Origin: Sphaerotilus hippei
GTDB lineage: Bacteria > Pseudomonadota > Gammaproteobacteria > Burkholderiales > Burkholderiaceae_C
DNA length: 64,000 nucleotides
Assembly: GCF_003201595.1 (NCBI RefSeq)
Contig: NZ_QJJS01000018.1
Location: forward strand, 1 to 64,000
Reading direction: 5' to 3'
The notes below the pieces were generated by a model. The model did no database searches. It worked only from the letters and a program-made list of their open reading frames with translations, and was not told where the DNA came from. Positions 1-64,000 of the stretch are shown piece by piece. A program made the translations under genes and the position numbers. Position 1 is the first letter of the stretch. Each line of letters starts with the position of its first letter.

Positions 1-50
1 GCGGCAGCGGCGAGGGCGGTCAGGGCCAGGCGGGTGGCGGAACGGCTCAT
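1..50 (-). CDS. Exported protein, N-terminus only (runs off the left edge)
   Basis: A leftward reading frame starts with ATG at 50 and leaves the window. A good ribosome site (GGAG) lies about 7 nt upstream of the ATG. The visible residues MSRSATRLALTALAAA have two Arg followed by a hydrophobic Ala/Leu stretch, the start of a Sec signal peptide. Only about 16 residues are visible, so the function cannot be judged. The sequence at about 100-145 is AT-richer than its surroundings and could hold its promoter. Confidence 0.5.
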   Translation of the reverse strand, partial: MSRSATRLALTALAAA

Positions 51-863
51 GGGTTTGTCTCCTGTGGTGTGGGCGGGAAAGTGCCGCTGTCGCGGTGCAC
101 TGAACATTAACGTCGGTTAACTTGTTGTTTATTCAGGGTTAACCTTGTGTCGGCGTGTGCTGTTGCTTTGAGGTGACACGCCGCTGACGCATTCTGCAAG
201 TCAGTTCCGATCAGGCCTGAGCGGGTTTGCCTTGTGTACTGGGCAATTACCTGGGGGTTCCACGCCCGGGGGGCGCTCCCGCGCTGCATTCGTGGCGCTT
301 CCCAGGCGTCGCGATGCTTGTTTAGTCGTGCGTGTATCTGTTTATCAGGGTAGGTCTGCGTCTGAGTTTCACGACATTTCAGCGTCGGAGGGGCTCCTGA
401 CGCGTCAGCAGACGTTCAGATGCCGGCTGGGCGTGATGACCCTCGGGTGAGGGGTGGGGGGGCGTGCCGCTGATGCGGGCCGTCCTGGTGCCGGGGTGCG
501 GAGATCCGCGGGGGAAGGGTCCTGGAACGGGTTCGCCGTCCCGACGTCTCGCCGGCCATGTCTGCCTGCCTGCCTGCGTGCGGCCGTCCCCGGCTTTGCC
601 TGGGTCGACGTCCGCGACGTGCCGGCGGCTGATGTCTCGTGGGGCCCGGGGCCCGGGGCCCGGTCAGCTTGGTGATGGATCCGCGTGCAGGCCGACGCGG
701 ACGACTCCGTGACGAGCGGGCCTTTGTCGGCCTGTCGGCCAATTTTGTCCACATCCAGGCGGAGCAGCCTGGTCACGCTGGCCCGAGGGGCGGTGGCCCA
801 TCCAGCGTGGATGTGAATGCATCGGCGGCGTGCGCGGCCGAGGTTGATGGTTCTTCCAGAAAC
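51..863. other. Gene-free stretch of about 0.8 kb
   Basis: No frame here has a recognisable product, a good ribosome site or domain-like sequence, and the open frames on either strand read as low-complexity Arg/Pro/Gly/Ala translations of GC-rich DNA. The left half (about 100-430) is AT-richer than the right half. A triple GGGGCCC repeat lies at 641-663 and GCCT-type repeats at about 559-576. It may hold the promoter of the leftmost gene, but I see no clear -35/-10 pair. Confidence 0.5.
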
Positions 864-892
864 GACAAAACCCCAACGAGTGGGGTTTTGTC
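864..892 (-). terminator. Rho-independent terminator of tRNA-Pro
   Basis: A perfect 12-bp stem (864-875 with 881-892) closes a 5-nt loop. Its outer pairs are A/T runs, so a U-tract forms on either strand. It lies about 25 nt past the 3' end of the leftward tRNA. Confidence 0.85.
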
Positions 893-917
893 TGCCCTTG
901 ATGGCCAAGGAAAATTC

Positions 918-994
918 TGGTCGGGGTGAGAGGATTCGAACCTCCGGCCTCTACGTCCCGAACGTAGCGCTCTACCAGGCTAAGCTACACCCCG
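918..994 (-). tRNA. tRNA-Pro (CGG anticodon), CCA end encoded
   Basis: Read leftward, the sequence folds as a full cloverleaf. The 7-bp acceptor stem is CGGGGTG/CACCCCG, the anticodon stem is CTACG/CGTAG with loop TTCGGGA, giving anticodon CGG for CCG codons, and the T-arm carries GGTTCGAATCC. The discriminator A is at 921 and an encoded CCA occupies 918-920. A TTGACA match lies upstream at 1034-1039 inside the end of ispB, but I see no convincing -10 at the right spacing. CCG is a common proline codon in this high-GC genome. Confidence 0.95.
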
Positions 995-1022
995 ATTTTT
1001 CTGCTGTCTTCTTGGCAATTTT

Positions 1023-2012
1023 TTAGTTTTGCCTGTCAACTGCAGAGAGGCATAACTTTAGCAGTGAATTCTTGAATTGGGAAGGGGGTAGTGCAGAAAT
1101 ATGTGATTCCGCCCGGCTCGCCTCGGCGCGGGCGGCTTCGCGCGTGCCTTCCAGGGCGCCGGTCAGGCGCACGATCTCGATGATCTCGGGCAGGCGCTCG
1201 ACCTCGCCGTGCTCGATGGCGTGGCGGATGACCTCGCGCTGGGCTGCGCTGCCGTTCGACATGGCCAGCAGCAGCGGCATGGTCGGCTTGCCTTCGCGCA
1301 GGTCGTCGCCGACGTTCTTGCCCAGCTGGGCGGCGCTGCCTTCGTAGTCCAGCAGGTCGTCGACCAGCTGGAAGGCGGTGCCCAGGCAGCGCCCGTAGGC
1401 CGCGCAGGCCTCCTCGACCTCGCTGCTGGCGTCCGCGAGCAGCGCGCCGAGGCGGGCGCTGGCCTCGAACAGCTTGGCGGTCTTGTAGCGGATGACACGC
1501 AGGTAGTCCTCGATCGAGATGTCGGGGTCGTGCATGTTGAGCAGCTGCAGCACCTCGCCCTCGGCGATCACGTTGGTGGCGTCGGCCAGCACTTCCTGCA
1601 CGCGCATGCGGTTGACCGACACCATCATCTGGAAGGCGCGTGAGTACAGGAAGTCACCCACCAGCACGCTGGCGGCATTGCCGAACAGGGCGTTGGCCGT
1701 GTCGCGGCCGCGGCGCAGCTGGGACTCGTCCACCACGTCGTCGTGCAGCAGGGTCGCGGTGTGGATGAATTCGACCGTGGCGGCCAGCTCGAAGCGGGCG
1801 TGGCCCTCGAAGCCGAGCGCACGCGAGAACAGCAGCACCAGCAGCGGACGCAGGCGCTTGCCGCCGGCGCTCACGATGTAGTGCGAGATCTGATTGATCA
1901 GGACCACCTCCGAGGCCAGGCGCTGCTGGATGACGGTGTCGACCTGCGCCATCTCGTGCGCCATCAGGGCGGCTGGCGAAGGCGTCAGGGTGTCGGTGGT
2001 GGCTGAGCTCAC
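1023..2012 (-). CDS. ispB: Octaprenyl diphosphate synthase
   Basis: This trans-prenyltransferase adds isopentenyl diphosphate units to farnesyl diphosphate, making the C40 side chain of ubiquinone. The 329 residues match the E. coli enzyme (323 aa) along their whole length. The first aspartate-rich motif DDVVD is at about 91-95, preceded by the conserved FIHTATLLH, and the second motif DDLLD is at about 218-222. GGKRLRP near residue 50 is the usual substrate-phosphate region. The start is a GTG without a clear Shine-Dalgarno; an ATG 16 codons in is possible but would trim a conserved N-terminal helix. The gene is divergent from rplU. Confidence 0.93.
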   Translation of the reverse strand: MSSATTDTLTPSPAALMAHEMAQVDTVIQQRLASEVVLINQISHYIVSAGGKRLRPLLVLLFSRALGFEGHARFELAATVEFIHTATLLHDDVVDESQLRRGRDTANALFGNAASVLVGDFLYSRAFQMMVSVNRMRVQEVLADATNVIAEGEVLQLLNMHDPDISIEDYLRVIRYKTAKLFEASARLGALLADASSEVEEACAAYGRCLGTAFQLVDDLLDYEGSAAQLGKNVGDDLREGKPTMPLLLAMSNGSAAQREVIRHAIEHGEVERLPEIIEIVRLTGALEGTREAARAEASRAESHISALPPSQFKNSLLKLCLSAVDRQN

Positions 2013-2166
2013 GGGGGTTCTGATCGGGCAGGATATGGGGCGAAGGCGCGGTCGGCGCCCCCACGGATGGACCGGGCATTATAGGAAGCTCGCCTGCGGG
2101 CCCGACCTGGCGTGTGCGATCCTTGCGCAGTCCACGAGAACAGGCGCGTGGACCTGTCGGATTTTG

Positions 2167-2175
2167 TGCTATGCT
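2167..2175 (+). promoter_or_regulatory. Possible extended -10 promoter of rplU-rpmA
   Basis: TGC-TATGCT fits an extended -10 element (TGnTATAAT) about 130 nt ahead of rplU, in the ispB/rplU divergent gap. No good -35 is seen at 17 nt, which extended -10 promoters tolerate. The assignment is by eye. Confidence 0.35.
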
Positions 2176-2307
2176 GTCGGGCTTCGCGTGGGTCAAGTGT
2201 GAGTTGCGCCTGCATCATGGGCTCGTCCGTTCAGTGGATGGCGGGTCCGGGAGTGATGCAGCGCGCGACACATCCGCGCGATTGTTCTTTAGCTGGAAAG
2301 GGCTGAT

Positions 2308-2619
2308 ATGTACGCGGTCATAAAAACCGGTGGCAAACAATACAAGGTTGCTGCTGGCGAGAAGATCAAGGTAGAACAGATTGCTGCGGAAGTTGGCCAA
2401 GAGATTGTGATCGACCAGGTTCTCGCCGTGGGTAGCGGTGCGGAACTGAAGGTGGGCACGCCCTTGGTTGAAGGCGCAACTGTGAAGGCCATCGTGGTGG
2501 CCCAGGGCAAGCACGACAAGGTGCGCATCTTCAAGATGCGTCGTCGCAAGCACTATCAGAAGCGCCAGGGTCACCGCCAGACCTACACCGAGCTGGAAAT
2601 CAGCGCGGTCCAGGCCTGA
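2308..2619 (+). CDS. rplU: 50S ribosomal protein L21
   Basis: Large-subunit protein that binds 23S rRNA. The 103-residue length and N-terminus ([14 protein letters not shown]) are typical of bL21, as is the basic region [17 protein letters not shown] near residues 73-90. A GAAAGG ribosome site precedes the ATG. It leads rplU-rpmA, with rpmA 30 nt downstream. Confidence 0.98.
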
Positions 2620-2649
2620 ACGATCCTTCTGTCACCAAGGAGCTGATAA

Positions 2650-2907
2650 ATGGCACAGAAAAAAGGCGGCGGTTCCACACGGAACGGCCGCGATTCCCAA
2701 CCCAAGATGCTCGGCGTCAAGGCCTTCGGTGGCCAGGTCGTCAGCGCAGGTTCGATCATCGTGCGTCAGCGTGGAACCCGTTTCCACGCCGGCCCGAACG
2801 TCGGCATGGGCCGCGACCACACGCTGTTCGCGCTGGTCGACGGTACCATCTCGTTCGCCGTGAAGGGCTCGCAAAGCCGCAAGACGGTCGTCGTCACGCC
2901 GGTCTGA
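2650..2907 (+). CDS. rpmA: 50S ribosomal protein L27
   Basis: bL27 sits near the peptidyl-transferase centre. The 85-residue length and opening [16 protein letters not shown] are characteristic, with the glycine-rich N-terminal tail that reaches the P-site. AAGGAGCTG just before the ATG is a strong ribosome site. It is followed by a rho-independent terminator at 2932, so obgE may also have its own promoter. Confidence 0.98.
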
Positions 2908-2931
2908 TCGACCGCGTCGTCCTGACGAACC

Positions 2932-2957
2932 AAGCCCCGGCCTGCCGGGGCTTTTTG
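2932..2957 (+). terminator. Rho-independent terminator after rpmA
   Basis: AAGCCCCGG, loop CCTG, CCGGGGCTT, then a T-rich tail (TTTTTGCTTTT). It lies 25 nt past the rpmA stop and separates the ribosomal pair from obgE. Confidence 0.85.
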
Positions 2958-3061
2958 CTTTTCACCGCCTCGCTGCCATGCGTGACGGCGTCGGATGTCC
3001 GCCAGGAGGTCCTGCGGCGCCGTGACGCATGTGTGGTGAGTTGGTCTCTGGGAGACAGTCC

Positions 3062-4165
3062 ATGAAATTCGTCGACGAAGTCACCATCGACGTGGCCGCT
3101 GGCAACGGCGGTGCAGGTTGCGCCAGTTTCCGGCGCGAGAAGTTCATTCCTTTCGGCGGCCCCGACGGCGGCAACGGGGGGCGGGGCGGCCATGTCTACG
3201 TGGTGGCCGACCGCAACCTCAACACGCTGGTCGATTTCCGCTACACCCGTCGCCACGAGGCCCGCAACGGCGAGGCGGGCCGGGGCTCCGACCAGTTCGG
3301 CGCCGCGGGCGAGGACGTCACGCTGCGCGTGCCGGTGGGCACCATCATCCGTGACGTCGAGACCGGCGAGATCATCGCCGAGCTGCTGACCCACGACGAG
3401 CGCATCATCCTTGCCAAGGGTGGCGATGGCGGTTTTGGCAACCTGCACTACAAGACCAGCACCAACCGGGCGCCGCGGCAGAAGACGCCCGGCTGGCCGG
3501 GCGAGATCAAGAACGTGCAGCTCGAGCTGCGCGTGCTGGCCGACGTCGGTCTGCTGGGCATGCCCAATGCCGGCAAGTCGACGCTGATCGCCGCGATCTC
3601 GAACGCGCGGCCGAAGATCGCCGACTATCCGTTCACGACGCTGCACCCCAATCTGGGCGTGGTGCGGGTCGGTCCGAGCCAGAGCTTCGTGGTCGCCGAC
3701 GTGCCGGGGCTGATCGAGGGCGCGTCCGAAGGGGCGGGCCTGGGGCATCTGTTCCTGCGCCACCTGCAGCGCACCCGCGTGCTGCTGCACATGATCGATG
3801 CGGCGCCCTTCGACGAGGAGGTCGATCCGGTCGCCCAGGCCAAGGCCATCGTCAAGGAGCTCAAGAAGTACGACCAGGCGCTCTACGAGAAGCCGCGCTG
3901 GCTGGTGCTCAACAAGCTCGACATGGTGCCGGCCGAGGAGCGGGCCGCGCGGGTCAAGGACATCGTCAAGCGCCTGCGCTGGAAGGGTCCGGTGTTCGAG
4001 ATCTCGGCGTTGACGCGCGAGGGCTGCGAGCAGCTGATCCGGGCGATCTACACCCACGTCGCCGCGCTGAACGCGCCGCCGATCGAGGTGCCTGACGTGC
4101 GTTTCGCGGCGCTGGACGAGGCCCCGGCTGCCCAGCCCGATCCGACCGATCCGCGTTTCCGCTGA
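3062..4165 (+). CDS. obgE: Obg GTPase (ribosome assembly/stress)
   Basis: Essential GTPase associated with 50S maturation and the stringent response. The 367-aa protein has the glycine-rich Obg fold (about 1-158: [11 protein letters not shown], then [13 protein letters not shown]), then a G domain with P-loop GMPNAGKST, switch region with [15 protein letters not shown] (G3) and NKLD (G4), and ISAL near the end (G5). The start at 3062 is chosen because MKFVDE is the family N-terminus and GGGAGA precedes it. The C-terminal tail is short. It sits between rpmA and proB, the usual betaproteobacterial order. Confidence 0.97.
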
Positions 4166-4211
4166 TCTTTTCGTTCCTTGTGTCCGTCCTGCAGCCCAGT
4201 CGAGTCGTCCC

Positions 4212-5330
4212 ATGAGTGAGGTCCTGAAGAGCGCCCGTCGCATCGTCGTCAAGGTCGGTTCCAGCCTGGTCACCAACGAGGGACGCGGGCTGGATGCGCA
4301 GGCCATCGACGCCTGGTGCGTGCAGCTGGCGGCCCTGGTGCGCCAGGGCCGCGAGGTGGTGATGGTGTCCTCGGGCGCGATCGCCGAAGGCATGAAGCGG
4401 CTCGGCTGGGCGGCCCGGCCGAAGGAGCTGCACGAGCTGCAGGCGGCCGCGGCCGTGGGTCAGATGGGCCTGGCCCAGATCTACGAGACCTCGCTGCGCC
4501 AGCAGGGGCTGGGCAGCGCGCAGGTGCTGCTGACCCATGCCGATCTGGCTGACCGCGAGCGTTACCTCAACGCCCGCTCCACGCTGCTGACGCTGCTGCG
4601 TCTGGGGGTGGTGCCGGTGATCAACGAGAACGACACGGTGGTCACCGACGAGATCAAGGTCGGGGACAACGACACGCTCGGCGCGCTGGTGGCCAACCTG
4701 GTCGATGCCGATGCGCTGGTCATCCTGACCGACCAGAAGGGCCTGTACTCGGCCGATCCCCGCAAGGATCCCGAGGCCCGTTTCATCCACGAGGCCGTGG
4801 CGGGCACGCCCGAACTCGAGCAGATGGCGGGCGGGGCAGGCAGCTCCATCGGCAAGGGCGGCATGATCACCAAGATCCTGGCGGCCCGGCGCGCGGCGGG
4901 CAGCGGTGCCAGCACCGTGATCGCCTGGGGGCGCGAGCCCGACGCGCTGCTGCGGCTGGTCGCTGGCGAGTCCATCGGCACCCTGCTGGTGGCCACGACC
5001 CCGAAGGTCGCGGCGCGCAAGCAGTGGATGGCCGACCACCTGCAGATGCGTGGAGCGGTCGTGGTCGACGACGGTGCGGCCGTCAAGGTGCGCGACGAGG
5101 GCAAGAGCCTGCTGCCGATCGGCGTCGTCGAGGTGTCGGGCGACTTCGTGCGGGGCGACGTGATCGCGGTGCGCTCGCTCGCCGGCCTGGAGATCGCCCG
5201 TGGCCTGGCCAACTATGCGGCCAGCGAGACCCGCCTGATCGCTCGCAGGCCGTCGGCCCAGATCGAGGGCCTGCTCGGTTATGCCAACGAGGCCGAGCTG
5301 ATCCATCGGGACAATCTGGTGCTGGTCTGA
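4212..5330 (+). CDS. proB: Glutamate 5-kinase
   Basis: Phosphorylates L-glutamate in the first step of proline synthesis. The 372 residues comprise an amino-acid kinase domain (about 1-260; [13 protein letters not shown] at the N-terminus, [17 protein letters not shown], and GKGGMITK in the C-lobe) and a C-terminal PUA domain (about 280-372; [23 protein letters not shown]). The length equals that of the E. coli type with PUA. It lies 46 nt after obgE. No proA is seen next to it. Confidence 0.97.
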
Positions 5331-5559
5331 GCCTTGTCGCTGTGGTGTTCATGCTGCTCTGCAGCGTGATTCCAGGGGCCGATTCGTGTTTTGTGCACAT
5401 GCACAACAACCATTCGATTGAAGGGTTGCGCAAGCACAAATCCATACGATCCACCTAGAGGGTTTGATGCTAGGATTTATCGAGAAGAGGGTTGGAATCG
5501 ACTTTCTTTGGCATGTTCTGGTGCATGCAAACGCACTTTTTTCTCTGGGAAGGTTGATG

Positions 5560-5835
5560 ATGAAAACGTTGATGTCTCTGGTGGCTTCGGCTGTTCTGTT
5601 GACCTCGGTGTCCGCCATGGCGCAGGCTCCGGCGGGTGGTTCGGGCGCGGCAGGTGGCGCGGTCGGCAGCATCGCCGGCGCAGCGGTCACGGGCACGGTG
5701 CTGGGCCTGGCGGCGATCTCCACGGCAACCGGCATCTCCAATTCGGGCGAAGGTGCCGTCGGCACTTCCGGCACGACGGGGACCGGCACCACGGGCACCG
5801 GCACGACCGGCACTGGCACGACCGGTTCGCGCTGA
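5560..5835 (+). CDS. Small secreted Gly/Thr-rich protein, YjbE-like
   Basis: A 91-aa protein with a clear signal peptide (MKTLMSLVASAVLLTSVSAMA, cleavage near AMA-QA), an Ala/Gly-rich middle, and a C-terminus of Thr-Gly repeats (TGTGT units). E. coli YjbE, first gene of the yjbEFGH exopolysaccharide operon, has the same design: a signal peptide, a small Ala/Gly/Ser body and a C-terminal poly-Thr run. The genes that follow are YjbF-, YjbG- and YjbH-like, which supports the match. GGGAAGG at 5547-5553 fits the ATG at 5560; an in-frame ATG at 5557 is also possible. The biochemical role of YjbE is not known. A terminator follows directly. Confidence 0.7.
   Translation: MKTLMSLVASAVLLTSVSAMAQAPAGGSGAAGGAVGSIAGAAVTGTVLGLAAISTATGISNSGEGAVGTSGTTGTGTTGTGTTGTGTTGSR
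5776..5829 (+). repeat. 15-nt in-frame tandem repeat (TGTGT)
   Basis: Three 15-nt units (5776-5790, 5791-5805, 5806-5820) and a partial fourth encode Thr-Gly-Thr-Gly-Thr at the C-terminus of the YjbE-like protein. Units differ by a few synonymous bases. Because the unit is a multiple of three, copy changes would alter tail length and keep frame. Confidence 0.75.
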
Positions 5836-5847
5836 GCGGCCTCGGTC

Positions 5848-5877
5848 AAAAAAATGCCCCGGAAGGGGCATTTTTTG
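5848..5877 (+). terminator. Rho-independent terminator inside the yjb locus
   Basis: ATGCCCC-GGAA-GGGGCAT with a flanking A-run and T-run, giving up to 13 pairs and a strong U-tract. It lies 12 nt past the YjbE-like stop and about 60 nt before the yjbF-like start. Confidence 0.9.
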
Positions 5878-5936
5878 TTTCTGTTTGTATTTCTGGCCGC
5901 CGTCGTGCGGCTGCTGTCTGCCGGGGAGATCTCCTG

Positions 5937-6692
5937 TTGTCGCTGCGCGCTCGACCGACCTGCCGGGTATTGCTCGGTGCCGCCGTCCTGGCCCTGACCC
6001 TGACGGGTTGCCAGGTCACGCCCAGCCCCACGTGGCAGACCGTGCAGTCGTTTGCACGCTGGCCGGGCCGGGCTGATCCGCCTCCGGTGCTCAACCCGGA
6101 CTACGAATACCTGGCGCTGACGCTGCGGGCCTCCACGGTCTACCTGGCGCTGGGCTACCGCTCCGAGTCGGTCGTGCCCGCGGTGGCACCGTCAGGGACT
6201 CCGGTGGTGCTGGAACACTGGTACAGCGCCCGCCGCGAACTGCTCGCCCTGGAAGACGGTCGGTTGCATCAGGTCGTCGGGGCGCCGGTCGAATGGCGTG
6301 CCCAGCGGGTCACCGGCCGGCCGAGCTGGTCGGCGCTGGTCGAGCCCGGCGCGGCGCCGGTGGCCTGGACCCGCAGCCGCGACGAGATGCCCGCCTACCG
6401 TTATGGCGTGGTCGACCTGATCCGCACCCGCCGCATCGATCCGGCCAAGGACCCGATGCCCGACGAGGTGCCGGCCGACCTGGCGCGTGGCGTCACGTCC
6501 GAGGTGGTCTGGGTCCACGACGACGTGCGCAGCACCCGGGCCGATGGCCAGCCCTGGCGGCATGCCCAGTGGTTTGCGCTGACGCAGGCTCAGGGACGCT
6601 GGCGGGTGCTGTGGAGCCACCAGTGCCTGGGGCCCGACTGGTGCGTGCAGCTGCGTCCGGTGGCGCCGGTGTCGCCACCGCCGGCGGGCTGA
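5937..6692 (+). CDS. yjbF: YjbF/GfcB-family outer-membrane lipoprotein
   Basis: A 251-aa predicted lipoprotein with a positively charged n-region, hydrophobic core and lipobox LTGC (Cys at about residue 25). The body resembles the GfcB/YjbF family of group 4 capsule/exopolysaccharide lipoproteins, and the gene order supports this. The start is inferred to be TTG at 5937: GGGGAG lies 8 nt upstream, no ATG or GTG occurs in a sensible position, and the signal sequence begins immediately. The stop overlaps an in-frame ATG of the next gene by one base, suggesting coupled translation. The exact biochemical role in the family is not settled. Confidence 0.72.
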   Translation: MSLRARPTCRVLLGAAVLALTLTGCQVTPSPTWQTVQSFARWPGRADPPPVLNPDYEYLALTLRASTVYLALGYRSESVVPAVAPSGTPVVLEHWYSARRELLALEDGRLHQVVGAPVEWRAQRVTGRPSWSALVEPGAAPVAWTRSRDEMPAYRYGVVDLIRTRRIDPAKDPMPDEVPADLARGVTSEVVWVHDDVRSTRADGQPWRHAQWFALTQAQGRWRVLWSHQCLGPDWCVQLRPVAPVSPPPAG

Positions 6693-6733
6693 TGCTGCCT
6701 TCCCCGTTCTTCCTCTCCTCATTCCGTCCGCGC

Positions 6734-9646
6734 ATGACCGATTCGATCCTTGTTCGTGTGTTCACCCCGACCTGTGGCGTGGCGCTGGTCATCGCGACCC
6801 TGCTGTGCGCGCCCGCACGCGTCATGGCGGGTTCGCCGGACGAGCCGGTCGCTCAGCCCCAGCGCCTCAGTGCCTGGCTGGAGGCGCATGCGGCGGCGCT
6901 GGCCGATCGTTATCCGCTTGGCGCCATGTGGCTGGTCGATGCCGAACGGGTGAGTCAGCAGCAGGAGCGTGAGGCCTTGCTCACGCAGGTGGCTCGCCTG
7001 CGCCAGTCGCCCGCTTACCAGCCAGGGGACGTCGATCGCCTGCTCGAGGTGATCCGGGCGCTGCCCGCGACCGGCCGTGTCCGCACGGCGGCAGTCGATG
7101 GCCGCTGGCTGGAGGCCAATCCGGCCCGTGACCCGATGCTGCAGCCGGGGGACCGCCTGCATGTGCCGCCGCGGCCGCGCTCGGTGGCGGTGCTGCGCTC
7201 GGACGGCCGCTGGTGCCACGTCCTGCATGCCGCGGCCGCCACGGCCCGGACCTATCTGGACAGCTGCCGCACCCCCGAAGGGGCGTCGGCTGACTGGGCC
7301 TGGGTGGTGCAGCCCGATGGCCGGCTGCACAAGGCCGGGGTGGCCGACTGGAACACCACGTCACCGCTGTCGCTGGCTCCCGGTGCGTGGATCTGGGCCC
7401 CGCCTGCCGCCGACCACGACGCCGAAGCCACCCACGAGGCACTGGCCCGCTGGCTGTCCCTGCAGGGCGCGTCGGGCGATCCGCTGGCCGCCGGTCAGAT
7501 CCTGCCGATCCGGTCCTCCGATGCCGAACTGCAGGCGCAGCGCAGCGAGCGCTCGCGTGAGGCCGGCAATCGCCCCACCGCCAGCGACTGGGGCTTCGTC
7601 GGCCTGATGCAGACCCCCACGGCCCGCATGCGCGAGCCCGGCGACTTCTCGCTGAGCTTCCAGCGGGTCTGGCCCTACACCAATGGCAACGTCTTCCTGC
7701 AGCCCTTCGAGGCGCTGGAGGTCGGCTTCCGCTACACCGACGTCGCCAACGTGGCCTACGGGCCGGAAAGCCTGTCGGGCGACCAGTCCTACAAGGACAA
7801 GAGCATCGACCTCAAGCTGCGCCTGTGGTCCGAGAGCCGCTGGGCGCCCGAACTGGCCGTCGGCGTGCTCGACCTGGGCGGCACCGGCCTGTTCGGCTCC
7901 GAATACCTGGTGGCCAGCAAGCGCTGGGGCGCCCTGGACTTCAGCCTGGGCCTGGCCTGGGGCTATCTGGGCCGACGGGGGGACATGGGCAACCCGCTGG
8001 GGGGGCTCAGCGACCGGTTCAAGGAACGCCCGGACAGCAATTCCTTGATGGGGCAGGGCGGCACCGTCGGCTACTCACGCTTCTTCCGGGGGCCGGTGGG
8101 CCTCATCGGCGGGGTGCAGTGGCAGCCTGCGGACGGGCCCGTGCTGCTCAAGGCCGAGCTGGATGGCAACGACTACCGCAACGAGCCGCATGGCAAGGCC
8201 TATGCGCAGAAGTGGCCGATCAACCTGGGGCTGGTCTATCAGGTGCACCCGAGCGTGGACCTGAACATCGGCTATGAACGTGGCAACAAGGCCTCGCTGG
8301 GCATCGCCTTCAAGGTGCCGCTGTCGCGCCTGAGTGCCCGCAAGACGCTCGATCCGGTCCCCGTGCCCGTGGTGGCCACACGCCCGACGGCCGCGCCGGA
8401 CTGGTCGCGCACCGCGGCCGAGGTGGCCCGTCAGACCGGCTGGGCCCCCGAGGCGGTGACGCTCGACGCGCAGCGCCTGCAGCTCGACTTTGCCGGCGCC
8501 TATTCCACCTACGCCCGTGACCGGCTCGACAAGGCGCTGGCGGTGATGCACCGTGACGCACCGGCCTCGGTCGAGACGCTCGAGATCCGGCTGCGCTCGA
8601 TGGACGAGGTGCAGATGAGCGCCCGCACCGACCGCAGCGAGTGGGTGCGCTCCATGACCGAGCCGCCCCGCACGGCCCGGCCGGCCGATCCGGTGCGCCT
8701 GGTCCAGGGCCTCCAGGCCGACGGCCCGCCGCCCGCCGACCGGGCGGCCGTGCGCACGGAGTTCGACCGTCCGCGTCTGGGGGTGCGTCCCACCGTCGAC
8801 CTGATCCAGACCATCGGCGGCCCCGACGGCTTCGTGCTCTACCAGGTCAGTGCCGCGGCGCGGGCGTCGCTGCGCCTGCCGGCCGGCTGGCAGGCCCGCG
8901 GCCATGTGCGCCTGCGCCTGTTCGACAACTACGAGCGCTTCCGCTACGACGGCCCGAGCAACCTGCCGCGGGTGCGCACCCACCTGCGCGAGTACCTCAC
9001 CACGTCGCGGGCGACCCTCGACAGCCTGACGCTGAGCCAGTCGGCCCGCCTGGGAGCGGACCACTACTACGCGGTCTACGGTGGTTATTTCGAGTCGATG
9101 TACGGGGGTGTCGGTGGCGAATGGCTGTACCGGCCGGCGGGCTCGCGCCTGGCGTTCGGCGTCGACGCGAACCGCGTGCGCCAGCGCGACTTCCATCAGG
9201 ACCTGCGTTTCCGCGACTACCAGGTCAATACCGGCCACGCCACGCTGTACTGGGACACCGGCTGGAACGGCGTCAAGGCCAGCGTCAGCGCCGGCCGTTA
9301 CCTGGCCGGCGACCGCGGCGCGACCGTGGTGCTGCAGAAGCTGTTCGCCAACGGCGTGTCGATGGCGGCGTTCGCCACCCGCACCAACGTCTCGGCGGCC
9401 CAGTTCGGTGAAGGCTCCTTCGACAAGGGCATCGTGGTGGGCATTCCCTTCGATGCCTTCCTGCCCCGCTCCAGCGCCTTGACCGCCAGCTTCCTGTGGC
9501 GCCCGCTGACGCGCGACGGCGGCGCGATGGTGGTGCGCCCGGTCAACCTGATGGGCGACACCGTCTGGCTGGATCCGACCGCGCTGTCCTACCGCAGCGC
9601 GCCGCTGCCCGACGGCGAGCTGCCGCCGGACGACCGCGCCGACTGA
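6734..9646 (+). CDS. YjbG (GfcC)-YjbH fusion: polysaccharide export/outer-membrane protein
   Basis: About 970 aa. Residues 1-32 are a signal peptide (cleavage near VMA-GS). Residues about 35-235 look like GfcC/YjbG: an N-terminal helix pair, LPATGRV, GDRLHVPPRP, DWAWVVQPDG and APGAWIWAPP. From about residue 285 the protein is YjbH (DUF940): it opens with WGFVGLMQTPTARMREPGDF and continues as beta-rich sequence to the C-terminus, as expected of an outer-membrane barrel. In E. coli yjbG and yjbH are separate genes, so this is a natural fusion. The start at 6734 gives a normal signal peptide; ATG at 6692, overlapping the yjbF stop, is in frame and could be used by coupling (984 aa). It converges with metH part 2, 7 nt between stops. 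Confidence 0.8.
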   Translation: MTDSILVRVFTPTCGVALVIATLLCAPARVMAGSPDEPVAQPQRLSAWLEAHAAALADRYPLGAMWLVDAERVSQQQEREALLTQVARLRQSPAYQPGDVDRLLEVIRALPATGRVRTAAVDGRWLEANPARDPMLQPGDRLHVPPRPRSVAVLRSDGRWCHVLHAAAATARTYLDSCRTPEGASADWAWVVQPDGRLHKAGVADWNTTSPLSLAPGAWIWAPPAADHDAEATHEALARWLSLQGASGDPLAAGQILPIRSSDAELQAQRSERSREAGNRPTASDWGFVGLMQTPTARMREPGDFSLSFQRVWPYTNGNVFLQPFEALEVGFRYTDVANVAYGPESLSGDQSYKDKSIDLKLRLWSESRWAPELAVGVLDLGGTGLFGSEYLVASKRWGALDFSLGLAWGYLGRRGDMGNPLGGLSDRFKERPDSNSLMGQGGTVGYSRFFRGPVGLIGGVQWQPADGPVLLKAELDGNDYRNEPHGKAYAQKWPINLGLVYQVHPSVDLNIGYERGNKASLGIAFKVPLSRLSARKTLDPVPVPVVATRPTAAPDWSRTAAEVARQTGWAPEAVTLDAQRLQLDFAGAYSTYARDRLDKALAVMHRDAPASVETLEIRLRSMDEVQMSARTDRSEWVRSMTEPPRTARPADPVRLVQGLQADGPPPADRAAVRTEFDRPRLGVRPTVDLIQTIGGPDGFVLYQVSAAARASLRLPAGWQARGHVRLRLFDNYERFRYDGPSNLPRVRTHLREYLTTSRATLDSLTLSQSARLGADHYYAVYGGYFESMYGGVGGEWLYRPAGSRLAFGVDANRVRQRDFHQDLRFRDYQVNTGHATLYWDTGWNGVKASVSAGRYLAGDRGATVVLQKLFANGVSMAAFATRTNVSAAQFGEGSFDKGIVVGIPFDAFLPRSSALTASFLWRPLTRDGGAMVVRPVNLMGDTVWLDPTALSYRSAPLPDGELPPDDRAD

Positions 9647-9653
9647 GCGGGGC

Positions 9654-12425
<2,772 letters not shown>

Positions 12426-12659
12426 GGGCGTCGTGGCGGCAGGCAGGTCGGGACGGACCGGCCTGAGCGGCACACCACGGCTCACCCGCCGTGCCGATCA
12501 GGCCGGGTGAGCGTCGTTGACGAGGTCCCGAGCCTGGCGGCCGGCACCAGGGCCGGACCGTTGCAACGCTCCTCGGGAGGCCCCGATTGTACTGGCCTCG
12601 CCGCCGCGGTGGCGGCGGCCCGGCTTGTGGGCCCGCAGGGGAGCGCACACAATCGGATC

Positions 12660-13244
12660 GTGAAAAAAGTCACGATCCTTGTCGGTGGCCGAGGTCCTGT
12701 GCCAGCGCTGCTGCGCGGTGTGGCGCTGGCCGCGCTGTGCACCGCCTGTGCGGGTCCGCCCGGGCGGGCGTCGGATGTCGAGGGCGGCGCGCGCGTGCCG
12801 GCCGCGGCAGCCGGCCCGGCGGCGGCGGAGCCGTCGCCCTGGCCGGCACTGGTCGTGCAGCTGCAGCAGGACGCCGCCGGCCTGCCGGGGCTGCAGGCCG
12901 GGCTGATCGAGGAGGGCGGCGCTTCCGGCCTGTCCGGCCTGGACCTGCGCTTTTCCCGCGAGCTGATCTTCGAGCCCGGCCGTTCGCTGATCCGGCCCGA
13001 GGCGCGGGAGTGGCTGAACCGGCTGGTCGATCCGCTGCTGGCCCAGCCCCGCTGGCTCGTCGTGGTGGAGGCCCCCGGCGACCTGCCGCCCGGCCGCGAG
13101 CCCTGGCGCGCGCGCGACCGGGCCGATGCGGTGCGCGACTACCTGGTCAACCAGGGCGTGGCCGCCTCGCGCTTCCTGCCGCCGGCCTCGACCGAGGGCC
13201 CGGAGGTGGTGGTGCGCATCACCGGGCGGCGGTCGATGCGGTGA
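12660..13244 (+). CDS. OmpA-like periplasmic/lipoprotein of unknown role
   Basis: 194 aa if started at GTG 12660. The N-terminus is a signal peptide with a possible lipobox (LCTAC, Cys about residue 31; Cys at -3 is unusual). An Ala/Pro-rich linker follows. The C-terminal 90 residues look like a divergent OmpA/MotB peptidoglycan-binding domain: LRFSRELIFEPGRSLIRPEA near the domain start and RDRADAVRDYLVNQGVAASRF near the end, in place of the usual NxxLSxxRAxxV. It is transcribed against and between the two metH ORFs. A GGGGAG lies about 15 nt upstream, too far for an ideal ribosome site, so the start is uncertain. Confidence 0.65.
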   Translation: MKKVTILVGGRGPVPALLRGVALAALCTACAGPPGRASDVEGGARVPAAAAGPAAAEPSPWPALVVQLQQDAAGLPGLQAGLIEEGGASGLSGLDLRFSRELIFEPGRSLIRPEAREWLNRLVDPLLAQPRWLVVVEAPGDLPPGREPWRARDRADAVRDYLVNQGVAASRFLPPASTEGPEVVVRITGRRSMR

Positions 13245-13253
13245 GCGTGCGCT

Positions 13254-14324
13254 TCAGTCCGCGGCCGGCACCAGGGTGCTGAACAGCTTCTGGTGCTCGC
13301 AGCGGGGCTGGTAGCGGCCGACCCGCTCGGCGATCGCGCGGATGTGCTCGGGCGTGGTGCCGCAGCAGCCCCCGGCGATGTTGAGGAAGCCCGCGCTGGC
13401 GAACTCCTCCATCAGCCGCCCCGTCACGTCCGGCGTCTCGTCGAAGCCGGTGTCGCTCATCGGGTTGGGCAGGCCGGCATTGGGGTAGCAGGAGATGAAG
13501 GTGCTGCCGGCCAGGCGCGACAGCTCCTCGATGTAGGGCCGCATCAGCGTGGCCCCCAGCGCGCAGTTCAGGCCGACCGCCAGCGGGCGGGCGTGGCGGA
13601 TGCTGTGCCAGAAGGCGCCGACGGTCTGGCCCGACAGGATGCGTCCCGACGCGTCGGTCACCGTGCCGGAGATGATCACCGGCAGGCGCTCGCCGGTCTG
13701 CTCCATCAGCTCCTCGAGCGCGAAGATCGCCGCCTTGGCGTTGAGCGTGTCGAAGATGGTCTCGACCAGGAACAGGTCGACCCCGCCGTCGAGCAGGCCG
13801 CGGGCCTGTTCGAGGTAGGCGTGCCGGAGCTGGTCGAAGTCGACGTTGCGCGCGCCGGCGTCGTTCACGTCCGGGCTGATGCTGGCGGTGCGCGGCGTCG
13901 GGCCCAGCGCGCCGGCGGCGAAGCGCGGCTTGTCCGGGGTGTCGTGGCGCTCGCAGGCCGCACGCGCCAGGCGGGCGGCCACGACGTTCATCTCGTAGGC
14001 GATGTGGCCCAGGCCGTAGTCGTCCTGGGCGATCGAGGTGGCGCCGAAGGTGTTGGTCTCGATGATGTCCGAACCCGCCGCGAGGTACTGCTCGTGGATC
14101 TCGGAGATCACGTCGGGGCGGGTCAGCACGAGCAGGTCGTTGTTGCCCTTGAGGTCGACCGGGTGATCGGCGAAGCGCTCGCCGCGGAACGCGGCCTCGT
14201 CGAGGTGGTAGCGCTGGATCATCGTGCCCATCGCCCCGTCGAGGATGGCGATGCGCTGCTGCAGCAGCTCGGGCAGGCGGGTGGCGCGGGTGTAGGCGAT
14301 CGAGGAGGCGGGCAGGGCGGTCAT
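13254..14324 (-). CDS. metH: Methionine synthase, homocysteine-binding half
   Basis: 356 aa forming a homocysteine S-methyltransferase barrel. It starts with [13 protein letters not shown], typical of the MetH N-terminus. The zinc ligands are visible as the Cys in GLNCALGA and the Cys pair in [10 protein letters not shown] near the C-terminus. On its own this module binds and activates homocysteine; it needs the folate/B12 half encoded at 9654-12425, and the two probably act as a two-subunit MetH. Its stop is 9 nt from the stop of the opposing lipoprotein gene. The DUF3567 gene lies 36 nt upstream on the same strand. Confidence 0.93.
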
Positions 14325-14360
14325 GGCCCGGATTGTAGGCAGTCGGCCCCGCCGGGCGCC

Positions 14361-14624
14361 TCAGTGCAGCAGCACCGGCTGCTGGGCCATCGCGGCGAAG
14401 CCGGAGACAAAATCGTCGATGTCGTCCTCCGACGGCGACTGGCTGATCAGCTGCTCGACCCCGTCCTTGAAGGACTCGGCCAGCGCGCCTTCGATGAAGA
14501 TCTCGCGCCGGCTGAACTTGTCGACGATCTCGAAGCCGCCACGGGTCAGCCGCTCCATGCCGGTGGGCGCGGGGACGTCGAACTGGACCACGGCGAAATT
14601 GTCCGAGTTGTAGAGCATGTGCAT
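14361..14624 (-). CDS. DUF3567 family protein
   Basis: 87-aa conserved Burkholderiales protein of unknown function. The N-terminus MHMLYNSDNFAVVQFD is the family signature, followed by an acidic/hydrophobic C-terminal half. AAGGAG lies 9 nt before the ATG at 14624. It precedes metH part 1 in the same direction, a common neighbour arrangement, and is probably co-transcribed with it. Confidence 0.85.
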   Translation of the reverse strand: MHMLYNSDNFAVVQFDVPAPTGMERLTRGGFEIVDKFSRREIFIEGALAESFKDGVEQLISQSPSEDDIDDFVSGFAAMAQQPVLLH

Positions 14625-14756
14625 GGTTCGGTACTCCTTGACGCGATAGCTGGGGGATGCGTGCGGAGTTTTCAACCCCGCGGTCTTGCAAGGGTTGTCG
14701 GCGCCGGCCGCCGCTTCTGTAGGGCGCGGCCCGTCAGGCGTGCGTCGGTCGGTGCC

Positions 14757-15950
14757 CTACAGCGGGCGCAGTTCCCGCAGCAGCAGCACCAGCGCCTCGC
14801 CGCCCGGGTCGCTGAGCACGACCTTGACCGGCCAGCCGTGGCGGGCCGGGTCGAGCCACACCTCGGAGCGGGTGTCGTGCTCATGCTCGGGTTCACGCAC
14901 CAGGTGCACCCAGCCCTCGTCCGTCACGTCCATCACCTTGAAGCGCCAGCGCCGCACCGTGCCGCTGGTGCTGGCCACGTCCATGCCCAGCACGCTGCCC
15001 GCCGGCGGGGCGCCGTGGCCGTCGCGCGCCTCGTTCCAGGCGGTCAGCCGGGCGGCGAGCTGGGGCATCCAGCTGACCCGGTCCTGCGTGCCGGCGGCCA
15101 GCGGCTCGATCGCCTCGCTGGCCGAGAAGCTGATGCGGCCCGGCCCGTCGGGCGGCCGCGAGAAGTTCACCGCCCGTTCGCTGCGGCCGATGCGGCGCTC
15201 GGTGTGGCGCCGCGGCGCCAGCCCGTGGCGGTCGATCTCGCCCTGGCTGGTCTGGAGCAGGATGGAGCCGAGCACCGGCACCTTGCCCTCGAGCCGCAGC
15301 TCGTAGTGCCCGGCGTCGAGGCGCCACGTCAGCTCGCCGCGTCCGCTGATCGAGCCGCGGCTCATCGCGTAGACCAGCTGGGCCGAGGGCGGCAGCTCGG
15401 TCGGTGCGGCTGCGCCTCGGTCCGACGAGGGCGGGCGGGCCGACAGGGCCACCGCGGTCGCGGCGCCCGGCACCGCCGCCGCGCCGGCCTGCAGCGCGCT
15501 GTCGAGCTGGCCCGGCGAGGTGCCTCCGGGCGTCGGGGCCGGCACCAGCAGCGCCCCCGGGCCGGCCGGGCGGACCTCGCGGGCCGGCGGCCGGGCCTGG
15601 GCCGTCACGGCGGCGGCCGGTGCGGCGTCGGGCGTCCCGTCGCGCCCGGCGGGAGCGACCGGTGCCGGCGGGCGGGCGGGCTCGGCTGGCGTCGGCTCTG
15701 CCGGGGGCGTCGGTGATGTCGGTGGTGTCGGTGGTGTCGGGGCCGGATCGGCCGCGGCCTGCAAGGTCACGATCCGCACCGGCGTGCGGGTGCTGTTGCC
15801 GGTGCCCGTGCCGGGCCCGGCATCGGTGACGGCCCCGGGGCTCCACACCTGCCGCGCCAGCCACAGATGGGCGGTCAGCAGCAGCGCGGTCAGCAGCAGC
15901 AGGCCCAGACGGCGGCGGCGGGCGGGGCGTTCGGCGGCGTTCTCGAGCAT
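14757..15950 (-). CDS. DUF3108 domain protein, single-pass membrane anchor
   Basis: 397 aa. A basic stretch and one transmembrane helix (about 15-33, LGLLLLTALLLTAHLWLA) are followed by a long Pro/Ala/Thr linker (about 60-150) and a C-terminal DUF3108 domain from about residue 185 (LVYAMSRGSISGRGELTWRL). The domain is expected in the periplasm, and its function is not established. It is divergent from the FAH-family gene and 132 nt upstream of DUF3567. Confidence 0.8.
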   Translation of the reverse strand: MLENAAERPARRRRLGLLLLTALLLTAHLWLARQVWSPGAVTDAGPGTGTGNSTRTPVRIVTLQAAADPAPTPPTPPTSPTPPAEPTPAEPARPPAPVAPAGRDGTPDAAPAAAVTAQARPPAREVRPAGPGALLVPAPTPGGTSPGQLDSALQAGAAAVPGAATAVALSARPPSSDRGAAAPTELPPSAQLVYAMSRGSISGRGELTWRLDAGHYELRLEGKVPVLGSILLQTSQGEIDRHGLAPRRHTERRIGRSERAVNFSRPPDGPGRISFSASEAIEPLAAGTQDRVSWMPQLAARLTAWNEARDGHGAPPAGSVLGMDVASTSGTVRRWRFKVMDVTDEGWVHLVREPEHEHDTRSEVWLDPARHGWPVKVVLSDPGGEALVLLLRELRPL

Positions 15951-16005
15951 GCGGCGACTCTACCGCGCGACGGCGACGGCCCGGCCCTGACGCGACAATG
16001 GCGCC

Positions 16006-16965
16006 ATGAAACTTGCGACCTACCGGGACGGATCGCGCGATGGCCAGCTGGTCGTGGTGTCGCGTGACCTGTCGACCGCCCACTACGCCTCCGGCATGGC
16101 CAGCCGCCTGCAGCAGGCGCTCGACGACTGGAACTTCATCGCGCCCCAGCTGCAGGACCTGGCCCATGCGCTCAACCAGGGCAAGGCCCGCCATGCCTTT
16201 CCCTTCGACCCGGCCCAGTGCATGGCGCCGCTGCCGCGGGTGCCGCGCCGGGTGGGCGCGCAGGTCTGCCTGACCCATGTCGAGCGCCTGTGCGCCAGCA
16301 CCGGCCGGGCGCTGCCGGCGCGTCTGCAGACCGAGCCGCAGCTGGCCGCGGCCAGTGGCGACCTGTGGCTGGGCCCGCTCGACGACGTGCATGCCGGCCC
16401 CGGCGAGGTCGGGCTCGACCTGGGTCCGGAGATCGCCGTGCTGTGCGGCGACATCGCCCAGGGGGCCAGCCCCGAGCAGGCGCTCGAAGGGGTGCGCCTG
16501 GTGATGCTGGTCAACGACTGGGCCCAGCGTGAGGTCCTTGACCCCGAACTGGCACGCCTGCCCCCTTCGGCCGCGCCGGTCGCGCTCAGCCTTGACGAGC
16601 TGGGCGAGGCCTGGTCCCGCGGACGGGCCGCGCTGCGGCTGCGGGTGCAGGTCAACGCCCGCCCGCTCGGCGAGCTCGACACCGCGGCCGATGCGCAGTT
16701 CCACTTCGGTCAGCTGCTGTCGCTGCTGGCGCGCCACCGGCGGCTGTCGGCCGGCACGATGGTCGGCACCGGCGTGATCGCCTCGCCGCAGCCCGAGGCC
16801 GGCGCGGCCTGCCTGCTCGACCAGCGGGCGATCGAGCGCGAGCGCGACGGCCAGGCCGTCACGCCCTGGCTGCGCGATGGCGACAGCGTGCGCATCGAGG
16901 CCTTCGACGCCCAGGGCCGGAGCCTGTTCGGCGCGATCGACCAGAGCGTGCTGTTTCGCGGCTGA
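16006..16965 (+). CDS. Fumarylacetoacetate hydrolase (FAH) family protein
   Basis: 319 aa. It has the N-terminal FAH subdomain (MKLATYRDGSRDGQLVVV) and the FAH core, with metal-site acidic residues expected around the DDVHAGPGEVGLDLGPEIAV region and a later GTGVIASP segment. Members hydrolyse C-C bonds of 3-oxo acids in aromatic degradation, or act as acylpyruvases or oxaloacetate decarboxylases. No pathway neighbours are present, so the substrate is open. GACAAT at 15993-15998 upstream resembles a -10 element. Confidence 0.85.
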   Translation: MKLATYRDGSRDGQLVVVSRDLSTAHYASGMASRLQQALDDWNFIAPQLQDLAHALNQGKARHAFPFDPAQCMAPLPRVPRRVGAQVCLTHVERLCASTGRALPARLQTEPQLAAASGDLWLGPLDDVHAGPGEVGLDLGPEIAVLCGDIAQGASPEQALEGVRLVMLVNDWAQREVLDPELARLPPSAAPVALSLDELGEAWSRGRAALRLRVQVNARPLGELDTAADAQFHFGQLLSLLARHRRLSAGTMVGTGVIASPQPEAGAACLLDQRAIERERDGQAVTPWLRDGDSVRIEAFDAQGRSLFGAIDQSVLFRG

Positions 16966-17023
16966 GGCCGGGGGCACAATCGACGAGGACCCTTCTCGAC
17001 CAACGATTCCGGAGCAGACCACC

Positions 17024-17992
17024 ATGAGCGACGCACAACAGTACGGCGAGGCATTCGGCAAATTCATGCCGGGCTTCGACTTCCTGCAGGGCCTGATGAA
17101 GAACGCCGGCCAGGCACTGCCCCAGATGGGCCAGTGGATCGCGCCGTCGCTCGACCCCAAGGAGCTGGAGCGCCGCATCGACGAGCTGCGCACCGTGCAG
17201 TTCTGGCTGGAGCAGAACGTGCGCATGATCGCCGCGACCATCCAGGCGCTGGAGGTGCAGCGCATGACGCTCAACACGCTCAAGGGCATGAACGTCACGA
17301 TGGGTGACCTGGCCGATGCGCTGAAGGCCCAGGTGCCCACGCCGGGCCCGGCGCCCGCCGCGCCGACGTCCGATCCGCATCACGCGCAGTGGCCGCGCAG
17401 CTCGCCCGCGGCCGCCCGCCCGGAGGCGGCCGCGCCCGCCGCGTCGCCAGCCCCGTCCCCGGCGCCGCAGGACGAGGCGCAGGCGCCCGCCCCCGGCCTG
17501 GGCGTCGATCCGATGCAGTGGTGGGGCGCGCTGACCGAGCAGTTCTCGCAGCTGGCGTCCCAGGCGGCACAGGTCACCACCGAGGCGGCCCAGTCGGCCA
17601 GCCAGGCGATGCAGGCGGCCAGTGCCGCCGCCGCCGAAGCGGCCGAAGCCGCCAGCAAGGCCGCCGAGCCGCTGGCCGAGGCCCAGGCCCAGGCCGCCAA
17701 CCAGCTCAGCGAGGCCGCCCAGGAAGCCGCGCGCCAGGCCATGCGCATGGCCCAGGCCATCACGCCGGCGGACCGTCCGGAGCCGGCCGAGGCCGCGCCG
17801 GCACCCGCCGCGCCCGCTGCGCCCACCCGCAAGCCCGTCGCCAGGAAGGCGGCCCCGAAGGCTGCCGCGAGCGCGGCCTCCACCCCGCCCGCCGCAGCGC
17901 CGGCGGCCCCGGCCACCGCCCCGCGGCCACGCCGTGCACCGGCGGCCAAGAAGGCGGCCGCGGCACCGCGTCGCCGCCCGTCGGGTGCCTGA
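17024..17992 (+). CDS. phaM: PhaM-like polyhydroxyalkanoate granule regulator
   Basis: 322 aa. The conserved N-terminal part (about 1-100: FGKFMPGFDFLQGLM, then LDPKELERRIDELRTVQFWL and ALEVQRMTLNTLK) matches PhaM, which binds PHB synthase and DNA and sets granule number and distribution at division. The rest is Ala-rich helical sequence with Gln/Glu heptads, then a Pro/Ala/Lys tail ending in PAAKKAAAAPRRR, a histone H1-like, probably DNA-binding end. No phaC, phaB or phasin is visible nearby. GGAG lies 10 nt before the ATG. Confidence 0.82.
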   Translation: MSDAQQYGEAFGKFMPGFDFLQGLMKNAGQALPQMGQWIAPSLDPKELERRIDELRTVQFWLEQNVRMIAATIQALEVQRMTLNTLKGMNVTMGDLADALKAQVPTPGPAPAAPTSDPHHAQWPRSSPAAARPEAAAPAASPAPSPAPQDEAQAPAPGLGVDPMQWWGALTEQFSQLASQAAQVTTEAAQSASQAMQAASAAAAEAAEAASKAAEPLAEAQAQAANQLSEAAQEAARQAMRMAQAITPADRPEPAEAAPAPAAPAAPTRKPVARKAAPKAAASAASTPPAAAPAAPATAPRPRRAPAAKKAAAAPRRRPSGA

Positions 17993-18002
17993 GAGCACGG
18001 TG

Positions 18003-19211
18003 ATGAACACCTTCCTGCATGCCCACGCCACCCATCCCGACGCCCACATGGCGCTGGCGATGGTGGCCGCCCAGATCGAGTCGCAACGCCGCACCCGCGT
18101 CGAGGCCGGCACGCTCGGCCCGCTGAGCCTGGGCTGGGTCTACCTGACCGACCACCACGCGGCCCAGGCCGAATCCCTGCTCGATGACCTGAGGCTGCGC
18201 TGGCCCGAGGTGTCGTGGGTGGGCACGGTGGGGGTGGGCGTGGCCGCCAGCGGGGTCGAGTACTTCGACCAGCCCGGGCTGGTCGTCATGGTCGGCGACC
18301 TGCCGCCCGGCAGCTTCGAGCTGTTCAGCGGCGAGCGCCCGCTGGGGCGGGGCGCCGTCACGGCCCACACCGCCCAGGTGCATGCCGACGGCCACACCCA
18401 CGACCTGGCCGAGCTGATCCACGAGCTGGCCGACCGCACCCGGGCCGGCTACCTGTTCGGTGGCCTGGCCGCCTCGCGCCAGCGCACGGTGCAGATCTGC
18501 TCGCCCGCGGGCAGCACCGATGCCGGGGTCTATGAAGGCGGCGTGTCGGGCGTGGCGTTCGCCGAATCGGTGCACCTGCTGTCGCGGGTCACCCAGGGGT
18601 GCCAGCCGGTCGGGCCGGCCCACACCATCACGCGGGCCCAGGAGCAGGTGGTGCTGACGCTGGACGACGAACCGGCGCTGGACGTGCTGCTGCGCGAGCT
18701 CGACATCGACCTGGGCCAGCCCAAGGAGGCCATGCCCCGGCTGCGCCAGACCCTGGTGGGCCTGACCGATGCCGAGGACGACGCGATGGGCCAGGGCGGG
18801 CAGTTCGGGGTCGACACCCGGGTGCGCCACCTGATCGGGCTCGATCCGCACCGCCAGGGCGTGGCGGTGGCCGACCACGTCGACTCGGGCCAGCGCCTGG
18901 CGTTCTGCCGCCGCCACGTCGAGGCCGCCCGCCGCGACCTGGTGCGCATCTGCGCCGAGCTGCGCGAGGAGCTCAGCCCCGAGGAGCTGGGGGATGCGCC
19001 GGTCGATCCGCTGCAGCGCGTGGCCGGGGCGATCTACGTCAGCTGCTCCGGGCGGGGCGGGCCGCACTTCGGTGCCGATTCGGCCGAACTGCAGCTCATC
19101 GCGCATGCGCTGGGCGACGTGCCGCTGGTCGGCTTCTTCGCCGGCGGCGAGATCGCCCGCCGTCACCTCTACGGCTACACCGGTGTGCTGACGCTGCTGC
19201 TGCGCGACTGA
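18003..19211 (+). CDS. FIST domain signalling protein
   Basis: 402 aa with an N-terminal FIST domain (SLGWVYLTDHHAAQ, SWVGTVGVGV) and C-terminal FIST_C (VSCSGRGGPHFGADSAEL, PLVGFFAGGEI). FIST domains are proposed small-ligand sensors, possibly for amino acids, and are usually linked to signalling modules; here the protein stands alone. It starts 10 nt after phaM and is probably in the same transcript. Confidence 0.85.
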   Translation: MNTFLHAHATHPDAHMALAMVAAQIESQRRTRVEAGTLGPLSLGWVYLTDHHAAQAESLLDDLRLRWPEVSWVGTVGVGVAASGVEYFDQPGLVVMVGDLPPGSFELFSGERPLGRGAVTAHTAQVHADGHTHDLAELIHELADRTRAGYLFGGLAASRQRTVQICSPAGSTDAGVYEGGVSGVAFAESVHLLSRVTQGCQPVGPAHTITRAQEQVVLTLDDEPALDVLLRELDIDLGQPKEAMPRLRQTLVGLTDAEDDAMGQGGQFGVDTRVRHLIGLDPHRQGVAVADHVDSGQRLAFCRRHVEAARRDLVRICAELREELSPEELGDAPVDPLQRVAGAIYVSCSGRGGPHFGADSAELQLIAHALGDVPLVGFFAGGEIARRHLYGYTGVLTLLLRD

Positions 19212-19409
19212 GCCCCCGGCGCCCCGCGCGCGAGCGTTGGGCATGCGCCACATCCGCGGTCGACCGGGCGGCGTGCGGCCGGTGCGCAAATGCCCCCGGC
19301 ATCCGCCCGTCGGCTCGCCCGACCGCCCGCTGCGCGCACCGCCGGAGTGCGATTCCCCGCCCTTCGACGCCGGCATGCACCGCCCGGGGCATTACAGTGT
19401 CGGATTGCC

Positions 19410-19430
19410 GTGCGGCGTCCGGCGCCGCAC
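19410..19430 (+). promoter_or_regulatory. Hairpin in the glcD leader
   Basis: GTGCGGCG-TCCGG-CGCCGCAC, a perfect 8-bp stem and 5-nt loop ending 11 nt before the AAGGAG ribosome site of glcD. There is no T-run, so it is not a terminator. It could affect translation or be chance in GC-rich DNA. Confidence 0.3.
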
Positions 19431-19455
19431 GCCCCGCCTCCAAGGAGACCCGAAC

Positions 19456-21039
19456 ATGAATGCCCCCCTGCCGCACGAGGCCGCCGAGCCTGAAAGCAGC
19501 GTGGACATCGCCGTGGACACGCTGCCTGGCGCGCTGGCGCCCCAGGCCGTCGCGGCCCTGGTCGTCAGTGCCTCGTCGCGCGTGCGTCGCCAGCAGGAAG
19601 TCGTCTCGGCGCTGTCGGCCGTGCTGCCGACCCACGCCCTGCTGTGGCAGAGCGAGGACACCGTGCCCTACGAGTGCGACGGCCTGACCGCCTACCGCGA
19701 GCGCCCCCTGGTGGTGGCGCTGCCCGAGAACGACACCCAGGTCGCCGCGGTGCTGCGGGCCTGCCACCGCCTGCAGGTGCCGGTGGTGCCGCGCGGCGCG
19801 GGCACCGGCCTGTCCGGCGGCGCGATGCCGCACGCCATGGGCGTGACGCTGTCGCTGGCCAAGTTCAACCGCATCGTCGAGATCGATGCACGCGCCCGCG
19901 TCGCCGTGGTGCAGACCGGGGTGCGCAACCTCGCCATCAGCGAGGCCGCCGCGCCCCACGGCCTCTACTACGCGCCCGATCCGTCCAGCCAGATCGCCTG
20001 CACCATCGGTGGCAACGTGGCCGAGAACTCGGGGGGCGTGCACTGCCTGAAGTACGGCCTGACGCTGCACAACGTGATGCGGGTGCGCGGCTACACCGTC
20101 GAGGGCGAGCCGCTCGAGATCGGCTCGCTGGCGCTGGACGCGCCCGGGCTGGACGTGATGAGCGTGCTCGTCGGCAGCGAGGGCATGCTGGCCGTCGTCA
20201 CCGAGGTCGCGGTCCGGCTGGTGCCGCGGCCGCGCCTGGCGCGCTGCATCATGGCAAGCTTCCCGACCGTGCAGAGCGCCGGCGAGGCGGTCGCGGCCAT
20301 CATCGCCGCGGGCATCATCCCGGCCGGCCTGGAGATGATGGACAAGCCCATGACCGCGGCGGTCGAGGATTTCGTGCGCGCGGGCTACGACCTCGAGGCC
20401 GCGGCCATCCTGCTGTGCGAGAGCGACGGCACGCCCGAGGAGGTCGAGGAGGAGATCCAGCGCATGACCGTGGTGCTGCGCGGCTGCGGCGCGAGCCGGC
20501 TGGAGGTCAGCCGCGACGAGGCCCAGCGCCTGAAGTTCTGGAGCGGGCGCAAGAACGCGTTCCCGGCGTCCGGGCGCATCAGCCCCGACTACATGTGCAT
20601 GGACTCGACCATCCCGCGCAAGCGCCTGGCCGACATCCTGGTGGCCATCGCCGAGATGGAGCGCAAGTACGAGCTGCGCTGCTGCAACGTCTTCCACGCC
20701 GGCGACGGCAACCTGCACCCGTTGATCCTGTTCGATGCCAACGACCCCGACCAGCTGCGCCGCTGCGAGCTGTTCGGCGCCGACATCCTCGAGACCAGCG
20801 TGCGCCTGGGTGGCACCGTCACCGGCGAGCACGGCGTGGGCATCGAGAAGCTGTCGTCGATGTGCGTGCAGTTCTCGCCCGAGGAGCGCACGCAGATGGA
20901 GGCGCTCAAGCGCGCCTTCGACCCGCTCGGCCTGCTGAACCCCGGCAAGGTCATCCCGACGCTGCAGCGCTGCGCCGAGTACGGAAAGATGCATGTGAAG
21001 AAGGGCCTGCTGCCCTTCGCCGATCTGCCCCGATTCTGA
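19456..21039 (+). CDS. glcD: Glycolate oxidase subunit GlcD (FAD-linked)
   Basis: 527 aa. FAD-linked subunit oxidising glycolate to glyoxylate, or a close 2-hydroxyacid. The PCMH-type FAD domain includes VPRGAGTGLSGGAMP and CTIGGNVAENSGG; the C-terminal FAD-oxidase domain includes NVFHAGDGNLHP and GTVTGEHGVGIEK. AAGGAG lies 8 nt before the ATG. It is the first gene of glcDEF, with glcE 8 nt downstream. A closely related D-lactate dehydrogenase role is possible, but the glcDEF order favours glycolate. Confidence 0.92.
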   Translation: MNAPLPHEAAEPESSVDIAVDTLPGALAPQAVAALVVSASSRVRRQQEVVSALSAVLPTHALLWQSEDTVPYECDGLTAYRERPLVVALPENDTQVAAVLRACHRLQVPVVPRGAGTGLSGGAMPHAMGVTLSLAKFNRIVEIDARARVAVVQTGVRNLAISEAAAPHGLYYAPDPSSQIACTIGGNVAENSGGVHCLKYGLTLHNVMRVRGYTVEGEPLEIGSLALDAPGLDVMSVLVGSEGMLAVVTEVAVRLVPRPRLARCIMASFPTVQSAGEAVAAIIAAGIIPAGLEMMDKPMTAAVEDFVRAGYDLEAAAILLCESDGTPEEVEEEIQRMTVVLRGCGASRLEVSRDEAQRLKFWSGRKNAFPASGRISPDYMCMDSTIPRKRLADILVAIAEMERKYELRCCNVFHAGDGNLHPLILFDANDPDQLRRCELFGADILETSVRLGGTVTGEHGVGIEKLSSMCVQFSPEERTQMEALKRAFDPLGLLNPGKVIPTLQRCAEYGKMHVKKGLLPFADLPRF

Positions 21040-21047
21040 GAGACATC

Positions 21048-22172
21048 ATGAGCAAGGCCTTGAACCGGCTGATCGAGCGGGTGCGCAGCGCCCGAGCGAG
21101 CGGCACCCCGCTGGCGATCCGCGGCAGCGGCACCAAATCCTTCTACGGCGAAGCCATCCAGGGCGAGCCCCTGGACATGCGCGAGCTGTCGGGCATCAGC
21201 AGCTACGAACCCAGCGAGCTGGTCATCACCGTGCGCGCGGGCACCGCGCTGGCCGATGTCGAGGCCGCGCTGGCCGAGCGTGGCCAGTGCCTCGCCTTCG
21301 AGCCGCCGCGCCATGCCGACCCCGAGCGGCCGGGGGTGCGTGGCGCCACCATCGGCGGCGTCGTGGCGGCCGGCCTGGCCGGCCCGGCCCGGGTGTCGGT
21401 GGGCAGCGTGCGCGACTTCGTGCTCGGGGCCACGCTGCTCAACGGCCAGGCCGAGGTGCTGAGCTTCGGCGGCCAGGTGATGAAGAACGTCGCCGGCTAC
21501 GACGTCTCGCGCCTGCTGGCCGGCTCGATGGGCGTGCTGGGCGCGATCTGCGAGGTCTCGCTGAAGGTGCTGCCCGAGCCGGCCGCCTCGGTGACGCTGC
21601 GCATGGAGTGCGACGAGGCCCAGGCCATCGATGCGCTGCAGCGCCTGGGCGGCCAGCCGCTGCCCATCAATGCCAGCGCCTGGTGGCAGGGCTCGCTGGT
21701 GCTGCGGCTGTCGGGGGCGGCCGCCGCGGTCATCGCCGCGCAGCGCCAGCTGCACGGCGAGGTGATCGAGCCGCCGCTGTCGGACCGTTTCTGGACCGGC
21801 CTGCGTGACCAGACCGACGAGTTCTTCGTCGAGTCGCGCAAGTCGCTGATGAGCGAAGGGGCGGCGCTGTGGCGCGTCTCGGTGCCCGCGGGCGCCCCGC
21901 CGCTGCCGCTGCAGGGCGAGCAGCTGATCGAGTGGGGCGGTGCGCTGCGCTGGTGGGTCACGCGCGATGGCGCGGCACGGGTGCGCGAGGTCGCCCGCTC
22001 CGTGGGCGGGCACGCCACGCTGTTCCGCGCCCGCGACAAGGCGGCGGTGCTGCAGGGCGCCCCGGTGTTCGAGCCGCTCAAGGAGCCGCTGGACCGCATC
22101 CACCGCGAGCTCAAGCTGGCCTTCGATCCCGATCGCCTGTTCAACCGCGGCCGCTTCTACCCGGACCTCTGA
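21048..22172 (+). CDS. glcE: Glycolate oxidase subunit GlcE
   Basis: 374 aa, the second FAD-binding subunit of membrane-associated glycolate oxidase. IRGSGTKSFYG near residue 25 and the VRGATIGGVVAAGLAGP segment mark the PCMH FAD fold, followed by FGGQVMKNVAGYDVSRL, highly typical of GlcE. The stop overlaps the glcF start by one base (TGATG), indicating translational coupling. Confidence 0.93.
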   Translation: MSKALNRLIERVRSARASGTPLAIRGSGTKSFYGEAIQGEPLDMRELSGISSYEPSELVITVRAGTALADVEAALAERGQCLAFEPPRHADPERPGVRGATIGGVVAAGLAGPARVSVGSVRDFVLGATLLNGQAEVLSFGGQVMKNVAGYDVSRLLAGSMGVLGAICEVSLKVLPEPAASVTLRMECDEAQAIDALQRLGGQPLPINASAWWQGSLVLRLSGAAAAVIAAQRQLHGEVIEPPLSDRFWTGLRDQTDEFFVESRKSLMSEGAALWRVSVPAGAPPLPLQGEQLIEWGGALRWWVTRDGAARVREVARSVGGHATLFRARDKAAVLQGAPVFEPLKEPLDRIHRELKLAFDPDRLFNRGRFYPDL

Positions 22173-23446
22173 TGCAAACCCACCTGGCTCCCGAATTCCA
22201 GGGCACGCCCGACGGCGAGGAGGCCGAGGCCATCCTGCGCCGCTGCGTGCATTGCGGCTTCTGCACCGCGACCTGCCCGACCTACCAGCTGCTGGGCGAC
22301 GAGCTCGACGGCCCGCGCGGGCGCATCTACCTGATCAAGCAGGTGCTCGAGGGCCATGAGCCCACCCGCAAGACCCAGGAGCACCTGGACCGCTGCCTGA
22401 CCTGCCGCAACTGCGAGACCACCTGCCCCTCGGGCGTGGCCTACGGCCAGCTGGTCGACATCGGCCGGCGGGTGGTGGACGCCAAGGTGGAGCGGCCTGC
22501 GGCCGAGAAGGCCGTGCGCTGGGCGCTGCGCAAGGGCATGACCTCGCCGGCCTTCGGCACCGCGATCCGCATCGGGCAGGCGGTGCGGCCGCTGCTGCCG
22601 GCCTCGGTGAAGAACAAGGTGCCGCAGCGCACGAGCGCCGACCAGCTCGCGCGGGCCCACCGCTGGCCGACCCGCCAGCATGCCCGCAAGGTGCTGATGC
22701 TGCTGGGCTGCGTGCAGCCGACGCTGGCGCCCAACATCAACAGCGCCACGGCGCGCGTGCTCGACGCCTGCGGCATCCAGACCGTGGTGTCCGACGAGGC
22801 CGGCTGCTGCGGTGCGGTGCGCCTGCACCTGAACGACCGCGAAGGTGGCCTGGCCGACATGCGCCGCAACATCGACGCCTGGTGGCCCCAGGTCGAAGGG
22901 CTGGGCGGCGTGGTGCCGGTCGAGGCGATCATCTTCAACGCGACGGGCTGCGGGGTGACGGTCAAGGAATACGGCCATGCGCTGGCCCATGACCCCGACT
23001 ATGCCGAGAAGGCCCGGCGCGTCAGCGAGGTGGCGCGTGACGTGTCGGAGCTGCTGCCCCAGCTGGTCAAGACGCTCAAGCAGCGCCTGCCGCACCCGCC
23101 GTCCGACGGCCGTCCCCGGGCCCGCCTGGCCTACCACCCGCCGTGCACGCTGCAGCATGGCCAGCAGCTGCGGGGCGGGGTCGAGGCGGCGCTGACCGAG
23201 CTGGGTTTCGAGGTCCACCTAGCGGCCCAGGAAAGCCACCTGTGCTGCGGCTCGGCCGGCACCTACTCGGTGCTGCAGCCGACGCTGGCCTACCAGCTGC
23301 GGGACCGCAAGGTCGGCCACCTGCAGGCCTGCCAGCCCCAGTCGATCGTCTCGGGCAACGTGGGCTGCATCCAGCACCTGCAGAGCGGCACCGACGTGCC
23401 GGTGCAGCACTGGATCGAGGCGCTGGACGACGCCCTCGGCGGCTGA
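22172..23446 (+). CDS. glcF: Glycolate oxidase iron-sulfur subunit GlcF
   Basis: 424 aa. Two 4Fe-4S motifs lie in the N-terminal ferredoxin domain (CVHCGFCTATCPTY, CLTCRNCETTCPSG) and two cysteine-rich CCG domains follow (CCGAVRLHLN; CCGSAGTYS). It passes electrons from the flavin subunits to the respiratory chain. Its stop is 4 nt from the opposing GGDEF-like gene. No regulator (glcC) or malate synthase (glcB) is adjacent. Confidence 0.94.
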   Translation: MQTHLAPEFQGTPDGEEAEAILRRCVHCGFCTATCPTYQLLGDELDGPRGRIYLIKQVLEGHEPTRKTQEHLDRCLTCRNCETTCPSGVAYGQLVDIGRRVVDAKVERPAAEKAVRWALRKGMTSPAFGTAIRIGQAVRPLLPASVKNKVPQRTSADQLARAHRWPTRQHARKVLMLLGCVQPTLAPNINSATARVLDACGIQTVVSDEAGCCGAVRLHLNDREGGLADMRRNIDAWWPQVEGLGGVVPVEAIIFNATGCGVTVKEYGHALAHDPDYAEKARRVSEVARDVSELLPQLVKTLKQRLPHPPSDGRPRARLAYHPPCTLQHGQQLRGGVEAALTELGFEVHLAAQESHLCCGSAGTYSVLQPTLAYQLRDRKVGHLQACQPQSIVSGNVGCIQHLQSGTDVPVQHWIEALDDALGG

Positions 23447-23450
23447 GTCC

Positions 23451-24383
23451 TCAGGGGCGGCGGGGGTCGAACAAGGCCACCCGCTGCTGGTTGCGCCGGG
23501 CCTGTTCCATGCCGGCATGGGCCTGGCGCAGCAGCAGCATCGCGTCCTGGCCATGCTGCGGGCACAGCGCCACGCCGACATGGACCTCGAGCGGCTGCAC
23601 CGGCCAGTGGCCGCCGGTCTGCTCGGCCTGCAGGCAGAGCGCGTCGGCCATGCGCTGGGCCAGCGTGATCGCGCCGGTCACCGAACCGTTGCCGGGCAGC
23701 AGTCCGGCAAAGCTCTGCGAGCCCATGCGGGCGTAGCTGTCCGAGCGCCGCCCGATGCTCTGCAGGTGGTGGGCCGTGGCCTCGACCAGCAGCGGGTCGA
23801 GCGTCGCCGGTGCGGCGCTGCCGCGGCCGGTCGGTCGTGGCTCCAGCCGGATCCAGAGCAGCGAGAAGGGGGCCGCTCCGCGCGACACGGCGGCACAGGC
23901 CTGTTCCAGGCGATCGAGCATCAGCTCCCGGCTGGGCAGGCCGGTGATCGGGTCCGACAGCGCCGCATCCCGGCGGCGGGAGGCGACCATCGCCTCGTCG
24001 AGCTCGGCCTGCGGCCGGCTCGGCGGGGGGGTCAGCGGTTTCAGCCGTTCGAGCGGGTCCAGCGGCATCGGCGCGGTCGTGCCGTCGCTGGACTGCAGCA
24101 GCACCATCATCGGCCCGCCGAGCTGGCGCTGTGCCTGCAGGGCCAGCGCCAGCACCGCTTCGTGCTCGTGCGATTCGCCCGGGTCCTGCAGTTCGCCCGC
24201 CTGGGTGTCCACGCAGGGCAGGCTGACCGCATGGCGACGCAGCAGCGCGGCCGTGGCCGCGCCGTCGAGGCCTTCGAGCTGGCGCAGGTCCAGCGTGGAC
24301 AGGGCCGACGGGCCGCGAGGGGCCGGTCCCCCGCCGCCCACCGGCTCGGGCTCGTCAAGGATGATGATGCGCAGATTTTTCAT
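23451..24383 (-). CDS. Degenerate GGDEF-domain protein
   Basis: 310 aa, no membrane helix. The N-terminal 125 residues are unrecognised. A diguanylate-cyclase-like domain begins with DPITGLPSRELMLDRL (about 144-159) and continues to the end, but the signature GGDEF is replaced by GSQSF (about 221-225), so cyclase activity is very unlikely. It may bind GTP or c-di-GMP, or act as a protein-interaction module. The ATG at 24383 has a GGAG about 12 nt upstream, a weak spacing. It lies 173 nt downstream of the histidine kinase gene on the same strand. Confidence 0.7.
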   Translation of the reverse strand: MKNLRIIILDEPEPVGGGGPAPRGPSALSTLDLRQLEGLDGAATAALLRRHAVSLPCVDTQAGELQDPGESHEHEAVLALALQAQRQLGGPMMVLLQSSDGTTAPMPLDPLERLKPLTPPPSRPQAELDEAMVASRRRDAALSDPITGLPSRELMLDRLEQACAAVSRGAAPFSLLWIRLEPRPTGRGSAAPATLDPLLVEATAHHLQSIGRRSDSYARMGSQSFAGLLPGNGSVTGAITLAQRMADALCLQAEQTGGHWPVQPLEVHVGVALCPQHGQDAMLLLRQAHAGMEQARRNQQRVALFDPRRP

Positions 24384-24556
24384 GGAACAACATGTGCTCC
24401 GGTCAAGGTGTGCGTCCGGGAAAATGGCAACGATCCGAAACATCCTAGCACGCCACCCCGCGAATGAGGGGTAGCGTTCGATCTCCGTGATGCACCCGCT
24501 CGGGCCGGCAGGCCGTGTCGCCGGACCGGGCGGTGCCACGCTGCCCTGAGCGACGC

Positions 24557-25963
24557 TCAGATCGCCGGCAGGTCCAGCTGCACCCGCAGTCCCCCGCGTG
24601 GCGAGCCCGACAGCCGCAGCGCGCCGCCGTAGAGCCGGGCCAGGTCGTGCACGATGGCCAGGCCCAGCCCGGAGCCGGGTCGCTGCTCGTCGGCGCGGGC
24701 GCCGCGCGCGAGCATGCGTTCATGCTGCTGCGCCGGCAGGCCCGGGCCGTCGTCATCGACGACGAGGCACAGCGTGGCCGGACCGGGCCCCGCGGGCGCG
24801 CTGACGTCGATGCTCACCGTCGTGCGGGCCCACTTGCAGGCGTTGTCGAGCAGGTTGCCCAGCATCTCCTGCAGGTCCTGCTCTTCGCCGGCGAAGGACA
24901 GCGGGGTGCCGACGTGCGGGTCGATCGTCAGCGCCCGTTCGGCATGGACCCGCGACATCACCCGCACCAGGCCCGCCACGACGGGCGCGACCGGGGTGCG
25001 CAGGCCGGGCATGCCCGCCGAGGCGGCGGCCCGTGCCCTCGCCAGATGCCAGTTCACCTGCTGGCGGGCCTGCTCGACCTGCTCCTCGACCAGCCGGGCC
25101 AGCTCGCCCGGCGCGGCCTCGGGCCGGGCGGCCGCGTTGGCCAGCACGGCCAGTGGGGTCTTGATGGCATGGGCGAGGTTGCCGGCCTGGGTGCGCGCCC
25201 GCTCGACGACCTGGGCGTTCTGGTCGAGCACGCTGTTGAAGTCCTGGATCAGCGGCTGCAGCTCGGCCGGGAACTCGCCGTCGAGCCGCTGCAGGCGACC
25301 CTCCCGCAGGCCGGTGACCGCCGCCTGCAGGCTGCGCAGCGGGGCCAGCCCCACGGCCACCTGCGCCACGGCCGCGGCCAGCAGCGCGACCGCCAGCACC
25401 ACCAGCGACGTCAGCAGCGCACCGACGAAGCGGCTCACCGCCTCGTCCATCTCGTGCGTGTCCTGGGCCACCCGCAGCATCCAGAGGGGCCCCGGATGTT
25501 CGGCCGAGCGCACCGCGCGCTCCATCACCCGCACCTTCAGGCCGCCGGGTCCGGTCGTCTCGTGCACATGGACCTGCCCGTCGGCGGCGACGTCGGCCGG
25601 CACGGCCAGCGTGGTGTCCCAGAGCGAGCGCGAGCGCAGCAGCGCGGCCTGCCGCGGGCCGTCGATCTGCCAGTACAGCCCCGACAGCGGCTGCCGCCAG
25701 CGCGGATCGGCCGGCTCGCTGACCAGCAGCGGCCGGCCATCGGCGCCGACCTCGAAACTGGCGGTGAGCTGGTCGAGCCGGGCCCGCAGGCCGGCATCGA
25801 ACTGGTGGCTGACCTGCTCGCGGAACAGGTCGCAGAGCACGAGGCCGGCGACCAGCAGCGCCGCCACGACCCCCACCAGCGTGCCGGCGAACAGGCGCAG
25901 CCGCAGCGAGGCGATCGGCCTGCGCAGCACCGCCCTCCACCCGACGGGGCCGTCGGCCTTCAT
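24557..25963 (-). CDS. Sensor histidine kinase
   Basis: 468 aa. TM1 is about residues 22-43 and TM2 about 185-205, enclosing a periplasmic sensor of roughly 140 residues. HAMP-like sequence follows, then the H-box NLAHAIKTPLAVL with phospho-acceptor His about 265, an N-box (GNLLDNACKWA) and a G-box with DDDGPGLP and GSGLGLAIV. The HAIKTP H-box is the form seen in PhoQ-type kinases. The start overlaps the response regulator by 4 nt (25960-25963), so the two are a cognate pair. The signal is unknown; the divergent cytochrome operon suggests a redox or haem-linked cue. Confidence 0.9.
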   Translation of the reverse strand: MKADGPVGWRAVLRRPIASLRLRLFAGTLVGVVAALLVAGLVLCDLFREQVSHQFDAGLRARLDQLTASFEVGADGRPLLVSEPADPRWRQPLSGLYWQIDGPRQAALLRSRSLWDTTLAVPADVAADGQVHVHETTGPGGLKVRVMERAVRSAEHPGPLWMLRVAQDTHEMDEAVSRFVGALLTSLVVLAVALLAAAVAQVAVGLAPLRSLQAAVTGLREGRLQRLDGEFPAELQPLIQDFNSVLDQNAQVVERARTQAGNLAHAIKTPLAVLANAAARPEAAPGELARLVEEQVEQARQQVNWHLARARAAASAGMPGLRTPVAPVVAGLVRVMSRVHAERALTIDPHVGTPLSFAGEEQDLQEMLGNLLDNACKWARTTVSIDVSAPAGPGPATLCLVVDDDGPGLPAQQHERMLARGARADEQRPGSGLGLAIVHDLARLYGGALRLSGSPRGGLRVQLDLPAI

Positions 25964-26622
25964 GCGCCGTCGCTGAGCCGGTAGCCCAGGCCGCGCACGG
26001 TCTCGATCAGCCGGGCCGGCAGCTTCCTGCGCAGGCGGCCGATGAAGACCTCGATGGTGTTGGAGTCGCGGTCGTGGTCCTGCGCATAGATGTGCTCGGT
26101 CAGCGTGGCCCGCGAGATGACCCGGTCCTGGTGGTGCATCAGGTAGTCCAGCACCTTGAATTCATGGCTGGTCAGCGTGACGGCCTGGCCGTCGACGGTG
26201 ACCCGCCCGCTCAGCGTGTCGAGCTGCACCGGCCCGCACTGCAGCTGCGCGCTGGCATGGCCGCCGGAGCGCCGGATCAGCGCCCGCAGGCGGGCGAGCA
26301 GCTCCTCCATGTGGAAGGGCTTGCTCAGGTAGTCGTCGGCCCCGGCATCGATGCCCGCCACCTTCTCGTTCCAGTGGTCGCGCGCGGTCAGGATCAGCAC
26401 CGGCATGGTCCGCCGCGCGGCCCGCCAGCGCCGCAGCACCGTCAGGCCGTCCAGCTCCGGCAGGCCGAGGTCGAGCACCACCGCGTCGAAGTCCTCGATG
26501 TCCCCCAGCGCCCAGGCCTGCCGGCCGTCGTGGGCGACGTCGACCGTGTAGCCGCCGTCCCGCAGGGTGCGGCACAGCTGGGCCGCCAGGGTCGGTTCGT
26601 CTTCCACCACGAGCAGTCGCAT
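25960..26622 (-). CDS. OmpR-family response regulator
   Basis: 220 aa. Receiver domain (MRLLVVEDEP; phospho-acceptor Asp51 in VVLDLGLPELDG; LTAR; SKPF) and a winged-helix DNA-binding domain (LTSHEFKVLDYLM to TVRGLGYRL). It resembles the PhoP/QseB branch. It lies 23 nt after the PepSY gene and overlaps the kinase by 4 nt. A perfect inverted repeat at 27061-27096, between this operon and the cytochrome operon, is a candidate binding region. Confidence 0.92.
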   Translation of the reverse strand: MRLLVVEDEPTLAAQLCRTLRDGGYTVDVAHDGRQAWALGDIEDFDAVVLDLGLPELDGLTVLRRWRAARRTMPVLILTARDHWNEKVAGIDAGADDYLSKPFHMEELLARLRALIRRSGGHASAQLQCGPVQLDTLSGRVTVDGQAVTLTSHEFKVLDYLMHHQDRVISRATLTEHIYAQDHDRDSNTIEVFIGRLRRKLPARLIETVRGLGYRLSDGA

Positions 26623-26645
26623 GGGTCGTCTTTCCTGGGTCGCGT

Positions 26646-26999
26646 TCAGTCGTGCGGGCGGGTCCGGCCGGCCTTGCGCCGCAGCACCTCGCCGGTGCGC
26701 GCGTCGAGCTTGAGCCGGGTGAGCACGCCACCGGCCTGCAGCACCTTGATCTCGTAGATCCACAGGCCGTCGTCGTCCTCGAGCTCGACCTCGAGCACCT
26801 GCCCGGGATGGTCGCGCTCGACCTGGGCCAGCAGCGTCTTCAGCGGCAGGATCCTGCCGGCGGCCACCGCCTGCAGCGCCCGGTCGTGGTCGCCCGGTTC
26901 ACGCGCCCGGGCGGCGGGGGCGCCGGCCAGCATCAACAGCGCCAGCACCCCCAGGGCCAGGGGCCCGATCGTGTGCCGGTGCATCAGGGATCGAAGCAT
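26646..26999 (-). CDS. Periplasmic PepSY-domain protein
   Basis: 117 aa with a signal peptide (about 1-32, ending ARA) and a PepSY domain (GRILPLKTLLAQVERD, GQVLEVELEDDDG, WIYEIKVL, LDARTGEVL). PepSY proteins are small periplasmic proteins often tied to two-component systems or haem/cytochrome clusters. ATG 26999 gives the best signal sequence; 26984 is an alternative. It leads the PepSY-RR-HK operon and is divergent from the cytochrome operon. Confidence 0.85.
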   Translation of the reverse strand: MLRSLMHRHTIGPLALGVLALLMLAGAPAARAREPGDHDRALQAVAAGRILPLKTLLAQVERDHPGQVLEVELEDDDGLWIYEIKVLQAGGVLTRLKLDARTGEVLRRKAGRTRPHD

Positions 27000-27060
27000 G
27001 TCTGCCACTGCGCAGGTGTGCACCACGGCGTGGTGCTTGTGGCGTGCATTGTGCGGCGAT

Positions 27061-27096
27061 GAAGCTGAACGGCAGCCAAACGCCCGGTTCAGCTTC
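27061..27096. promoter_or_regulatory. Inverted repeat between PepSY/TCS and cytochrome operons
   Basis: GAAGCTGAAC (27061-27070) and GTTCAGCTTC (27087-27096) are perfect 10-bp inverted arms 16 nt apart, in the 175-nt gap between divergent operons. The right arm continues as TTCAGC-TTCAGT, a direct repeat of the sort OmpR-family dimers use. It is a candidate operator for the adjacent response regulator. Confidence 0.5.
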
Positions 27097-27174
27097 AGTA
27101 CAGCGACGGCTTTCCACAATGCCTGCATCCCGACCCCTGCGCCGCTGCGGCCCCCGTCGCCCGGCCCCCGCACC

Positions 27175-27594
27175 ATGAACCTGCATCGATTCTTCACCTT
27201 CCCGGGCGCTGCGCTGCTGCTCGCGGCCGGCGGCCTGGTGCCGCTGGCCGTCCGGGCCCAGGACACCAGCCCCGAGGCCCAGCGCCAGTTCTGGACGGCC
27301 CAGGCCGGCCGGCCCGCCGACGCCGAGCGCGGGCGCGTGTTCTTCACCAGCCGCCATGGTGGCGAGTGGTCCTGCGCGTCGTGCCACGGCAGTCCGCCGA
27401 CCGACCCGGGCCGGCATGCCGCGACCGGCAAGTCGATCCACCCGCTGGCGCCGGCCTTCAATGCCCGCGCCTTCACCGACACCGCCAAGGTCGACAAGTG
27501 GTTCCGCCGCAACTGCAAGGACGTGCTCGACCGCGAATGCAGCGCGGCGGAGAAGGCCGACGTGCTCACCTACCTCACCCGCCTGAAGCCATGA
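27175..27594 (+). CDS. SHP-type oxygen-binding cytochrome c (DUF1924)
   Basis: 139 aa, signal peptide ending RAQA-like at about residue 29. One haem c motif CASCH (67-71). The later segment WFRRNCKDVLDREC contains an Asn (about 113) next to a Cys pair, matching the unusual Asn axial ligand and nearby disulfide described for Rhodobacter sphaeroides haem protein SHP. The family binds O2 and NO in the reduced state; its physiological role is unresolved. It heads SHP-diheme cytochrome c-cytochrome b, a conserved three-gene set. Confidence 0.85.
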   Translation: MNLHRFFTFPGAALLLAAGGLVPLAVRAQDTSPEAQRQFWTAQAGRPADAERGRVFFTSRHGGEWSCASCHGSPPTDPGRHAATGKSIHPLAPAFNARAFTDTAKVDKWFRRNCKDVLDRECSAAEKADVLTYLTRLKP

Positions 27595-28094
27595 CCGTGA
27601 TCCATCCCCTGCTGCCGTCCACCCGCCTGCGGCGGATGCTGCCCCTGTTCATGCTGGCGCTGGCCGGCCTGGCCCCGCCGCCGGTGCGGGCCGACGACGA
27701 CCGCCGGCTCGCCGTGCCGCTGCTGCCCCTCTACCAGCAGGAATGCGCGTCCTGCCACATGGCCTATCCCCCCGGCCTGCTGCCGGCGGCCTCCTGGAGT
27801 CGCCTGATGGGCGGGCTGGATCGCCACTACGGCACCGACGCCTCGCTGGACGAGGCGTCGATCACCCGGATCAGCCGCTGGCTGCAGGCCCATGCCGGCA
27901 CCGGCAGGCGTGTCCTCGAGCGCCCGCCCGAGGATCGCATCACCCGCAGCGCCTGGTTCGTCCGCCAGCACGACGAGGTCGCCCCGGCCGTCTGGAAACG
28001 GGCGTCGATCGGCAGCCCCGCCCATTGCATCGCCTGCCACGCCGGAGCCGACCGGGGTGACTTCGATGAGGACCGTGTCCGCATTCCCCGCTGA
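27591..28094 (+). CDS. Periplasmic diheme cytochrome c (DHC)
   Basis: 167 aa with a signal peptide (about 1-34) and two haem c sites, CASCH (52-56) and CIACH (146-150). It overlaps the SHP gene by 4 nt (ATGA). In the known SHP operons DHC is the partner that passes electrons to SHP, and the fixed gene order supports that role here. Confidence 0.88.
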   Translation: MTVIHPLLPSTRLRRMLPLFMLALAGLAPPPVRADDDRRLAVPLLPLYQQECASCHMAYPPGLLPAASWSRLMGGLDRHYGTDASLDEASITRISRWLQAHAGTGRRVLERPPEDRITRSAWFVRQHDEVAPAVWKRASIGSPAHCIACHAGADRGDFDEDRVRIPR

Positions 28095-28115
28095 GCCCCG
28101 CCGGAGCCCGACCCC

Positions 28116-28892
28116 ATGACCGCCTCTTCCACTTCTCCCGCCTCTTCCGCCTCTTCCGCCTCTTCCGCGCCTGCCCCCGCGGGGGGCTCGACCGCCCCGG
28201 CCACCGCGCCGACGCGCCGCGTCACCGACGCCCCCACGCGCACCTTCCACTGGCTGTTCGCGCTGTGCTTCACCGGGGCCTACCTGAGCGCCGAGTCCGA
28301 GCACTGGCGGCTGGTGCACGTCACGCTGGGCTACACCGTGGCCGGCCTGCTGGTCTTCCGGCTGCTGTGGGGCCTGGCCGGCCCCCGGCAGGCCCGGCTG
28401 GGCCCGATGCTGCGCAAGCTCGCCGGGCTGGGCCCCTGGCTCGACGGGCTGCGCCAGGGCCGGCCGAACTGGCGCCAGGCGCAGGGGCTGCTGATGACGG
28501 CGGCCGTGCTGCTGCTGCTGGTGAGCGTCGTGCCGCTGACGCTCAGTGGCTACGCCACGGACGCCGACTGGGGCGGCGAGTGGCTCGAGGAGATCCACGA
28601 GCTGGCGGCCGACGCGATGCTGGCGATGGTGCTGCTGCACATCGCCCTGGTCGCCGGCCTGAGCCTGCTGCGGGGCAGCAACCAGGCCCGCCCGATGCTC
28701 GGCGGGCGCATCCCGGGGGCCGGGCCCGACCTGGCCCGCCACAACCACGGGTGGATGGCGGTGCTGCTGCTGACCGCGGTGCTGGCCTTCTGGACGCTGC
28801 AGTGGCGCGACGCTCCACCGGACTCGCTCACGACGGCCACGTGGCTGGACGGCGGCGGCCGCCCGGGCGACCGGGACGACGACGAGGACTGA
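28116..28892 (+). CDS. Membrane cytochrome b (b561-like), quinol side of the SHP chain
   Basis: 258 aa. After a Ser/Ala/Pro-rich N-terminal extension (about 1-35) there are four transmembrane segments with His residues placed for two b haems (FHWLFALCF; LVHVTLGY; EIHELAADAMLAMVLLHIAL; HNHGWMAVLLLTAVL). It probably carries electrons from quinol to DHC and then SHP. The N-terminal extension includes a 9-nt repeat. The stop faces the TIR gene 39 nt away. Confidence 0.85.
   Translation: MTASSTSPASSASSASSAPAPAGGSTAPATAPTRRVTDAPTRTFHWLFALCFTGAYLSAESEHWRLVHVTLGYTVAGLLVFRLLWGLAGPRQARLGPMLRKLAGLGPWLDGLRQGRPNWRQAQGLLMTAAVLLLLVSVVPLTLSGYATDADWGGEWLEEIHELAADAMLAMVLLHIALVAGLSLLRGSNQARPMLGGRIPGAGPDLARHNHGWMAVLLLTAVLAFWTLQWRDAPPDSLTTATWLDGGGRPGDRDDDED
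28140..28166 (+). repeat. 9-nt tandem repeat (GCCTCTTCC x3) in the cytochrome b gene
   Basis: Three exact copies encode Ala-Ser-Ser; a further copy lies at 28122-28130. It is in frame, so copy-number change would only alter the length of the N-terminal tail. Confidence 0.7.
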
Positions 28893-28931
28893 TCCACCGC
28901 CCCGCGGGCCGACGGGCAGGGGCCCGGTGAC

Positions 28932-30620
28932 TCAGGGGGCGCACTCGGCCGGCTCGTTGCCCAGCGCGCACAGGTCACGCGCCAGCCAGAGCTCGTAAGT
29001 GTCCCCGGGCGGATGGGCGCGCGCCAGCGTGGCCAGGCGCACGTTGTCGTCCTCGATCAGGCGGGCCGTGCTGCGGCGCAGCCAGCGGGCCAGTCCCTGG
29101 TGGCTGCTGCCCTGGCTGCGGATCTCGGTGGTCTGGGGCGAACGGGCGGTGTCGACCAGCTCGATCGGCGCCACCAGGTAACCGGCCGAGCTCAGGTCGG
29201 CGGTGAACTGCAGCGCCAGCGGCCGCTGGCGTTCGTGGGCGATCTGCACGTAGGCGACCGGGCGGGGCATGGGTTGCAGGGTCTCCAGCCGCTGGCGCAG
29301 CGCCGCGGCCAGCGTGCGCGCCTCGCCCCCCAGCGCACCGGCCTGCGCGAGCAGGCGCTCGATGCCCTCGCGCTGCAGCGCCAGCGTGACCGGGCTGGCG
29401 CTGCGGGCCAGCCCGAGCACCGCGACCAGGCCCTGATGGGTACTGCCGGCCGCCGGGGCCGTGCGCCAGTGCCGGTCGGCCAGATCCAGTGCCAGCAGCA
29501 GCGCGTCGGAGTTCAGCCCCGGCGTCAGCGCCAGCGTGCTGGCGGCATCGACATGGCGCTGCCGGTCCGGGTCGAACAGTCCGTCCACCAGCGTGCGGGC
29601 CTGGTGCTGCCGGTCGAGGTGGGGCGGCACCGCCGTGGCCTGCGTCATCAGCGAGGCCCGGGCGTCCAGCGCCTGGGCCTCGGCCTCGGCCCCCCGGTGC
29701 GCGACCAGCGCCTCGGCCTCGCCCAGGTCCAGCGTGTTCAGCAGCCGCTGGGCGGTTTCGCGCTGCCCGGTCGTCAGCGACTCCTGGTCCTGCAGCGCGG
29801 CCAGGAACTGCTCGCGGGCCTGGTTCGGGCGCTGGCTCTGCGCATGCACATGGGCGAGCAGGTAATGCGCGGCCCCGAAGCCCGGCCGGGCACGCAGCGC
29901 GTCCTGGTAGGCGTCGCGCGCGGCCTCGAGGTCCGGGTCGACGGCGAACTGGGCCTGCAGGCCGGCGGCCAGCAGCCGGCCGGCCTGGTGCTCCTGGTAG
30001 AAGCGGTAGCCGCCCCAGACCGAGGCCAGCACCCCGACCAGCACCAGCAGCCGCAGCAGTTTCAGCGGCGTCAGCAGCGGGGCGGCGCGCCGGAAGCCGA
30101 CGGTGAGGCTGTCCTCGGCCTGTCGCGCCAGCGACCGCGCCGCACCACGCCGTGGATGCACCCGGCTGCTCAGCGGCACGCTGTCGAGCCACAGGTGGCT
30201 GTTGCGCACCGCCCGCAGGATCTCCTCGCGCACCACCGGGAAGGTGCTGCCGTCGGGCTCGCCCGCCCAGCCCAGCAGGTCCAGCGTCTGCAGCGTGCCG
30301 AAGCCGATCGGCACCTCGACGTCGGCGATGCGGATGGGCAGCAGCTTGCCGGCATCGCGGGCCCGGGTGCATTCGTCGCGCACGAAGGCCGAGCGCACCG
30401 AGTCGGGCGACCACAGCACGCAGGTCATGCGGGCGGCGGCCAGCCGTTCGGCGATGACCGGGGCGGCGTCCTGGCCGGCGGCCGCCTCACGGTCCCACCA
30501 CACGGCCAGCCCCTGGGACTCGAGCGCCCGGGCGAGGGCCTGGGCGACCGGGCGGTCTTCTCTGGCACAGCTGATGAACAGATCGGGCGGGGCGGAGGCA
30601 GCGGAGGAGAGTCGGGGCAT
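28932..30620 (-). CDS. TIR domain-transmembrane-repeat protein
   Basis: 562 aa. A TIR_2-type domain occupies about 13-138 (DLFISCAREDR, GLAVWWDREAAAG, VLWSPDSV) with a Glu at about 83 (FVRDEC) in the position of the NADase catalytic Glu of active TIR domains. One transmembrane helix follows (about 188-207), then a C-terminal part of about 350 residues with TPR-like helical repeats (ARDAYQDALRARPGFGAAHYLLA) and an end unlike families I know. The TIR side would be cytoplasmic. ATG 30620 is used; an in-frame GTG at 30626 is possible. It starts 67 nt after the caspase-like stop. Whether it cleaves NAD+, makes a signal or is only a scaffold is unknown. Confidence 0.75.
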   Translation of the reverse strand: MPRLSSAASAPPDLFISCAREDRPVAQALARALESQGLAVWWDREAAAGQDAAPVIAERLAAARMTCVLWSPDSVRSAFVRDECTRARDAGKLLPIRIADVEVPIGFGTLQTLDLLGWAGEPDGSTFPVVREEILRAVRNSHLWLDSVPLSSRVHPRRGAARSLARQAEDSLTVGFRRAAPLLTPLKLLRLLVLVGVLASVWGGYRFYQEHQAGRLLAAGLQAQFAVDPDLEAARDAYQDALRARPGFGAAHYLLAHVHAQSQRPNQAREQFLAALQDQESLTTGQRETAQRLLNTLDLGEAEALVAHRGAEAEAQALDARASLMTQATAVPPHLDRQHQARTLVDGLFDPDRQRHVDAASTLALTPGLNSDALLLALDLADRHWRTAPAAGSTHQGLVAVLGLARSASPVTLALQREGIERLLAQAGALGGEARTLAAALRQRLETLQPMPRPVAYVQIAHERQRPLALQFTADLSSAGYLVAPIELVDTARSPQTTEIRSQGSSHQGLARWLRRSTARLIEDDNVRLATLARAHPPGDTYELWLARDLCALGNEPAECAP

Positions 30621-30687
30621 CGTCACGGTCGACGCCCGTCACGGGGGCCGTGCGGGCGTCGGGGAAAGAACAGCGGAGAGGGAACAG

Positions 30688-31692
<1,005 letters not shown>

Positions 31693-31738
31693 GATGCTCT
31701 CCTTGGCGTGGTCCTTGCGGGAATTGCTGTTTCCGGCG

Positions 31739-31767
31739 AGTAGACCGCAGCGCGCCATGGCTGTCCA
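31739..31767 (-). promoter_or_regulatory. Candidate sigma70 promoter of the caspase-TIR operon
   Basis: Read leftward: TGGACA (31762-31767), 17-nt spacer, TCTACT (31739-31744). The -35 has one mismatch and the -10 two. The start site would lie about 40 nt before the caspase ATG. Confidence 0.45.
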
Positions 31768-31855
31768 TCCTGCAGCAGGTGGGCCGGGCCCGCCCGAGGC
31801 CCTCCATGGCCTCGGGTGTGTAGCAAGACGTAATGCAGGCGCGGCGCCGCCGGCC

Positions 31856-34810
31856 TCAGGCCGCGCGCGAGCGCCAGTGCGCCATCGGTTCGTCGAGGTC
31901 GCCGGGCTGCGTCTGCGCCGCGCCGCGGTAGACGGTGGACGGGCTGTGCTGGTGCTGCAGCAGGAAGCGGGTGGCCTCGCGCGCCGGCAGCGGCCGGGCG
32001 TAGTGGTAGCCCTGGGCGATGTCGCAGCGCTGCTGGCGCAGGAAGGCGATCTGCTGCTCCGACTCGACCCCTTCGGCGACGACGGGCACGCCCAGGCCAT
32101 GGGCCAGCGCGATCATGGCCTGCACGATGGCGGCCCCGCTGGGGTCGTGCAGGATGTCGCGCACGAAGCTCGGGTCGATCTTGATCTGGTCGATCGGGAA
32201 ACGCTTGAGGTGGGTCAGCGACGAATAACCGGTGCCGAAGTCGTCGAGCGACACGCCCACGCCCATCGCGCGCAGCTCGGTCAGCAGCGCCTTGAGCTGG
32301 CCGAGATCGGAGGTCGCCGTGCTTTCGGTCACCTCGATCTTCAGCAGCGACGCCGGCAGGTCCAGGCCTTGCAGCGCCTGGGCGATGTCGTGCACCAGGC
32401 TGCGGTCCAGGCACTGCCGGGCCGAGACGTTGACCGAGACCGGCGCCAGCGGCACGCCGTTCTCGCGCCACCAGGCCAGCTGGCGGCAGGCCTGCTGGAT
32501 CACCCAGCGGCCCACCGGCAGGATCAGTCCGCAGGCTTCGGTCACGCCAAGGAACCGCGACGGGCCCCAGACGCTGCCGTCGGGCTGGCGCCAGCGCAGC
32601 AGCGCCTCCAGGCCGACCACCCGGCCGCTGTCCAGGTCGATCTGCGGCTGGTAGTGCAGCACGAAGCTCTCCTCCTCCAGCCCGTGGCGCAGGCGGGATT
32701 CGAGCGTCAGCCACTCCCGCGTCCAGGCGTGCATGCCCGAGGCGTGGAACTCGAAGCGCCGGCCACCCTTGGCCTTGCAGCGGTACATGGCGGTGTCGGC
32801 CGAGCCCAGCAGCGTGTCGACGTCCTGGCCGTCCTCCGGGGTCATCGAGAGGCCGATGCTGCAGCCGCATTCGACCTCGACGCCGTCGAGCTCGATCACC
32901 TGCGCGACCGCCTCGATCAGCGCCATGGCCAGGCCGGCGACGGCCTCGCGGCCGGCCATGCCCTGCAGCACGATCACGAACTCGTCGCCGCCCCAGCGGG
33001 CGATCATGTCCCGCGGCCCGCAGCGCGAGCGCAGGCGCTGCGCGACGATCTGCAGCACCTCGTCGCCCTGGTGGTGGCCGAGGCTGTCGTTGATGCGCTT
33101 GAAGCGGTCCAGGTCCATGAACAGCACCGCCACCGTCGACGCCGCGCCGTGGCGCCGGTCGAGCGCCTGCTGCAGGTGCTGGTGCAGCAGCGCCCGGTTG
33201 GGCAGGCCGGTCAGGTGATCGTGGGTGGCCTCGTGGTGCAGCCGTTCGGCGGCGCGCAGGCTGTCGGTCACGTCCGTCAGCGCCAGCACGGCGCCGTCGC
33301 GCACCAGCGGCCCGGGCCGCTCCCGCGCGCCGGTGCGCTGGCCCGACACCGGGCTGGCGATCAGCCGGACCAGGCGCTCGCCGTGTTCGCCGCAGTGCAG
33401 CCGCAGCGGCTGGCCCAGCTCGACGACACGGTGCTGCCCGATGCAGCGCCCGAGCGCGTCGAGCAAGGCCGGGGCGTCTCCCGGCTGCAGCTGCAGCAGG
33501 CGCTCGACCGTCTGTCCGCGGGCCGAGGCCAGCAGGCGGCCGACCAGCCGTTCGGCGCTCGGGTTCAGGTACTGCACCTCGTGGCGGGTGTCGATGGTGA
33601 TCACCGCGTCGGTGATCGCGCACAGCGTGGTGTTGGCCTGTCCCTGGGTCTGCTGCAGGGCCAGGCGGGCGGCCCGGAGTTCGCGGACGTGCCACAGCAG
33701 CGTGGCGGCCAGGCCGCCGAGCACGGCGGCGGCCGGTGGCAGCCAGATCCGGGCGGTCAGCAGCAGCACGGCGCTGACGCCGATCGGCAGCAGGGTCAGG
33801 ACCGGCAGCCAGTGCCGCGAGGGCGGGCGGCCCCGGACCGTGCCGAGGACCGCCAGCGCCAGCAGGGGCAGCAGGCTCAGCAGCAGCACCGTGCGCGGCG
33901 TGGCCACGCGGACCAGGCGATCGTGCACCAGCGCTTCGTAGGTCCGGGCATGGCGCTGCACCGCCGAGCCGTGCTGCATGCGGGGGTCGTCCGGGCTTGG
34001 CACCGGCTGGCCGAGGCCGGCGGCGGTCAGGCCGACCCAGACCACCCGCCCGGCCAGCGGCGAGTCCAGCGGCCGGCGGCGCAGCACGTCGATCGCCGAC
34101 ACCACCGGCACCTCGGCCGGGGTCGCGGGCAGCAGCCGTTCGCCTTCGTGCCAGGCCGGCCCCCGATCCGGTCCGGGCTCTGCGCCCGCAGCCCGGCCCG
34201 GCCCGATGACGGGCACCGCCGCCCGCCAGAGCGCCAGCTCCAGCAGATCCCATGGCCGCGCACCCTGGCCGGTGCGCAGGAACACCCGCCGGTGCATGCC
34301 GTCGTGGTCGAGCTCCGTGTCGACATGCCCCTGCGTCGTGACGGCCGCGAGGGCCGGCAGCGGCGTGATGAAGTCCGGCACGTCCGGGCCGGACCGCCGC
34401 GGCGAGGCCACCGGCAGCACGACCCGGCCGTGTTCACGCAGCGCGGTGGCCAGCAGGTGGTCGTCGGCGGCGGTCTGAGGAGCCGACAGGTCGGTGACCG
34501 GCAGGTCGTAGGCGATCACGCGGGCCCCGGCATGCGTGATCGCCTTCACCAGATCGGCCTGCAGGCTGCGGCGCCAGGGCCAGTGGCCCGCTTCCTGGAG
34601 GCTGCGCTCGTCGAGGGCGACGATGATGCTGCGTGCCGGCGGCGCCGGCTGGAAGGGCCGCACCAGATGCTGGCGCACCAGGTCGAGCAGGCTGGTGTCG
34701 ATCCGCACGAGCAGCGCATCGCCGAAGGTGAGCAGCCCGGCCAGGACCACGACGGCCCCCCACCAGGGCTGCGACAGCAGGCGGTGGATCACGGCGCGCA
34801 CCGGGCTCAT
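31856..34810 (-). CDS. CHASE2-PAS-GGDEF-EAL c-di-GMP protein
   Basis: 984 aa. TM near residue 15-35, an extracytoplasmic CHASE2 sensor (about 40-310; [19 protein letters not shown]), more TM helices (about 315-385), a PAS-like domain ([20 protein letters not shown]), an intact GGDEF domain ([15 protein letters not shown]) and an intact EAL domain ([25 protein letters not shown]). Both halves keep key residues, so it could make and/or break c-di-GMP. The start at 34810 overlaps the stop of the LysM-FecR gene by 4 nt, so it is probably expressed with it and may sense through it. Confidence 0.88.
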
Positions 34811-36552
34811 CGTGCGGCGGCCGGATTCGAGGTCGACGGGCGCTGGCTGCCGTCCGGGCCGCTGCGGGCCACCTTCGCGCGGCTCAGCCACTCCAGCGGG
34901 CTGGCCAGCGTGGCACGGGCTTGGGCCGGCACGATCAGCTCGCGGGTCTCGCCCGACGGCATCGAGCGGCCCTCGGCATCGATGGCCAGCAGCCGCAGCA
35001 GGTACTGCCCGGCCGGTGGCCGGGGCAGCTCGAGCTGGCTGCCGCTCACCGGCTGGTCGATGATCGGCTGGGCGAACTCCGCATCACGGGCCATCTGCAG
35101 GCGCAGCGCGCCGATGCCGCCCGGATCGGTCCAGCGCAGCCGCAGCCGCTCGCCGAGTTCGGGCTCGGCCAGGCTGGGGATGCGATCGGGCACATGCATC
35201 GTGCGGGCTTCGCCGTACGGACCGATCCGGTCGCCATCGAGCTGGGCGACCCGCCAGTGGTAGAGGCCAGGCTCGAGCGGGCCGGTCGACCAGGTCGTCA
35301 GCCCGGTCCGGGCCTGGGCGACCAGGGTCTGGAACTGCGCATCACGGGCCAGCTGCACGTGGAAGGTGGCCGGCTGGTCGGCCCCCGGCGTGGCGTGGGC
35401 CTGCCATTCCAGCCGGGTGGCGCCCGACACCACCCAGGCGTCCACGGGCGGCCAGCGTGGGGTCGGTGGAGACGAGGGCAGCAGCAGCTCGATCGGGCGC
35501 GCGCTCTCGCGGCCCTCCAGCCCGAGCGGGTCGATGCCCCGGACCTGGACGATGTAAGGCCCCGGCGGCAGCGGTGCGCCCGCGGGGGGCATGACGGTGG
35601 CCTCGGGGCCGGTCCGCTCCATCACCAGTTCCGGCGCGGTGCCGTCCTCGGCGCCGGCGGGCGGGCGCAGCAGCCGGGTGCGGTAGCGCACCGCGCCGTC
35701 GACCGGGGCGTGGTGCACCGTCAGCGGCAGCCGTGCCACCGTCACCGGCAGGGCCGACAGGTCCGGCGCGCCCAGCAGCGTGGTGGCCGGCGGCAGGCCG
35801 GTGCCGGGGCGCGCCAGCACCCCCTGCGCCGGGCCCAGCTCGACCTCGCCCGCCGGCGACTGCAGGCGCGCCGTGCCCTCGAGCACCTCGGTGCGCGTGC
35901 CCTCGTCGTCCACCGTGATGCGGAAGCGGCTGCCGTGCAGGATGGCGCCGGTCGCGGTCGTGGTGACGAGCAGCCGCCCGCCCGTCGGAATCGGTGGCCG
36001 GTGTCCGCTTTCCAGCGCCCCGCGCATCAGCTCGATGGCGACCAGCGGCGTGTCCAGGCCGATCACGTCGGCGCCGAGCAGGCGCAGCTCGGACTGCGGG
36101 CGCACCTGGATCGTGCTGCCGTCGGGCAGCTGCAGCAGCACGCTGCCCCGCTCGCCGGTGCGCAGGGACTGGCCGGCGCGCAGGGTCAGCGTGGTCCGGG
36201 CCTGTTCGGCCAGCCGGGTCCAGGGGCCCTGCAGATCGGAGTCGACCGGCCCCGTCACCGCACCGAGCGTGAGCATCGAGGCCCGCGGCTTCAGCCACGA
36301 CCAGGGCAGCTGCAAGGTGCTGCCGGGCGTCAGCGGCTGCTCGTCGGCGAGCTGGTTGTGGCGCAGCAGGGCGCTGCGGTAGCTCGGGTCGAGCAGCAGC
36401 GCACCGGCCACGCTGGCGGCGCTGTCGCCTGGACGCACCGTGTAGCGCAGCTCGTCGGCCCGGACCGGGCTGGCCAGGGTGGCGACGAGGGTGACGAAGG
36501 CGACCAGCGTGATGCGCAGCGGGGGGGGAGCGAAGGTGATGCGGACGTTCAT
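34807..36552 (-). CDS. Secreted LysM-FecR domain protein with Ig-like repeats
   Basis: 581 aa with a signal peptide (about 1-32). A LysM domain follows (LRYTVRPGDSAASVAGALL), then a FecR domain (about 95-225; GSVLLQLPDGSTIQVRPQSEL, GSRFRITVDDEGTRTEVLEG) and about three fibronectin/Ig-like modules (for example THEMES such as LEWQAHATPG and YHWRVAQLDGDRIG). FecR proteins pair with CHASE2 receptors in many proteobacteria, and the 4-nt overlap with the CHASE2 gene fits. It probably binds peptidoglycan and relays an envelope signal. Confidence 0.83.
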   Translation of the reverse strand: MNVRITFAPPPLRITLVAFVTLVATLASPVRADELRYTVRPGDSAASVAGALLLDPSYRSALLRHNQLADEQPLTPGSTLQLPWSWLKPRASMLTLGAVTGPVDSDLQGPWTRLAEQARTTLTLRAGQSLRTGERGSVLLQLPDGSTIQVRPQSELRLLGADVIGLDTPLVAIELMRGALESGHRPPIPTGGRLLVTTTATGAILHGSRFRITVDDEGTRTEVLEGTARLQSPAGEVELGPAQGVLARPGTGLPPATTLLGAPDLSALPVTVARLPLTVHHAPVDGAVRYRTRLLRPPAGAEDGTAPELVMERTGPEATVMPPAGAPLPPGPYIVQVRGIDPLGLEGRESARPIELLLPSSPPTPRWPPVDAWVVSGATRLEWQAHATPGADQPATFHVQLARDAQFQTLVAQARTGLTTWSTGPLEPGLYHWRVAQLDGDRIGPYGEARTMHVPDRIPSLAEPELGERLRLRWTDPGGIGALRLQMARDAEFAQPIIDQPVSGSQLELPRPPAGQYLLRLLAIDAEGRSMPSGETRELIVPAQARATLASPLEWLSRAKVARSGPDGSQRPSTSNPAAAR

Positions 36553-36883
36553 GTCTCGGTCAAGCCACGAAGGCTGAGGTGCAGGCAAGGGCCACAGAGA
36601 CGACCTTCCGATGCTTCGCCCCCCGCGAGCTCCGGTCAGGTACTGTCTGGTTCTGTTGCTGGAACGACAAAAGCATACCTGCCCGAAATCCACACTCACG
36701 TCCTGAAATGATCAATCCGGCAGCAAAGATGAAACAAGCGGTGTACTCGAACGCTAATTTGAGACATATCAAACGCCGGACTGGATTAATGCGTTGGCCC
36801 CTGCGGGGTCGGGCCCTCGACTGTGGTGCCGCGTCCTGACCACACCGGGCGGCGGGTGCCCTGGTACCGGACAGGCTGGCGCT
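36553..36883. other. Intergenic gap before the LysM-FecR operon
   Basis: 331 nt, AT-richer at about 36640-36790. It separates the scpA stop from the LysM-FecR start, both leftward, so it should carry the FecR-CHASE2 promoter. TATGCT occurs on the leftward strand at about 36674-36679 without a good -35. A 70-codon leftward frame here has no family resemblance and is not called. Confidence 0.4.
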
Positions 36884-37708
36884 TCAGCAGGGCTGGTAGG
36901 CCAGGCGCACGTAGATCGGCGCGAAGGCTTCGGCCTGGGTCAGCTCGAGCAGGCGCTCGCGCGAGAGTTCCAGCATGGCGATGAAGGTCACCACCAGCAC
37001 CTGGGCGCCGCGGGTCGGGTCGAACAGCTCGCCGAACTCGAGGAAACGCTCGTTCTGCAGGCGGCGCAGCAGCTGCGTCATGTGCTCGCGCACCGACAGC
37101 TGTTCCCGGCTGATGCGGTGGTGCTGGGTCAGCCGGGTGCGCTTGAGGATGTCGGCCCAGGCCGAGCGCAGGTCGTCGGGCGAGACGTCCGGGAACAGCA
37201 CGGCCACCGACTGCTCGACGTGCACCTGGGCGCTCAGGAAGTCGCGGCCCGCCAGCGGCAGCCGGTCCAGCCCCGCGGCGGCCTGTTTCATGCGCTCGTA
37301 TTCCAGCAGGCGTCGCACCAGCTCGGCGCGCGGATCCTCGGGCTCGTCACCGTCGGGGTGGCGGCGCGGGGGCAGCAGCATGCGCGACTTGATCTCGATG
37401 AGCATCGCCGCCATCAGCAGGTACTCGGCCGCCAGCTCGAGGTTGTGCTTGCGGATCTGCTCGATGTAGGCGAGGTACTGGCGCGTGACATCCGCCATCG
37501 GGATGTCGAGGATGTTGAAGTTCTGCTTGCGGATCAGGTAGAGCAGCAGATCCAGCGGGCCCTGGAAGGTCTCGAGGAAGATCTCCAGCGCATCGGGCGG
37601 GATGTAGAGGTCCTGGGGCAGCGCGAACATCGGCTCGCCATAGAGCCGCGCGACCGCCACCGGATCGAGCTCGTCCGGCGGGGCCTCGTGATCGGGCGCG
37701 ACCGACAC
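36884..37708 (-). CDS. scpA: Chromosome segregation/condensation protein ScpA
   Basis: 274 aa if started at GTG 37708. Kleisin subunit that bridges the SMC ATPase heads. The hallmark FQGPLDLLLYLIRKQNFNILDIPM is near the N-terminus and LVVTFIAMLEL and AYQPC-like sequence at the C-terminus, as in ScpA. The start is uncertain: the GTG lies 26 nt after the DUF3460 stop, and the extra N-terminal residues before FQGPLDL are not conserved. No scpB is adjacent. Confidence 0.88.
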   Translation of the reverse strand: MSVAPDHEAPPDELDPVAVARLYGEPMFALPQDLYIPPDALEIFLETFQGPLDLLLYLIRKQNFNILDIPMADVTRQYLAYIEQIRKHNLELAAEYLLMAAMLIEIKSRMLLPPRRHPDGDEPEDPRAELVRRLLEYERMKQAAAGLDRLPLAGRDFLSAQVHVEQSVAVLFPDVSPDDLRSAWADILKRTRLTQHHRISREQLSVREHMTQLLRRLQNERFLEFGELFDPTRGAQVLVVTFIAMLELSRERLLELTQAEAFAPIYVRLAYQPC

Positions 37709-37734
37709 CGGGACGAGCGCCTGGGGCCCGGGGC

Positions 37735-37935
37735 TCAGCCCTTGGTCTGGTAGACGTAGGGTTGCTGGGCGACCTTGGCGGCCTCGAATTCCTTCTGGGT
37801 CGAGCGGTCGACCGGGCGGTCCCACAGCAGGCTGCGGCCTTCGCGCTGGCGGGCCTCGAGTTGCGGGTCCTTCTTCTTCAGGGATTCGATGAACTGGGTG
37901 GCATCGGACTGGTACGGTTTCCAGAACAGCGGCAT
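37735..37935 (-). CDS. DUF3460 family protein
   Basis: 66-aa Burkholderiales protein of unknown function, with the conserved opening MPLFWKPYQSDATQFI and a C-terminal basic/Gln-rich region. It lies immediately upstream of scpA in the same direction, its usual neighbour. Confidence 0.85.
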   Translation of the reverse strand: MPLFWKPYQSDATQFIESLKKKDPQLEARQREGRSLLWDRPVDRSTQKEFEAAKVAQQPYVYQTKG

Positions 37936-38087
37936 GGCGGGTCTTCTCTCGGACGGGTGCAGGGATCGACGGTGCGTCGACGAGCGCGCCGCGGCACGGC
38001 CGGGCAACCGCGGATTCTAGTGCGCCTTGTCATCAAATCCGGCGGGCGCGCCGCGAGAATCGGTGCTGTCATCCTTCCGTCACAGCC

Positions 38088-39641
38088 ATGCAAGAAGTCG
38101 AGCTGAAGTTCCAGGTGCCTGCCGGCCACCGGTCGGCCCTGCGCCGCGCCGTCACCACCCGCCGTGCGCAGGTGACCGAGCTGCAGGCGCGTTATTTCGA
38201 CACGCCGCAGCGTCACTTGGCCCGCGCGGGCTTCGCCGTGCGCCTGCGGCGCGAGAACGCCCAGTGGGTGCAGACGCTCAAGGGCGGCGGCGACGGGCTG
38301 ATGAAACGGCTCGAGCACAACGCGCCAGTGGCGACGCCGCCCGAGGGCGAGCCGGGGCTGGACCTGTCGCGCCACGTCGGCACGCCCGCCGGCGACGCGC
38401 TCGAGGCGCTGCTCAAGCAGCAGGGCATCGGGGCGGCCGACCTGCAGCGCCAGTACGGCACCGACGTGCGGCGCACCCACCGCCTGCTGCGCCACGAGGG
38501 CGCGGTGGTCGAGCTGGCCTTCGACGAGGGCCACATCCTGTCGGGTGACCAGGCGGTCGAGCTGTTCGAGCTCGAGTTCGAGCTGGTCAGCGGGCCGGTG
38601 CCGGCGCTGCTGTCGCTGGCGCGGCGCTGGGTCGATCGCCACGGCCTGTGGCTGGACAGCCGCACCAAGGCCGAACGGGGTGACCGCCTCGTGCGGGGCC
38701 TGACCCACGGCCCGGCCGTCCGGGCCCGGACGGTGCAGCTGTCGCGCGAGACGCCGGCGGCCGAGGCGGTGCGCCGCATGATGCTGACGGTGATGCGCCA
38801 GGTGCTGCCCAATGCGTCCGACCTGGCCGACGGCCTGGGTACGCCGGAGCACCTGCACCAGCTGCGTGTCGGTCTGCGGCGCCTGCGCACGGTGCTGAAG
38901 GTGCACGGGCCGTGGCTGGCGGTGGACGACCCGGCCCGGCTGGCCGGCCTCGAGGCCGGCCTGGCCACGCTGTTCACCACGCTGGGCACGGCGCGTGACC
39001 AGGATGCGCTGGCCGAGTCGGTGCTGCCGGCGCTGGTGGCGGCCGGCTCGCCGGTGGGCCGCCTGCCGACGCCACCGGTCATGGCCGAGCCGGCCGGGCT
39101 GCTGCGCGGCGTCGCCACGCAGCGGCTCTGGCTGGAGGTGCTGGCGCTGGCGAGCGCGCCCGTGGCCGAGCGGCCGGTCGACGTGCCCGCCGGTGCGGCG
39201 GCCGAGGTGTCCGCTGCAGCGCCAGCCGTGCCCGCGCTGGAGCCGGCGGCCCGGGCCGGTCTGAAGGCGCAGCACCGGCGGGTGCTGCGCGATGCCGGGC
39301 GTTTCCTGGCGCTGGACGAGGCCGGGCGCCACGGCCTGCGCAAGCGCCTCAAGCGCCTGCGCTACAGCGCCGAGCTGGTCGCGGCGCTGTACGCGCCCAA
39401 GGCGGTCCGCGCCTACCTCGACGGCCTGCGGGCGGCCCAGGAGGTGCTGGGCCGCTGCAACGACCTGAGCGTGGCGCGCGAGCGTTTCCTGTCGGTGGTG
39501 GCGCAGCAGCCCGAGGCCTGGTTCGCGGTCGGCTGGCTGAGCGCCGAGCGGGACCGCGTGGTGGCCGAGGCGGCGCCGATCCTGGCCGAGCTGGTCGAGG
39601 TGAAACGCTTCTGGCGCGCCAGCGCCCGCCGCCGGCACTGA
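38088..39641 (+). CDS. CYTH-CHAD domain protein (inorganic triphosphatase type)
   Basis: 517 aa. N-terminal CYTH domain (about 1-200) with the metal-binding ExExK motif at residues 3-7 (EVELK) and a second acidic/basic set (YFDTP, AVRLRREN), followed by a C-terminal CHAD domain (about 225-510) rich in conserved His (HQLRVGLRRLRTVLK, RKRLKRLRY). The CYTH part hydrolyses triphosphate (E. coli YgiF); CHAD domains bind polyphosphate. Divergent from DUF3460. Confidence 0.88.
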   Translation: MQEVELKFQVPAGHRSALRRAVTTRRAQVTELQARYFDTPQRHLARAGFAVRLRRENAQWVQTLKGGGDGLMKRLEHNAPVATPPEGEPGLDLSRHVGTPAGDALEALLKQQGIGAADLQRQYGTDVRRTHRLLRHEGAVVELAFDEGHILSGDQAVELFELEFELVSGPVPALLSLARRWVDRHGLWLDSRTKAERGDRLVRGLTHGPAVRARTVQLSRETPAAEAVRRMMLTVMRQVLPNASDLADGLGTPEHLHQLRVGLRRLRTVLKVHGPWLAVDDPARLAGLEAGLATLFTTLGTARDQDALAESVLPALVAAGSPVGRLPTPPVMAEPAGLLRGVATQRLWLEVLALASAPVAERPVDVPAGAAAEVSAAAPAVPALEPAARAGLKAQHRRVLRDAGRFLALDEAGRHGLRKRLKRLRYSAELVAALYAPKAVRAYLDGLRAAQEVLGRCNDLSVARERFLSVVAQQPEAWFAVGWLSAERDRVVAEAAPILAELVEVKRFWRASARRRH

Positions 39642-39643
39642 GC

Positions 39644-39683
39644 GCCCGGCCGTCAGGCCCGGGCTCGGGCCTGGCGGCCGGGC
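39644..39683. terminator. Strong hairpin between convergent genes
   Basis: An 18-bp stem (39644-39661 with 39666-39683) with a single G-U pair and a 4-nt loop. It fills the gap between the CYTH-CHAD and SulP stops. There is no T-run, so it may act as a rho-assisted bidirectional stop or mRNA 3' protection structure. Confidence 0.55.
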
Positions 39684-39709
39684 TTCGACGCGCTTGCCGC
39701 CCGCCTCGC

Positions 39710-41446
39710 TCAGGCGGGCACGGTGCCGGCCGTGGTCGCCTCGGGCCGCGCGCGGCGCAGCGCCTCCTCCAGCGTGTCCGTCGCCGGCGACTGGCCCAGC
39801 AGGTGGTCGAAGCCGGCGCGCTCCATCAGCGAGCGTGGCTGCTCGTTCAGGTCGGCCAGCAGCAGGCGCACGCCGCGGCGCTGCAGCTGGCGGTGCAGGC
39901 CCTTGAGCGCATCCAGGCCCGAGCTGTCGATCGCGATCAGCCGGCTGGCCTCGAGGATCAGCACCCGGCTGCCCTCGGGCATCTGCTCGGGCAGGGCCTC
40001 GATCTTGTCGACGGCGCCGAAGAACAGCGCGCCGTAGATGCGGCGCACGATCACGCCGTCGTCGCGGTTCAGCGCGGCCGGCTCGACCCGGAACAGCTGG
40101 CCCATGCGCCAGATGAAGAACACGCAGGCGAGGATCAGCCCGACCTCCACCGCCACCGTCAGGTCGAAGATCACCGTCAGCAGGAAGGTGCCCACCAGCA
40201 CGATGCGGTAGGTCAGGTTGAAGTGGCGCAGGTGGGCGAACTCGCGCCACTCGCCCATGTTCCAGGCCACCACCAGCAGGATGCCGGCCAGCACCGCCAG
40301 CGGCACGTGCACCGCCAGCGGCGCGGCCACCAGGATGACCAGCAGCAGCGACAGCGCGTGCACCATGCCCGCGACCGGCGAAGCGGCGCCGGCGCGCACG
40401 TTGGTGACGGTGCGTGCGATCGTGCCGGTGGCCGGGATGCCGCCGAACAGCGGCGCCACCAGGTTGGCCACGCCCTGGGCCATCAGCTCCTGGTTGGGGT
40501 CATGGGCGCGGTGCTCGATCATGTTGTCGGCCACCCGGGCGCACAGCAGCGACTCGATCGCCCCCAGCAGCGCGATCGTGAGCGTGGGGATCAGCAGCTG
40601 CTTGGCGGTGCTCCAGGTGAACTCGGGCAGCGCGAAGGCCGGCAGGCCCTGCGGGATGCCGCCGAAGCGCGAGCCGATGGTCTCGACCGGCAGACCCAGC
40701 AGGCTGGCCAGCAGCGTCAGGCTGACCAGCGCGACGATCGGCGCCGGAATGCGCTGCACCGCCCGCGCGGGCGGGCCCTCGCGCAGGGCCGCGGGCAGGA
40801 AGCGGGCGGACTTGAAGAGCGTGCTCCAGAAGCTCAGCCCGGCCACGCACAGCGTGCCCAGCAGCAGCGCCCACGGGTTGAAGCTGTCGGCGTGGCGGGC
40901 CAGCGTGCCGATCTGCGCGAAGAAGTCCGCCGGCAGCTTGTCGATGTCCAGGCCGAGCAGGTCACGCACCTGCGACAGCGCGATCAGCACCGCGATGCCG
41001 TTGGTGAAGCCGATCACGATGGACACCGGCAGGTAGCGCACCAGCGCACCGAGCTTGAGCCAGCCCATGAGCATCAGCAGCACGCCGGCCATCATGGTCG
41101 AGATCAGCAGGTTGGCCAGCCCGTAGCGCTCGACGATGCCGTAGACGATGACGATGAACGCCCCGGCCGGCCCGCCGATCTGCACCTGCGAGCCGCCCAG
41201 CGCCGAGATCAGGAAGCCCGCGATGATGGCGGTGTAGATGCCCTGCTCGGGCTTGACGCCGCTGGCGATCGCGAAGGCCATGGCCAGCGGCAGGGCCACG
41301 ATGCCCACGGTCAGCCCGGCGCCGACGTCGGCGCCGAAGCGGGCCTTGTCGTAGCCGTCCAGCGTGTCGAGCAGGCGGGGGCGGAAACGGTGCAGCCGGT
41401 CGGTCAGGCTGACGGGGGACGATTCGGAAGACGGGGGGGACGACAC
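39710..41446 (-). CDS. SulP-family anion transporter with STAS domain
   Basis: 578 aa. About 11-12 transmembrane helices (ADVGAGLTVGIVALPLAMAF at the start of the core; SVIGFTNGIAVLIALSQV) then a cytoplasmic STAS domain (about 440-570; EALPEQMPEGSRVLILEASR). Transports sulfate, bicarbonate or dicarboxylates; the substrate cannot be told from sequence. The GTG start at 41446 is supported by GGAG 5 nt upstream. Divergent from psd. Confidence 0.9.
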   Translation of the reverse strand: MSSPPSSESSPVSLTDRLHRFRPRLLDTLDGYDKARFGADVGAGLTVGIVALPLAMAFAIASGVKPEQGIYTAIIAGFLISALGGSQVQIGGPAGAFIVIVYGIVERYGLANLLISTMMAGVLLMLMGWLKLGALVRYLPVSIVIGFTNGIAVLIALSQVRDLLGLDIDKLPADFFAQIGTLARHADSFNPWALLLGTLCVAGLSFWSTLFKSARFLPAALREGPPARAVQRIPAPIVALVSLTLLASLLGLPVETIGSRFGGIPQGLPAFALPEFTWSTAKQLLIPTLTIALLGAIESLLCARVADNMIEHRAHDPNQELMAQGVANLVAPLFGGIPATGTIARTVTNVRAGAASPVAGMVHALSLLLVILVAAPLAVHVPLAVLAGILLVVAWNMGEWREFAHLRHFNLTYRIVLVGTFLLTVIFDLTVAVEVGLILACVFFIWRMGQLFRVEPAALNRDDGVIVRRIYGALFFGAVDKIEALPEQMPEGSRVLILEASRLIAIDSSGLDALKGLHRQLQRRGVRLLLADLNEQPRSLMERAGFDHLLGQSPATDTLEEALRRARPEATTAGTVPA

Positions 41447-41724
41447 GGGGGCTCCAGCAGGGGGTCCGGCCCGTCGGTTGACGGGAGACGAGGTCAGGCG
41501 GCCAGGCAGGTGTCGATCGCGGGGGGCCCGCAGTGGTGCAGCCGCACATGCAGCCGGCGCCGCCGGCTGGGCGGCGGCGCGGCGCGGCGGGGAGGGCGGT
41601 TGCACGAACGCGGCATGTCGTCGATTGTGCGCTGCCGGCGCCGCCGCGGCGAGCCGCGGTTGTGCGGCCACGCGACAGTCGGCTCGATACAATCCGCGTC
41701 CTTCACTGCTTGCCCTCGATGCCC

Positions 41725-42576
41725 ATGTCCGATCGCCTCGCGGTGCTGCCGCAGTACCTGATGCCCAAGAAGGCGCTGACGGCGTTTGCCGGATGGGTGG
41801 CATCACGCCGTGACGGTGCCCGCACGGCCGACCTGATCCGCTGGTTCATCCGCCGCTACGACGTGGACATGAACGAGGCGGCCGATCCGGACCCGGCGCA
41901 CTACGCCAGCTTCAACGAGTTCTTCACCCGGGCGCTGCGCCCCGGCGCGCGCCCGCTGGCCCGGGCCGACCTGATCTGCCCGGTCGACGGGGCGATCAGC
42001 CAGTTCGGCCGCATCGAGCGGGACCGGATCTTCCAGGCCAAGGGCCACCACTACTCGACCACGGCGCTGGTGGGCGGGGACGCGGGCCTGGCCGGCCGCT
42101 TCGAGAACGGCCATTTCGCCACCCTCTACCTGAGCCCGCGCGACTACCACCGCATCCACATGCCCTGCGACGGGCGGCTGCTGCGCATGATCCACGTGCC
42201 GGGTGACCTGTTCTCGGTCAACCCGACCACCGCGCGCGGGGTGCCGGGCCTGTTCGCCCGCAACGAGCGGGTGGTGTGCCTTTTCGAGTCGGCCCGGCTG
42301 GGCCCGTTCGTGCTGGTGCTGGTGGGCGCGACCGTCGTCGGCAGCATGGCCACGGTGTGGCACGGCGTGGTCAACCCGCCGCGCGTGGGCCAGGTGCGCG
42401 AGTGGCACTACCACGACCAGTCCATCGTGCTGAAGCAGGGCGAGGAGATGGGACGCTTCCTGCTCGGCTCGACCGTGGTGGCGCTGTTCCCGGCCGGCCC
42501 GCTCGCCTTCACGCCGGACTGGGCGGCCACCCGCCCGGTCCGCCTGGGCGAGGCGATGGCCGGTCTCGGCGCCTGA
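41725..42576 (+). CDS. psd: Phosphatidylserine decarboxylase
   Basis: 283 aa. Makes phosphatidylethanolamine at the inner membrane. Self-cleavage motif GLGST is represented by LLGST near the C-terminus (about 254-258), where Ser becomes the pyruvoyl group; ANFFF-type segment NEFFTRALRPGARP and DYHRIHMP near the active site are visible. An ATG two codons upstream (41719) is also possible; MSDRLAVLPQYL fits the family start. TACAAT at 41688-41693 is a possible -10. Confidence 0.93.
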   Translation: MSDRLAVLPQYLMPKKALTAFAGWVASRRDGARTADLIRWFIRRYDVDMNEAADPDPAHYASFNEFFTRALRPGARPLARADLICPVDGAISQFGRIERDRIFQAKGHHYSTTALVGGDAGLAGRFENGHFATLYLSPRDYHRIHMPCDGRLLRMIHVPGDLFSVNPTTARGVPGLFARNERVVCLFESARLGPFVLVLVGATVVGSMATVWHGVVNPPRVGQVREWHYHDQSIVLKQGEEMGRFLLGSTVVALFPAGPLAFTPDWAATRPVRLGEAMAGLGA

Positions 42577-42627
42577 AACCACCGACTCCCGCCGCATCGC
42601 CCCACCTCATCCAGACCCGACCACCGG

Positions 42628-43212
42628 ATGGCCCAGACCCTTTGCGCGCCGGTGCACAGCGACCTGCTGATCCGCAAGAGCCGCTTCATCGGCTGCGTCG
42701 AGCCGATGGCCGACCGGGCCTCGGCCCAGCGGCGCGTCGCCGAGCTGCGGGCGCTGCACCCCGGGGCGGCCCATGTGTGCTGGGCCCTGCTGGCCGGGGG
42801 CCAGTCGGCCGCGGTCGATGACGGCGAGCCGGGCGGCACGGCCGGCCGGCCGATGCTCGACGTGCTGCGCCACCAGGACCTCGAGGGCGTGGTGGCCACC
42901 GTCGTGCGCTACTTCGGCGGCGTCAAGCTGGGCGCGGGCGGGCTGGTGCGGGCCTACACCGACTGCGTGGCGCAGGCGCTGCTGACCGCGCGGAAGGTGC
43001 CGCTGCAGCGCATGAAGCGCCTGTGCTGCACGGTGCCGTATGCGCTCGAGGGGCTGCTGCGGCGCGAGAGCGAGGCCGCCGGCGTGCAGCTGCTCGAGGT
43101 GCGCCACGGCAGCCTCGTCGAGCTGGACCTGAGCCTGCCCGAGCCCGAGGCCGCCGCCTTCGTGCAGCGCATCAACGACATCGGCCAGGGCCGGGTGGGC
43201 TGGCTCTCATGA
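42628..43212 (+). CDS. IMPACT/YigZ family protein
   Basis: 194 aa. The N-terminal UPF0029 (IMPACT) domain contains KSRFIGC and the conserved VVRYFGGVKLGAGGLVRAY; a C-terminal DUF1949 domain follows. A role in translation or GCN2-related regulation is suggested in other organisms. Its function in bacteria is unclear. It overlaps the bestrophin gene by 4 nt. Confidence 0.88.
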   Translation: MAQTLCAPVHSDLLIRKSRFIGCVEPMADRASAQRRVAELRALHPGAAHVCWALLAGGQSAAVDDGEPGGTAGRPMLDVLRHQDLEGVVATVVRYFGGVKLGAGGLVRAYTDCVAQALLTARKVPLQRMKRLCCTVPYALEGLLRRESEAAGVQLLEVRHGSLVELDLSLPEPEAAAFVQRINDIGQGRVGWLS

Positions 43213-44132
43213 TCCTGCGCCCCCGGCTCAACTGGTGGCGCATGCTGCTGGTCTGGCGCGGCTCCATCCTCAAGCGCATCGCCCCGCAGCTGCTGTTCGT
43301 GGCGGCCCTGTCGGCGCTGGTGGTGCGCTTCCACGGCGAGCTGCTGCACTGGAAGGTGACGCTCACCGCCGTGCCGTTCTCGCTCGTCGGCGTGGCGCTG
43401 GCCATCTTCCTGGGCTTTCGCAACAGCGCCAGCTACGACCGCTACTGGGAGGCGCGCCGGCTGTGGGGGCGCCTGCTGACCGACAGCCGCACGCTGACCC
43501 GCCAGGCCCTCACCTTCGTGGCCGGCGCCGACCGCGACCCCGACCTGGTGCGGCCCTTCGTGCTCGGCCTGGCCGCCTTCGTGCACGCGGTGCGCCACCG
43601 CCTGCGCGGCAGTCCGGCCCGTGCCGACCTGCAGCGCCTGCTGCCCGCCGAGGTGCTGGCCCAGGTCGGCGACGCCCGCCACCCGCCGATGCAGATCCTG
43701 CTGTGGCTGGCGCACTGGCTGCGCCAGCAGCGCGAGAGCGGCCGGCTCGACCCGCTGCTGGCCGTCGAGATGGACCGCGGCCTGACCGGCCTGAACGACG
43801 CGCTGGGCGGCTGCGAGCGCATCGCCCACACGCCGCTGCCCTTCACCTACTCGGTCATCCTGCACCGCACCGTCTACCTCTACTGCATGATGCTGCCCTT
43901 CGGGCTGCTCGACGCCATCGGCGTGATGACCCCACTGATGGTCACCTTCGTGGCCTACACCTTCTTCTCGGTCGAGGCGCTGGGCGAGGAGATCGAGGAG
44001 CCCTTCGGCCTCGAACCCAACGACCTGGCGCTCGACGCGATGGCCATCGGCATCGAGATCTCGGTGCGCGAGCTGCTGGGCGACGTCGACCTGCCGGTGG
44101 CCCCGGTGCCGGTGGACTTCATCCTGACCTGA
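43209..44132 (+). CDS. Bestrophin-like ion channel protein
   Basis: 307 aa, UPF0187/bestrophin family. Transmembrane helices at about 25-45 and 55-75 near the N-terminus and about 215-260 in the middle (LYCMMLPFGLLDAIGVMTPLM), with RNSASYDRYWEARRLWG, the family signature, at about residue 70. Pentameric bacterial bestrophins conduct ions. Start overlaps the IMPACT stop (ATGA). Confidence 0.85.
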   Translation: MILRPRLNWWRMLLVWRGSILKRIAPQLLFVAALSALVVRFHGELLHWKVTLTAVPFSLVGVALAIFLGFRNSASYDRYWEARRLWGRLLTDSRTLTRQALTFVAGADRDPDLVRPFVLGLAAFVHAVRHRLRGSPARADLQRLLPAEVLAQVGDARHPPMQILLWLAHWLRQQRESGRLDPLLAVEMDRGLTGLNDALGGCERIAHTPLPFTYSVILHRTVYLYCMMLPFGLLDAIGVMTPLMVTFVAYTFFSVEALGEEIEEPFGLEPNDLALDAMAIGIEISVRELLGDVDLPVAPVPVDFILT

Positions 44133-44255
44133 GCGCGGCCGCCGCGGCCCGGCGGCTCCGGGCGCCTTCGAGCCGAGGCACCGGGTCCGCACCTGCACGG
44201 CAGGACCTCGTGTCTGAATCGGCTTTGAATCGCAATGTCGCAGCGGATTGGCGGG

Positions 44256-44267
44256 TGAATCGATTCA
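44256..44267. promoter_or_regulatory. Perfect palindrome upstream of the renalase-cryptochrome operon
   Basis: TGAATCGATTCA, 12 bp, about 155 nt before the oxidoreductase ATG. Two direct GAATCG copies lie just upstream at about 44216-44235. Could be a repressor or activator site for the operon; the protein is unknown. Confidence 0.4.
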
Positions 44268-44324
44268 ATGCGGTGTCATGGCCGAGTTTCCACTATGGTT
44301 TGCGACCATGAATGGAGTGCAGCG

Positions 44325-44423
44325 ATGACCGGATGCCGTGTGTCGAGATCGATCAGGGGCGGGGCTGGAGGCGGGCGTGCCGGTGCGGGCGCCGCTTGCC
44401 TGGCGTCGGCCGGGAGGGCGTGA
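44325..44423 (+). CDS. Possible 32-aa leader peptide
   Basis: ATG at 44325 has GGAG 7 nt upstream and encodes 32 residues (rich in Gly, Ala, Arg, with two Cys). Its stop overlaps the oxidoreductase ATG (TGATG at 44421), so ribosomes ending it could start the next gene. The composition is what GC-rich non-coding DNA gives by chance, so it is a weak call. Confidence 0.25.
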   Translation: MTGCRVSRSIRGGAGGGRAGAGAACLASAGRA

Positions 44424-45439
44424 TGCGGGTGGCCATCGTCGGGGCGGGCGTGGCGGGAGCGGCCTGCGCCGCCGCCCTGGGGCAGGCCGGCTGGACGCCG
44501 ACGCTCTTGGACAAGTCACGCGGGATCGGCGGGCGGCTGTGCACCCGGCGGGCCTCTTGGACCGACGCCGCAGGCGCCCGGCACGACAGCGTGTTCGACC
44601 ATGGCGCGCAGTACTTTACCGCCCGCGATCCCCGTTTTGCCGCCTGCCTCGAGCGGGGCCGGCGCGAGGGCTGGGTCGCGCCGTGGCCGCTGCGGGTGCG
44701 GGCGGCCGATGGCTCGGCTGTGCTCGAGGCCGCCGACGCGCAGGTGGCCGTGCCCGGCATGCCGGCGCTGGTGCGGGCGCTGGCCGACGGGGTGCCGGTG
44801 CAGCTCGGGCAGGCCGTGACGGCGCTGGAGCGGCGGGCGGGCGGCTGGGCCCTGCACCTCGGGCCGGACGAGCCGGTCGCCGACGGCTTCGACGCGGTGG
44901 TGGTGGCCGTGCCGCCGTGGCAGGCGGTGCCGCTGGTGCAGCCGGTGCGGGCCGACTGGGCGCGCCAGCTCGCGGCGATCGACCTGCAGCCCTGCTGGAC
45001 GCTGATGGCCGTGGCGCAGGACCCCGGCGGCGAGGCCGCGCCCTGGGAGGTCGTGCGGCCGGCCCGGGGGCCGCTGAGCTGGATCGCCCGCAACGACCGC
45101 AAGCCGGGGCGCACGGTCGTGCCGGGCCAGGTGCACTGGGTGGCCCAGGCCGATCCGGTCTGGAGCCGGCAGCACCTCGAGCACGATGCGGCCACCGTCG
45201 AGGCCCTGCTGCTGCAGGCGCTGGCTGATCAGGTCGGCGGCACGTCGCCGGTGGTCTGGCTGCACCGGACGGTGCACCGCTGGCGCTACGCGCTGGCGCC
45301 CCGCCGGCCGGCCGGCTCGCCACCGGCCTGGTGGGACGGGCGCAGCGGGCTGGGCGTGTGCGGCGACGGCCTGGGCGGCCCGCGCGTGGAGGCCGCCTTC
45401 CTGTCCGGCCAGGCGATGGCCGAGGCGATGCTGCGCTGA
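44423..45439 (+). CDS. Renalase-like FAD-dependent oxidoreductase
   Basis: 338 aa. Opens with a dinucleotide-binding motif (MRVAIVGAGVAGAACAAAL) and the family's RGIGGRLCTRR and HGAQYFTARD segments; GVCGDGLGGPRVEAAFLSG near the C-terminus is the second FAD-contact site. Bacterial renalases oxidise alpha/beta-anomer errors of NAD(P)H; other family members act on amines. GGGAGGG lies 4 nt before the ATG. First confident gene of the DUF2256-cryptochrome cluster. Confidence 0.85.
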   Translation: MRVAIVGAGVAGAACAAALGQAGWTPTLLDKSRGIGGRLCTRRASWTDAAGARHDSVFDHGAQYFTARDPRFAACLERGRREGWVAPWPLRVRAADGSAVLEAADAQVAVPGMPALVRALADGVPVQLGQAVTALERRAGGWALHLGPDEPVADGFDAVVVAVPPWQAVPLVQPVRADWARQLAAIDLQPCWTLMAVAQDPGGEAAPWEVVRPARGPLSWIARNDRKPGRTVVPGQVHWVAQADPVWSRQHLEHDAATVEALLLQALADQVGGTSPVVWLHRTVHRWRYALAPRRPAGSPPAWWDGRSGLGVCGDGLGGPRVEAAFLSGQAMAEAMLR

Positions 45440-45446
45440 GGTCGAC

Positions 45447-45632
45447 ATGAGCCGTGCGACCGGATTCAAGGGCAACAAGGCCGAGCTGCCCAGCAAACCC
45501 TGCGCGACCTGCGGCCGCCCGATGAGCTGGCGCCGTCGCTGGGCGCGGGTCTGGGACGAGGTGCGCCACTGCTCCGAGGCCTGCCGCCGCCAGCGGGGCG
45601 GATCGGCCCCTGGCGCGGGGGCGCGACCATGA
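45447..45632 (+). CDS. DUF2256 small zinc-finger-like protein
   Basis: 61 aa with the family signature: a CxxC pair (CATCGRPMSWRRRWARVWDEV) followed by CSEAC, four Cys able to hold a metal. DUF2256 genes are often next to photolyase/cryptochrome genes, and here it overlaps the cryptochrome-like gene by 4 nt. Function unknown. Confidence 0.85.
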   Translation: MSRATGFKGNKAELPSKPCATCGRPMSWRRRWARVWDEVRHCSEACRRQRGGSAPGAGARP

Positions 45633-47089
45633 CGCCGGGCACGCCGGACAGGGGGCTGGGCATGGGGACGCTGGACATGGGCATGTCGGTGCGACTGGAG
45701 TCGCTGCGGCATTTCGAGCCGCGCCGGGATGCGGCCTGGCAGCGGCTGCGGGCCGTGCAGCCCGCCGCGTATGCCCGCAGCCGCAACCACCTCGACGGGG
45801 CGGCCACCGGCCTGTCGCCCTACATCACCCATGGGGTGCTGAGCCTGCCCGAGGTGCTCGGGGCCGTGCTGGCCGGGCCGGGTGACGCCGCGCGCCTGGA
45901 GGTGCAGCACAAGCTGGTCTACGAGCTGGGCTGGCGGGCGTATTTCCAGCACGTGCGGGCCCGGCGCGGGGAGGCCATCCTGCAGTCGCTCCACCCCGGC
46001 CTGCTGCCCGATGAGGCCTATGCCCCGCAGGTGCCCGACGACGTGCGGCAGGCGCGCACCGGCGTGCCGGTGATCGACCAGGCGGTGCGCTCGCTCTACG
46101 CCTGCGGCCACCTGCACAACCACGCCCGCCTGTGGCTGGCCAGCTACCTGGTGCACCTGCGCAAGGTGCACTGGCGTGCGGGCGCGGACTGGCTGATCGG
46201 CCACCTGCTCGATGGCGACGTCGCCAGCAACCACCTCAGCTGGCAGTGGGTGGCGGCCACCGGCAGCCACAAGCCTTATCTGTTCAACGCCGACAACGTG
46301 GCCCGTTTCGCGCCGCCGTCGTGGCACAGCCCCGGCACGCCCCTCGACACCGACTACGCCACGCTGGAGGCGGTGGCCCGCGACCGGGCCGCCATGCCGG
46401 TCGTGGCGCCGACGGACGATGGCGTGATCGAGCCGCCCTGTTCCCGGCGGCCACCGCCGCAGGCCGGTTTCACCGCGCTGGCCGACGCCCCGGACCGGCT
46501 GGCGGGCGATCTGGCCGGACGGGACGTCTGGCTGGTCCATCCGTGGTCGCTGGGTCGCCGCCCCGAGGCGCTGCCGGCGCAGGCGGTGCCCGTGGGCGCG
46601 GTCATCGACGAGCTGCACCCGCAGGCCTGGCGCGATGCCCGCTGGGCTTTCGTGGCCGGCCTGATGGAGGAGCTGGGCGCCGCCCGCTGGCACGGATCGG
46701 CCGCCGACTGGTCGGCGGCGCTGCGCACGGCCCGCTCGGTGCACCTGGTCGACGACCTGCACCTGGGGCCTGCCGTGCAGGCGCTGCTGCCGCCCGGACC
46801 CGGCGCGCCGGCGTGGTTCCGCCACGATCCGCCGGCGCTGTTCGCGCCGGTGTCCGCCGATTGCGCCTCGTTCTCGAAGTGGTGGGCGGCCGCCACGCGC
46901 GGACTGCAGCACGCGGCGCAGCTGCCCGGGCTGGCCGCCACCTTCTGCGCCCACGCGGGCGGGCCGAACGTCGACACCACGCTGGCGCTGCCGTTCGATC
47001 AGGTCGACGGGCCCATCGGCAGCGGCCGGGCCACCTGGGCGGCCGATCCGCTCACCGACCGACCCGGTTCACGCCTGCGCCATCGCTGA
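45629..47089 (+). CDS. Cryptochrome/photolyase-like FAD protein with rearranged domains
   Basis: 486 aa. The FAD-binding helical domain is at the N-terminus (about 45-250): GLSPYITHGVLSL, YELGWRAYFQHV, IDQAVRSLYACGHLHNHARLWLASYL split across helices, and the signature GDVASNHLSWQWVAATG at about 196-212. The usual N-terminal alpha/beta antenna domain is absent in front. Instead, residues about 299-450 look like that domain: DVWLVHPWSLG, PVGAVID, an amphipathic WRDARWAFVAGLMEELGA helix, VHLVDD and SFSKWW, in the same order as the photolyase N-terminal domain. ATG 45629 overlaps DUF2256; Met19 is an alternative. Repair or signalling activity cannot be told. Confidence 0.75.
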   Translation: MTPGTPDRGLGMGTLDMGMSVRLESLRHFEPRRDAAWQRLRAVQPAAYARSRNHLDGAATGLSPYITHGVLSLPEVLGAVLAGPGDAARLEVQHKLVYELGWRAYFQHVRARRGEAILQSLHPGLLPDEAYAPQVPDDVRQARTGVPVIDQAVRSLYACGHLHNHARLWLASYLVHLRKVHWRAGADWLIGHLLDGDVASNHLSWQWVAATGSHKPYLFNADNVARFAPPSWHSPGTPLDTDYATLEAVARDRAAMPVVAPTDDGVIEPPCSRRPPPQAGFTALADAPDRLAGDLAGRDVWLVHPWSLGRRPEALPAQAVPVGAVIDELHPQAWRDARWAFVAGLMEELGAARWHGSAADWSAALRTARSVHLVDDLHLGPAVQALLPPGPGAPAWFRHDPPALFAPVSADCASFSKWWAAATRGLQHAAQLPGLAATFCAHAGGPNVDTTLALPFDQVDGPIGSGRATWAADPLTDRPGSRLRHR

Positions 47090-47096
47090 GGGGCGT

Positions 47097-49166
47097 TCAG
47101 CGCACCCGCATGCCGGGCTGCGCGCCGGGGAAGGGCTCGAGCACGAAGACGCCTGGGTTCTTCTTCTCGTCGGCGTCGCTGGCGGCCAGCACCATGCCTT
47201 CGCTGATGCCGAACTTCATCTTGCGCGGCGCCAGGTTGGCCACCATCACCGTCAGCTTGCCTTCGAGGTCTTCGGGCTTGTAGGCGCTCTTGATGCCGCT
47301 GAAGACATTGCGCAGCCGGCCTTCGCCGACGTCCAGCGTCAGGCGCAGCAGCTTGTCGGAGCCGTCCACATGCTCGGCCTTGACGATCCTGGCGATGCGC
47401 AGGTCGACCTGGGTGAAGTCGTCGATCTTGATCTCGGGGGCCAGCGCCTCGCCGCCGGGGATGAGCTTCTCGGGCTCGGGCGCGGCGAACAGTTCCTCCA
47501 GCAGCTTGGCATCCACGCGCTGCATCAGGTGCTGGTAGGCGCCGATGGTGTGGGCGCCCAGCGCGCGGCTGGCGCCGTGGAAGTCCAGTGGCTCGACCTG
47601 CAGGAAGGCCTCGACGTGGGCGGCCAGCGCCGGCAGCACGGGCTTGAGGTAGATCGTCAGCAGGCGGAAGGCCTCGATGCACACCGAGCAGACGTCGTGC
47701 AGCACGGCGTCCTGGCCCTCCTTCTTGGCCAGCTCCCAGGGCTTGTTCTGGTCGACGTACTCGTTGACGCGGTCGGCCAGGGCCATGATCTCGCGCAGCA
47801 CCTTGCCCAGTTCACGCGACTCGTACAGGCCGGTGATGGTGTCGCGGTGGGCGCGCAGCGTGTCGAGCAGCGTGCGGCCCTCGACGCCCAGGTCGCCGCT
47901 GAGCCGGCCGCCGAAACGCTTGGCGATGAAGCCCGCCGCGCGCGAGGCGATGTTGATGTACTTGCCCACCAGGTCGGAGTTGACGCGGGCGACGAAGTCC
48001 TCGGGGTTGAAGTCCACGTCCTCGACGTGCGAGTTCAGCTTGGCGGCGATGTAGTAGCGCAGCCACTCGGCGTTCATGCCCAGCGACAGGTACTTGAGCG
48101 GATCCAGGCCGGTGCCGCGGCTCTTGCTCATCTTCTCGCCGTTGTTGACGGTCATGAAGCCGTGCACGAAGACGTTGTTGGGCGTCTTGCGGCCACTGAA
48201 CTGCAGCATCGCCGGCCAGAACAGCGTGTGGAAGTAGGTGATGTCCTTGCCGATGAAGTGGTACTGCTCGACGGCCGGGTCGGCGATGAACTGGTCGAAG
48301 CTGCGAGCCTCGCCGTACTTGGCCTTGGGGCCACCCTGGTCGAACCAGTTCTTCAGCGAGGCCAGGTAGCCGATCGGCGCGTCCAGCCAGACGTAGAAGT
48401 ACTTGCCCGGCGCGTCGGGGATCTCGATGCCGAAGTAGGGCGCATCCCGGCTGATGTCCCAGTCGCCCAGGCCGCCCTGGCCGTCCTCGTCCTTGGTGAA
48501 CCATTCCTTGATCTTGTTGAGCACCTCGGGCTGCAGGCGCTCGGACTCGTGCGTCCATTGCTGCAGGAAGTCGGCGCAGCGAGGGTCGCTCAGCTTGAAG
48601 AAATAGTGGTCGCTGGTGCGCAGCACCGGCGTGGCCCCGGACAGCGCCGAGTAGGGGTTCTTCAGCTCGGTGGGCGCGTAGACGGCGCCGCAGGACTCGC
48701 AGGAGTCGCCGTACTGGTCCTTGGCGCCGCACTTGGGGCATTCGCCCTTGATGAAGCGGTCGGGCAGGAACATGCCCTTGTCGGGGTCGAAGAACTGTTC
48801 GATCGAGCGCACCTCGATCAGGCCCCGGTCGCGCAGCGCGCGGTAGATGTCCTGCGCCAGCTGGTGGTTCTCGACGCCGTCGGTCGAGTGCCAGTTGTCG
48901 AAGCTGATGTGGAAGCCGTCGAGGTATTCCTTGCGGCCCGCGGCGATGTCGGCCACGAACTGCTGCGGCGTGATGCCGGCCTTCTCGGCGGCGATCATGA
49001 TCGGCGCGCCGTGCGCGTCGTCGGCGCCGACGAAGTGCACCTGATGGCCCTGCATGCGCTGGAACCGCACCCAGATGTCGGCCTGGATGTACTCCATGAT
49101 GTGGCCGATGTGGAACTTGCCGTTGGCGTAGGGCAGGGCGGTGGTGACGAAGAGCTGGCGGGTCAT
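47097..49166 (-). CDS. metG: Methionyl-tRNA synthetase
   Basis: 689 aa. Charges tRNA-Met. HIGH-type motif FHIGHI near residue 18, the zinc-binding knuckle ([18 protein letters not shown], about 145-165) of MetG1, and KMSKSRGTG (about 345) for catalysis. A C-terminal tRNA-binding domain (about 585-689; [19 protein letters not shown]) promotes dimerisation and tRNA binding, as in E. coli. Met at 49166 fits the family start; ATG 49178 adds four residues. Converges with the cryptochrome-like gene, 7 nt apart. Confidence 0.97.
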
Positions 49167-49250
49167 GTGGGGGCGCATCGGGTGGCCGGGCACGCCGGGC
49201 GGCGCGCCATGCGGCGAAGCCGTCGATTTTAGGGCGGCTACGATCGTGGC

Positions 49251-49550
49251 ATGGACGCTTTTCCCTCGAGCTGGCCGGTGCGGTTGCTGCCGCTGGACGT
49301 GCAATGGGCCGCCCCGGCCGATCAGACCCTGCTGGCCAGCGCGCAGGCGGCGGGCCTGGTGCTGCCCAGTTCCTGCCGCAACGGCACCTGTCGCGCCTGT
49401 CGCTGCCGGCTGCTCGAGGGCCGGGTGCACTACACCGTCGACTGGCCCGGGCTGAGCGCCGAGGAGCATGCGGACGGCGACGTGCTGCCCTGCGTGGCCC
49501 GGCCCGGCAGCGCCGTCGTGCTGCAGGTGCCCGGCGCCCGGCGGCGCTGA
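49251..49550 (+). CDS. 2Fe-2S ferredoxin-like protein
   Basis: 99 aa. Plant-type 2Fe-2S motif [17 protein letters not shown] plus the fourth Cys in VLPCVARP. A small soluble electron carrier. The partner is not identifiable from the neighbours. Divergent from metG. Confidence 0.85.
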
Positions 49551-49681
49551 CCCGGCGGCGCGCAGCGGACCCGATGAACGGGGCCGGACCCCGTGCTGTT
49601 CCGGGGATCGCCCGCCCGGCGATCGGTGCCCAATCCCACTCATGCCCCGGACCCGTGTCCGGCTCTCCTGGTGGTGTGTGC

Positions 49682-51553
49682 ATGTTCTTCTCCGTCCGTC
49701 GTCGTCGACTCGACCCGCTGATGTGGCGAGGCCTGCGCCATGGCCGTCACCTGGCCCGTGGCCTGCTGAGGCGCACGCTGGTGCTCGCGGGCGTGCTGGT
49801 CCCGCTGCTGTGGCTGGTGCTGTGCCTGCCCGTGGAGGCGGGCTCGACGCCCACCCCACGCCTGCGCCTGATGATCGACGACCGCGCTGCCGTCACGCTC
49901 GACCAGGCCTTGTCGCGCCTGCGCGAGGACCGCTGGTGGCATCCGGTGGCCTCGGACCGCATCACCTGGGGCTACACCTCGGCGGCCTACTGGTTCCTGA
50001 TCGACCTGCCGCCCGCCGGCCCGGCGCCGGGCGCGGCCGAGCGCCTGCTGGAGGTGGCCTATCCGGTGCTCGACCATGTCGACATGGTGCTGCTCGACGA
50101 GCAGGGCCGGGTGCTGCGCCGCCAGATCACCGGCGATGCGCTGCCCTTCGTGCAGCGCGCCGTCGCCCATCGCCATTTCCTGCTGCCGATCGATCAGCCC
50201 GCGGCCCGGCAGGTGCTGGTGCGGGTGCAGACCACCAGCTCGATGCAGTTTCCCTCGCGCCTGTGGCAGCGCAGCGAGTTCGAGGACCACAGCCAGGCCG
50301 ACCTGCTCGTGCAGGGTCTCTATTTCGGCGTGATGCTGGGCATGCTGGCCTACAACCTCTTCCTGTTCTTCGGCCTGGGCGAGCGGGTCTACCTCTGGTA
50401 CGTGCTCTGGGTGGCCTGCATGACGGCCTTCCTGGGCTCGCTCAACGGCCTGAGCTTCCAGTACCTGTGGCCCGAGGCGGTGGGCTGGAACGACACCGCC
50501 ATCGTGTTCTTCCTGGCGCTGGCGATGGCGTTCGCCGGCCGCTTCATGATGGTCTTCATGGACCTGGGCCAGCGCCGCGGCTGGATGCTGCGGGTCATGC
50601 AGGTCTTCCAGGTGCTGACCTTCCTGTCGGCGGCGCTGGCCTTCGTGCTGCCGTATCTGCAGGCCATCGTGCTGCTGATCAGCCTGGCCATGCTCAACAT
50701 CGCGGTGGCCATGGTGGTCTCGACCGCCCGTTCCCGCGAGGGCTTCGCGCCCGCCCGGGTCTTCATGATCGCCTGGGGCCTGGTCTTCCTGGGCGGCATG
50801 CTGCTGGCGCTCAACAAGTTCGGCCTGCTGCCGCGCAACCTGGTGACCGAGAGCGGCTCGCAGATCGGCTCAGCGGTGGAGGTGGTGCTGCTGTCGCTGG
50901 GCCTGGCCGCACGCCTGAACAACGAGCGCCGGCTGCGCGAGGCGGCGCAGGCCGAGGTCATCGTCACCCAGCGTGAGGCCAACGAGCGCCTGGAGGCCCG
51001 GGTGGCCGAGCGCACCAGCGAGCTCGAGGGCCTGAACCGCCGGCTCGACGAGGTCAGCCGCACCGACGGCCTGACCGGGGTCTACAACCGCCGCCATTTC
51101 GACGAGTGCCTGCAGGCCGAGATCCGCCGCTCGATGCGCAGCCAGCGCCCGTTCGCGCTGGTGCTGCTCGACCTCGACCACTTCAAGCGGCTCAACGACG
51201 AGCATGGCCATCAGGCCGGGGACGAGTGCCTGCGCATCACCGCGCGGCGCGCCCGTGGCGTGGCGCTGCGCCAGTCCGACGTGGTGGCCCGCTACGGCGG
51301 CGAGGAGTTCGTCATCCTGCTGCCCTGCACCGAGCTCGACGGCGCGATGCAGGTCGCCCGGCAGCTCTGCCAGGCGCTGGCCGCCCACCCGGTGGCCTTC
51401 GAGGGCCTGCAGCTGCCGATCACGGCCAGCCTGGGCGTGTGCGGCCGCATCCCGGTCGACCTGCAGGACGGCCTGCAGATGCTGAGCGACGCCGATGCCG
51501 CGCTCTACCGGGCCAAGCGGGCCGGTCGCAACCGGGTGGAAGCCGCTTTCTAG
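49682..51553 (+). CDS. 7TM-DISM sensor diguanylate cyclase
   Basis: 623 aa. TM/signal anchor near residue 30-50, a periplasmic DISMED2-type domain (about 60-200), a seven-helix 7TMR-DISM block (about 205-400), a coiled-coil linker ([20 protein letters not shown] region) and a C-terminal GGDEF domain with GGEEF intact ([10 protein letters not shown], about 540) and [12 protein letters not shown]. Expected to make c-di-GMP in response to an extracellular ligand. Confidence 0.88.
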
Positions 51554-51663
51554 AGTCAGGCCTCCATGCCGGAGGCGGGTTTGCCCGCTCGATGGGCCCC
51601 CTGGTGATCCGCCTACCATCGCTTCCGGAAAAAAAGAACGATCGTGCTTTTCAAGGAGACGAG

Positions 51664-53070
51664 ATGCCCCGTACCACTCCCCATCGCCCTTTCCGGCTGG
51701 CCCTGCTGGCCGCGGCCACGCTGCTGGGCGCCTGCGGCGGAGGCCGCGAGGACGACGATGCGCCGCCGGCGCGCGCCACGATCGTGATCGCCCAGCAGGT
51801 GGGCCAGGCGACCCGCGCGCAGATCGACGCGGGCACCAGCGCCTCGGGCGCGCAGGCGCTCACCGGTGCGGCGCGCTGCGACGTCACCGTGCGCTACGTC
51901 CACTACATCACCCGCGACCCGCTCGGGGCGCCGACCACCGCTTCGGCGGGCGTGCTGGTGCCCACCGGCAGCGACGGCGCCTGCACCGGCGAGCGGCCGG
52001 TCGTGCTCTATGCCCACGGCACCAGCACCTCCCGTTCGAAGAACATGGCCGCCGTCAGCACCGACGGCGAGGCCGCGCTGGTGATGGCGATGTATGCGGC
52101 GCAGGGTTTCATCGTCGTGGCCCCCAACTACCAGGGCTACGAGCGTTCGTCGCTGACCTACCACCCCTACCTGAACGCCGAGGCGCAGGCGCTGGACATG
52201 GTCGACGCGCTGCGGGCGGCCAAGGCCCACATCACGGACTCCGGCTCGACGACGCAGGCCTCGTCGAAGCTGCTGCTGACCGGGTATTCGCAGGGCGGCC
52301 ACGTGGCGATGGCCACGCACAAGGTCATCGAGCGTGACCATGCCGGCGAGTTCACGGTGACGGCCACCGCCGCCTTGTCCGGCCCCTACAACCTGGTGGG
52401 CATGAACGACGCCGTCACGGCCACCGGCGGCACGGTCAACGCGGGGGCCACGCTGTTCGCGCCGCTGCTGCTGACCAGCTACCAGCGCGCCTACGGCGGC
52501 ATGTACGGCCAGCCGACCGACGCCTACCAGAGCCCCTGGGCCACGACGATCGAGGGGCTGCTGCCGTCCGACGACAGCGTCAGCACGCTGATCGCCGCCG
52601 GCAAGCTGCCGGCCGACCCGACCTTCACGGCGCTGTGGGGCAGCGGCGGCCTGCTGACCGATGGTTTCCGCGCGGCTTATGCCGGCTCCGCCTTCCGCCG
52701 CGCGCTGCAGGCCAACACGCTGCTGGGCTGGACGCCGCGCCGGCCGATGGCCCTGTGCGGCGGTGCCGGCGACCCGAGCGTGTTCTGGGCGCTCAACGCG
52801 CCGGCGGTCCAGGCCGACTTCGCCACCCGCGGCGTCAGCGTGCCGGCCTGGGACCTCGAGTCCGCCCCCGCCACCAGCGACGCGACCCATCCGGTCTATG
52901 CCGGCTTCGCGCAGGCCAAGGCGGCCACCGCCGCGGCGGCCGTCGCCGCCGGAGCCACCGACGGCGGGCAGGCTGCCGTGCGGTCGGCCTACCACGGCAC
53001 GCTGGTGCCGCCGTTCTGCAACGCGCTGGCGCGCGGCTACTTCCAGCAGGTGCTGGCCGCGGGCCTGTGA
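51664..53070 (+). CDS. Secreted alpha/beta-hydrolase lipoprotein (secretory lipase-like)
   Basis: 468 aa. Lipoprotein signal peptide with lipobox LLGAC (Cys about 24). Alpha/beta hydrolase core with nucleophile motif GYSQGG (Ser about 209), YAHGT at the oxyanion site and PNYQGYERS. The body resembles the LIP (secretory lipase) family; substrate unknown. AAGGAG lies 5-6 nt before the ATG. Followed 23 nt later by the OmpW-like porin. Confidence 0.85.
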   Translation: MPRTTPHRPFRLALLAAATLLGACGGGREDDDAPPARATIVIAQQVGQATRAQIDAGTSASGAQALTGAARCDVTVRYVHYITRDPLGAPTTASAGVLVPTGSDGACTGERPVVLYAHGTSTSRSKNMAAVSTDGEAALVMAMYAAQGFIVVAPNYQGYERSSLTYHPYLNAEAQALDMVDALRAAKAHITDSGSTTQASSKLLLTGYSQGGHVAMATHKVIERDHAGEFTVTATAALSGPYNLVGMNDAVTATGGTVNAGATLFAPLLLTSYQRAYGGMYGQPTDAYQSPWATTIEGLLPSDDSVSTLIAAGKLPADPTFTALWGSGGLLTDGFRAAYAGSAFRRALQANTLLGWTPRRPMALCGGAGDPSVFWALNAPAVQADFATRGVSVPAWDLESAPATSDATHPVYAGFAQAKAATAAAAVAAGATDGGQAAVRSAYHGTLVPPFCNALARGYFQQVLAAGL

Positions 53071-53092
53071 CGTGATCGAGCAAGGAAAACCC

Positions 53093-53788
53093 ATGAAGCT
53101 TCCCCTGTCCCCGCGTTCGTCGCTCCGGCTGGCGCTCGCGCTGCTGCCGGCCCTGACGGCGCTGCCGGCGGCCGCCCAGCACAGTCTCTACATCGGCGGC
53201 GCCTACTTCGACATCGCCAGCAAGGCCGACGCGTTGCAGGGCGGGCCGGCCACGCCCGCCCCCGGCGTGCGCCTGCGGGTTGGCGATGCGGCCACCGTCG
53301 GATTCGGCTACGTCTACCGCCCGGTGGACCGCTGGGCGGTCGAGCTCGCGCTGGGCGTGCCGCCGGCCCACAAGGTCTACGGCGAGGGGGTCATCCAGCC
53401 CTTCGGCCAGATCGCTTCGGTCGGCCAGGTCTGCCCGACCGTGTTCGTCAACTACCACCTCGGCCAGCCCGGTGACCGGGTGCGTCCGCTGGTGGGGCTG
53501 GGACTCAACCACACGCGCTTCCAGAAGATGCGCAGCACGGCGTCGGGGGATGCGGCCAGCGGCGGGCCCACCACCATCGAGCTGAGCGACTCCTGGGGCC
53601 TGGCCGCCCACGCCGGCGCGGTCTGGCAGCTCGATCCGCAGTGGTCGGTGGTCGGCACGGTGGCGGCGGCCGACGTGCGCAGTGATCTGCGCGCCACCAC
53701 CCGCACCGCCTCCGGCGAGGTGGTGCGCACCACCCGCATCGATTTCAGGCCGGTGGTCTACTCGCTGTCGCTGGGCTACAGCTTCTGA
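53093..53788 (+). CDS. OmpW-family outer-membrane protein
   Basis: 231 aa with a signal peptide (about 1-28, ending AAA). An eight-stranded OmpW-like barrel: SLYIGGAYFDI, TVGFGYVYRPVDRWAVELALGVPP, VNYHLGQPGDRVRPLVGLGLN and a C-terminal FRPVVYSLSLGYSF ending in Phe. OmpW channels pass small hydrophobic molecules. AAGGAAA precedes the ATG. Probably co-transcribed with the lipase-like gene. Confidence 0.85.
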   Translation: MKLPLSPRSSLRLALALLPALTALPAAAQHSLYIGGAYFDIASKADALQGGPATPAPGVRLRVGDAATVGFGYVYRPVDRWAVELALGVPPAHKVYGEGVIQPFGQIASVGQVCPTVFVNYHLGQPGDRVRPLVGLGLNHTRFQKMRSTASGDAASGGPTTIELSDSWGLAAHAGAVWQLDPQWSVVGTVAAADVRSDLRATTRTASGEVVRTTRIDFRPVVYSLSLGYSF

Positions 53789-53897
53789 CGCCAGCGGGCT
53801 GACCGGGGGCGACGCCGGTGCTTGGCCCCATGGCCGACGCCGGCGCGGCGGCTTCGCTAGACTGTGGCCATCCTGAACGATGAGTCCGTGTCGCCCC

Positions 53898-54998
53898 ATG
53901 TCCCTGAATGAACAAGCCGTGCGCGCTGCCCTGCAGGCGGTGATCGATCCCCACACCGGCCAGCCGCTGGTCGGGGCCAAGGCGCTGCAGACGTTGAAGA
54001 CCGATGCCGGTGCCGGTGCCGTTTCCCTGCGCGTGGAGCTGGGTTACCCGGCCCGCAGCGCCTGGCCCGCGCTGGCGGCGCTGGTCGAGTCGGCGGTGAA
54101 GGCCGCCGACGCCGGCGTGCGCTCGGTGCAGGTCGACTTCGACACCCGCATCGTCGCGCACGCCGTGCAGCGTGGCGTGCAGCTGCTGCCCGGCGTGAAG
54201 AACATCATCGCCGTCGCGTCTGGCAAGGGCGGGGTGGGCAAGAGCACCACCGCGGCCAACCTCGCGCTGGCGCTGGCCGCCGAAGGGGCGCGGGTCGGCG
54301 TGCTCGATGCCGACATCTACGGCCCCAGCCAGCCCACGATGCTGGGCGCGCAGGGCCGCCCGCAGAGCGAGGACGGCAAGACGATGGAGCCGATGCAGGC
54401 GCTGGGCCTGCAGGTCATGTCGATCGGCTTCCTGGTCGACAACGACCAGGCGATGATCTGGCGCGGCCCGATGGCCACCCAGGCCCTCGAGCAGCTGCTG
54501 CGCCAGACCCGCTGGCACGACCTCGACTACCTGGTCGTCGACATGCCTCCGGGCACCGGCGACATCCAGCTGACGCTGTCGCAGAAGGTGCCCGTCACCG
54601 GCGCGGTCATCGTCACCACGCCGCAGGACATCGCGCTGCTCGACGCCCGCAAGGGCGTGAAGATGTTCGAGAAGGTCAGCGTGCCCATCCTCGGCGTGGT
54701 CGAGAACATGGCGGTCTACTGCTGCCCGAACTGCGGCCACGTCGAGCACATCTTCGGCCACGGCGGCGGCGCGCGCATGGCCGCCGAGTTCGGCCTGGCG
54801 CACCTGGGCGAGCTGCCGCTGAACCTGTCGATCCGCGAGCAGGCCGACGCCGGCTGCCCGACCGTCGCGGCCGAGCCGGACGGCGAGATCGCCGGCCTCT
54901 ACAAGGCGCTGGCGCGCCGGGTCGCGGTCAGCGTGGCGCGCAGCGCCAAGGACTACTCGGCCCGTTTCCCGACCATCACGGTGTCGGCCGGGACCTGA
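53898..54998 (+). CDS. apbC: Iron-sulfur cluster carrier ATPase ApbC/Mrp
   Basis: 366 aa. N-terminal DUF59 (MIP18) region followed by a P-loop NTPase with deviant Walker A GKGGVGKST at about 114-122, ADIYGPS, and the CPNCG pair (CCPNCGH) that holds a transferable 4Fe-4S cluster. Delivers clusters to apo-proteins in the cytoplasm. ATG 53898 begins MSLNEQAVR, the family start; 53880 is in frame. Confidence 0.95.
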   Translation: MSLNEQAVRAALQAVIDPHTGQPLVGAKALQTLKTDAGAGAVSLRVELGYPARSAWPALAALVESAVKAADAGVRSVQVDFDTRIVAHAVQRGVQLLPGVKNIIAVASGKGGVGKSTTAANLALALAAEGARVGVLDADIYGPSQPTMLGAQGRPQSEDGKTMEPMQALGLQVMSIGFLVDNDQAMIWRGPMATQALEQLLRQTRWHDLDYLVVDMPPGTGDIQLTLSQKVPVTGAVIVTTPQDIALLDARKGVKMFEKVSVPILGVVENMAVYCCPNCGHVEHIFGHGGGARMAAEFGLAHLGELPLNLSIREQADAGCPTVAAEPDGEIAGLYKALARRVAVSVARSAKDYSARFPTITVSAGT

Positions 54999-55004
54999 GC
55001 CGGC

Positions 55005-55547
55005 TCAGTCGGCCCGGCGTCGCATCTGGTCCGGGTCGATCACCTTGATGCGCTGCCAGTAGCTGCGCGGGGTGACGATGGTGATCAGGCACGAGCGTGA
55101 TCCCCTGGCCTTCGTGGCCGTGTCGACCTGTTCGTCGACCGGCCAGTACAGCACCCCGCCCGACAGCATCAGGCCCCGGGCCGGCGACGTGAGCCGCACG
55201 TCGTGCTTGCCGGGGGCCGTCGCGTAGAGCAGCACCTGCTGGCGCGACCAGTGCACCTTGCGCCCGGCGGCGGCCTCGATCGTGCTGTCGGGCAGCGTGC
55301 TGTCCCATTCCTTCTGCGAGTCGATGTTGAGCACCGTGCGCCGTTTGCCCGCCAGCGGGCACTGCGCATGGAACTGGCTCGCCACCACCCGCACATGGCG
55401 CGGCGTGGCCTCGCCGCTGGCCGCCTGGCTCGGCAGCGCACAGGCCGTCAGCAGTGCACCCGCCAGCAGCGCGGCGTTCGCGACGGCGAGTGCGCTCAGC
55501 CATCTGGCACCCTGCACCAGGGAGAAGAAGAGGGAAGTCGTGAGCAT
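55005..55547 (-). CDS. Unrecognised exported (lipo)protein
   Basis: 180 aa. The N-terminus has a hydrophobic core ending in LLTACALP (possible lipobox, Cys about 36) or a normal cleavage after SQA. The mature part (about 140 aa) is basic and shows no family I know; RSYWQRIKVIDPDQMRRRAD is at the C-terminus. Four Cys may be present in the mature part. The start has no Shine-Dalgarno. Converges with apbC, 6 nt apart. Confidence 0.55.
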   Translation of the reverse strand: MLTTSLFFSLVQGARWLSALAVANAALLAGALLTACALPSQAASGEATPRHVRVVASQFHAQCPLAGKRRTVLNIDSQKEWDSTLPDSTIEAAAGRKVHWSRQQVLLYATAPGKHDVRLTSPARGLMLSGGVLYWPVDEQVDTATKARGSRSCLITIVTPRSYWQRIKVIDPDQMRRRAD

Positions 55548-55882
55548 CCGGCGTGGGGCGGTGGAGCCGGGCTCCGGCCCACGGGCCCGGAATCCGGCAC
55601 GATCTGGACGCAGGGCATGGCCCCGGCCCTTGAGCGGCGCACTGTACCCCAGGCCTGCGGCCCGGCGCGGGCGTGGACTCGGCCCGGGTGGACGGTCATG
55701 ATGGCGGGAGGTGTCGGGTCTGATGCCGGAGGCGGTTCCGGCGGCTCTGGCACCACGGGCCAGCATGGATTTCGTGAATAAATGCATACTTATCGTGGTT
55801 ATATCACTGCCGAATGCGGCGCTCCTGACGGGGTGATGGCCGCGCCAGCCGGCCGAAGCCGGCTCCGGTCGGGGGTGGCCCG
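55548..55882. other. Divergent gap before the LysR gene
   Basis: 335 nt. The stretch 55765-55805 is clearly AT-richer than the rest and contains a near-palindrome, ATAAATGCATACTTAT (55778-55793), with ATAA/TTAT arms. This is the expected place for the LysR gene's own promoter and autoregulatory site. No gene is seen. Confidence 0.4.
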
Positions 55883-56836
55883 ATGAACCTGCTCGACGCC
55901 ATGCGCTACCTGGTGGCGCTGGAGCAGCAGCGCCATTTCGGCCGCGCGGCCCAGGCCTGCCACATCACCCAGCCGGCGCTGTCGAACGCGCTGCGTGCGC
56001 TCGAGGCCCGCTACGGGGTGACGATCGTGCGCCGGGGGCGGCAGTACGAGGGGCTGACCGAAGAAGGCGAGCGTGTGCTGGCCAGCGCGCACCGGCTGCT
56101 GCACGAGTGCGAGGCGCTGTCGCAGGAGCTGTGTGCCGCGCGTGAGCAGCCCGGCGGTCGCCTCGTGCTCGGCGCGGTGCCGACCGCGATCCCGGTGGCC
56201 ACCCGTTTTGCCGCGCACCTGCACCGCCGCCATCCGGGCCTGCAGCCGGTGGTGCGCTCGTTGAGCTCCCCCGAGATCGAGCAGGGCATCGGCAGCCTGT
56301 CGCTGGACCTGGCCTTCGGTTATGTCGATCGCCCGGGTCGCCAGGGCGACCCGGGCACCGCCCGAGCCGCCGCTCCGCGGGTCGTGGCGCAGTACACCGA
56401 GCACTATTTTTTCCTGACCCGCGCGGGCGCCGACGGGGCCCCCGCTGGCGGGCTGGCCGAGCCCTGGCGCTGGCGCGAGGCCGCCCGCCAGCCGCTGTGC
56501 CTGCTGACCCGGGAGATGCACAACCGCAGCATCATCGACGACGCCTTCGTGCGCGCGGGGGCGGCGGTGCAGCCGGTGATGGAGACCAATTCGGTGCTGG
56601 CGCTGCTGCTGGCGGTGCAGTCGGGCGAACTGTGCAGCGTCGTGCCCGGCTCGCTCGCGGCGCTGGTGCTGCAGCACGCGGGGCTGGCGCTGCATCCGCT
56701 GATCGAGCCCGAGCAGACCACGCCGGTGGGCCTGATGGTGCCGGCGCTGGCCCGGCTGTCGCTGGCCCAGGAGGCGGCGATCGCGCTGGCCATCGGCGGG
56801 GACTGGCGCAACGAGTTCTCTCGACCGGCGGCCTGA
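55883..56836 (+). CDS. LysR-type regulator of formate dehydrogenase
   Basis: 317 aa. N-terminal winged helix (about 1-60: FGRAAQACHITQPALSNALRALEARYG) and a LysR effector-binding domain with two lobes. It lies directly upstream of fdsGBAD in the same direction, with an operator and promoter between them, so it probably controls that operon in response to formate or a related signal. This position is common for Fds clusters. Confidence 0.88.
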   Translation: MNLLDAMRYLVALEQQRHFGRAAQACHITQPALSNALRALEARYGVTIVRRGRQYEGLTEEGERVLASAHRLLHECEALSQELCAAREQPGGRLVLGAVPTAIPVATRFAAHLHRRHPGLQPVVRSLSSPEIEQGIGSLSLDLAFGYVDRPGRQGDPGTARAAAPRVVAQYTEHYFFLTRAGADGAPAGGLAEPWRWREAARQPLCLLTREMHNRSIIDDAFVRAGAAVQPVMETNSVLALLLAVQSGELCSVVPGSLAALVLQHAGLALHPLIEPEQTTPVGLMVPALARLSLAQEAAIALAIGGDWRNEFSRPAA

Positions 56837-56857
56837 AGGGCGCTGTTGCGCTGCAGC

Positions 56858-56889
56858 ATTCAAGGATTGAATCGACCCGTTTCCCGATT
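56858..56889. promoter_or_regulatory. LysR-type operator of the fds operon
   Basis: A perfect 15-bp palindrome ATTCAAGGATTGAAT (56858-56872) contains the T-N11-A core expected of LysR proteins. A second, weaker pair AATCG...CGATT follows (56870-56874, 56885-56889). Relative to the start predicted from the -10, the first box is centred near -64 and the second near -50, the classic recognition and activation positions. Confidence 0.65.
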
Positions 56890-56892
56890 CCA

Positions 56893-56922
56893 TTGGACGC
56901 CGCCGGCCGGCCGGCCGATAGT
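56893..56922 (+). promoter_or_regulatory. Promoter of fdsGBAD
   Basis: TTGGAC (56893-56898), 18-nt spacer, GATAGT (56917-56922). Start expected near 56929, about 24 nt before the fdsG ATG. Weak hexamers fit an activator-dependent promoter. Confidence 0.5.
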
Positions 56923-56952
56923 GGCCGCCTGAAAAGACAGAGGAGACCGGTG

Positions 56953-57522
56953 ATGCCCAGCACCCCCCAGCAGCACGCACCGCAGCGGCGCCCCGGCGCC
57001 GTGGCCGTGCCCGACGGCACCGACCCGGCCGGTGCGCTCGATCCGGCCCATGCCGAGGTCGTCGACGCGGTGCTCGCGGCGTGTGCCGGGCTGGAAGGCC
57101 CGCTGCTGCCCATCCTGCACGGCATCCAGGACCGGCTCGGCCATGTGCCGCCGGCCGCGCTGCCGCGCATCGCCCGGGCGCTGCACCTGTCGCGCGCCGA
57201 GGTGCACGGGGTCGTCTCCTATTACCACCACTTCCGCAGCCGCCCGCCGGGGCGCCGGGTCGTGCAGGTCTGCCGTGCCGAGGCCTGCCGCTCGATGGGC
57301 GCCGAGGCGCTGCTGGCGCAGGCCCGCCAGACGCTGGGCTGCAGCGAGGCCGAGCCGACCAGCGCCTGCGGTGGCCACACGGTCGAGGCGGCCTACTGCC
57401 TGGGCCTGTGCGCGATGTCGCCGGCGCTGGTGATCGATGGCCAGCCCCATGCCCGCATGACACCGCAGCGCCTGGACACGCTGCTGGCCGTGGCCCCCGC
57501 GGCCGAAGGAGCGCCCGCATGA
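56953..57522 (+). CDS. fdsG: NAD-dependent formate dehydrogenase gamma subunit
   Basis: 189 aa, homologous to NuoE. A thioredoxin-like fold with a 2Fe-2S site from CRAEACRSMG and CLGLCAMSP. It passes electrons within the FdsABG complex. AGGAGA lies 7 nt before the ATG. The stop overlaps fdsB by 4 nt. The N-terminal 40 residues are a disordered Pro/Ala-rich extension. Confidence 0.92.
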   Translation: MPSTPQQHAPQRRPGAVAVPDGTDPAGALDPAHAEVVDAVLAACAGLEGPLLPILHGIQDRLGHVPPAALPRIARALHLSRAEVHGVVSYYHHFRSRPPGRRVVQVCRAEACRSMGAEALLAQARQTLGCSEAEPTSACGGHTVEAAYCLGLCAMSPALVIDGQPHARMTPQRLDTLLAVAPAAEGAPA

Positions 57523-59108
57523 GCCTCACCCTCCACGTTCCGCGCGACAGTGCCGCGCTGGCCGTCGGCGCCGATGCCGTCGCCGAGGCCCTGCGCGCGC
57601 AGGCGCTGGCCCACGGCCTCGAGGCCCGCGTGATCCGCAACGGCTCGCGCGGCCTGCTCTGGCTGGAGACCCTGGTCGAGGTGACGACCCCGCAGGGCCG
57701 GGTCGCCTACGGTCCTGTCGCGCCGCAGGACGTGCCCGGCCTGTGGCCGGCGCTGGTGGCCGAAGCGGGCGGCCAGGACGGCAGCCACCCGCTGCGCCAG
57801 GGCGTGACCGAGCAGATCCCTTACCTGGCCCTGCAGGAGCGCCTGACCTTCCGCCGCGTCGGCCTGACCGATCCGCTGTCGCTGGCCGACTACGAGGCCC
57901 ACGAGGGCTGGGCCGGCCTGAAGGCGGCGCTGGCGATGGCCCCGCCGGACATCCTGCACGAGGTCACCCATTCCGGCCTGCGCGGCCGCGGCGGAGCGGC
58001 CTTTCCGGCGGGCATCAAGTGGAAGACGGTGGCCGGGGCCGCCAGCGAGCGCAAGTACGTCGTCTGCAATGCCGACGAGGGCGACTCCGGCACCTTCGCC
58101 GACCGCATGGTGATGGAGGGCGATCCGTTCATGCTGATCGAGGGCATGGCGATCGCCGCGCTGGCCGTCGGTGCCGAACGAGGCTACGTCTATGTGCGCT
58201 CCGAGTATCCACACGCCGTGGCCACGCTGGCCGAGGCCATCGCGCAGGCCACCGCCGCGGGCTGGATCGGCGAGCGCATCGGGGGGACGGACCGGTCCTT
58301 CCACCTCGAGGTGCGCATGGGCGCGGGCTCCTACGTCTGCGGCGAGGAGACCGCGATGCTCGAGAGCCTGGAAGGCCGGCGCGGCATCGTGCGCGCCAAG
58401 CCGCCGCTGCCGGCGCTGCAGGGCCTGTTCGGCCAGCCCACGGTCATCAACAACGTGCTGACCTTCGCCGCCGTGCCGCTGATCCTCGCCCGTGGTGGCG
58501 CGTTCTACCGCCATTTCGGCGTCGGCCGCTCGCACGGCACGCTGCCCTTCCAGCTGGCGGGCAACATCCGCCGCGGCGGACTGGTCGAGAAGGCCTTCGG
58601 GCTGACGCTGCGCGAACTGCTGCACGGCTTCGGTGGCGGCACCGCCAGCGGGCGGCCGATCAAGGCGGTGCAGGTGGGCGGCCCGCTGGGCGCCTACGTG
58701 CCCGAATCGCAGTGGGACGTGCCGCTCGACTACGAGGCCTACGCCGCCATCGGCGCGGTGGTCGGCCACGGCGGCCTGGTGGTGCACGACGACACCGCCG
58801 ATCTGGCCGGCCTGGCCCGCTACGCGATGGAGTTCTGCGCGCTGGAGAGCTGCGGCAAGTGCACGCCCTGCCGCATCGGCTCCACGCGTGGGGTCGAGGT
58901 GATCGACCGCATCGGCGCGGCCCGCCACCAGCCGCAGGTCCGCGAGCAGCAGGTCCTGCTGCTGCGGGACCTGTGCGACACGATGCTCGGCGGCAGCCTG
59001 TGCGCGATGGGCGGCATGACGCCTTATCCGGTGCTGTCGGCGCTGAACCACTACCCGGCCGACTTCGGCCTGGCGCCCGCCGAGGCCGCAGCGCCCGCGG
59101 CCCACTGA
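57519..59108 (+). CDS. fdsB: NAD-dependent formate dehydrogenase beta subunit
   Basis: 529 aa, homologous to NuoF. N-terminal NuoE-like extension, then FMN/NAD sites (GLRGRGGAAFPAGIKW; NADEGDSGTFADR) and a 4Fe-4S site ESCGKCTPCRIG near residue 450. It reduces NAD+ with electrons from formate. ATGA overlap with fdsG; 10 nt before fdsA. Confidence 0.94.
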   Translation: MSLTLHVPRDSAALAVGADAVAEALRAQALAHGLEARVIRNGSRGLLWLETLVEVTTPQGRVAYGPVAPQDVPGLWPALVAEAGGQDGSHPLRQGVTEQIPYLALQERLTFRRVGLTDPLSLADYEAHEGWAGLKAALAMAPPDILHEVTHSGLRGRGGAAFPAGIKWKTVAGAASERKYVVCNADEGDSGTFADRMVMEGDPFMLIEGMAIAALAVGAERGYVYVRSEYPHAVATLAEAIAQATAAGWIGERIGGTDRSFHLEVRMGAGSYVCGEETAMLESLEGRRGIVRAKPPLPALQGLFGQPTVINNVLTFAAVPLILARGGAFYRHFGVGRSHGTLPFQLAGNIRRGGLVEKAFGLTLRELLHGFGGGTASGRPIKAVQVGGPLGAYVPESQWDVPLDYEAYAAIGAVVGHGGLVVHDDTADLAGLARYAMEFCALESCGKCTPCRIGSTRGVEVIDRIGAARHQPQVREQQVLLLRDLCDTMLGGSLCAMGGMTPYPVLSALNHYPADFGLAPAEAAAPAAH

Positions 59109-59118
59109 GGAGAACGCC

Positions 59119-62055
59119 ATGAACGCTCCCGCCCGCCCGATCCATTTCCATCCCGTGCGTCCGCGCACGGCGACGTGCCACGACGTCGACCACGGCACGC
59201 CCGCCAGCACCTCGAGCGAGTCGCTCACGCTGACCATCGACGGCTTCGAGGTCACCGTGCCCCGGGGCACCTCGCTGATGCGCGCGGCGGTCGATGCCGG
59301 CATCCAGGTGCCCAGGCTCTGCGCCACCGACAGCCTGGAGCCCTTCGGCTCCTGCCGGCTGTGCCTGGTCGAGATCGACGGCCGGCGCGGTTACCCGGCC
59401 TCGTGCACCACGCCGGCCGAGGCCGGCATGAACGTGCGCACTCAGAGCCCGAAGCTGCAGGACCTGCGCAAGGGCGTGATGGAGCTCTACATCAGCGACC
59501 ACCCGCTGGACTGCCTGACCTGCGCGGCCAACGGCGACTGCGAGCTGCAGGACATGGCGGGGGTGGTCGGCCTGCGCAACGTGAGGTATGGCGTCGGCGA
59601 AACCGCGGTGGCGGGCATCACCGGCCGGCACCACCTGGCGCACGCCAAGGACGAGTCGAACCCGTATTTCACCTACGACCCGAGCAAGTGCATCGTCTGC
59701 AACCGCTGCGTGCGCGCCTGCGAGGAGACACAAGGCAGCTTCGCGCTGACCCTCTCCGGCCGCGGCTTCGAGTCGCGCGTGTCGGCCGGCATGGACGAGC
59801 CGTTCATGCAGAGCGAATGCGTCAGCTGCGGTGCCTGCGTGCAGGCCTGCCCGACCGCGACGCTGACCGAGAAGACCGTCATCGAGCTCGGCCAGCCCGA
59901 GCACGCCATCATCACCACCTGCGCCTACTGCGGCGTGGGCTGCGGCTTCAAGGCCGAGATGAAGGGCACCCAGGTCGTGCGCATGACCCCCTGGAAGGAC
60001 GGCAAGGCCAACGAGGGCCACAGCTGCATCAAGGGCCGCTTCGCCTGGGGCTACGCGACCCACAAGGACCGCCTGACGAAGCCGATGATCCGCGAGAAGA
60101 TCACCGACCCGTGGCGCGAGGTGAGCTGGGACGAGGCGCTGGACCACGCGGCCGGCGAGTTCCGCCGCATCCAGGGCACCTACGGGCGCGATGCGGTCGG
60201 CGGCATCACGTCGAGCCGCTGCACCAACGAGGAGACCTACCTCGTGCAGAAGCTGATCCGCGCGGCCTTCGGCACCAACAACGTCGACACCTGCGCCCGC
60301 GTCTGCCACAGCCCGACCGGCTACGGCCTGGGCCAGACCTTCGGCACCTCGGCGGGCACGCAGACCTTCAAGTCGGTCGAGCACAGCGACGTGGTGATGG
60401 TCATCGGCGCCAACCCGAGCGAAGGCCATCCGGTCTTCGCCTCGCGCCTGAAGAAGCGCCTGCGCCAGGGGGCCAGGCTGATCGTGATCGATCCGCGCCG
60501 CATCGAGCTGGTCGACAGCCCGCATGTGCACGCCGACCACCACCTGCAGCTCAGGCCCGGCACCAATGTGGCGGTGATCAGCGCGCTGGCGCACGTGATC
60601 GTCACCGAAGGGCTGGTCGACGAGGCCTATGTCGCCGAGCGCTGCGACCCGAAGAGCTTCGCCCAGTGGCGCGACTTCGTCGCCCGCCCCGAGAACTCGC
60701 CCGAGGCGATGGCCGAGGTCTGCGGCGTGCCGGCCGAGCAGCTGCGCGGCGCTGCGCGGCTCTACGCCCGCCGGGGCAACAGCGCGATCTACTACGGGCT
60801 GGGCGTGACCGAGCACGCGCAGGGCTCGACCATGGTCATCGGCATCGCCAACCTCGCGATGGCCACCGGCAACGTCGGCCGCGAAGGGGTGGGCGTCAAC
60901 CCGCTGCGCGGCCAGAACAATGTGCAGGGCAGCTGCGACATGGGCAGCTTCCCGCACGAGCTGCCCGGCTACCGCCACATCTCCGACACGACGGTGCGCA
61001 CGCAGTTCGACGCCGCCTGGGGCGTGACGCTGAACCCGGAGCCGGGCCTGCGCATCCCCAACATGCTCGATGCCGCGCTGGAAGGCAGCTTCAAGGCGCT
61101 CTACGTGCAGGGCGAGGACCCGGCGCAGTCCGACCCCGACACCCGCCACGTCGCCGCCGCGCTGTCGGCGATGGAGTGCGTGGTGGTGCAGGACCTCTTC
61201 CTCAACGAGACCGCCAAGTACGCTCACGTCTTCCTGCCGGGCGCGTCCTTCCTGGAGAAGGACGGCACCTTCACCAACGCCGAGCGCCGCATCAGCCGGG
61301 TGCGCCAGGTCATGCCGCCGCTGGCCGGCCTGGCCGACTGGCAGGTGACGCAGAAGTTCGCCAACGCGCTGGGCTACCCGATGCACTACGAACATCCCGA
61401 GCAGATCATGGCCGAGATCGCGGCGCTGACGCCGAGCTTCGCCGGCGTCAGCTACGAGAAGATCGAGCGGCTGGGCAGCGTGCAGTGGCCCTGCAACGAC
61501 GACACCGCCGAGGCCGGCACGCCGATCATGCACGTCGACCACTTCGTGCGCGGCCAGGGCCGTTTCCTGATCACGCAGTACGTGGCCACCGACGAGAAGG
61601 TCACGCGCCGCTTCCCGCTGATCCTCACCACCGGTCGGGTGCTGAGCCAGTACAACGTCGGCGCCCAGACCCGGCGCACCGACAACAGCCGCTGGCACGA
61701 GGAGGACCGCCTCGAGATCCACCCGCACGATGCCCAGGAGCGTGGCATCCAGGACGGTGACTGGGTCGGCATCGGCAGCCGCTCGGGCGACACCGTGCTG
61801 CGCGCCGACGTGACCGAGCGGGTCCAGCCCGGCGTGGTCTACACCACCTTCCACTTCCCCGAGTCGGGGGCCAACGTCATCACCACCGACTCCTCGGACT
61901 GGGCCACCAACTGCCCCGAGTACAAGGTCACGGCGGTGCAGGTCAGCAAGGTGAGCCAGCTCAGCGGCTGGCAGCAGGACTTCGCCACGTTCAGCCGCGA
62001 GCAGCAGGACCTGCTCGCCCGGGCCCGCGCGGCCGAGCCGGAGGTCGCCAAGTGA
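59119..62055 (+). CDS. fdsA: NAD-dependent formate dehydrogenase alpha subunit (Mo)
   Basis: 978 aa. N-terminal 2Fe-2S ferredoxin domain (about 35-110), a His-Cys3 cluster (HPLDCLTCAANGDC), two 4Fe-4S sets (CIVCNRCVRAC; CVSCGACVQAC), another 4Fe-4S (CAYCGVGC), then the bis-MGD molybdopterin domain. The Mo-ligating Cys is in ARVCHSPTGYGL (about 395). Oxidises formate to CO2. AGGAG before the ATG. Confidence 0.96.
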   Translation: MNAPARPIHFHPVRPRTATCHDVDHGTPASTSSESLTLTIDGFEVTVPRGTSLMRAAVDAGIQVPRLCATDSLEPFGSCRLCLVEIDGRRGYPASCTTPAEAGMNVRTQSPKLQDLRKGVMELYISDHPLDCLTCAANGDCELQDMAGVVGLRNVRYGVGETAVAGITGRHHLAHAKDESNPYFTYDPSKCIVCNRCVRACEETQGSFALTLSGRGFESRVSAGMDEPFMQSECVSCGACVQACPTATLTEKTVIELGQPEHAIITTCAYCGVGCGFKAEMKGTQVVRMTPWKDGKANEGHSCIKGRFAWGYATHKDRLTKPMIREKITDPWREVSWDEALDHAAGEFRRIQGTYGRDAVGGITSSRCTNEETYLVQKLIRAAFGTNNVDTCARVCHSPTGYGLGQTFGTSAGTQTFKSVEHSDVVMVIGANPSEGHPVFASRLKKRLRQGARLIVIDPRRIELVDSPHVHADHHLQLRPGTNVAVISALAHVIVTEGLVDEAYVAERCDPKSFAQWRDFVARPENSPEAMAEVCGVPAEQLRGAARLYARRGNSAIYYGLGVTEHAQGSTMVIGIANLAMATGNVGREGVGVNPLRGQNNVQGSCDMGSFPHELPGYRHISDTTVRTQFDAAWGVTLNPEPGLRIPNMLDAALEGSFKALYVQGEDPAQSDPDTRHVAAALSAMECVVVQDLFLNETAKYAHVFLPGASFLEKDGTFTNAERRISRVRQVMPPLAGLADWQVTQKFANALGYPMHYEHPEQIMAEIAALTPSFAGVSYEKIERLGSVQWPCNDDTAEAGTPIMHVDHFVRGQGRFLITQYVATDEKVTRRFPLILTTGRVLSQYNVGAQTRRTDNSRWHEEDRLEIHPHDAQERGIQDGDWVGIGSRSGDTVLRADVTERVQPGVVYTTFHFPESGANVITTDSSDWATNCPEYKVTAVQVSKVSQLSGWQQDFATFSREQQDLLARARAAEPEVAK

Positions 62056-62336
62056 CGGACCCCGACGACGTGCACCACGACCCGGACCTCACCCTGGTCC
62101 GGCTGGCCAACCGCATCGGCGACTTCTTCGCCTCCTTCCCCGACCACGAGGAGGCGATCGACGGCGTCACCCAGCACCTGCGCAAGTTCTGGGAGCCCCG
62201 CATGCGCCGCCGCCTCTACGCCTACCTGGACGGCCCGGCCGGCGGGGCCGGGCTGAGCGATCTGGTGCGCGAGGCGGTGATCCGCGCCCGCGGCATCCTG
62301 GCCCCCGCCGACCGGGAGCCGTCGCTGCCTCGCTGA
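62052..62336 (+). CDS. fdsD: Formate dehydrogenase delta subunit
   Basis: 94 aa. A small conserved accessory subunit (LVRLANRIGDFFASFPDHEEA, HLRKFWEPRMRRRLYAYL). GTG start overlaps the fdsA stop (GTGA). Its usual partner fdsC (FdhD-like sulfurase) is not in this operon. Confidence 0.9.
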   Translation: MTDPDDVHHDPDLTLVRLANRIGDFFASFPDHEEAIDGVTQHLRKFWEPRMRRRLYAYLDGPAGGAGLSDLVREAVIRARGILAPADREPSLPR

Positions 62337-62364
62337 CTTCGCCAGCCTCCGTCCGTGACACCCC

Positions 62365-62387
62365 GCCCGGCATGACCGGGCTTTTTT
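62365..62387 (+). terminator. Rho-independent terminator of the fds operon
   Basis: GCCCGG-CATGA-CCGGGC followed by six T. Lies 28 nt past fdsD. Confidence 0.88.
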
Positions 62388-62620
62388 GCGCCCGAAAGAC
62401 CGGCACCCCCGCAAATGGTTGTTTTATTGCGCTGCTGCTGCAAGGTGATGGAACGGTGCGAAATGTCACGAATTGCTCGGTATCCTGAGATACAAATGAA
62501 CACATCCGGTACGGGTACCCATTCCAACGACAGGGCTCGGCCGAAGTGATCGGGTGCCCTCGCACATGTCGTGGAGCGGGTCGCCGAGGTCGTGTCGTTC
62601 AGGGTGAGGGGGGAGATCCA

Positions 62621-63700
62621 ATGCGCGTCAGCGTCGTCATCGACAACTACAACTATGAGCAGTTCATCGCCCAGGCGATCGAATCCGCGCTGGCCCAGAC
62701 CCACGACGATGTCGAGGTCATCGTCATCGACGATGGTTCCCGCGACGGGTCGATGGAGGTGGTGCGGCGTTATGCCGACCGGGTCAGGATCCACGAGAAG
62801 CCCAACGGCGGACAGGCGTCGGCCTACAACCTCGGCGTGACGCTGGTGAGCGGCGAGCTGGTGATGTACCTGGATGCGGACGACTGGCTCTACCCCGGGG
62901 CCGTGGCGGCCCTGGTGGCGGCCTGGCGCCCGGGCGTGAGCAAGCTGCAGTTCCGCATGGACATGGTCGATGACCAGGGCCGGCCGACCGGCCGGCGCCT
63001 GCCCACCGACCTGCACGACCGCGACGCGCTCGAGCGGGTGAGCCGCTTCGGCTCCTACGGCTCGCCGCCGGGGTCGGGCAATGCCTACCACGTCGACTAC
63101 CTGCGCCAGGTGCTGCCGATGGACGAGGGGCCGTGGCGCATCGGTGCCGATTCGGTGCCGATCCTGCTGGCACCGGCCTATGGCGACATCGTGTCGCTGG
63201 CTGAACCCCAGGGGGCCTACCGCGTGCACCGCAGCGCCGATGACCGCTCGCTGATCTTCAACAACTCGCCCACCGGACTGCGCTCCGAGTACGAACGCAT
63301 GCAGAGCGCCAAGGTCATGGTCGAGGCCGGCCTCGACCGGGCCGGCGTGGCTCGCCAGCATCCGCTGCTGCTGGCGCCCTGGGAGGTCCGCACGCTCGTG
63401 CTGTGCCTGCGTTTTGGCGGTGATGCGCTGGCGCAGCAGATCGGCCGTGACCATCCGCGGCTGTGGCCGCTGCTGCTCGATTCCATCCGCCAGTGGCCCT
63501 CGCTGTCGCTGGCGCGCAAGGCCGTGCTGGGCACCTGGGTGCTGGGGGTCGCCTTCCTGCCGATGTCGATGGCCTTCGAGGTCGCCCGACTGCATCGCAA
63601 GCGCGCCGGTGCGCTGGTGCGCCGCCGTCCGGCCGCCCCGGCCGTGACCGCCGGGCACCACGCCCTGATCGACACCCCCAGCGTGACCCGGCGGACCTGA
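62621..63700 (+). CDS. Family 2 glycosyltransferase
   Basis: 359 aa. GT-A fold with VSVVIDNYNYEQFIAQAIESAL split at the start, DDGSRDGS, and the metal/nucleotide motif DADDW (about 86-90). C-terminal membrane-associated or disordered tail rich in Arg. GGGGAGA precedes the ATG. First gene of what looks like a polysaccharide/sugar locus running off the right edge; the acceptor is unknown. Confidence 0.85.
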   Translation: MRVSVVIDNYNYEQFIAQAIESALAQTHDDVEVIVIDDGSRDGSMEVVRRYADRVRIHEKPNGGQASAYNLGVTLVSGELVMYLDADDWLYPGAVAALVAAWRPGVSKLQFRMDMVDDQGRPTGRRLPTDLHDRDALERVSRFGSYGSPPGSGNAYHVDYLRQVLPMDEGPWRIGADSVPILLAPAYGDIVSLAEPQGAYRVHRSADDRSLIFNNSPTGLRSEYERMQSAKVMVEAGLDRAGVARQHPLLLAPWEVRTLVLCLRFGGDALAQQIGRDHPRLWPLLLDSIRQWPSLSLARKAVLGTWVLGVAFLPMSMAFEVARLHRKRAGALVRRRPAAPAVTAGHHALIDTPSVTRRT

Positions 63701-63705
63701 ACGCC

Positions 63706-64000
63706 ATGACCACCAATCCCGTGCTGCCGCCGAAGGCGCCCATCTACGTCACCCAGCCCTTCCTGCCGCCGCTCGAGGAGTTCATGCCCTCGCTGCGGGC
63801 GATCTGGGATGCCAAGGTGCTCACCAACGGCGGTCCGTTCCACCAGCGCCTGGAGTCGGCGCTGGCCGAGTACCTGGGGGTCAGGCACATCGCCCTGTTC
63901 ACCAACGGCACGCTCGGCCTGCTGACGGCGCTGCAGACCCTGAGGGTGTCGGGCGAAGTCATCACCACGCCGTACTCGTTCGCGGCCACGGCCCATTCGC
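63706..64000 (+). CDS. DegT/DnrJ-type sugar aminotransferase, N-terminal part
   Basis: 98 residues visible, incomplete at the right edge. IYVTQPFLPPLEEF, LTNGGPFHQRLE and HIALFTNGTLGLLTAL are typical of PLP-dependent nucleotide-sugar aminotransferases (WecE/DegT family), with TTPYSFAATAHS further on. Starts 5 nt after the glycosyltransferase. Suggests an amino-sugar in a surface glycan. Confidence 0.85.
   Translation, partial: MTTNPVLPPKAPIYVTQPFLPPLEEFMPSLRAIWDAKVLTNGGPFHQRLESALAEYLGVRHIALFTNGTLGLLTALQTLRVSGEVITTPYSFAATAHS

Follow-up and report, generated by a model that had tools for sequence, protein, structure and literature searches.

A photolyase-family protein of Sphaerotilus hippei with an inverted order of FAD and alpha/beta domains

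Domain order is relevant to the question of how antenna and catalytic domains were brought together in photolyases, and in one gene of the window (the whole stretch of DNA analysed here, 64,000 nucleotides) this order is swapped. The gene is an intact open frame for 486 aa on the forward strand (45629-47089), in which an earlier note on this DNA had seen a circularly permuted cryptochrome/photolyase homologue. Frame and coordinates were confirmed, as was the order of landmarks reported there, namely GDVASNHLSWQWVAATG (residues 196-212) followed by WLVHPWS, PVGAVID, a helix, VHLVDD, and SFSKWW. The gene and its parts are:

45629..47089, forward strand: inverted-order photolyase-family gene, 486 aa (open reading frame and translation; 80 fetched relatives)
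45701..46378, forward strand: N-terminal FAD/catalytic domain, residues ∼25-250 (PF03441; alignments with photolyases of the PDB)
46229..46231, forward strand: Asn201, aligned with the Asn beside flavin N5 of CPD photolyases; invariant in the 44-sequence alignment A1
46490..46924, forward strand: C-terminal alpha/beta domain, residues ∼288-432 (AlphaFold2 prediction; two-step profile chain, 97.6% each)
46925..47086, forward strand: poorly conserved C-terminal tail (residues 433-486), modelled at pLDDT below 50 from residue ∼445 on

That the FAD domain comes first, as the earlier note had stated, is clear from both Pfam and the PDB. FAD_binding_7 (PF03441) matched residues 98-224 (E 7.8e-24; 84.6 bits vs a cut-off of 27), and the C-terminal catalytic half of PDB photolyases aligned to residues 31-222 (for the type I photolyase 1tez, residues 207-408 at E 7.7e-19). 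The catalytic domain starts ∼25 residues from the N-terminus, in the place of the alpha/beta domain of a classical photolyase. The alpha/beta domain that precedes the FAD domain in classical class I enzymes is missing from this end; directly upstream lies a DUF2256 gene.

At its functional positions, the catalytic domain largely has the residues of a CPD photolyase. In our reading of the alignment, E99, W102, R103, N164, D195, D197, and N201 were found at catalytic, FAD, and lesion positions, and equivalents of E. coli E274, W277, N341, W359, N378, W382, and W384 are present in the window protein (for aligned columns, we use what we take to be the residue numbering of E. coli photolyase). The column of Asn201 is presumably that of E. 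coli N378, the neighbour of flavin N5. Residues at catalytic, FAD-contact, and CPD-contact positions are kept across the family. At the position of E. coli M345, the window protein has Leu168, and at least 90% of the family has Met. The classical Trp triad, which we take to be W382, W359, and W306 of the E. coli enzyme, is incomplete: W205 (= W382) and W182 (= W359) are present, and the W306 column holds Leu126; in the inverted types as a whole, Trp is not one of the most frequent residues there. The window type conserves two other tryptophans as well, W169 and W188, so that a different electron path is possible. The Trp triad of classical photolyase is also named in PMC13274461. Because the catalytic and lesion residues of CPD photolyases are kept, the identification as a cryptochrome finds no support here. 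Nonetheless, the missing distal Trp and the Leu at the Met position could mean altered photochemistry, as in a photoreceptor or regulator with true cryptochrome function, that is, a light signaller that would bind FAD but repair no DNA; the retained residues at CPD- and FAD-contact positions argue against such a role, to which the gene context (below) is also relevant.

For the region behind the FAD domain, alignment A1 contained 15 invariant columns (W301, L302, H304, W306, P312, H330, W334, R338, W339, L365, H378, F405, C412, W418, and W419), and tblastn alignments with the 80 retained relatives stop between residues 419 and 484 of the window protein. From the 44-row alignment, AlphaFold2 modelled the whole protein with a mean pLDDT of 83.5 and a pTM of 0.82. 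Residues 281-440 reached pLDDT 83-97 in ten-residue blocks, and the alternation of predicted strands (299-304, 320-326, 352-356, 370-374, and 395-399) and helices (336-348, 358-365, 380-386, and 415-422) is that of a Rossmann-like fold. The same elements were predicted when the C-terminal domain was modelled alone (pLDDT 81, pTM 0.66). The earlier note had staked its claim on a Rossmann-like fold in this region, and AlphaFold2 predicts one at residues ∼288-432. The 54-residue tail behind the domain (window 46925-47086) is mostly of low confidence and, from residue ∼433 on, is absent in most of the alignment rows shown.

The fold does not by itself identify the domain. Foldseek searches with the whole model returned photolyases and cryptochromes on top (best E 1.2e-8), presumably via the FAD domain, and the C-terminal model alone gave no match under E 0.001. 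Among the 50 matches listed for the latter were two entries of a Vibrio cholerae (6-4) photolyase (E 0.72 and 0.77; TM 0.40 and 0.38), with TM-scores among the highest listed, yet uninformative by E-value. Pfam produced no match above the curated cut-off for the C-terminal part of the window protein, and none of the PDB sequences compared with the profile of this part scored better than E 0.51. Weak Pfam matches to CATASP (in 4 of the 44 members, E 0.051 at best) and to RecR_C, DUF5953, DUF4170, and Frtz (one member each) were discarded. Furthermore, when the window-type C-terminal domain was set directly against the classical N-terminal domains, profile to profile, the match fell short of significance (P 0.07; P 0.057 and 0.1 in earlier comparisons with smaller sets). 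All of this could be expected of an unrelated alpha/beta domain that merely resembles the antenna domain of photolyases.

Since the direct comparison was not significant, homology of the C-terminal domain rests on an intermediate family, represented by a profile of 12 Fe-S-type inverted photolyase sequences, 11 of which have a CxxC-type cysteine motif. In hhalign, the window type (81 sequences) matched this intermediate profile with a probability of 97.6 (P 3.7e-12) over 130 co-linear columns, and the intermediate profile matched 14 classical N-terminal domains, again with 97.6 (P 4.7e-12), over 132 columns. Pooling the window type with the intermediate profile gave P 5.3e-5 against the classical domains. 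The chain persisted when three Deinococcus rows were left out (97.2 and 96.5), when only split genes were used (96.5 and 96.7), and when three bridging window-type rows were omitted (97.5). The controls were low: against 21 ORF clusters taken as decoys from the flanks, some of which may be no real genes, the window type reached at best P 0.041 over 9 columns; reversed profiles gave P 0.14-0.49; and the best of 50 column-shuffled profiles scored 20.4, vs 76.0 for the real one. The intermediate profile did match decoy cluster 1 (example L075, with PF03441 and PF00875; P 1.5e-6), because this cluster is a genuine photolyase; the window-type C-terminal profile did not match it (P 0.59). The number of sequences was critical. 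With the 44-sequence C-terminal profile, the comparison with the Deinococcus type was not significant (P 0.19), adding six more distant members and one split gene gave P 0.0029, and it took 81 window-type and 12 intermediate sequences to make the match decisive.

Therefore, given the profile chain and the low reversed, shuffled, and decoy controls, the order of the two photolyase domains is truly swapped, as the earlier note had proposed, and the C-terminal domain is, as judged from sequence profiles, a homologue of the classical N-terminal alpha/beta domain via the intermediate Fe-S-type family. An unrelated domain is highly improbable in view of this chain, its robustness to the removal of rows, and the same position behind the FAD domain in those Fe-S-type relatives that join the window type in trees. 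With the class I CPD photolyase PhrB of E. coli, the window protein thus shares two homologous domains, the residues at catalytic positions, and two of three tryptophans; it differs from PhrB in the order of the domains, in the third tryptophan, and in that the catalytic domain of PhrB extends further C-terminally. For other inverted types, the corresponding matches were weaker. The alphaproteobacterial C-terminal part was suggestive when compared with classical domains (P 0.0017) and with the intermediate profile (P 1.3e-4, 53.6%), and that of a Persicobacter protein gave no good match (P 0.14-0.28 vs the inverted sets and 0.043 vs the classical one; at best 0.02 later). Pfam DNA_photolyase was found in the C-terminal part of one of 10 inverted proteins (L141, the only one of two Deinococcus relatives scanned to match; E 7.2e-4) and in two of seven alpha/beta pieces (L182, E 0.02; L177, E 0.099), in all cases under the curated cut-off.

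The swapped order is not confined to the window. At least 587 confirmed matching stretches were found in genome contigs, many of which may cover the FAD half only; the best 80 of these at least 587 were kept as relatives, and in all 80 the matches cross both domains. Most of the 80 come from betaproteobacterial genera or Burkholderiales (some carry broader names, and L036, L046, and L059 name other groups), and their predicted proteins, with start codons chosen by rule, mostly have 384-443 aa, the exceptions being L026 (519 aa, start uncertain), L029 (348 aa), and the frame-disrupted L065. Of 399 genomes from the same order searched by profile, 55 matched at E up to 1e-35, and in 36 of the 399, the window's genome included, the match spans both domains, with one in-frame stop in eight of the 36. 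The earlier note had proposed checking homologues for conservation of the order, and it is indeed kept in the 80 relatives and in these 36 genomes. An assembly or gene-fusion artefact of the window's genome, for which no supporting point was found, has a practically negligible probability, since the frame is intact here and both domains are matched at all 80 loci and in the 36 genomes.

Among 12 further stretches read after the search of the 399 genomes, an Fe-S-type inverted relative came to light. It is fused in G603, G715, and G742, as it is on Deinococcus plasmids; a split form, in which a catalytic ORF is followed by a short alpha/beta ORF, occurs in G504, G540, G637, G609, and G579 of the window's order and in G075 of the same phylum. 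G504 lacks three of the Fe-S cysteines. By eye, L180, L181, L182, L183, L184, and L187 appear to be split inverted photolyases resembling cyanobacterial phr4/phr5, from the window's order and phylum; a further photolyase ORF of the classical type seems to come after those of L181-L183, and a DUF2256-like ORF after that of L180. As to circular permutation, the swapped order asserted by the earlier note is real, but a domain-order swap fits better than a permutation, given that the catalytic domain does not extend as far C-terminally as the classical one and that relatives with split genes exist. Among the papers listed for circular permutation together with photolyase, no title concerned a circularly permuted photolyase. 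Relatives carrying the two domains as separate adjacent ORFs suggest that the inverted arrangement arose by gene fusion. Since split and fused inverted genes are both found within one bacterial order, a direct comparison is possible between the two-gene state, the fused state, and the lack of the Fe-S cysteines.

The earlier note knew of no described cryptochrome with this order, a statement that does not hold for inverted proteins in general. Cyanobacterial Phr4/Phr5 and the fused Phr6 are described as having a 'reverse domain order' (PMC9426592), and NewPHLs or SPLs 'exhibit an inverted domain topology' (PMC13274461). The inverted proteins are reported as CPD photolyases in both papers; in the former, light as opposed to dark made no significant difference to the UV-C protection that Phr4/Phr5 gave E. 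coli, which speaks against simple light-driven repair by this related pair. Thus, the window protein is a member of an already described inverted-order kind, and the swapped order itself is not new. In the picocyanobacterial Phr4/Phr5 and Phr6, as in the window type, the FAD domain comes first and a photolyase alpha/beta domain second, and Phr4/Phr6 resemble the Fe-S-type relatives (fused or as two adjacent ORFs), with which they are equated here by described layout and cysteines. In contrast to Phr4/Phr6, which have four Fe-S cysteines, the window type has none. Of the 12 Fe-S-type rows, 12, 11, 11, and 11 have Cys at the four respective columns, against 0 of 19 window-type rows (as printed), the window protein having V148, H233, a gap, and T237. 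Its C-terminal domain is also more diverged than the Phr4/Phr6-like one.

The window protein also has the layout common to NewPHL and SPL, in which the catalytic domain is N-terminal and a second domain comes after it. The name NewPHL reportedly goes back to Emmerich et al. in 2020, and that of the short photolyase-like proteins, SPL, is said to stem from Xu et al. in 2021. According to papers citing these studies, SPLs, like the window protein, are devoid of an N-terminal alpha/beta domain; they are described there as having no alpha/beta domain, whereas the window protein carries one at its C-terminal end. SPLs are also mentioned in PMC9649867, PMC9178010, and PMC9498864. With NewPHL, the window protein shares the inverted topology, the absence of Fe-S cysteines (reported for Phr7, a NewPHL, in PMC9426592), and two classical tryptophans (a Trp dyad in the Dinoroseobacter NewPHL, according to PMC8948257). 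The C-terminal part of NewPHL is termed Z-domain, and CPD repair in single-stranded DNA is a further trait of NewPHL. The NewPHL members named in these papers are alphaproteobacterial or from Prochlorococcus, whereas the window group is mostly betaproteobacterial. From its host taxa, the alphaproteobacterial inverted type compared here would correspond to the NewPHL of the literature.

These similarities (order, lack of Fe-S cysteines, and two of three classical tryptophans) raise the possibility that the window protein is a NewPHL in the strict sense and closer to the alphaproteobacterial enzymes than to the Phr4/Phr6-like type. Sixty-five FAD domains gave a tree in which the window type and the Fe-S type formed a clade together with one Persicobacter protein (96/81); the alphaproteobacterial type had a clade of its own (98/92), as did the classical enzymes (100/99). 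When long branches were removed (59 rows), the window type and the Fe-S type were again joined (95/90), with a bootstrap that had not fully settled. The window type alone was no single clade in this tree, the Fe-S type falling inside or beside it, and the AU test rejected neither a tree joining the window type with the alphaproteobacterial type (p 0.25) nor one joining it with the classical type (p 0.326). It is thus likely, not proven, that by these sequence comparisons the window type groups, non-exclusively, with the Fe-S (Phr4/Phr6-like) type. Because of this grouping, and as the C-terminal profiles of the window and alphaproteobacterial types did not match (P 0.78), a strict NewPHL is a rather unlikely designation, the AU result notwithstanding.

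Two genes precede the photolyase gene on the same strand:

44312..45439, forward strand: FAD/NAD(P) oxidoreductase ORF (Amino_oxidase, NAD_binding_8; Pfam matches on 44414-45436)
45447..45632, forward strand: DUF2256 gene (Pfam PF10013, E 5.5e-20), the stop of which overlaps the start of the photolyase gene

The overlap amounts to 4 bp (ATGA at 45629-45632), and the oxidoreductase ORF, whose true start may be further in, ends 7 bp before the DUF2256 gene and is likely part of the same operon. DUF2256 was matched once in the window's genome, at this locus, and in two of 14 control genomes (Caulobacter vibrioides and Synechococcus elongatus). As contig ends cut many flanks, counts in the flanks of the 80 relatives are lower bounds. 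DUF2256 was present in at least 33, an oxidoreductase similar to that of the window in at least 12, a second photolyase of classical layout in at least 21 (for example L075, PF00875 then PF03441), and a homologue of the photolyase-related protein of L080 (4380-5963; Pfam PF04244, E 3.9e-68) in at least 37. We take the family of the last protein, DPRP, to be the prokaryotic (6-4), Fe-S photolyase group. Of the 74 relatives with 2 kb or more of upstream sequence, at least 32 have a homologue of the L080 gene immediately before the inverted gene, in the same orientation; in the window's genome, the DPRP-type gene is on a different contig (its product is 65% identical to the L080 protein). Where a DPRP-type gene sits just upstream of the inverted gene, it is often preceded by DUF2256, which gives the appearance of a recurrent photorepair gene cluster.

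The oxidoreductase and DUF2256 neighbours are a functionally uninformative context and would also suit a photoreceptor. However, many relatives adjoin photolyase-related genes and the inverted proteins in the literature are reported as CPD photolyases, so that, together with the retained contact residues, a signalling role appears unlikely. We consider it fairly probable that the window protein is instead a member of the inverted photolyase branch, with the FAD domain first and the alpha/beta domain second, that most likely binds FAD, is photoreduced via W205 and W182, and acts in light-driven CPD repair. FAD would be bound and then photoreduced through these two classical tryptophans, and under blue or UV-A light an electron would be passed to a pyrimidine dimer, which would thereby be split. 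The alpha/beta domain probably packs on its catalytic neighbour, where it may contribute to closing the flavin pocket. In the cell, the inverted protein may act beside the DPRP-family protein encoded elsewhere in the same genome.

More tentatively, and with considerable doubt, the betaproteobacterial-heavy group might be a third, Fe-S-free inverted lineage that descended from a two-gene ancestor and has the DPRP photolyase and DUF2256 as partners in a photorepair cluster. If so, the two-gene ancestor (a catalytic gene and a separate alpha/beta gene) would survive in other families of the same order, and the DUF2256 protein would be an unrecognised accessory of photorepair. In the literature searched, no paper contained both DUF2256 and photolyase. 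Inverted, photolyase-related, and DUF2256 genes are repeatedly adjacent, and DUF2256, a family without known function, thereby gains a partner that can be tested. The photolyase of L075 (7494-9047) and similar genes (L062, L068, L073, and others) are of classical layout and form a long branch in the tree. The window's genome itself contains a further photolyase-like match, on contig 17.
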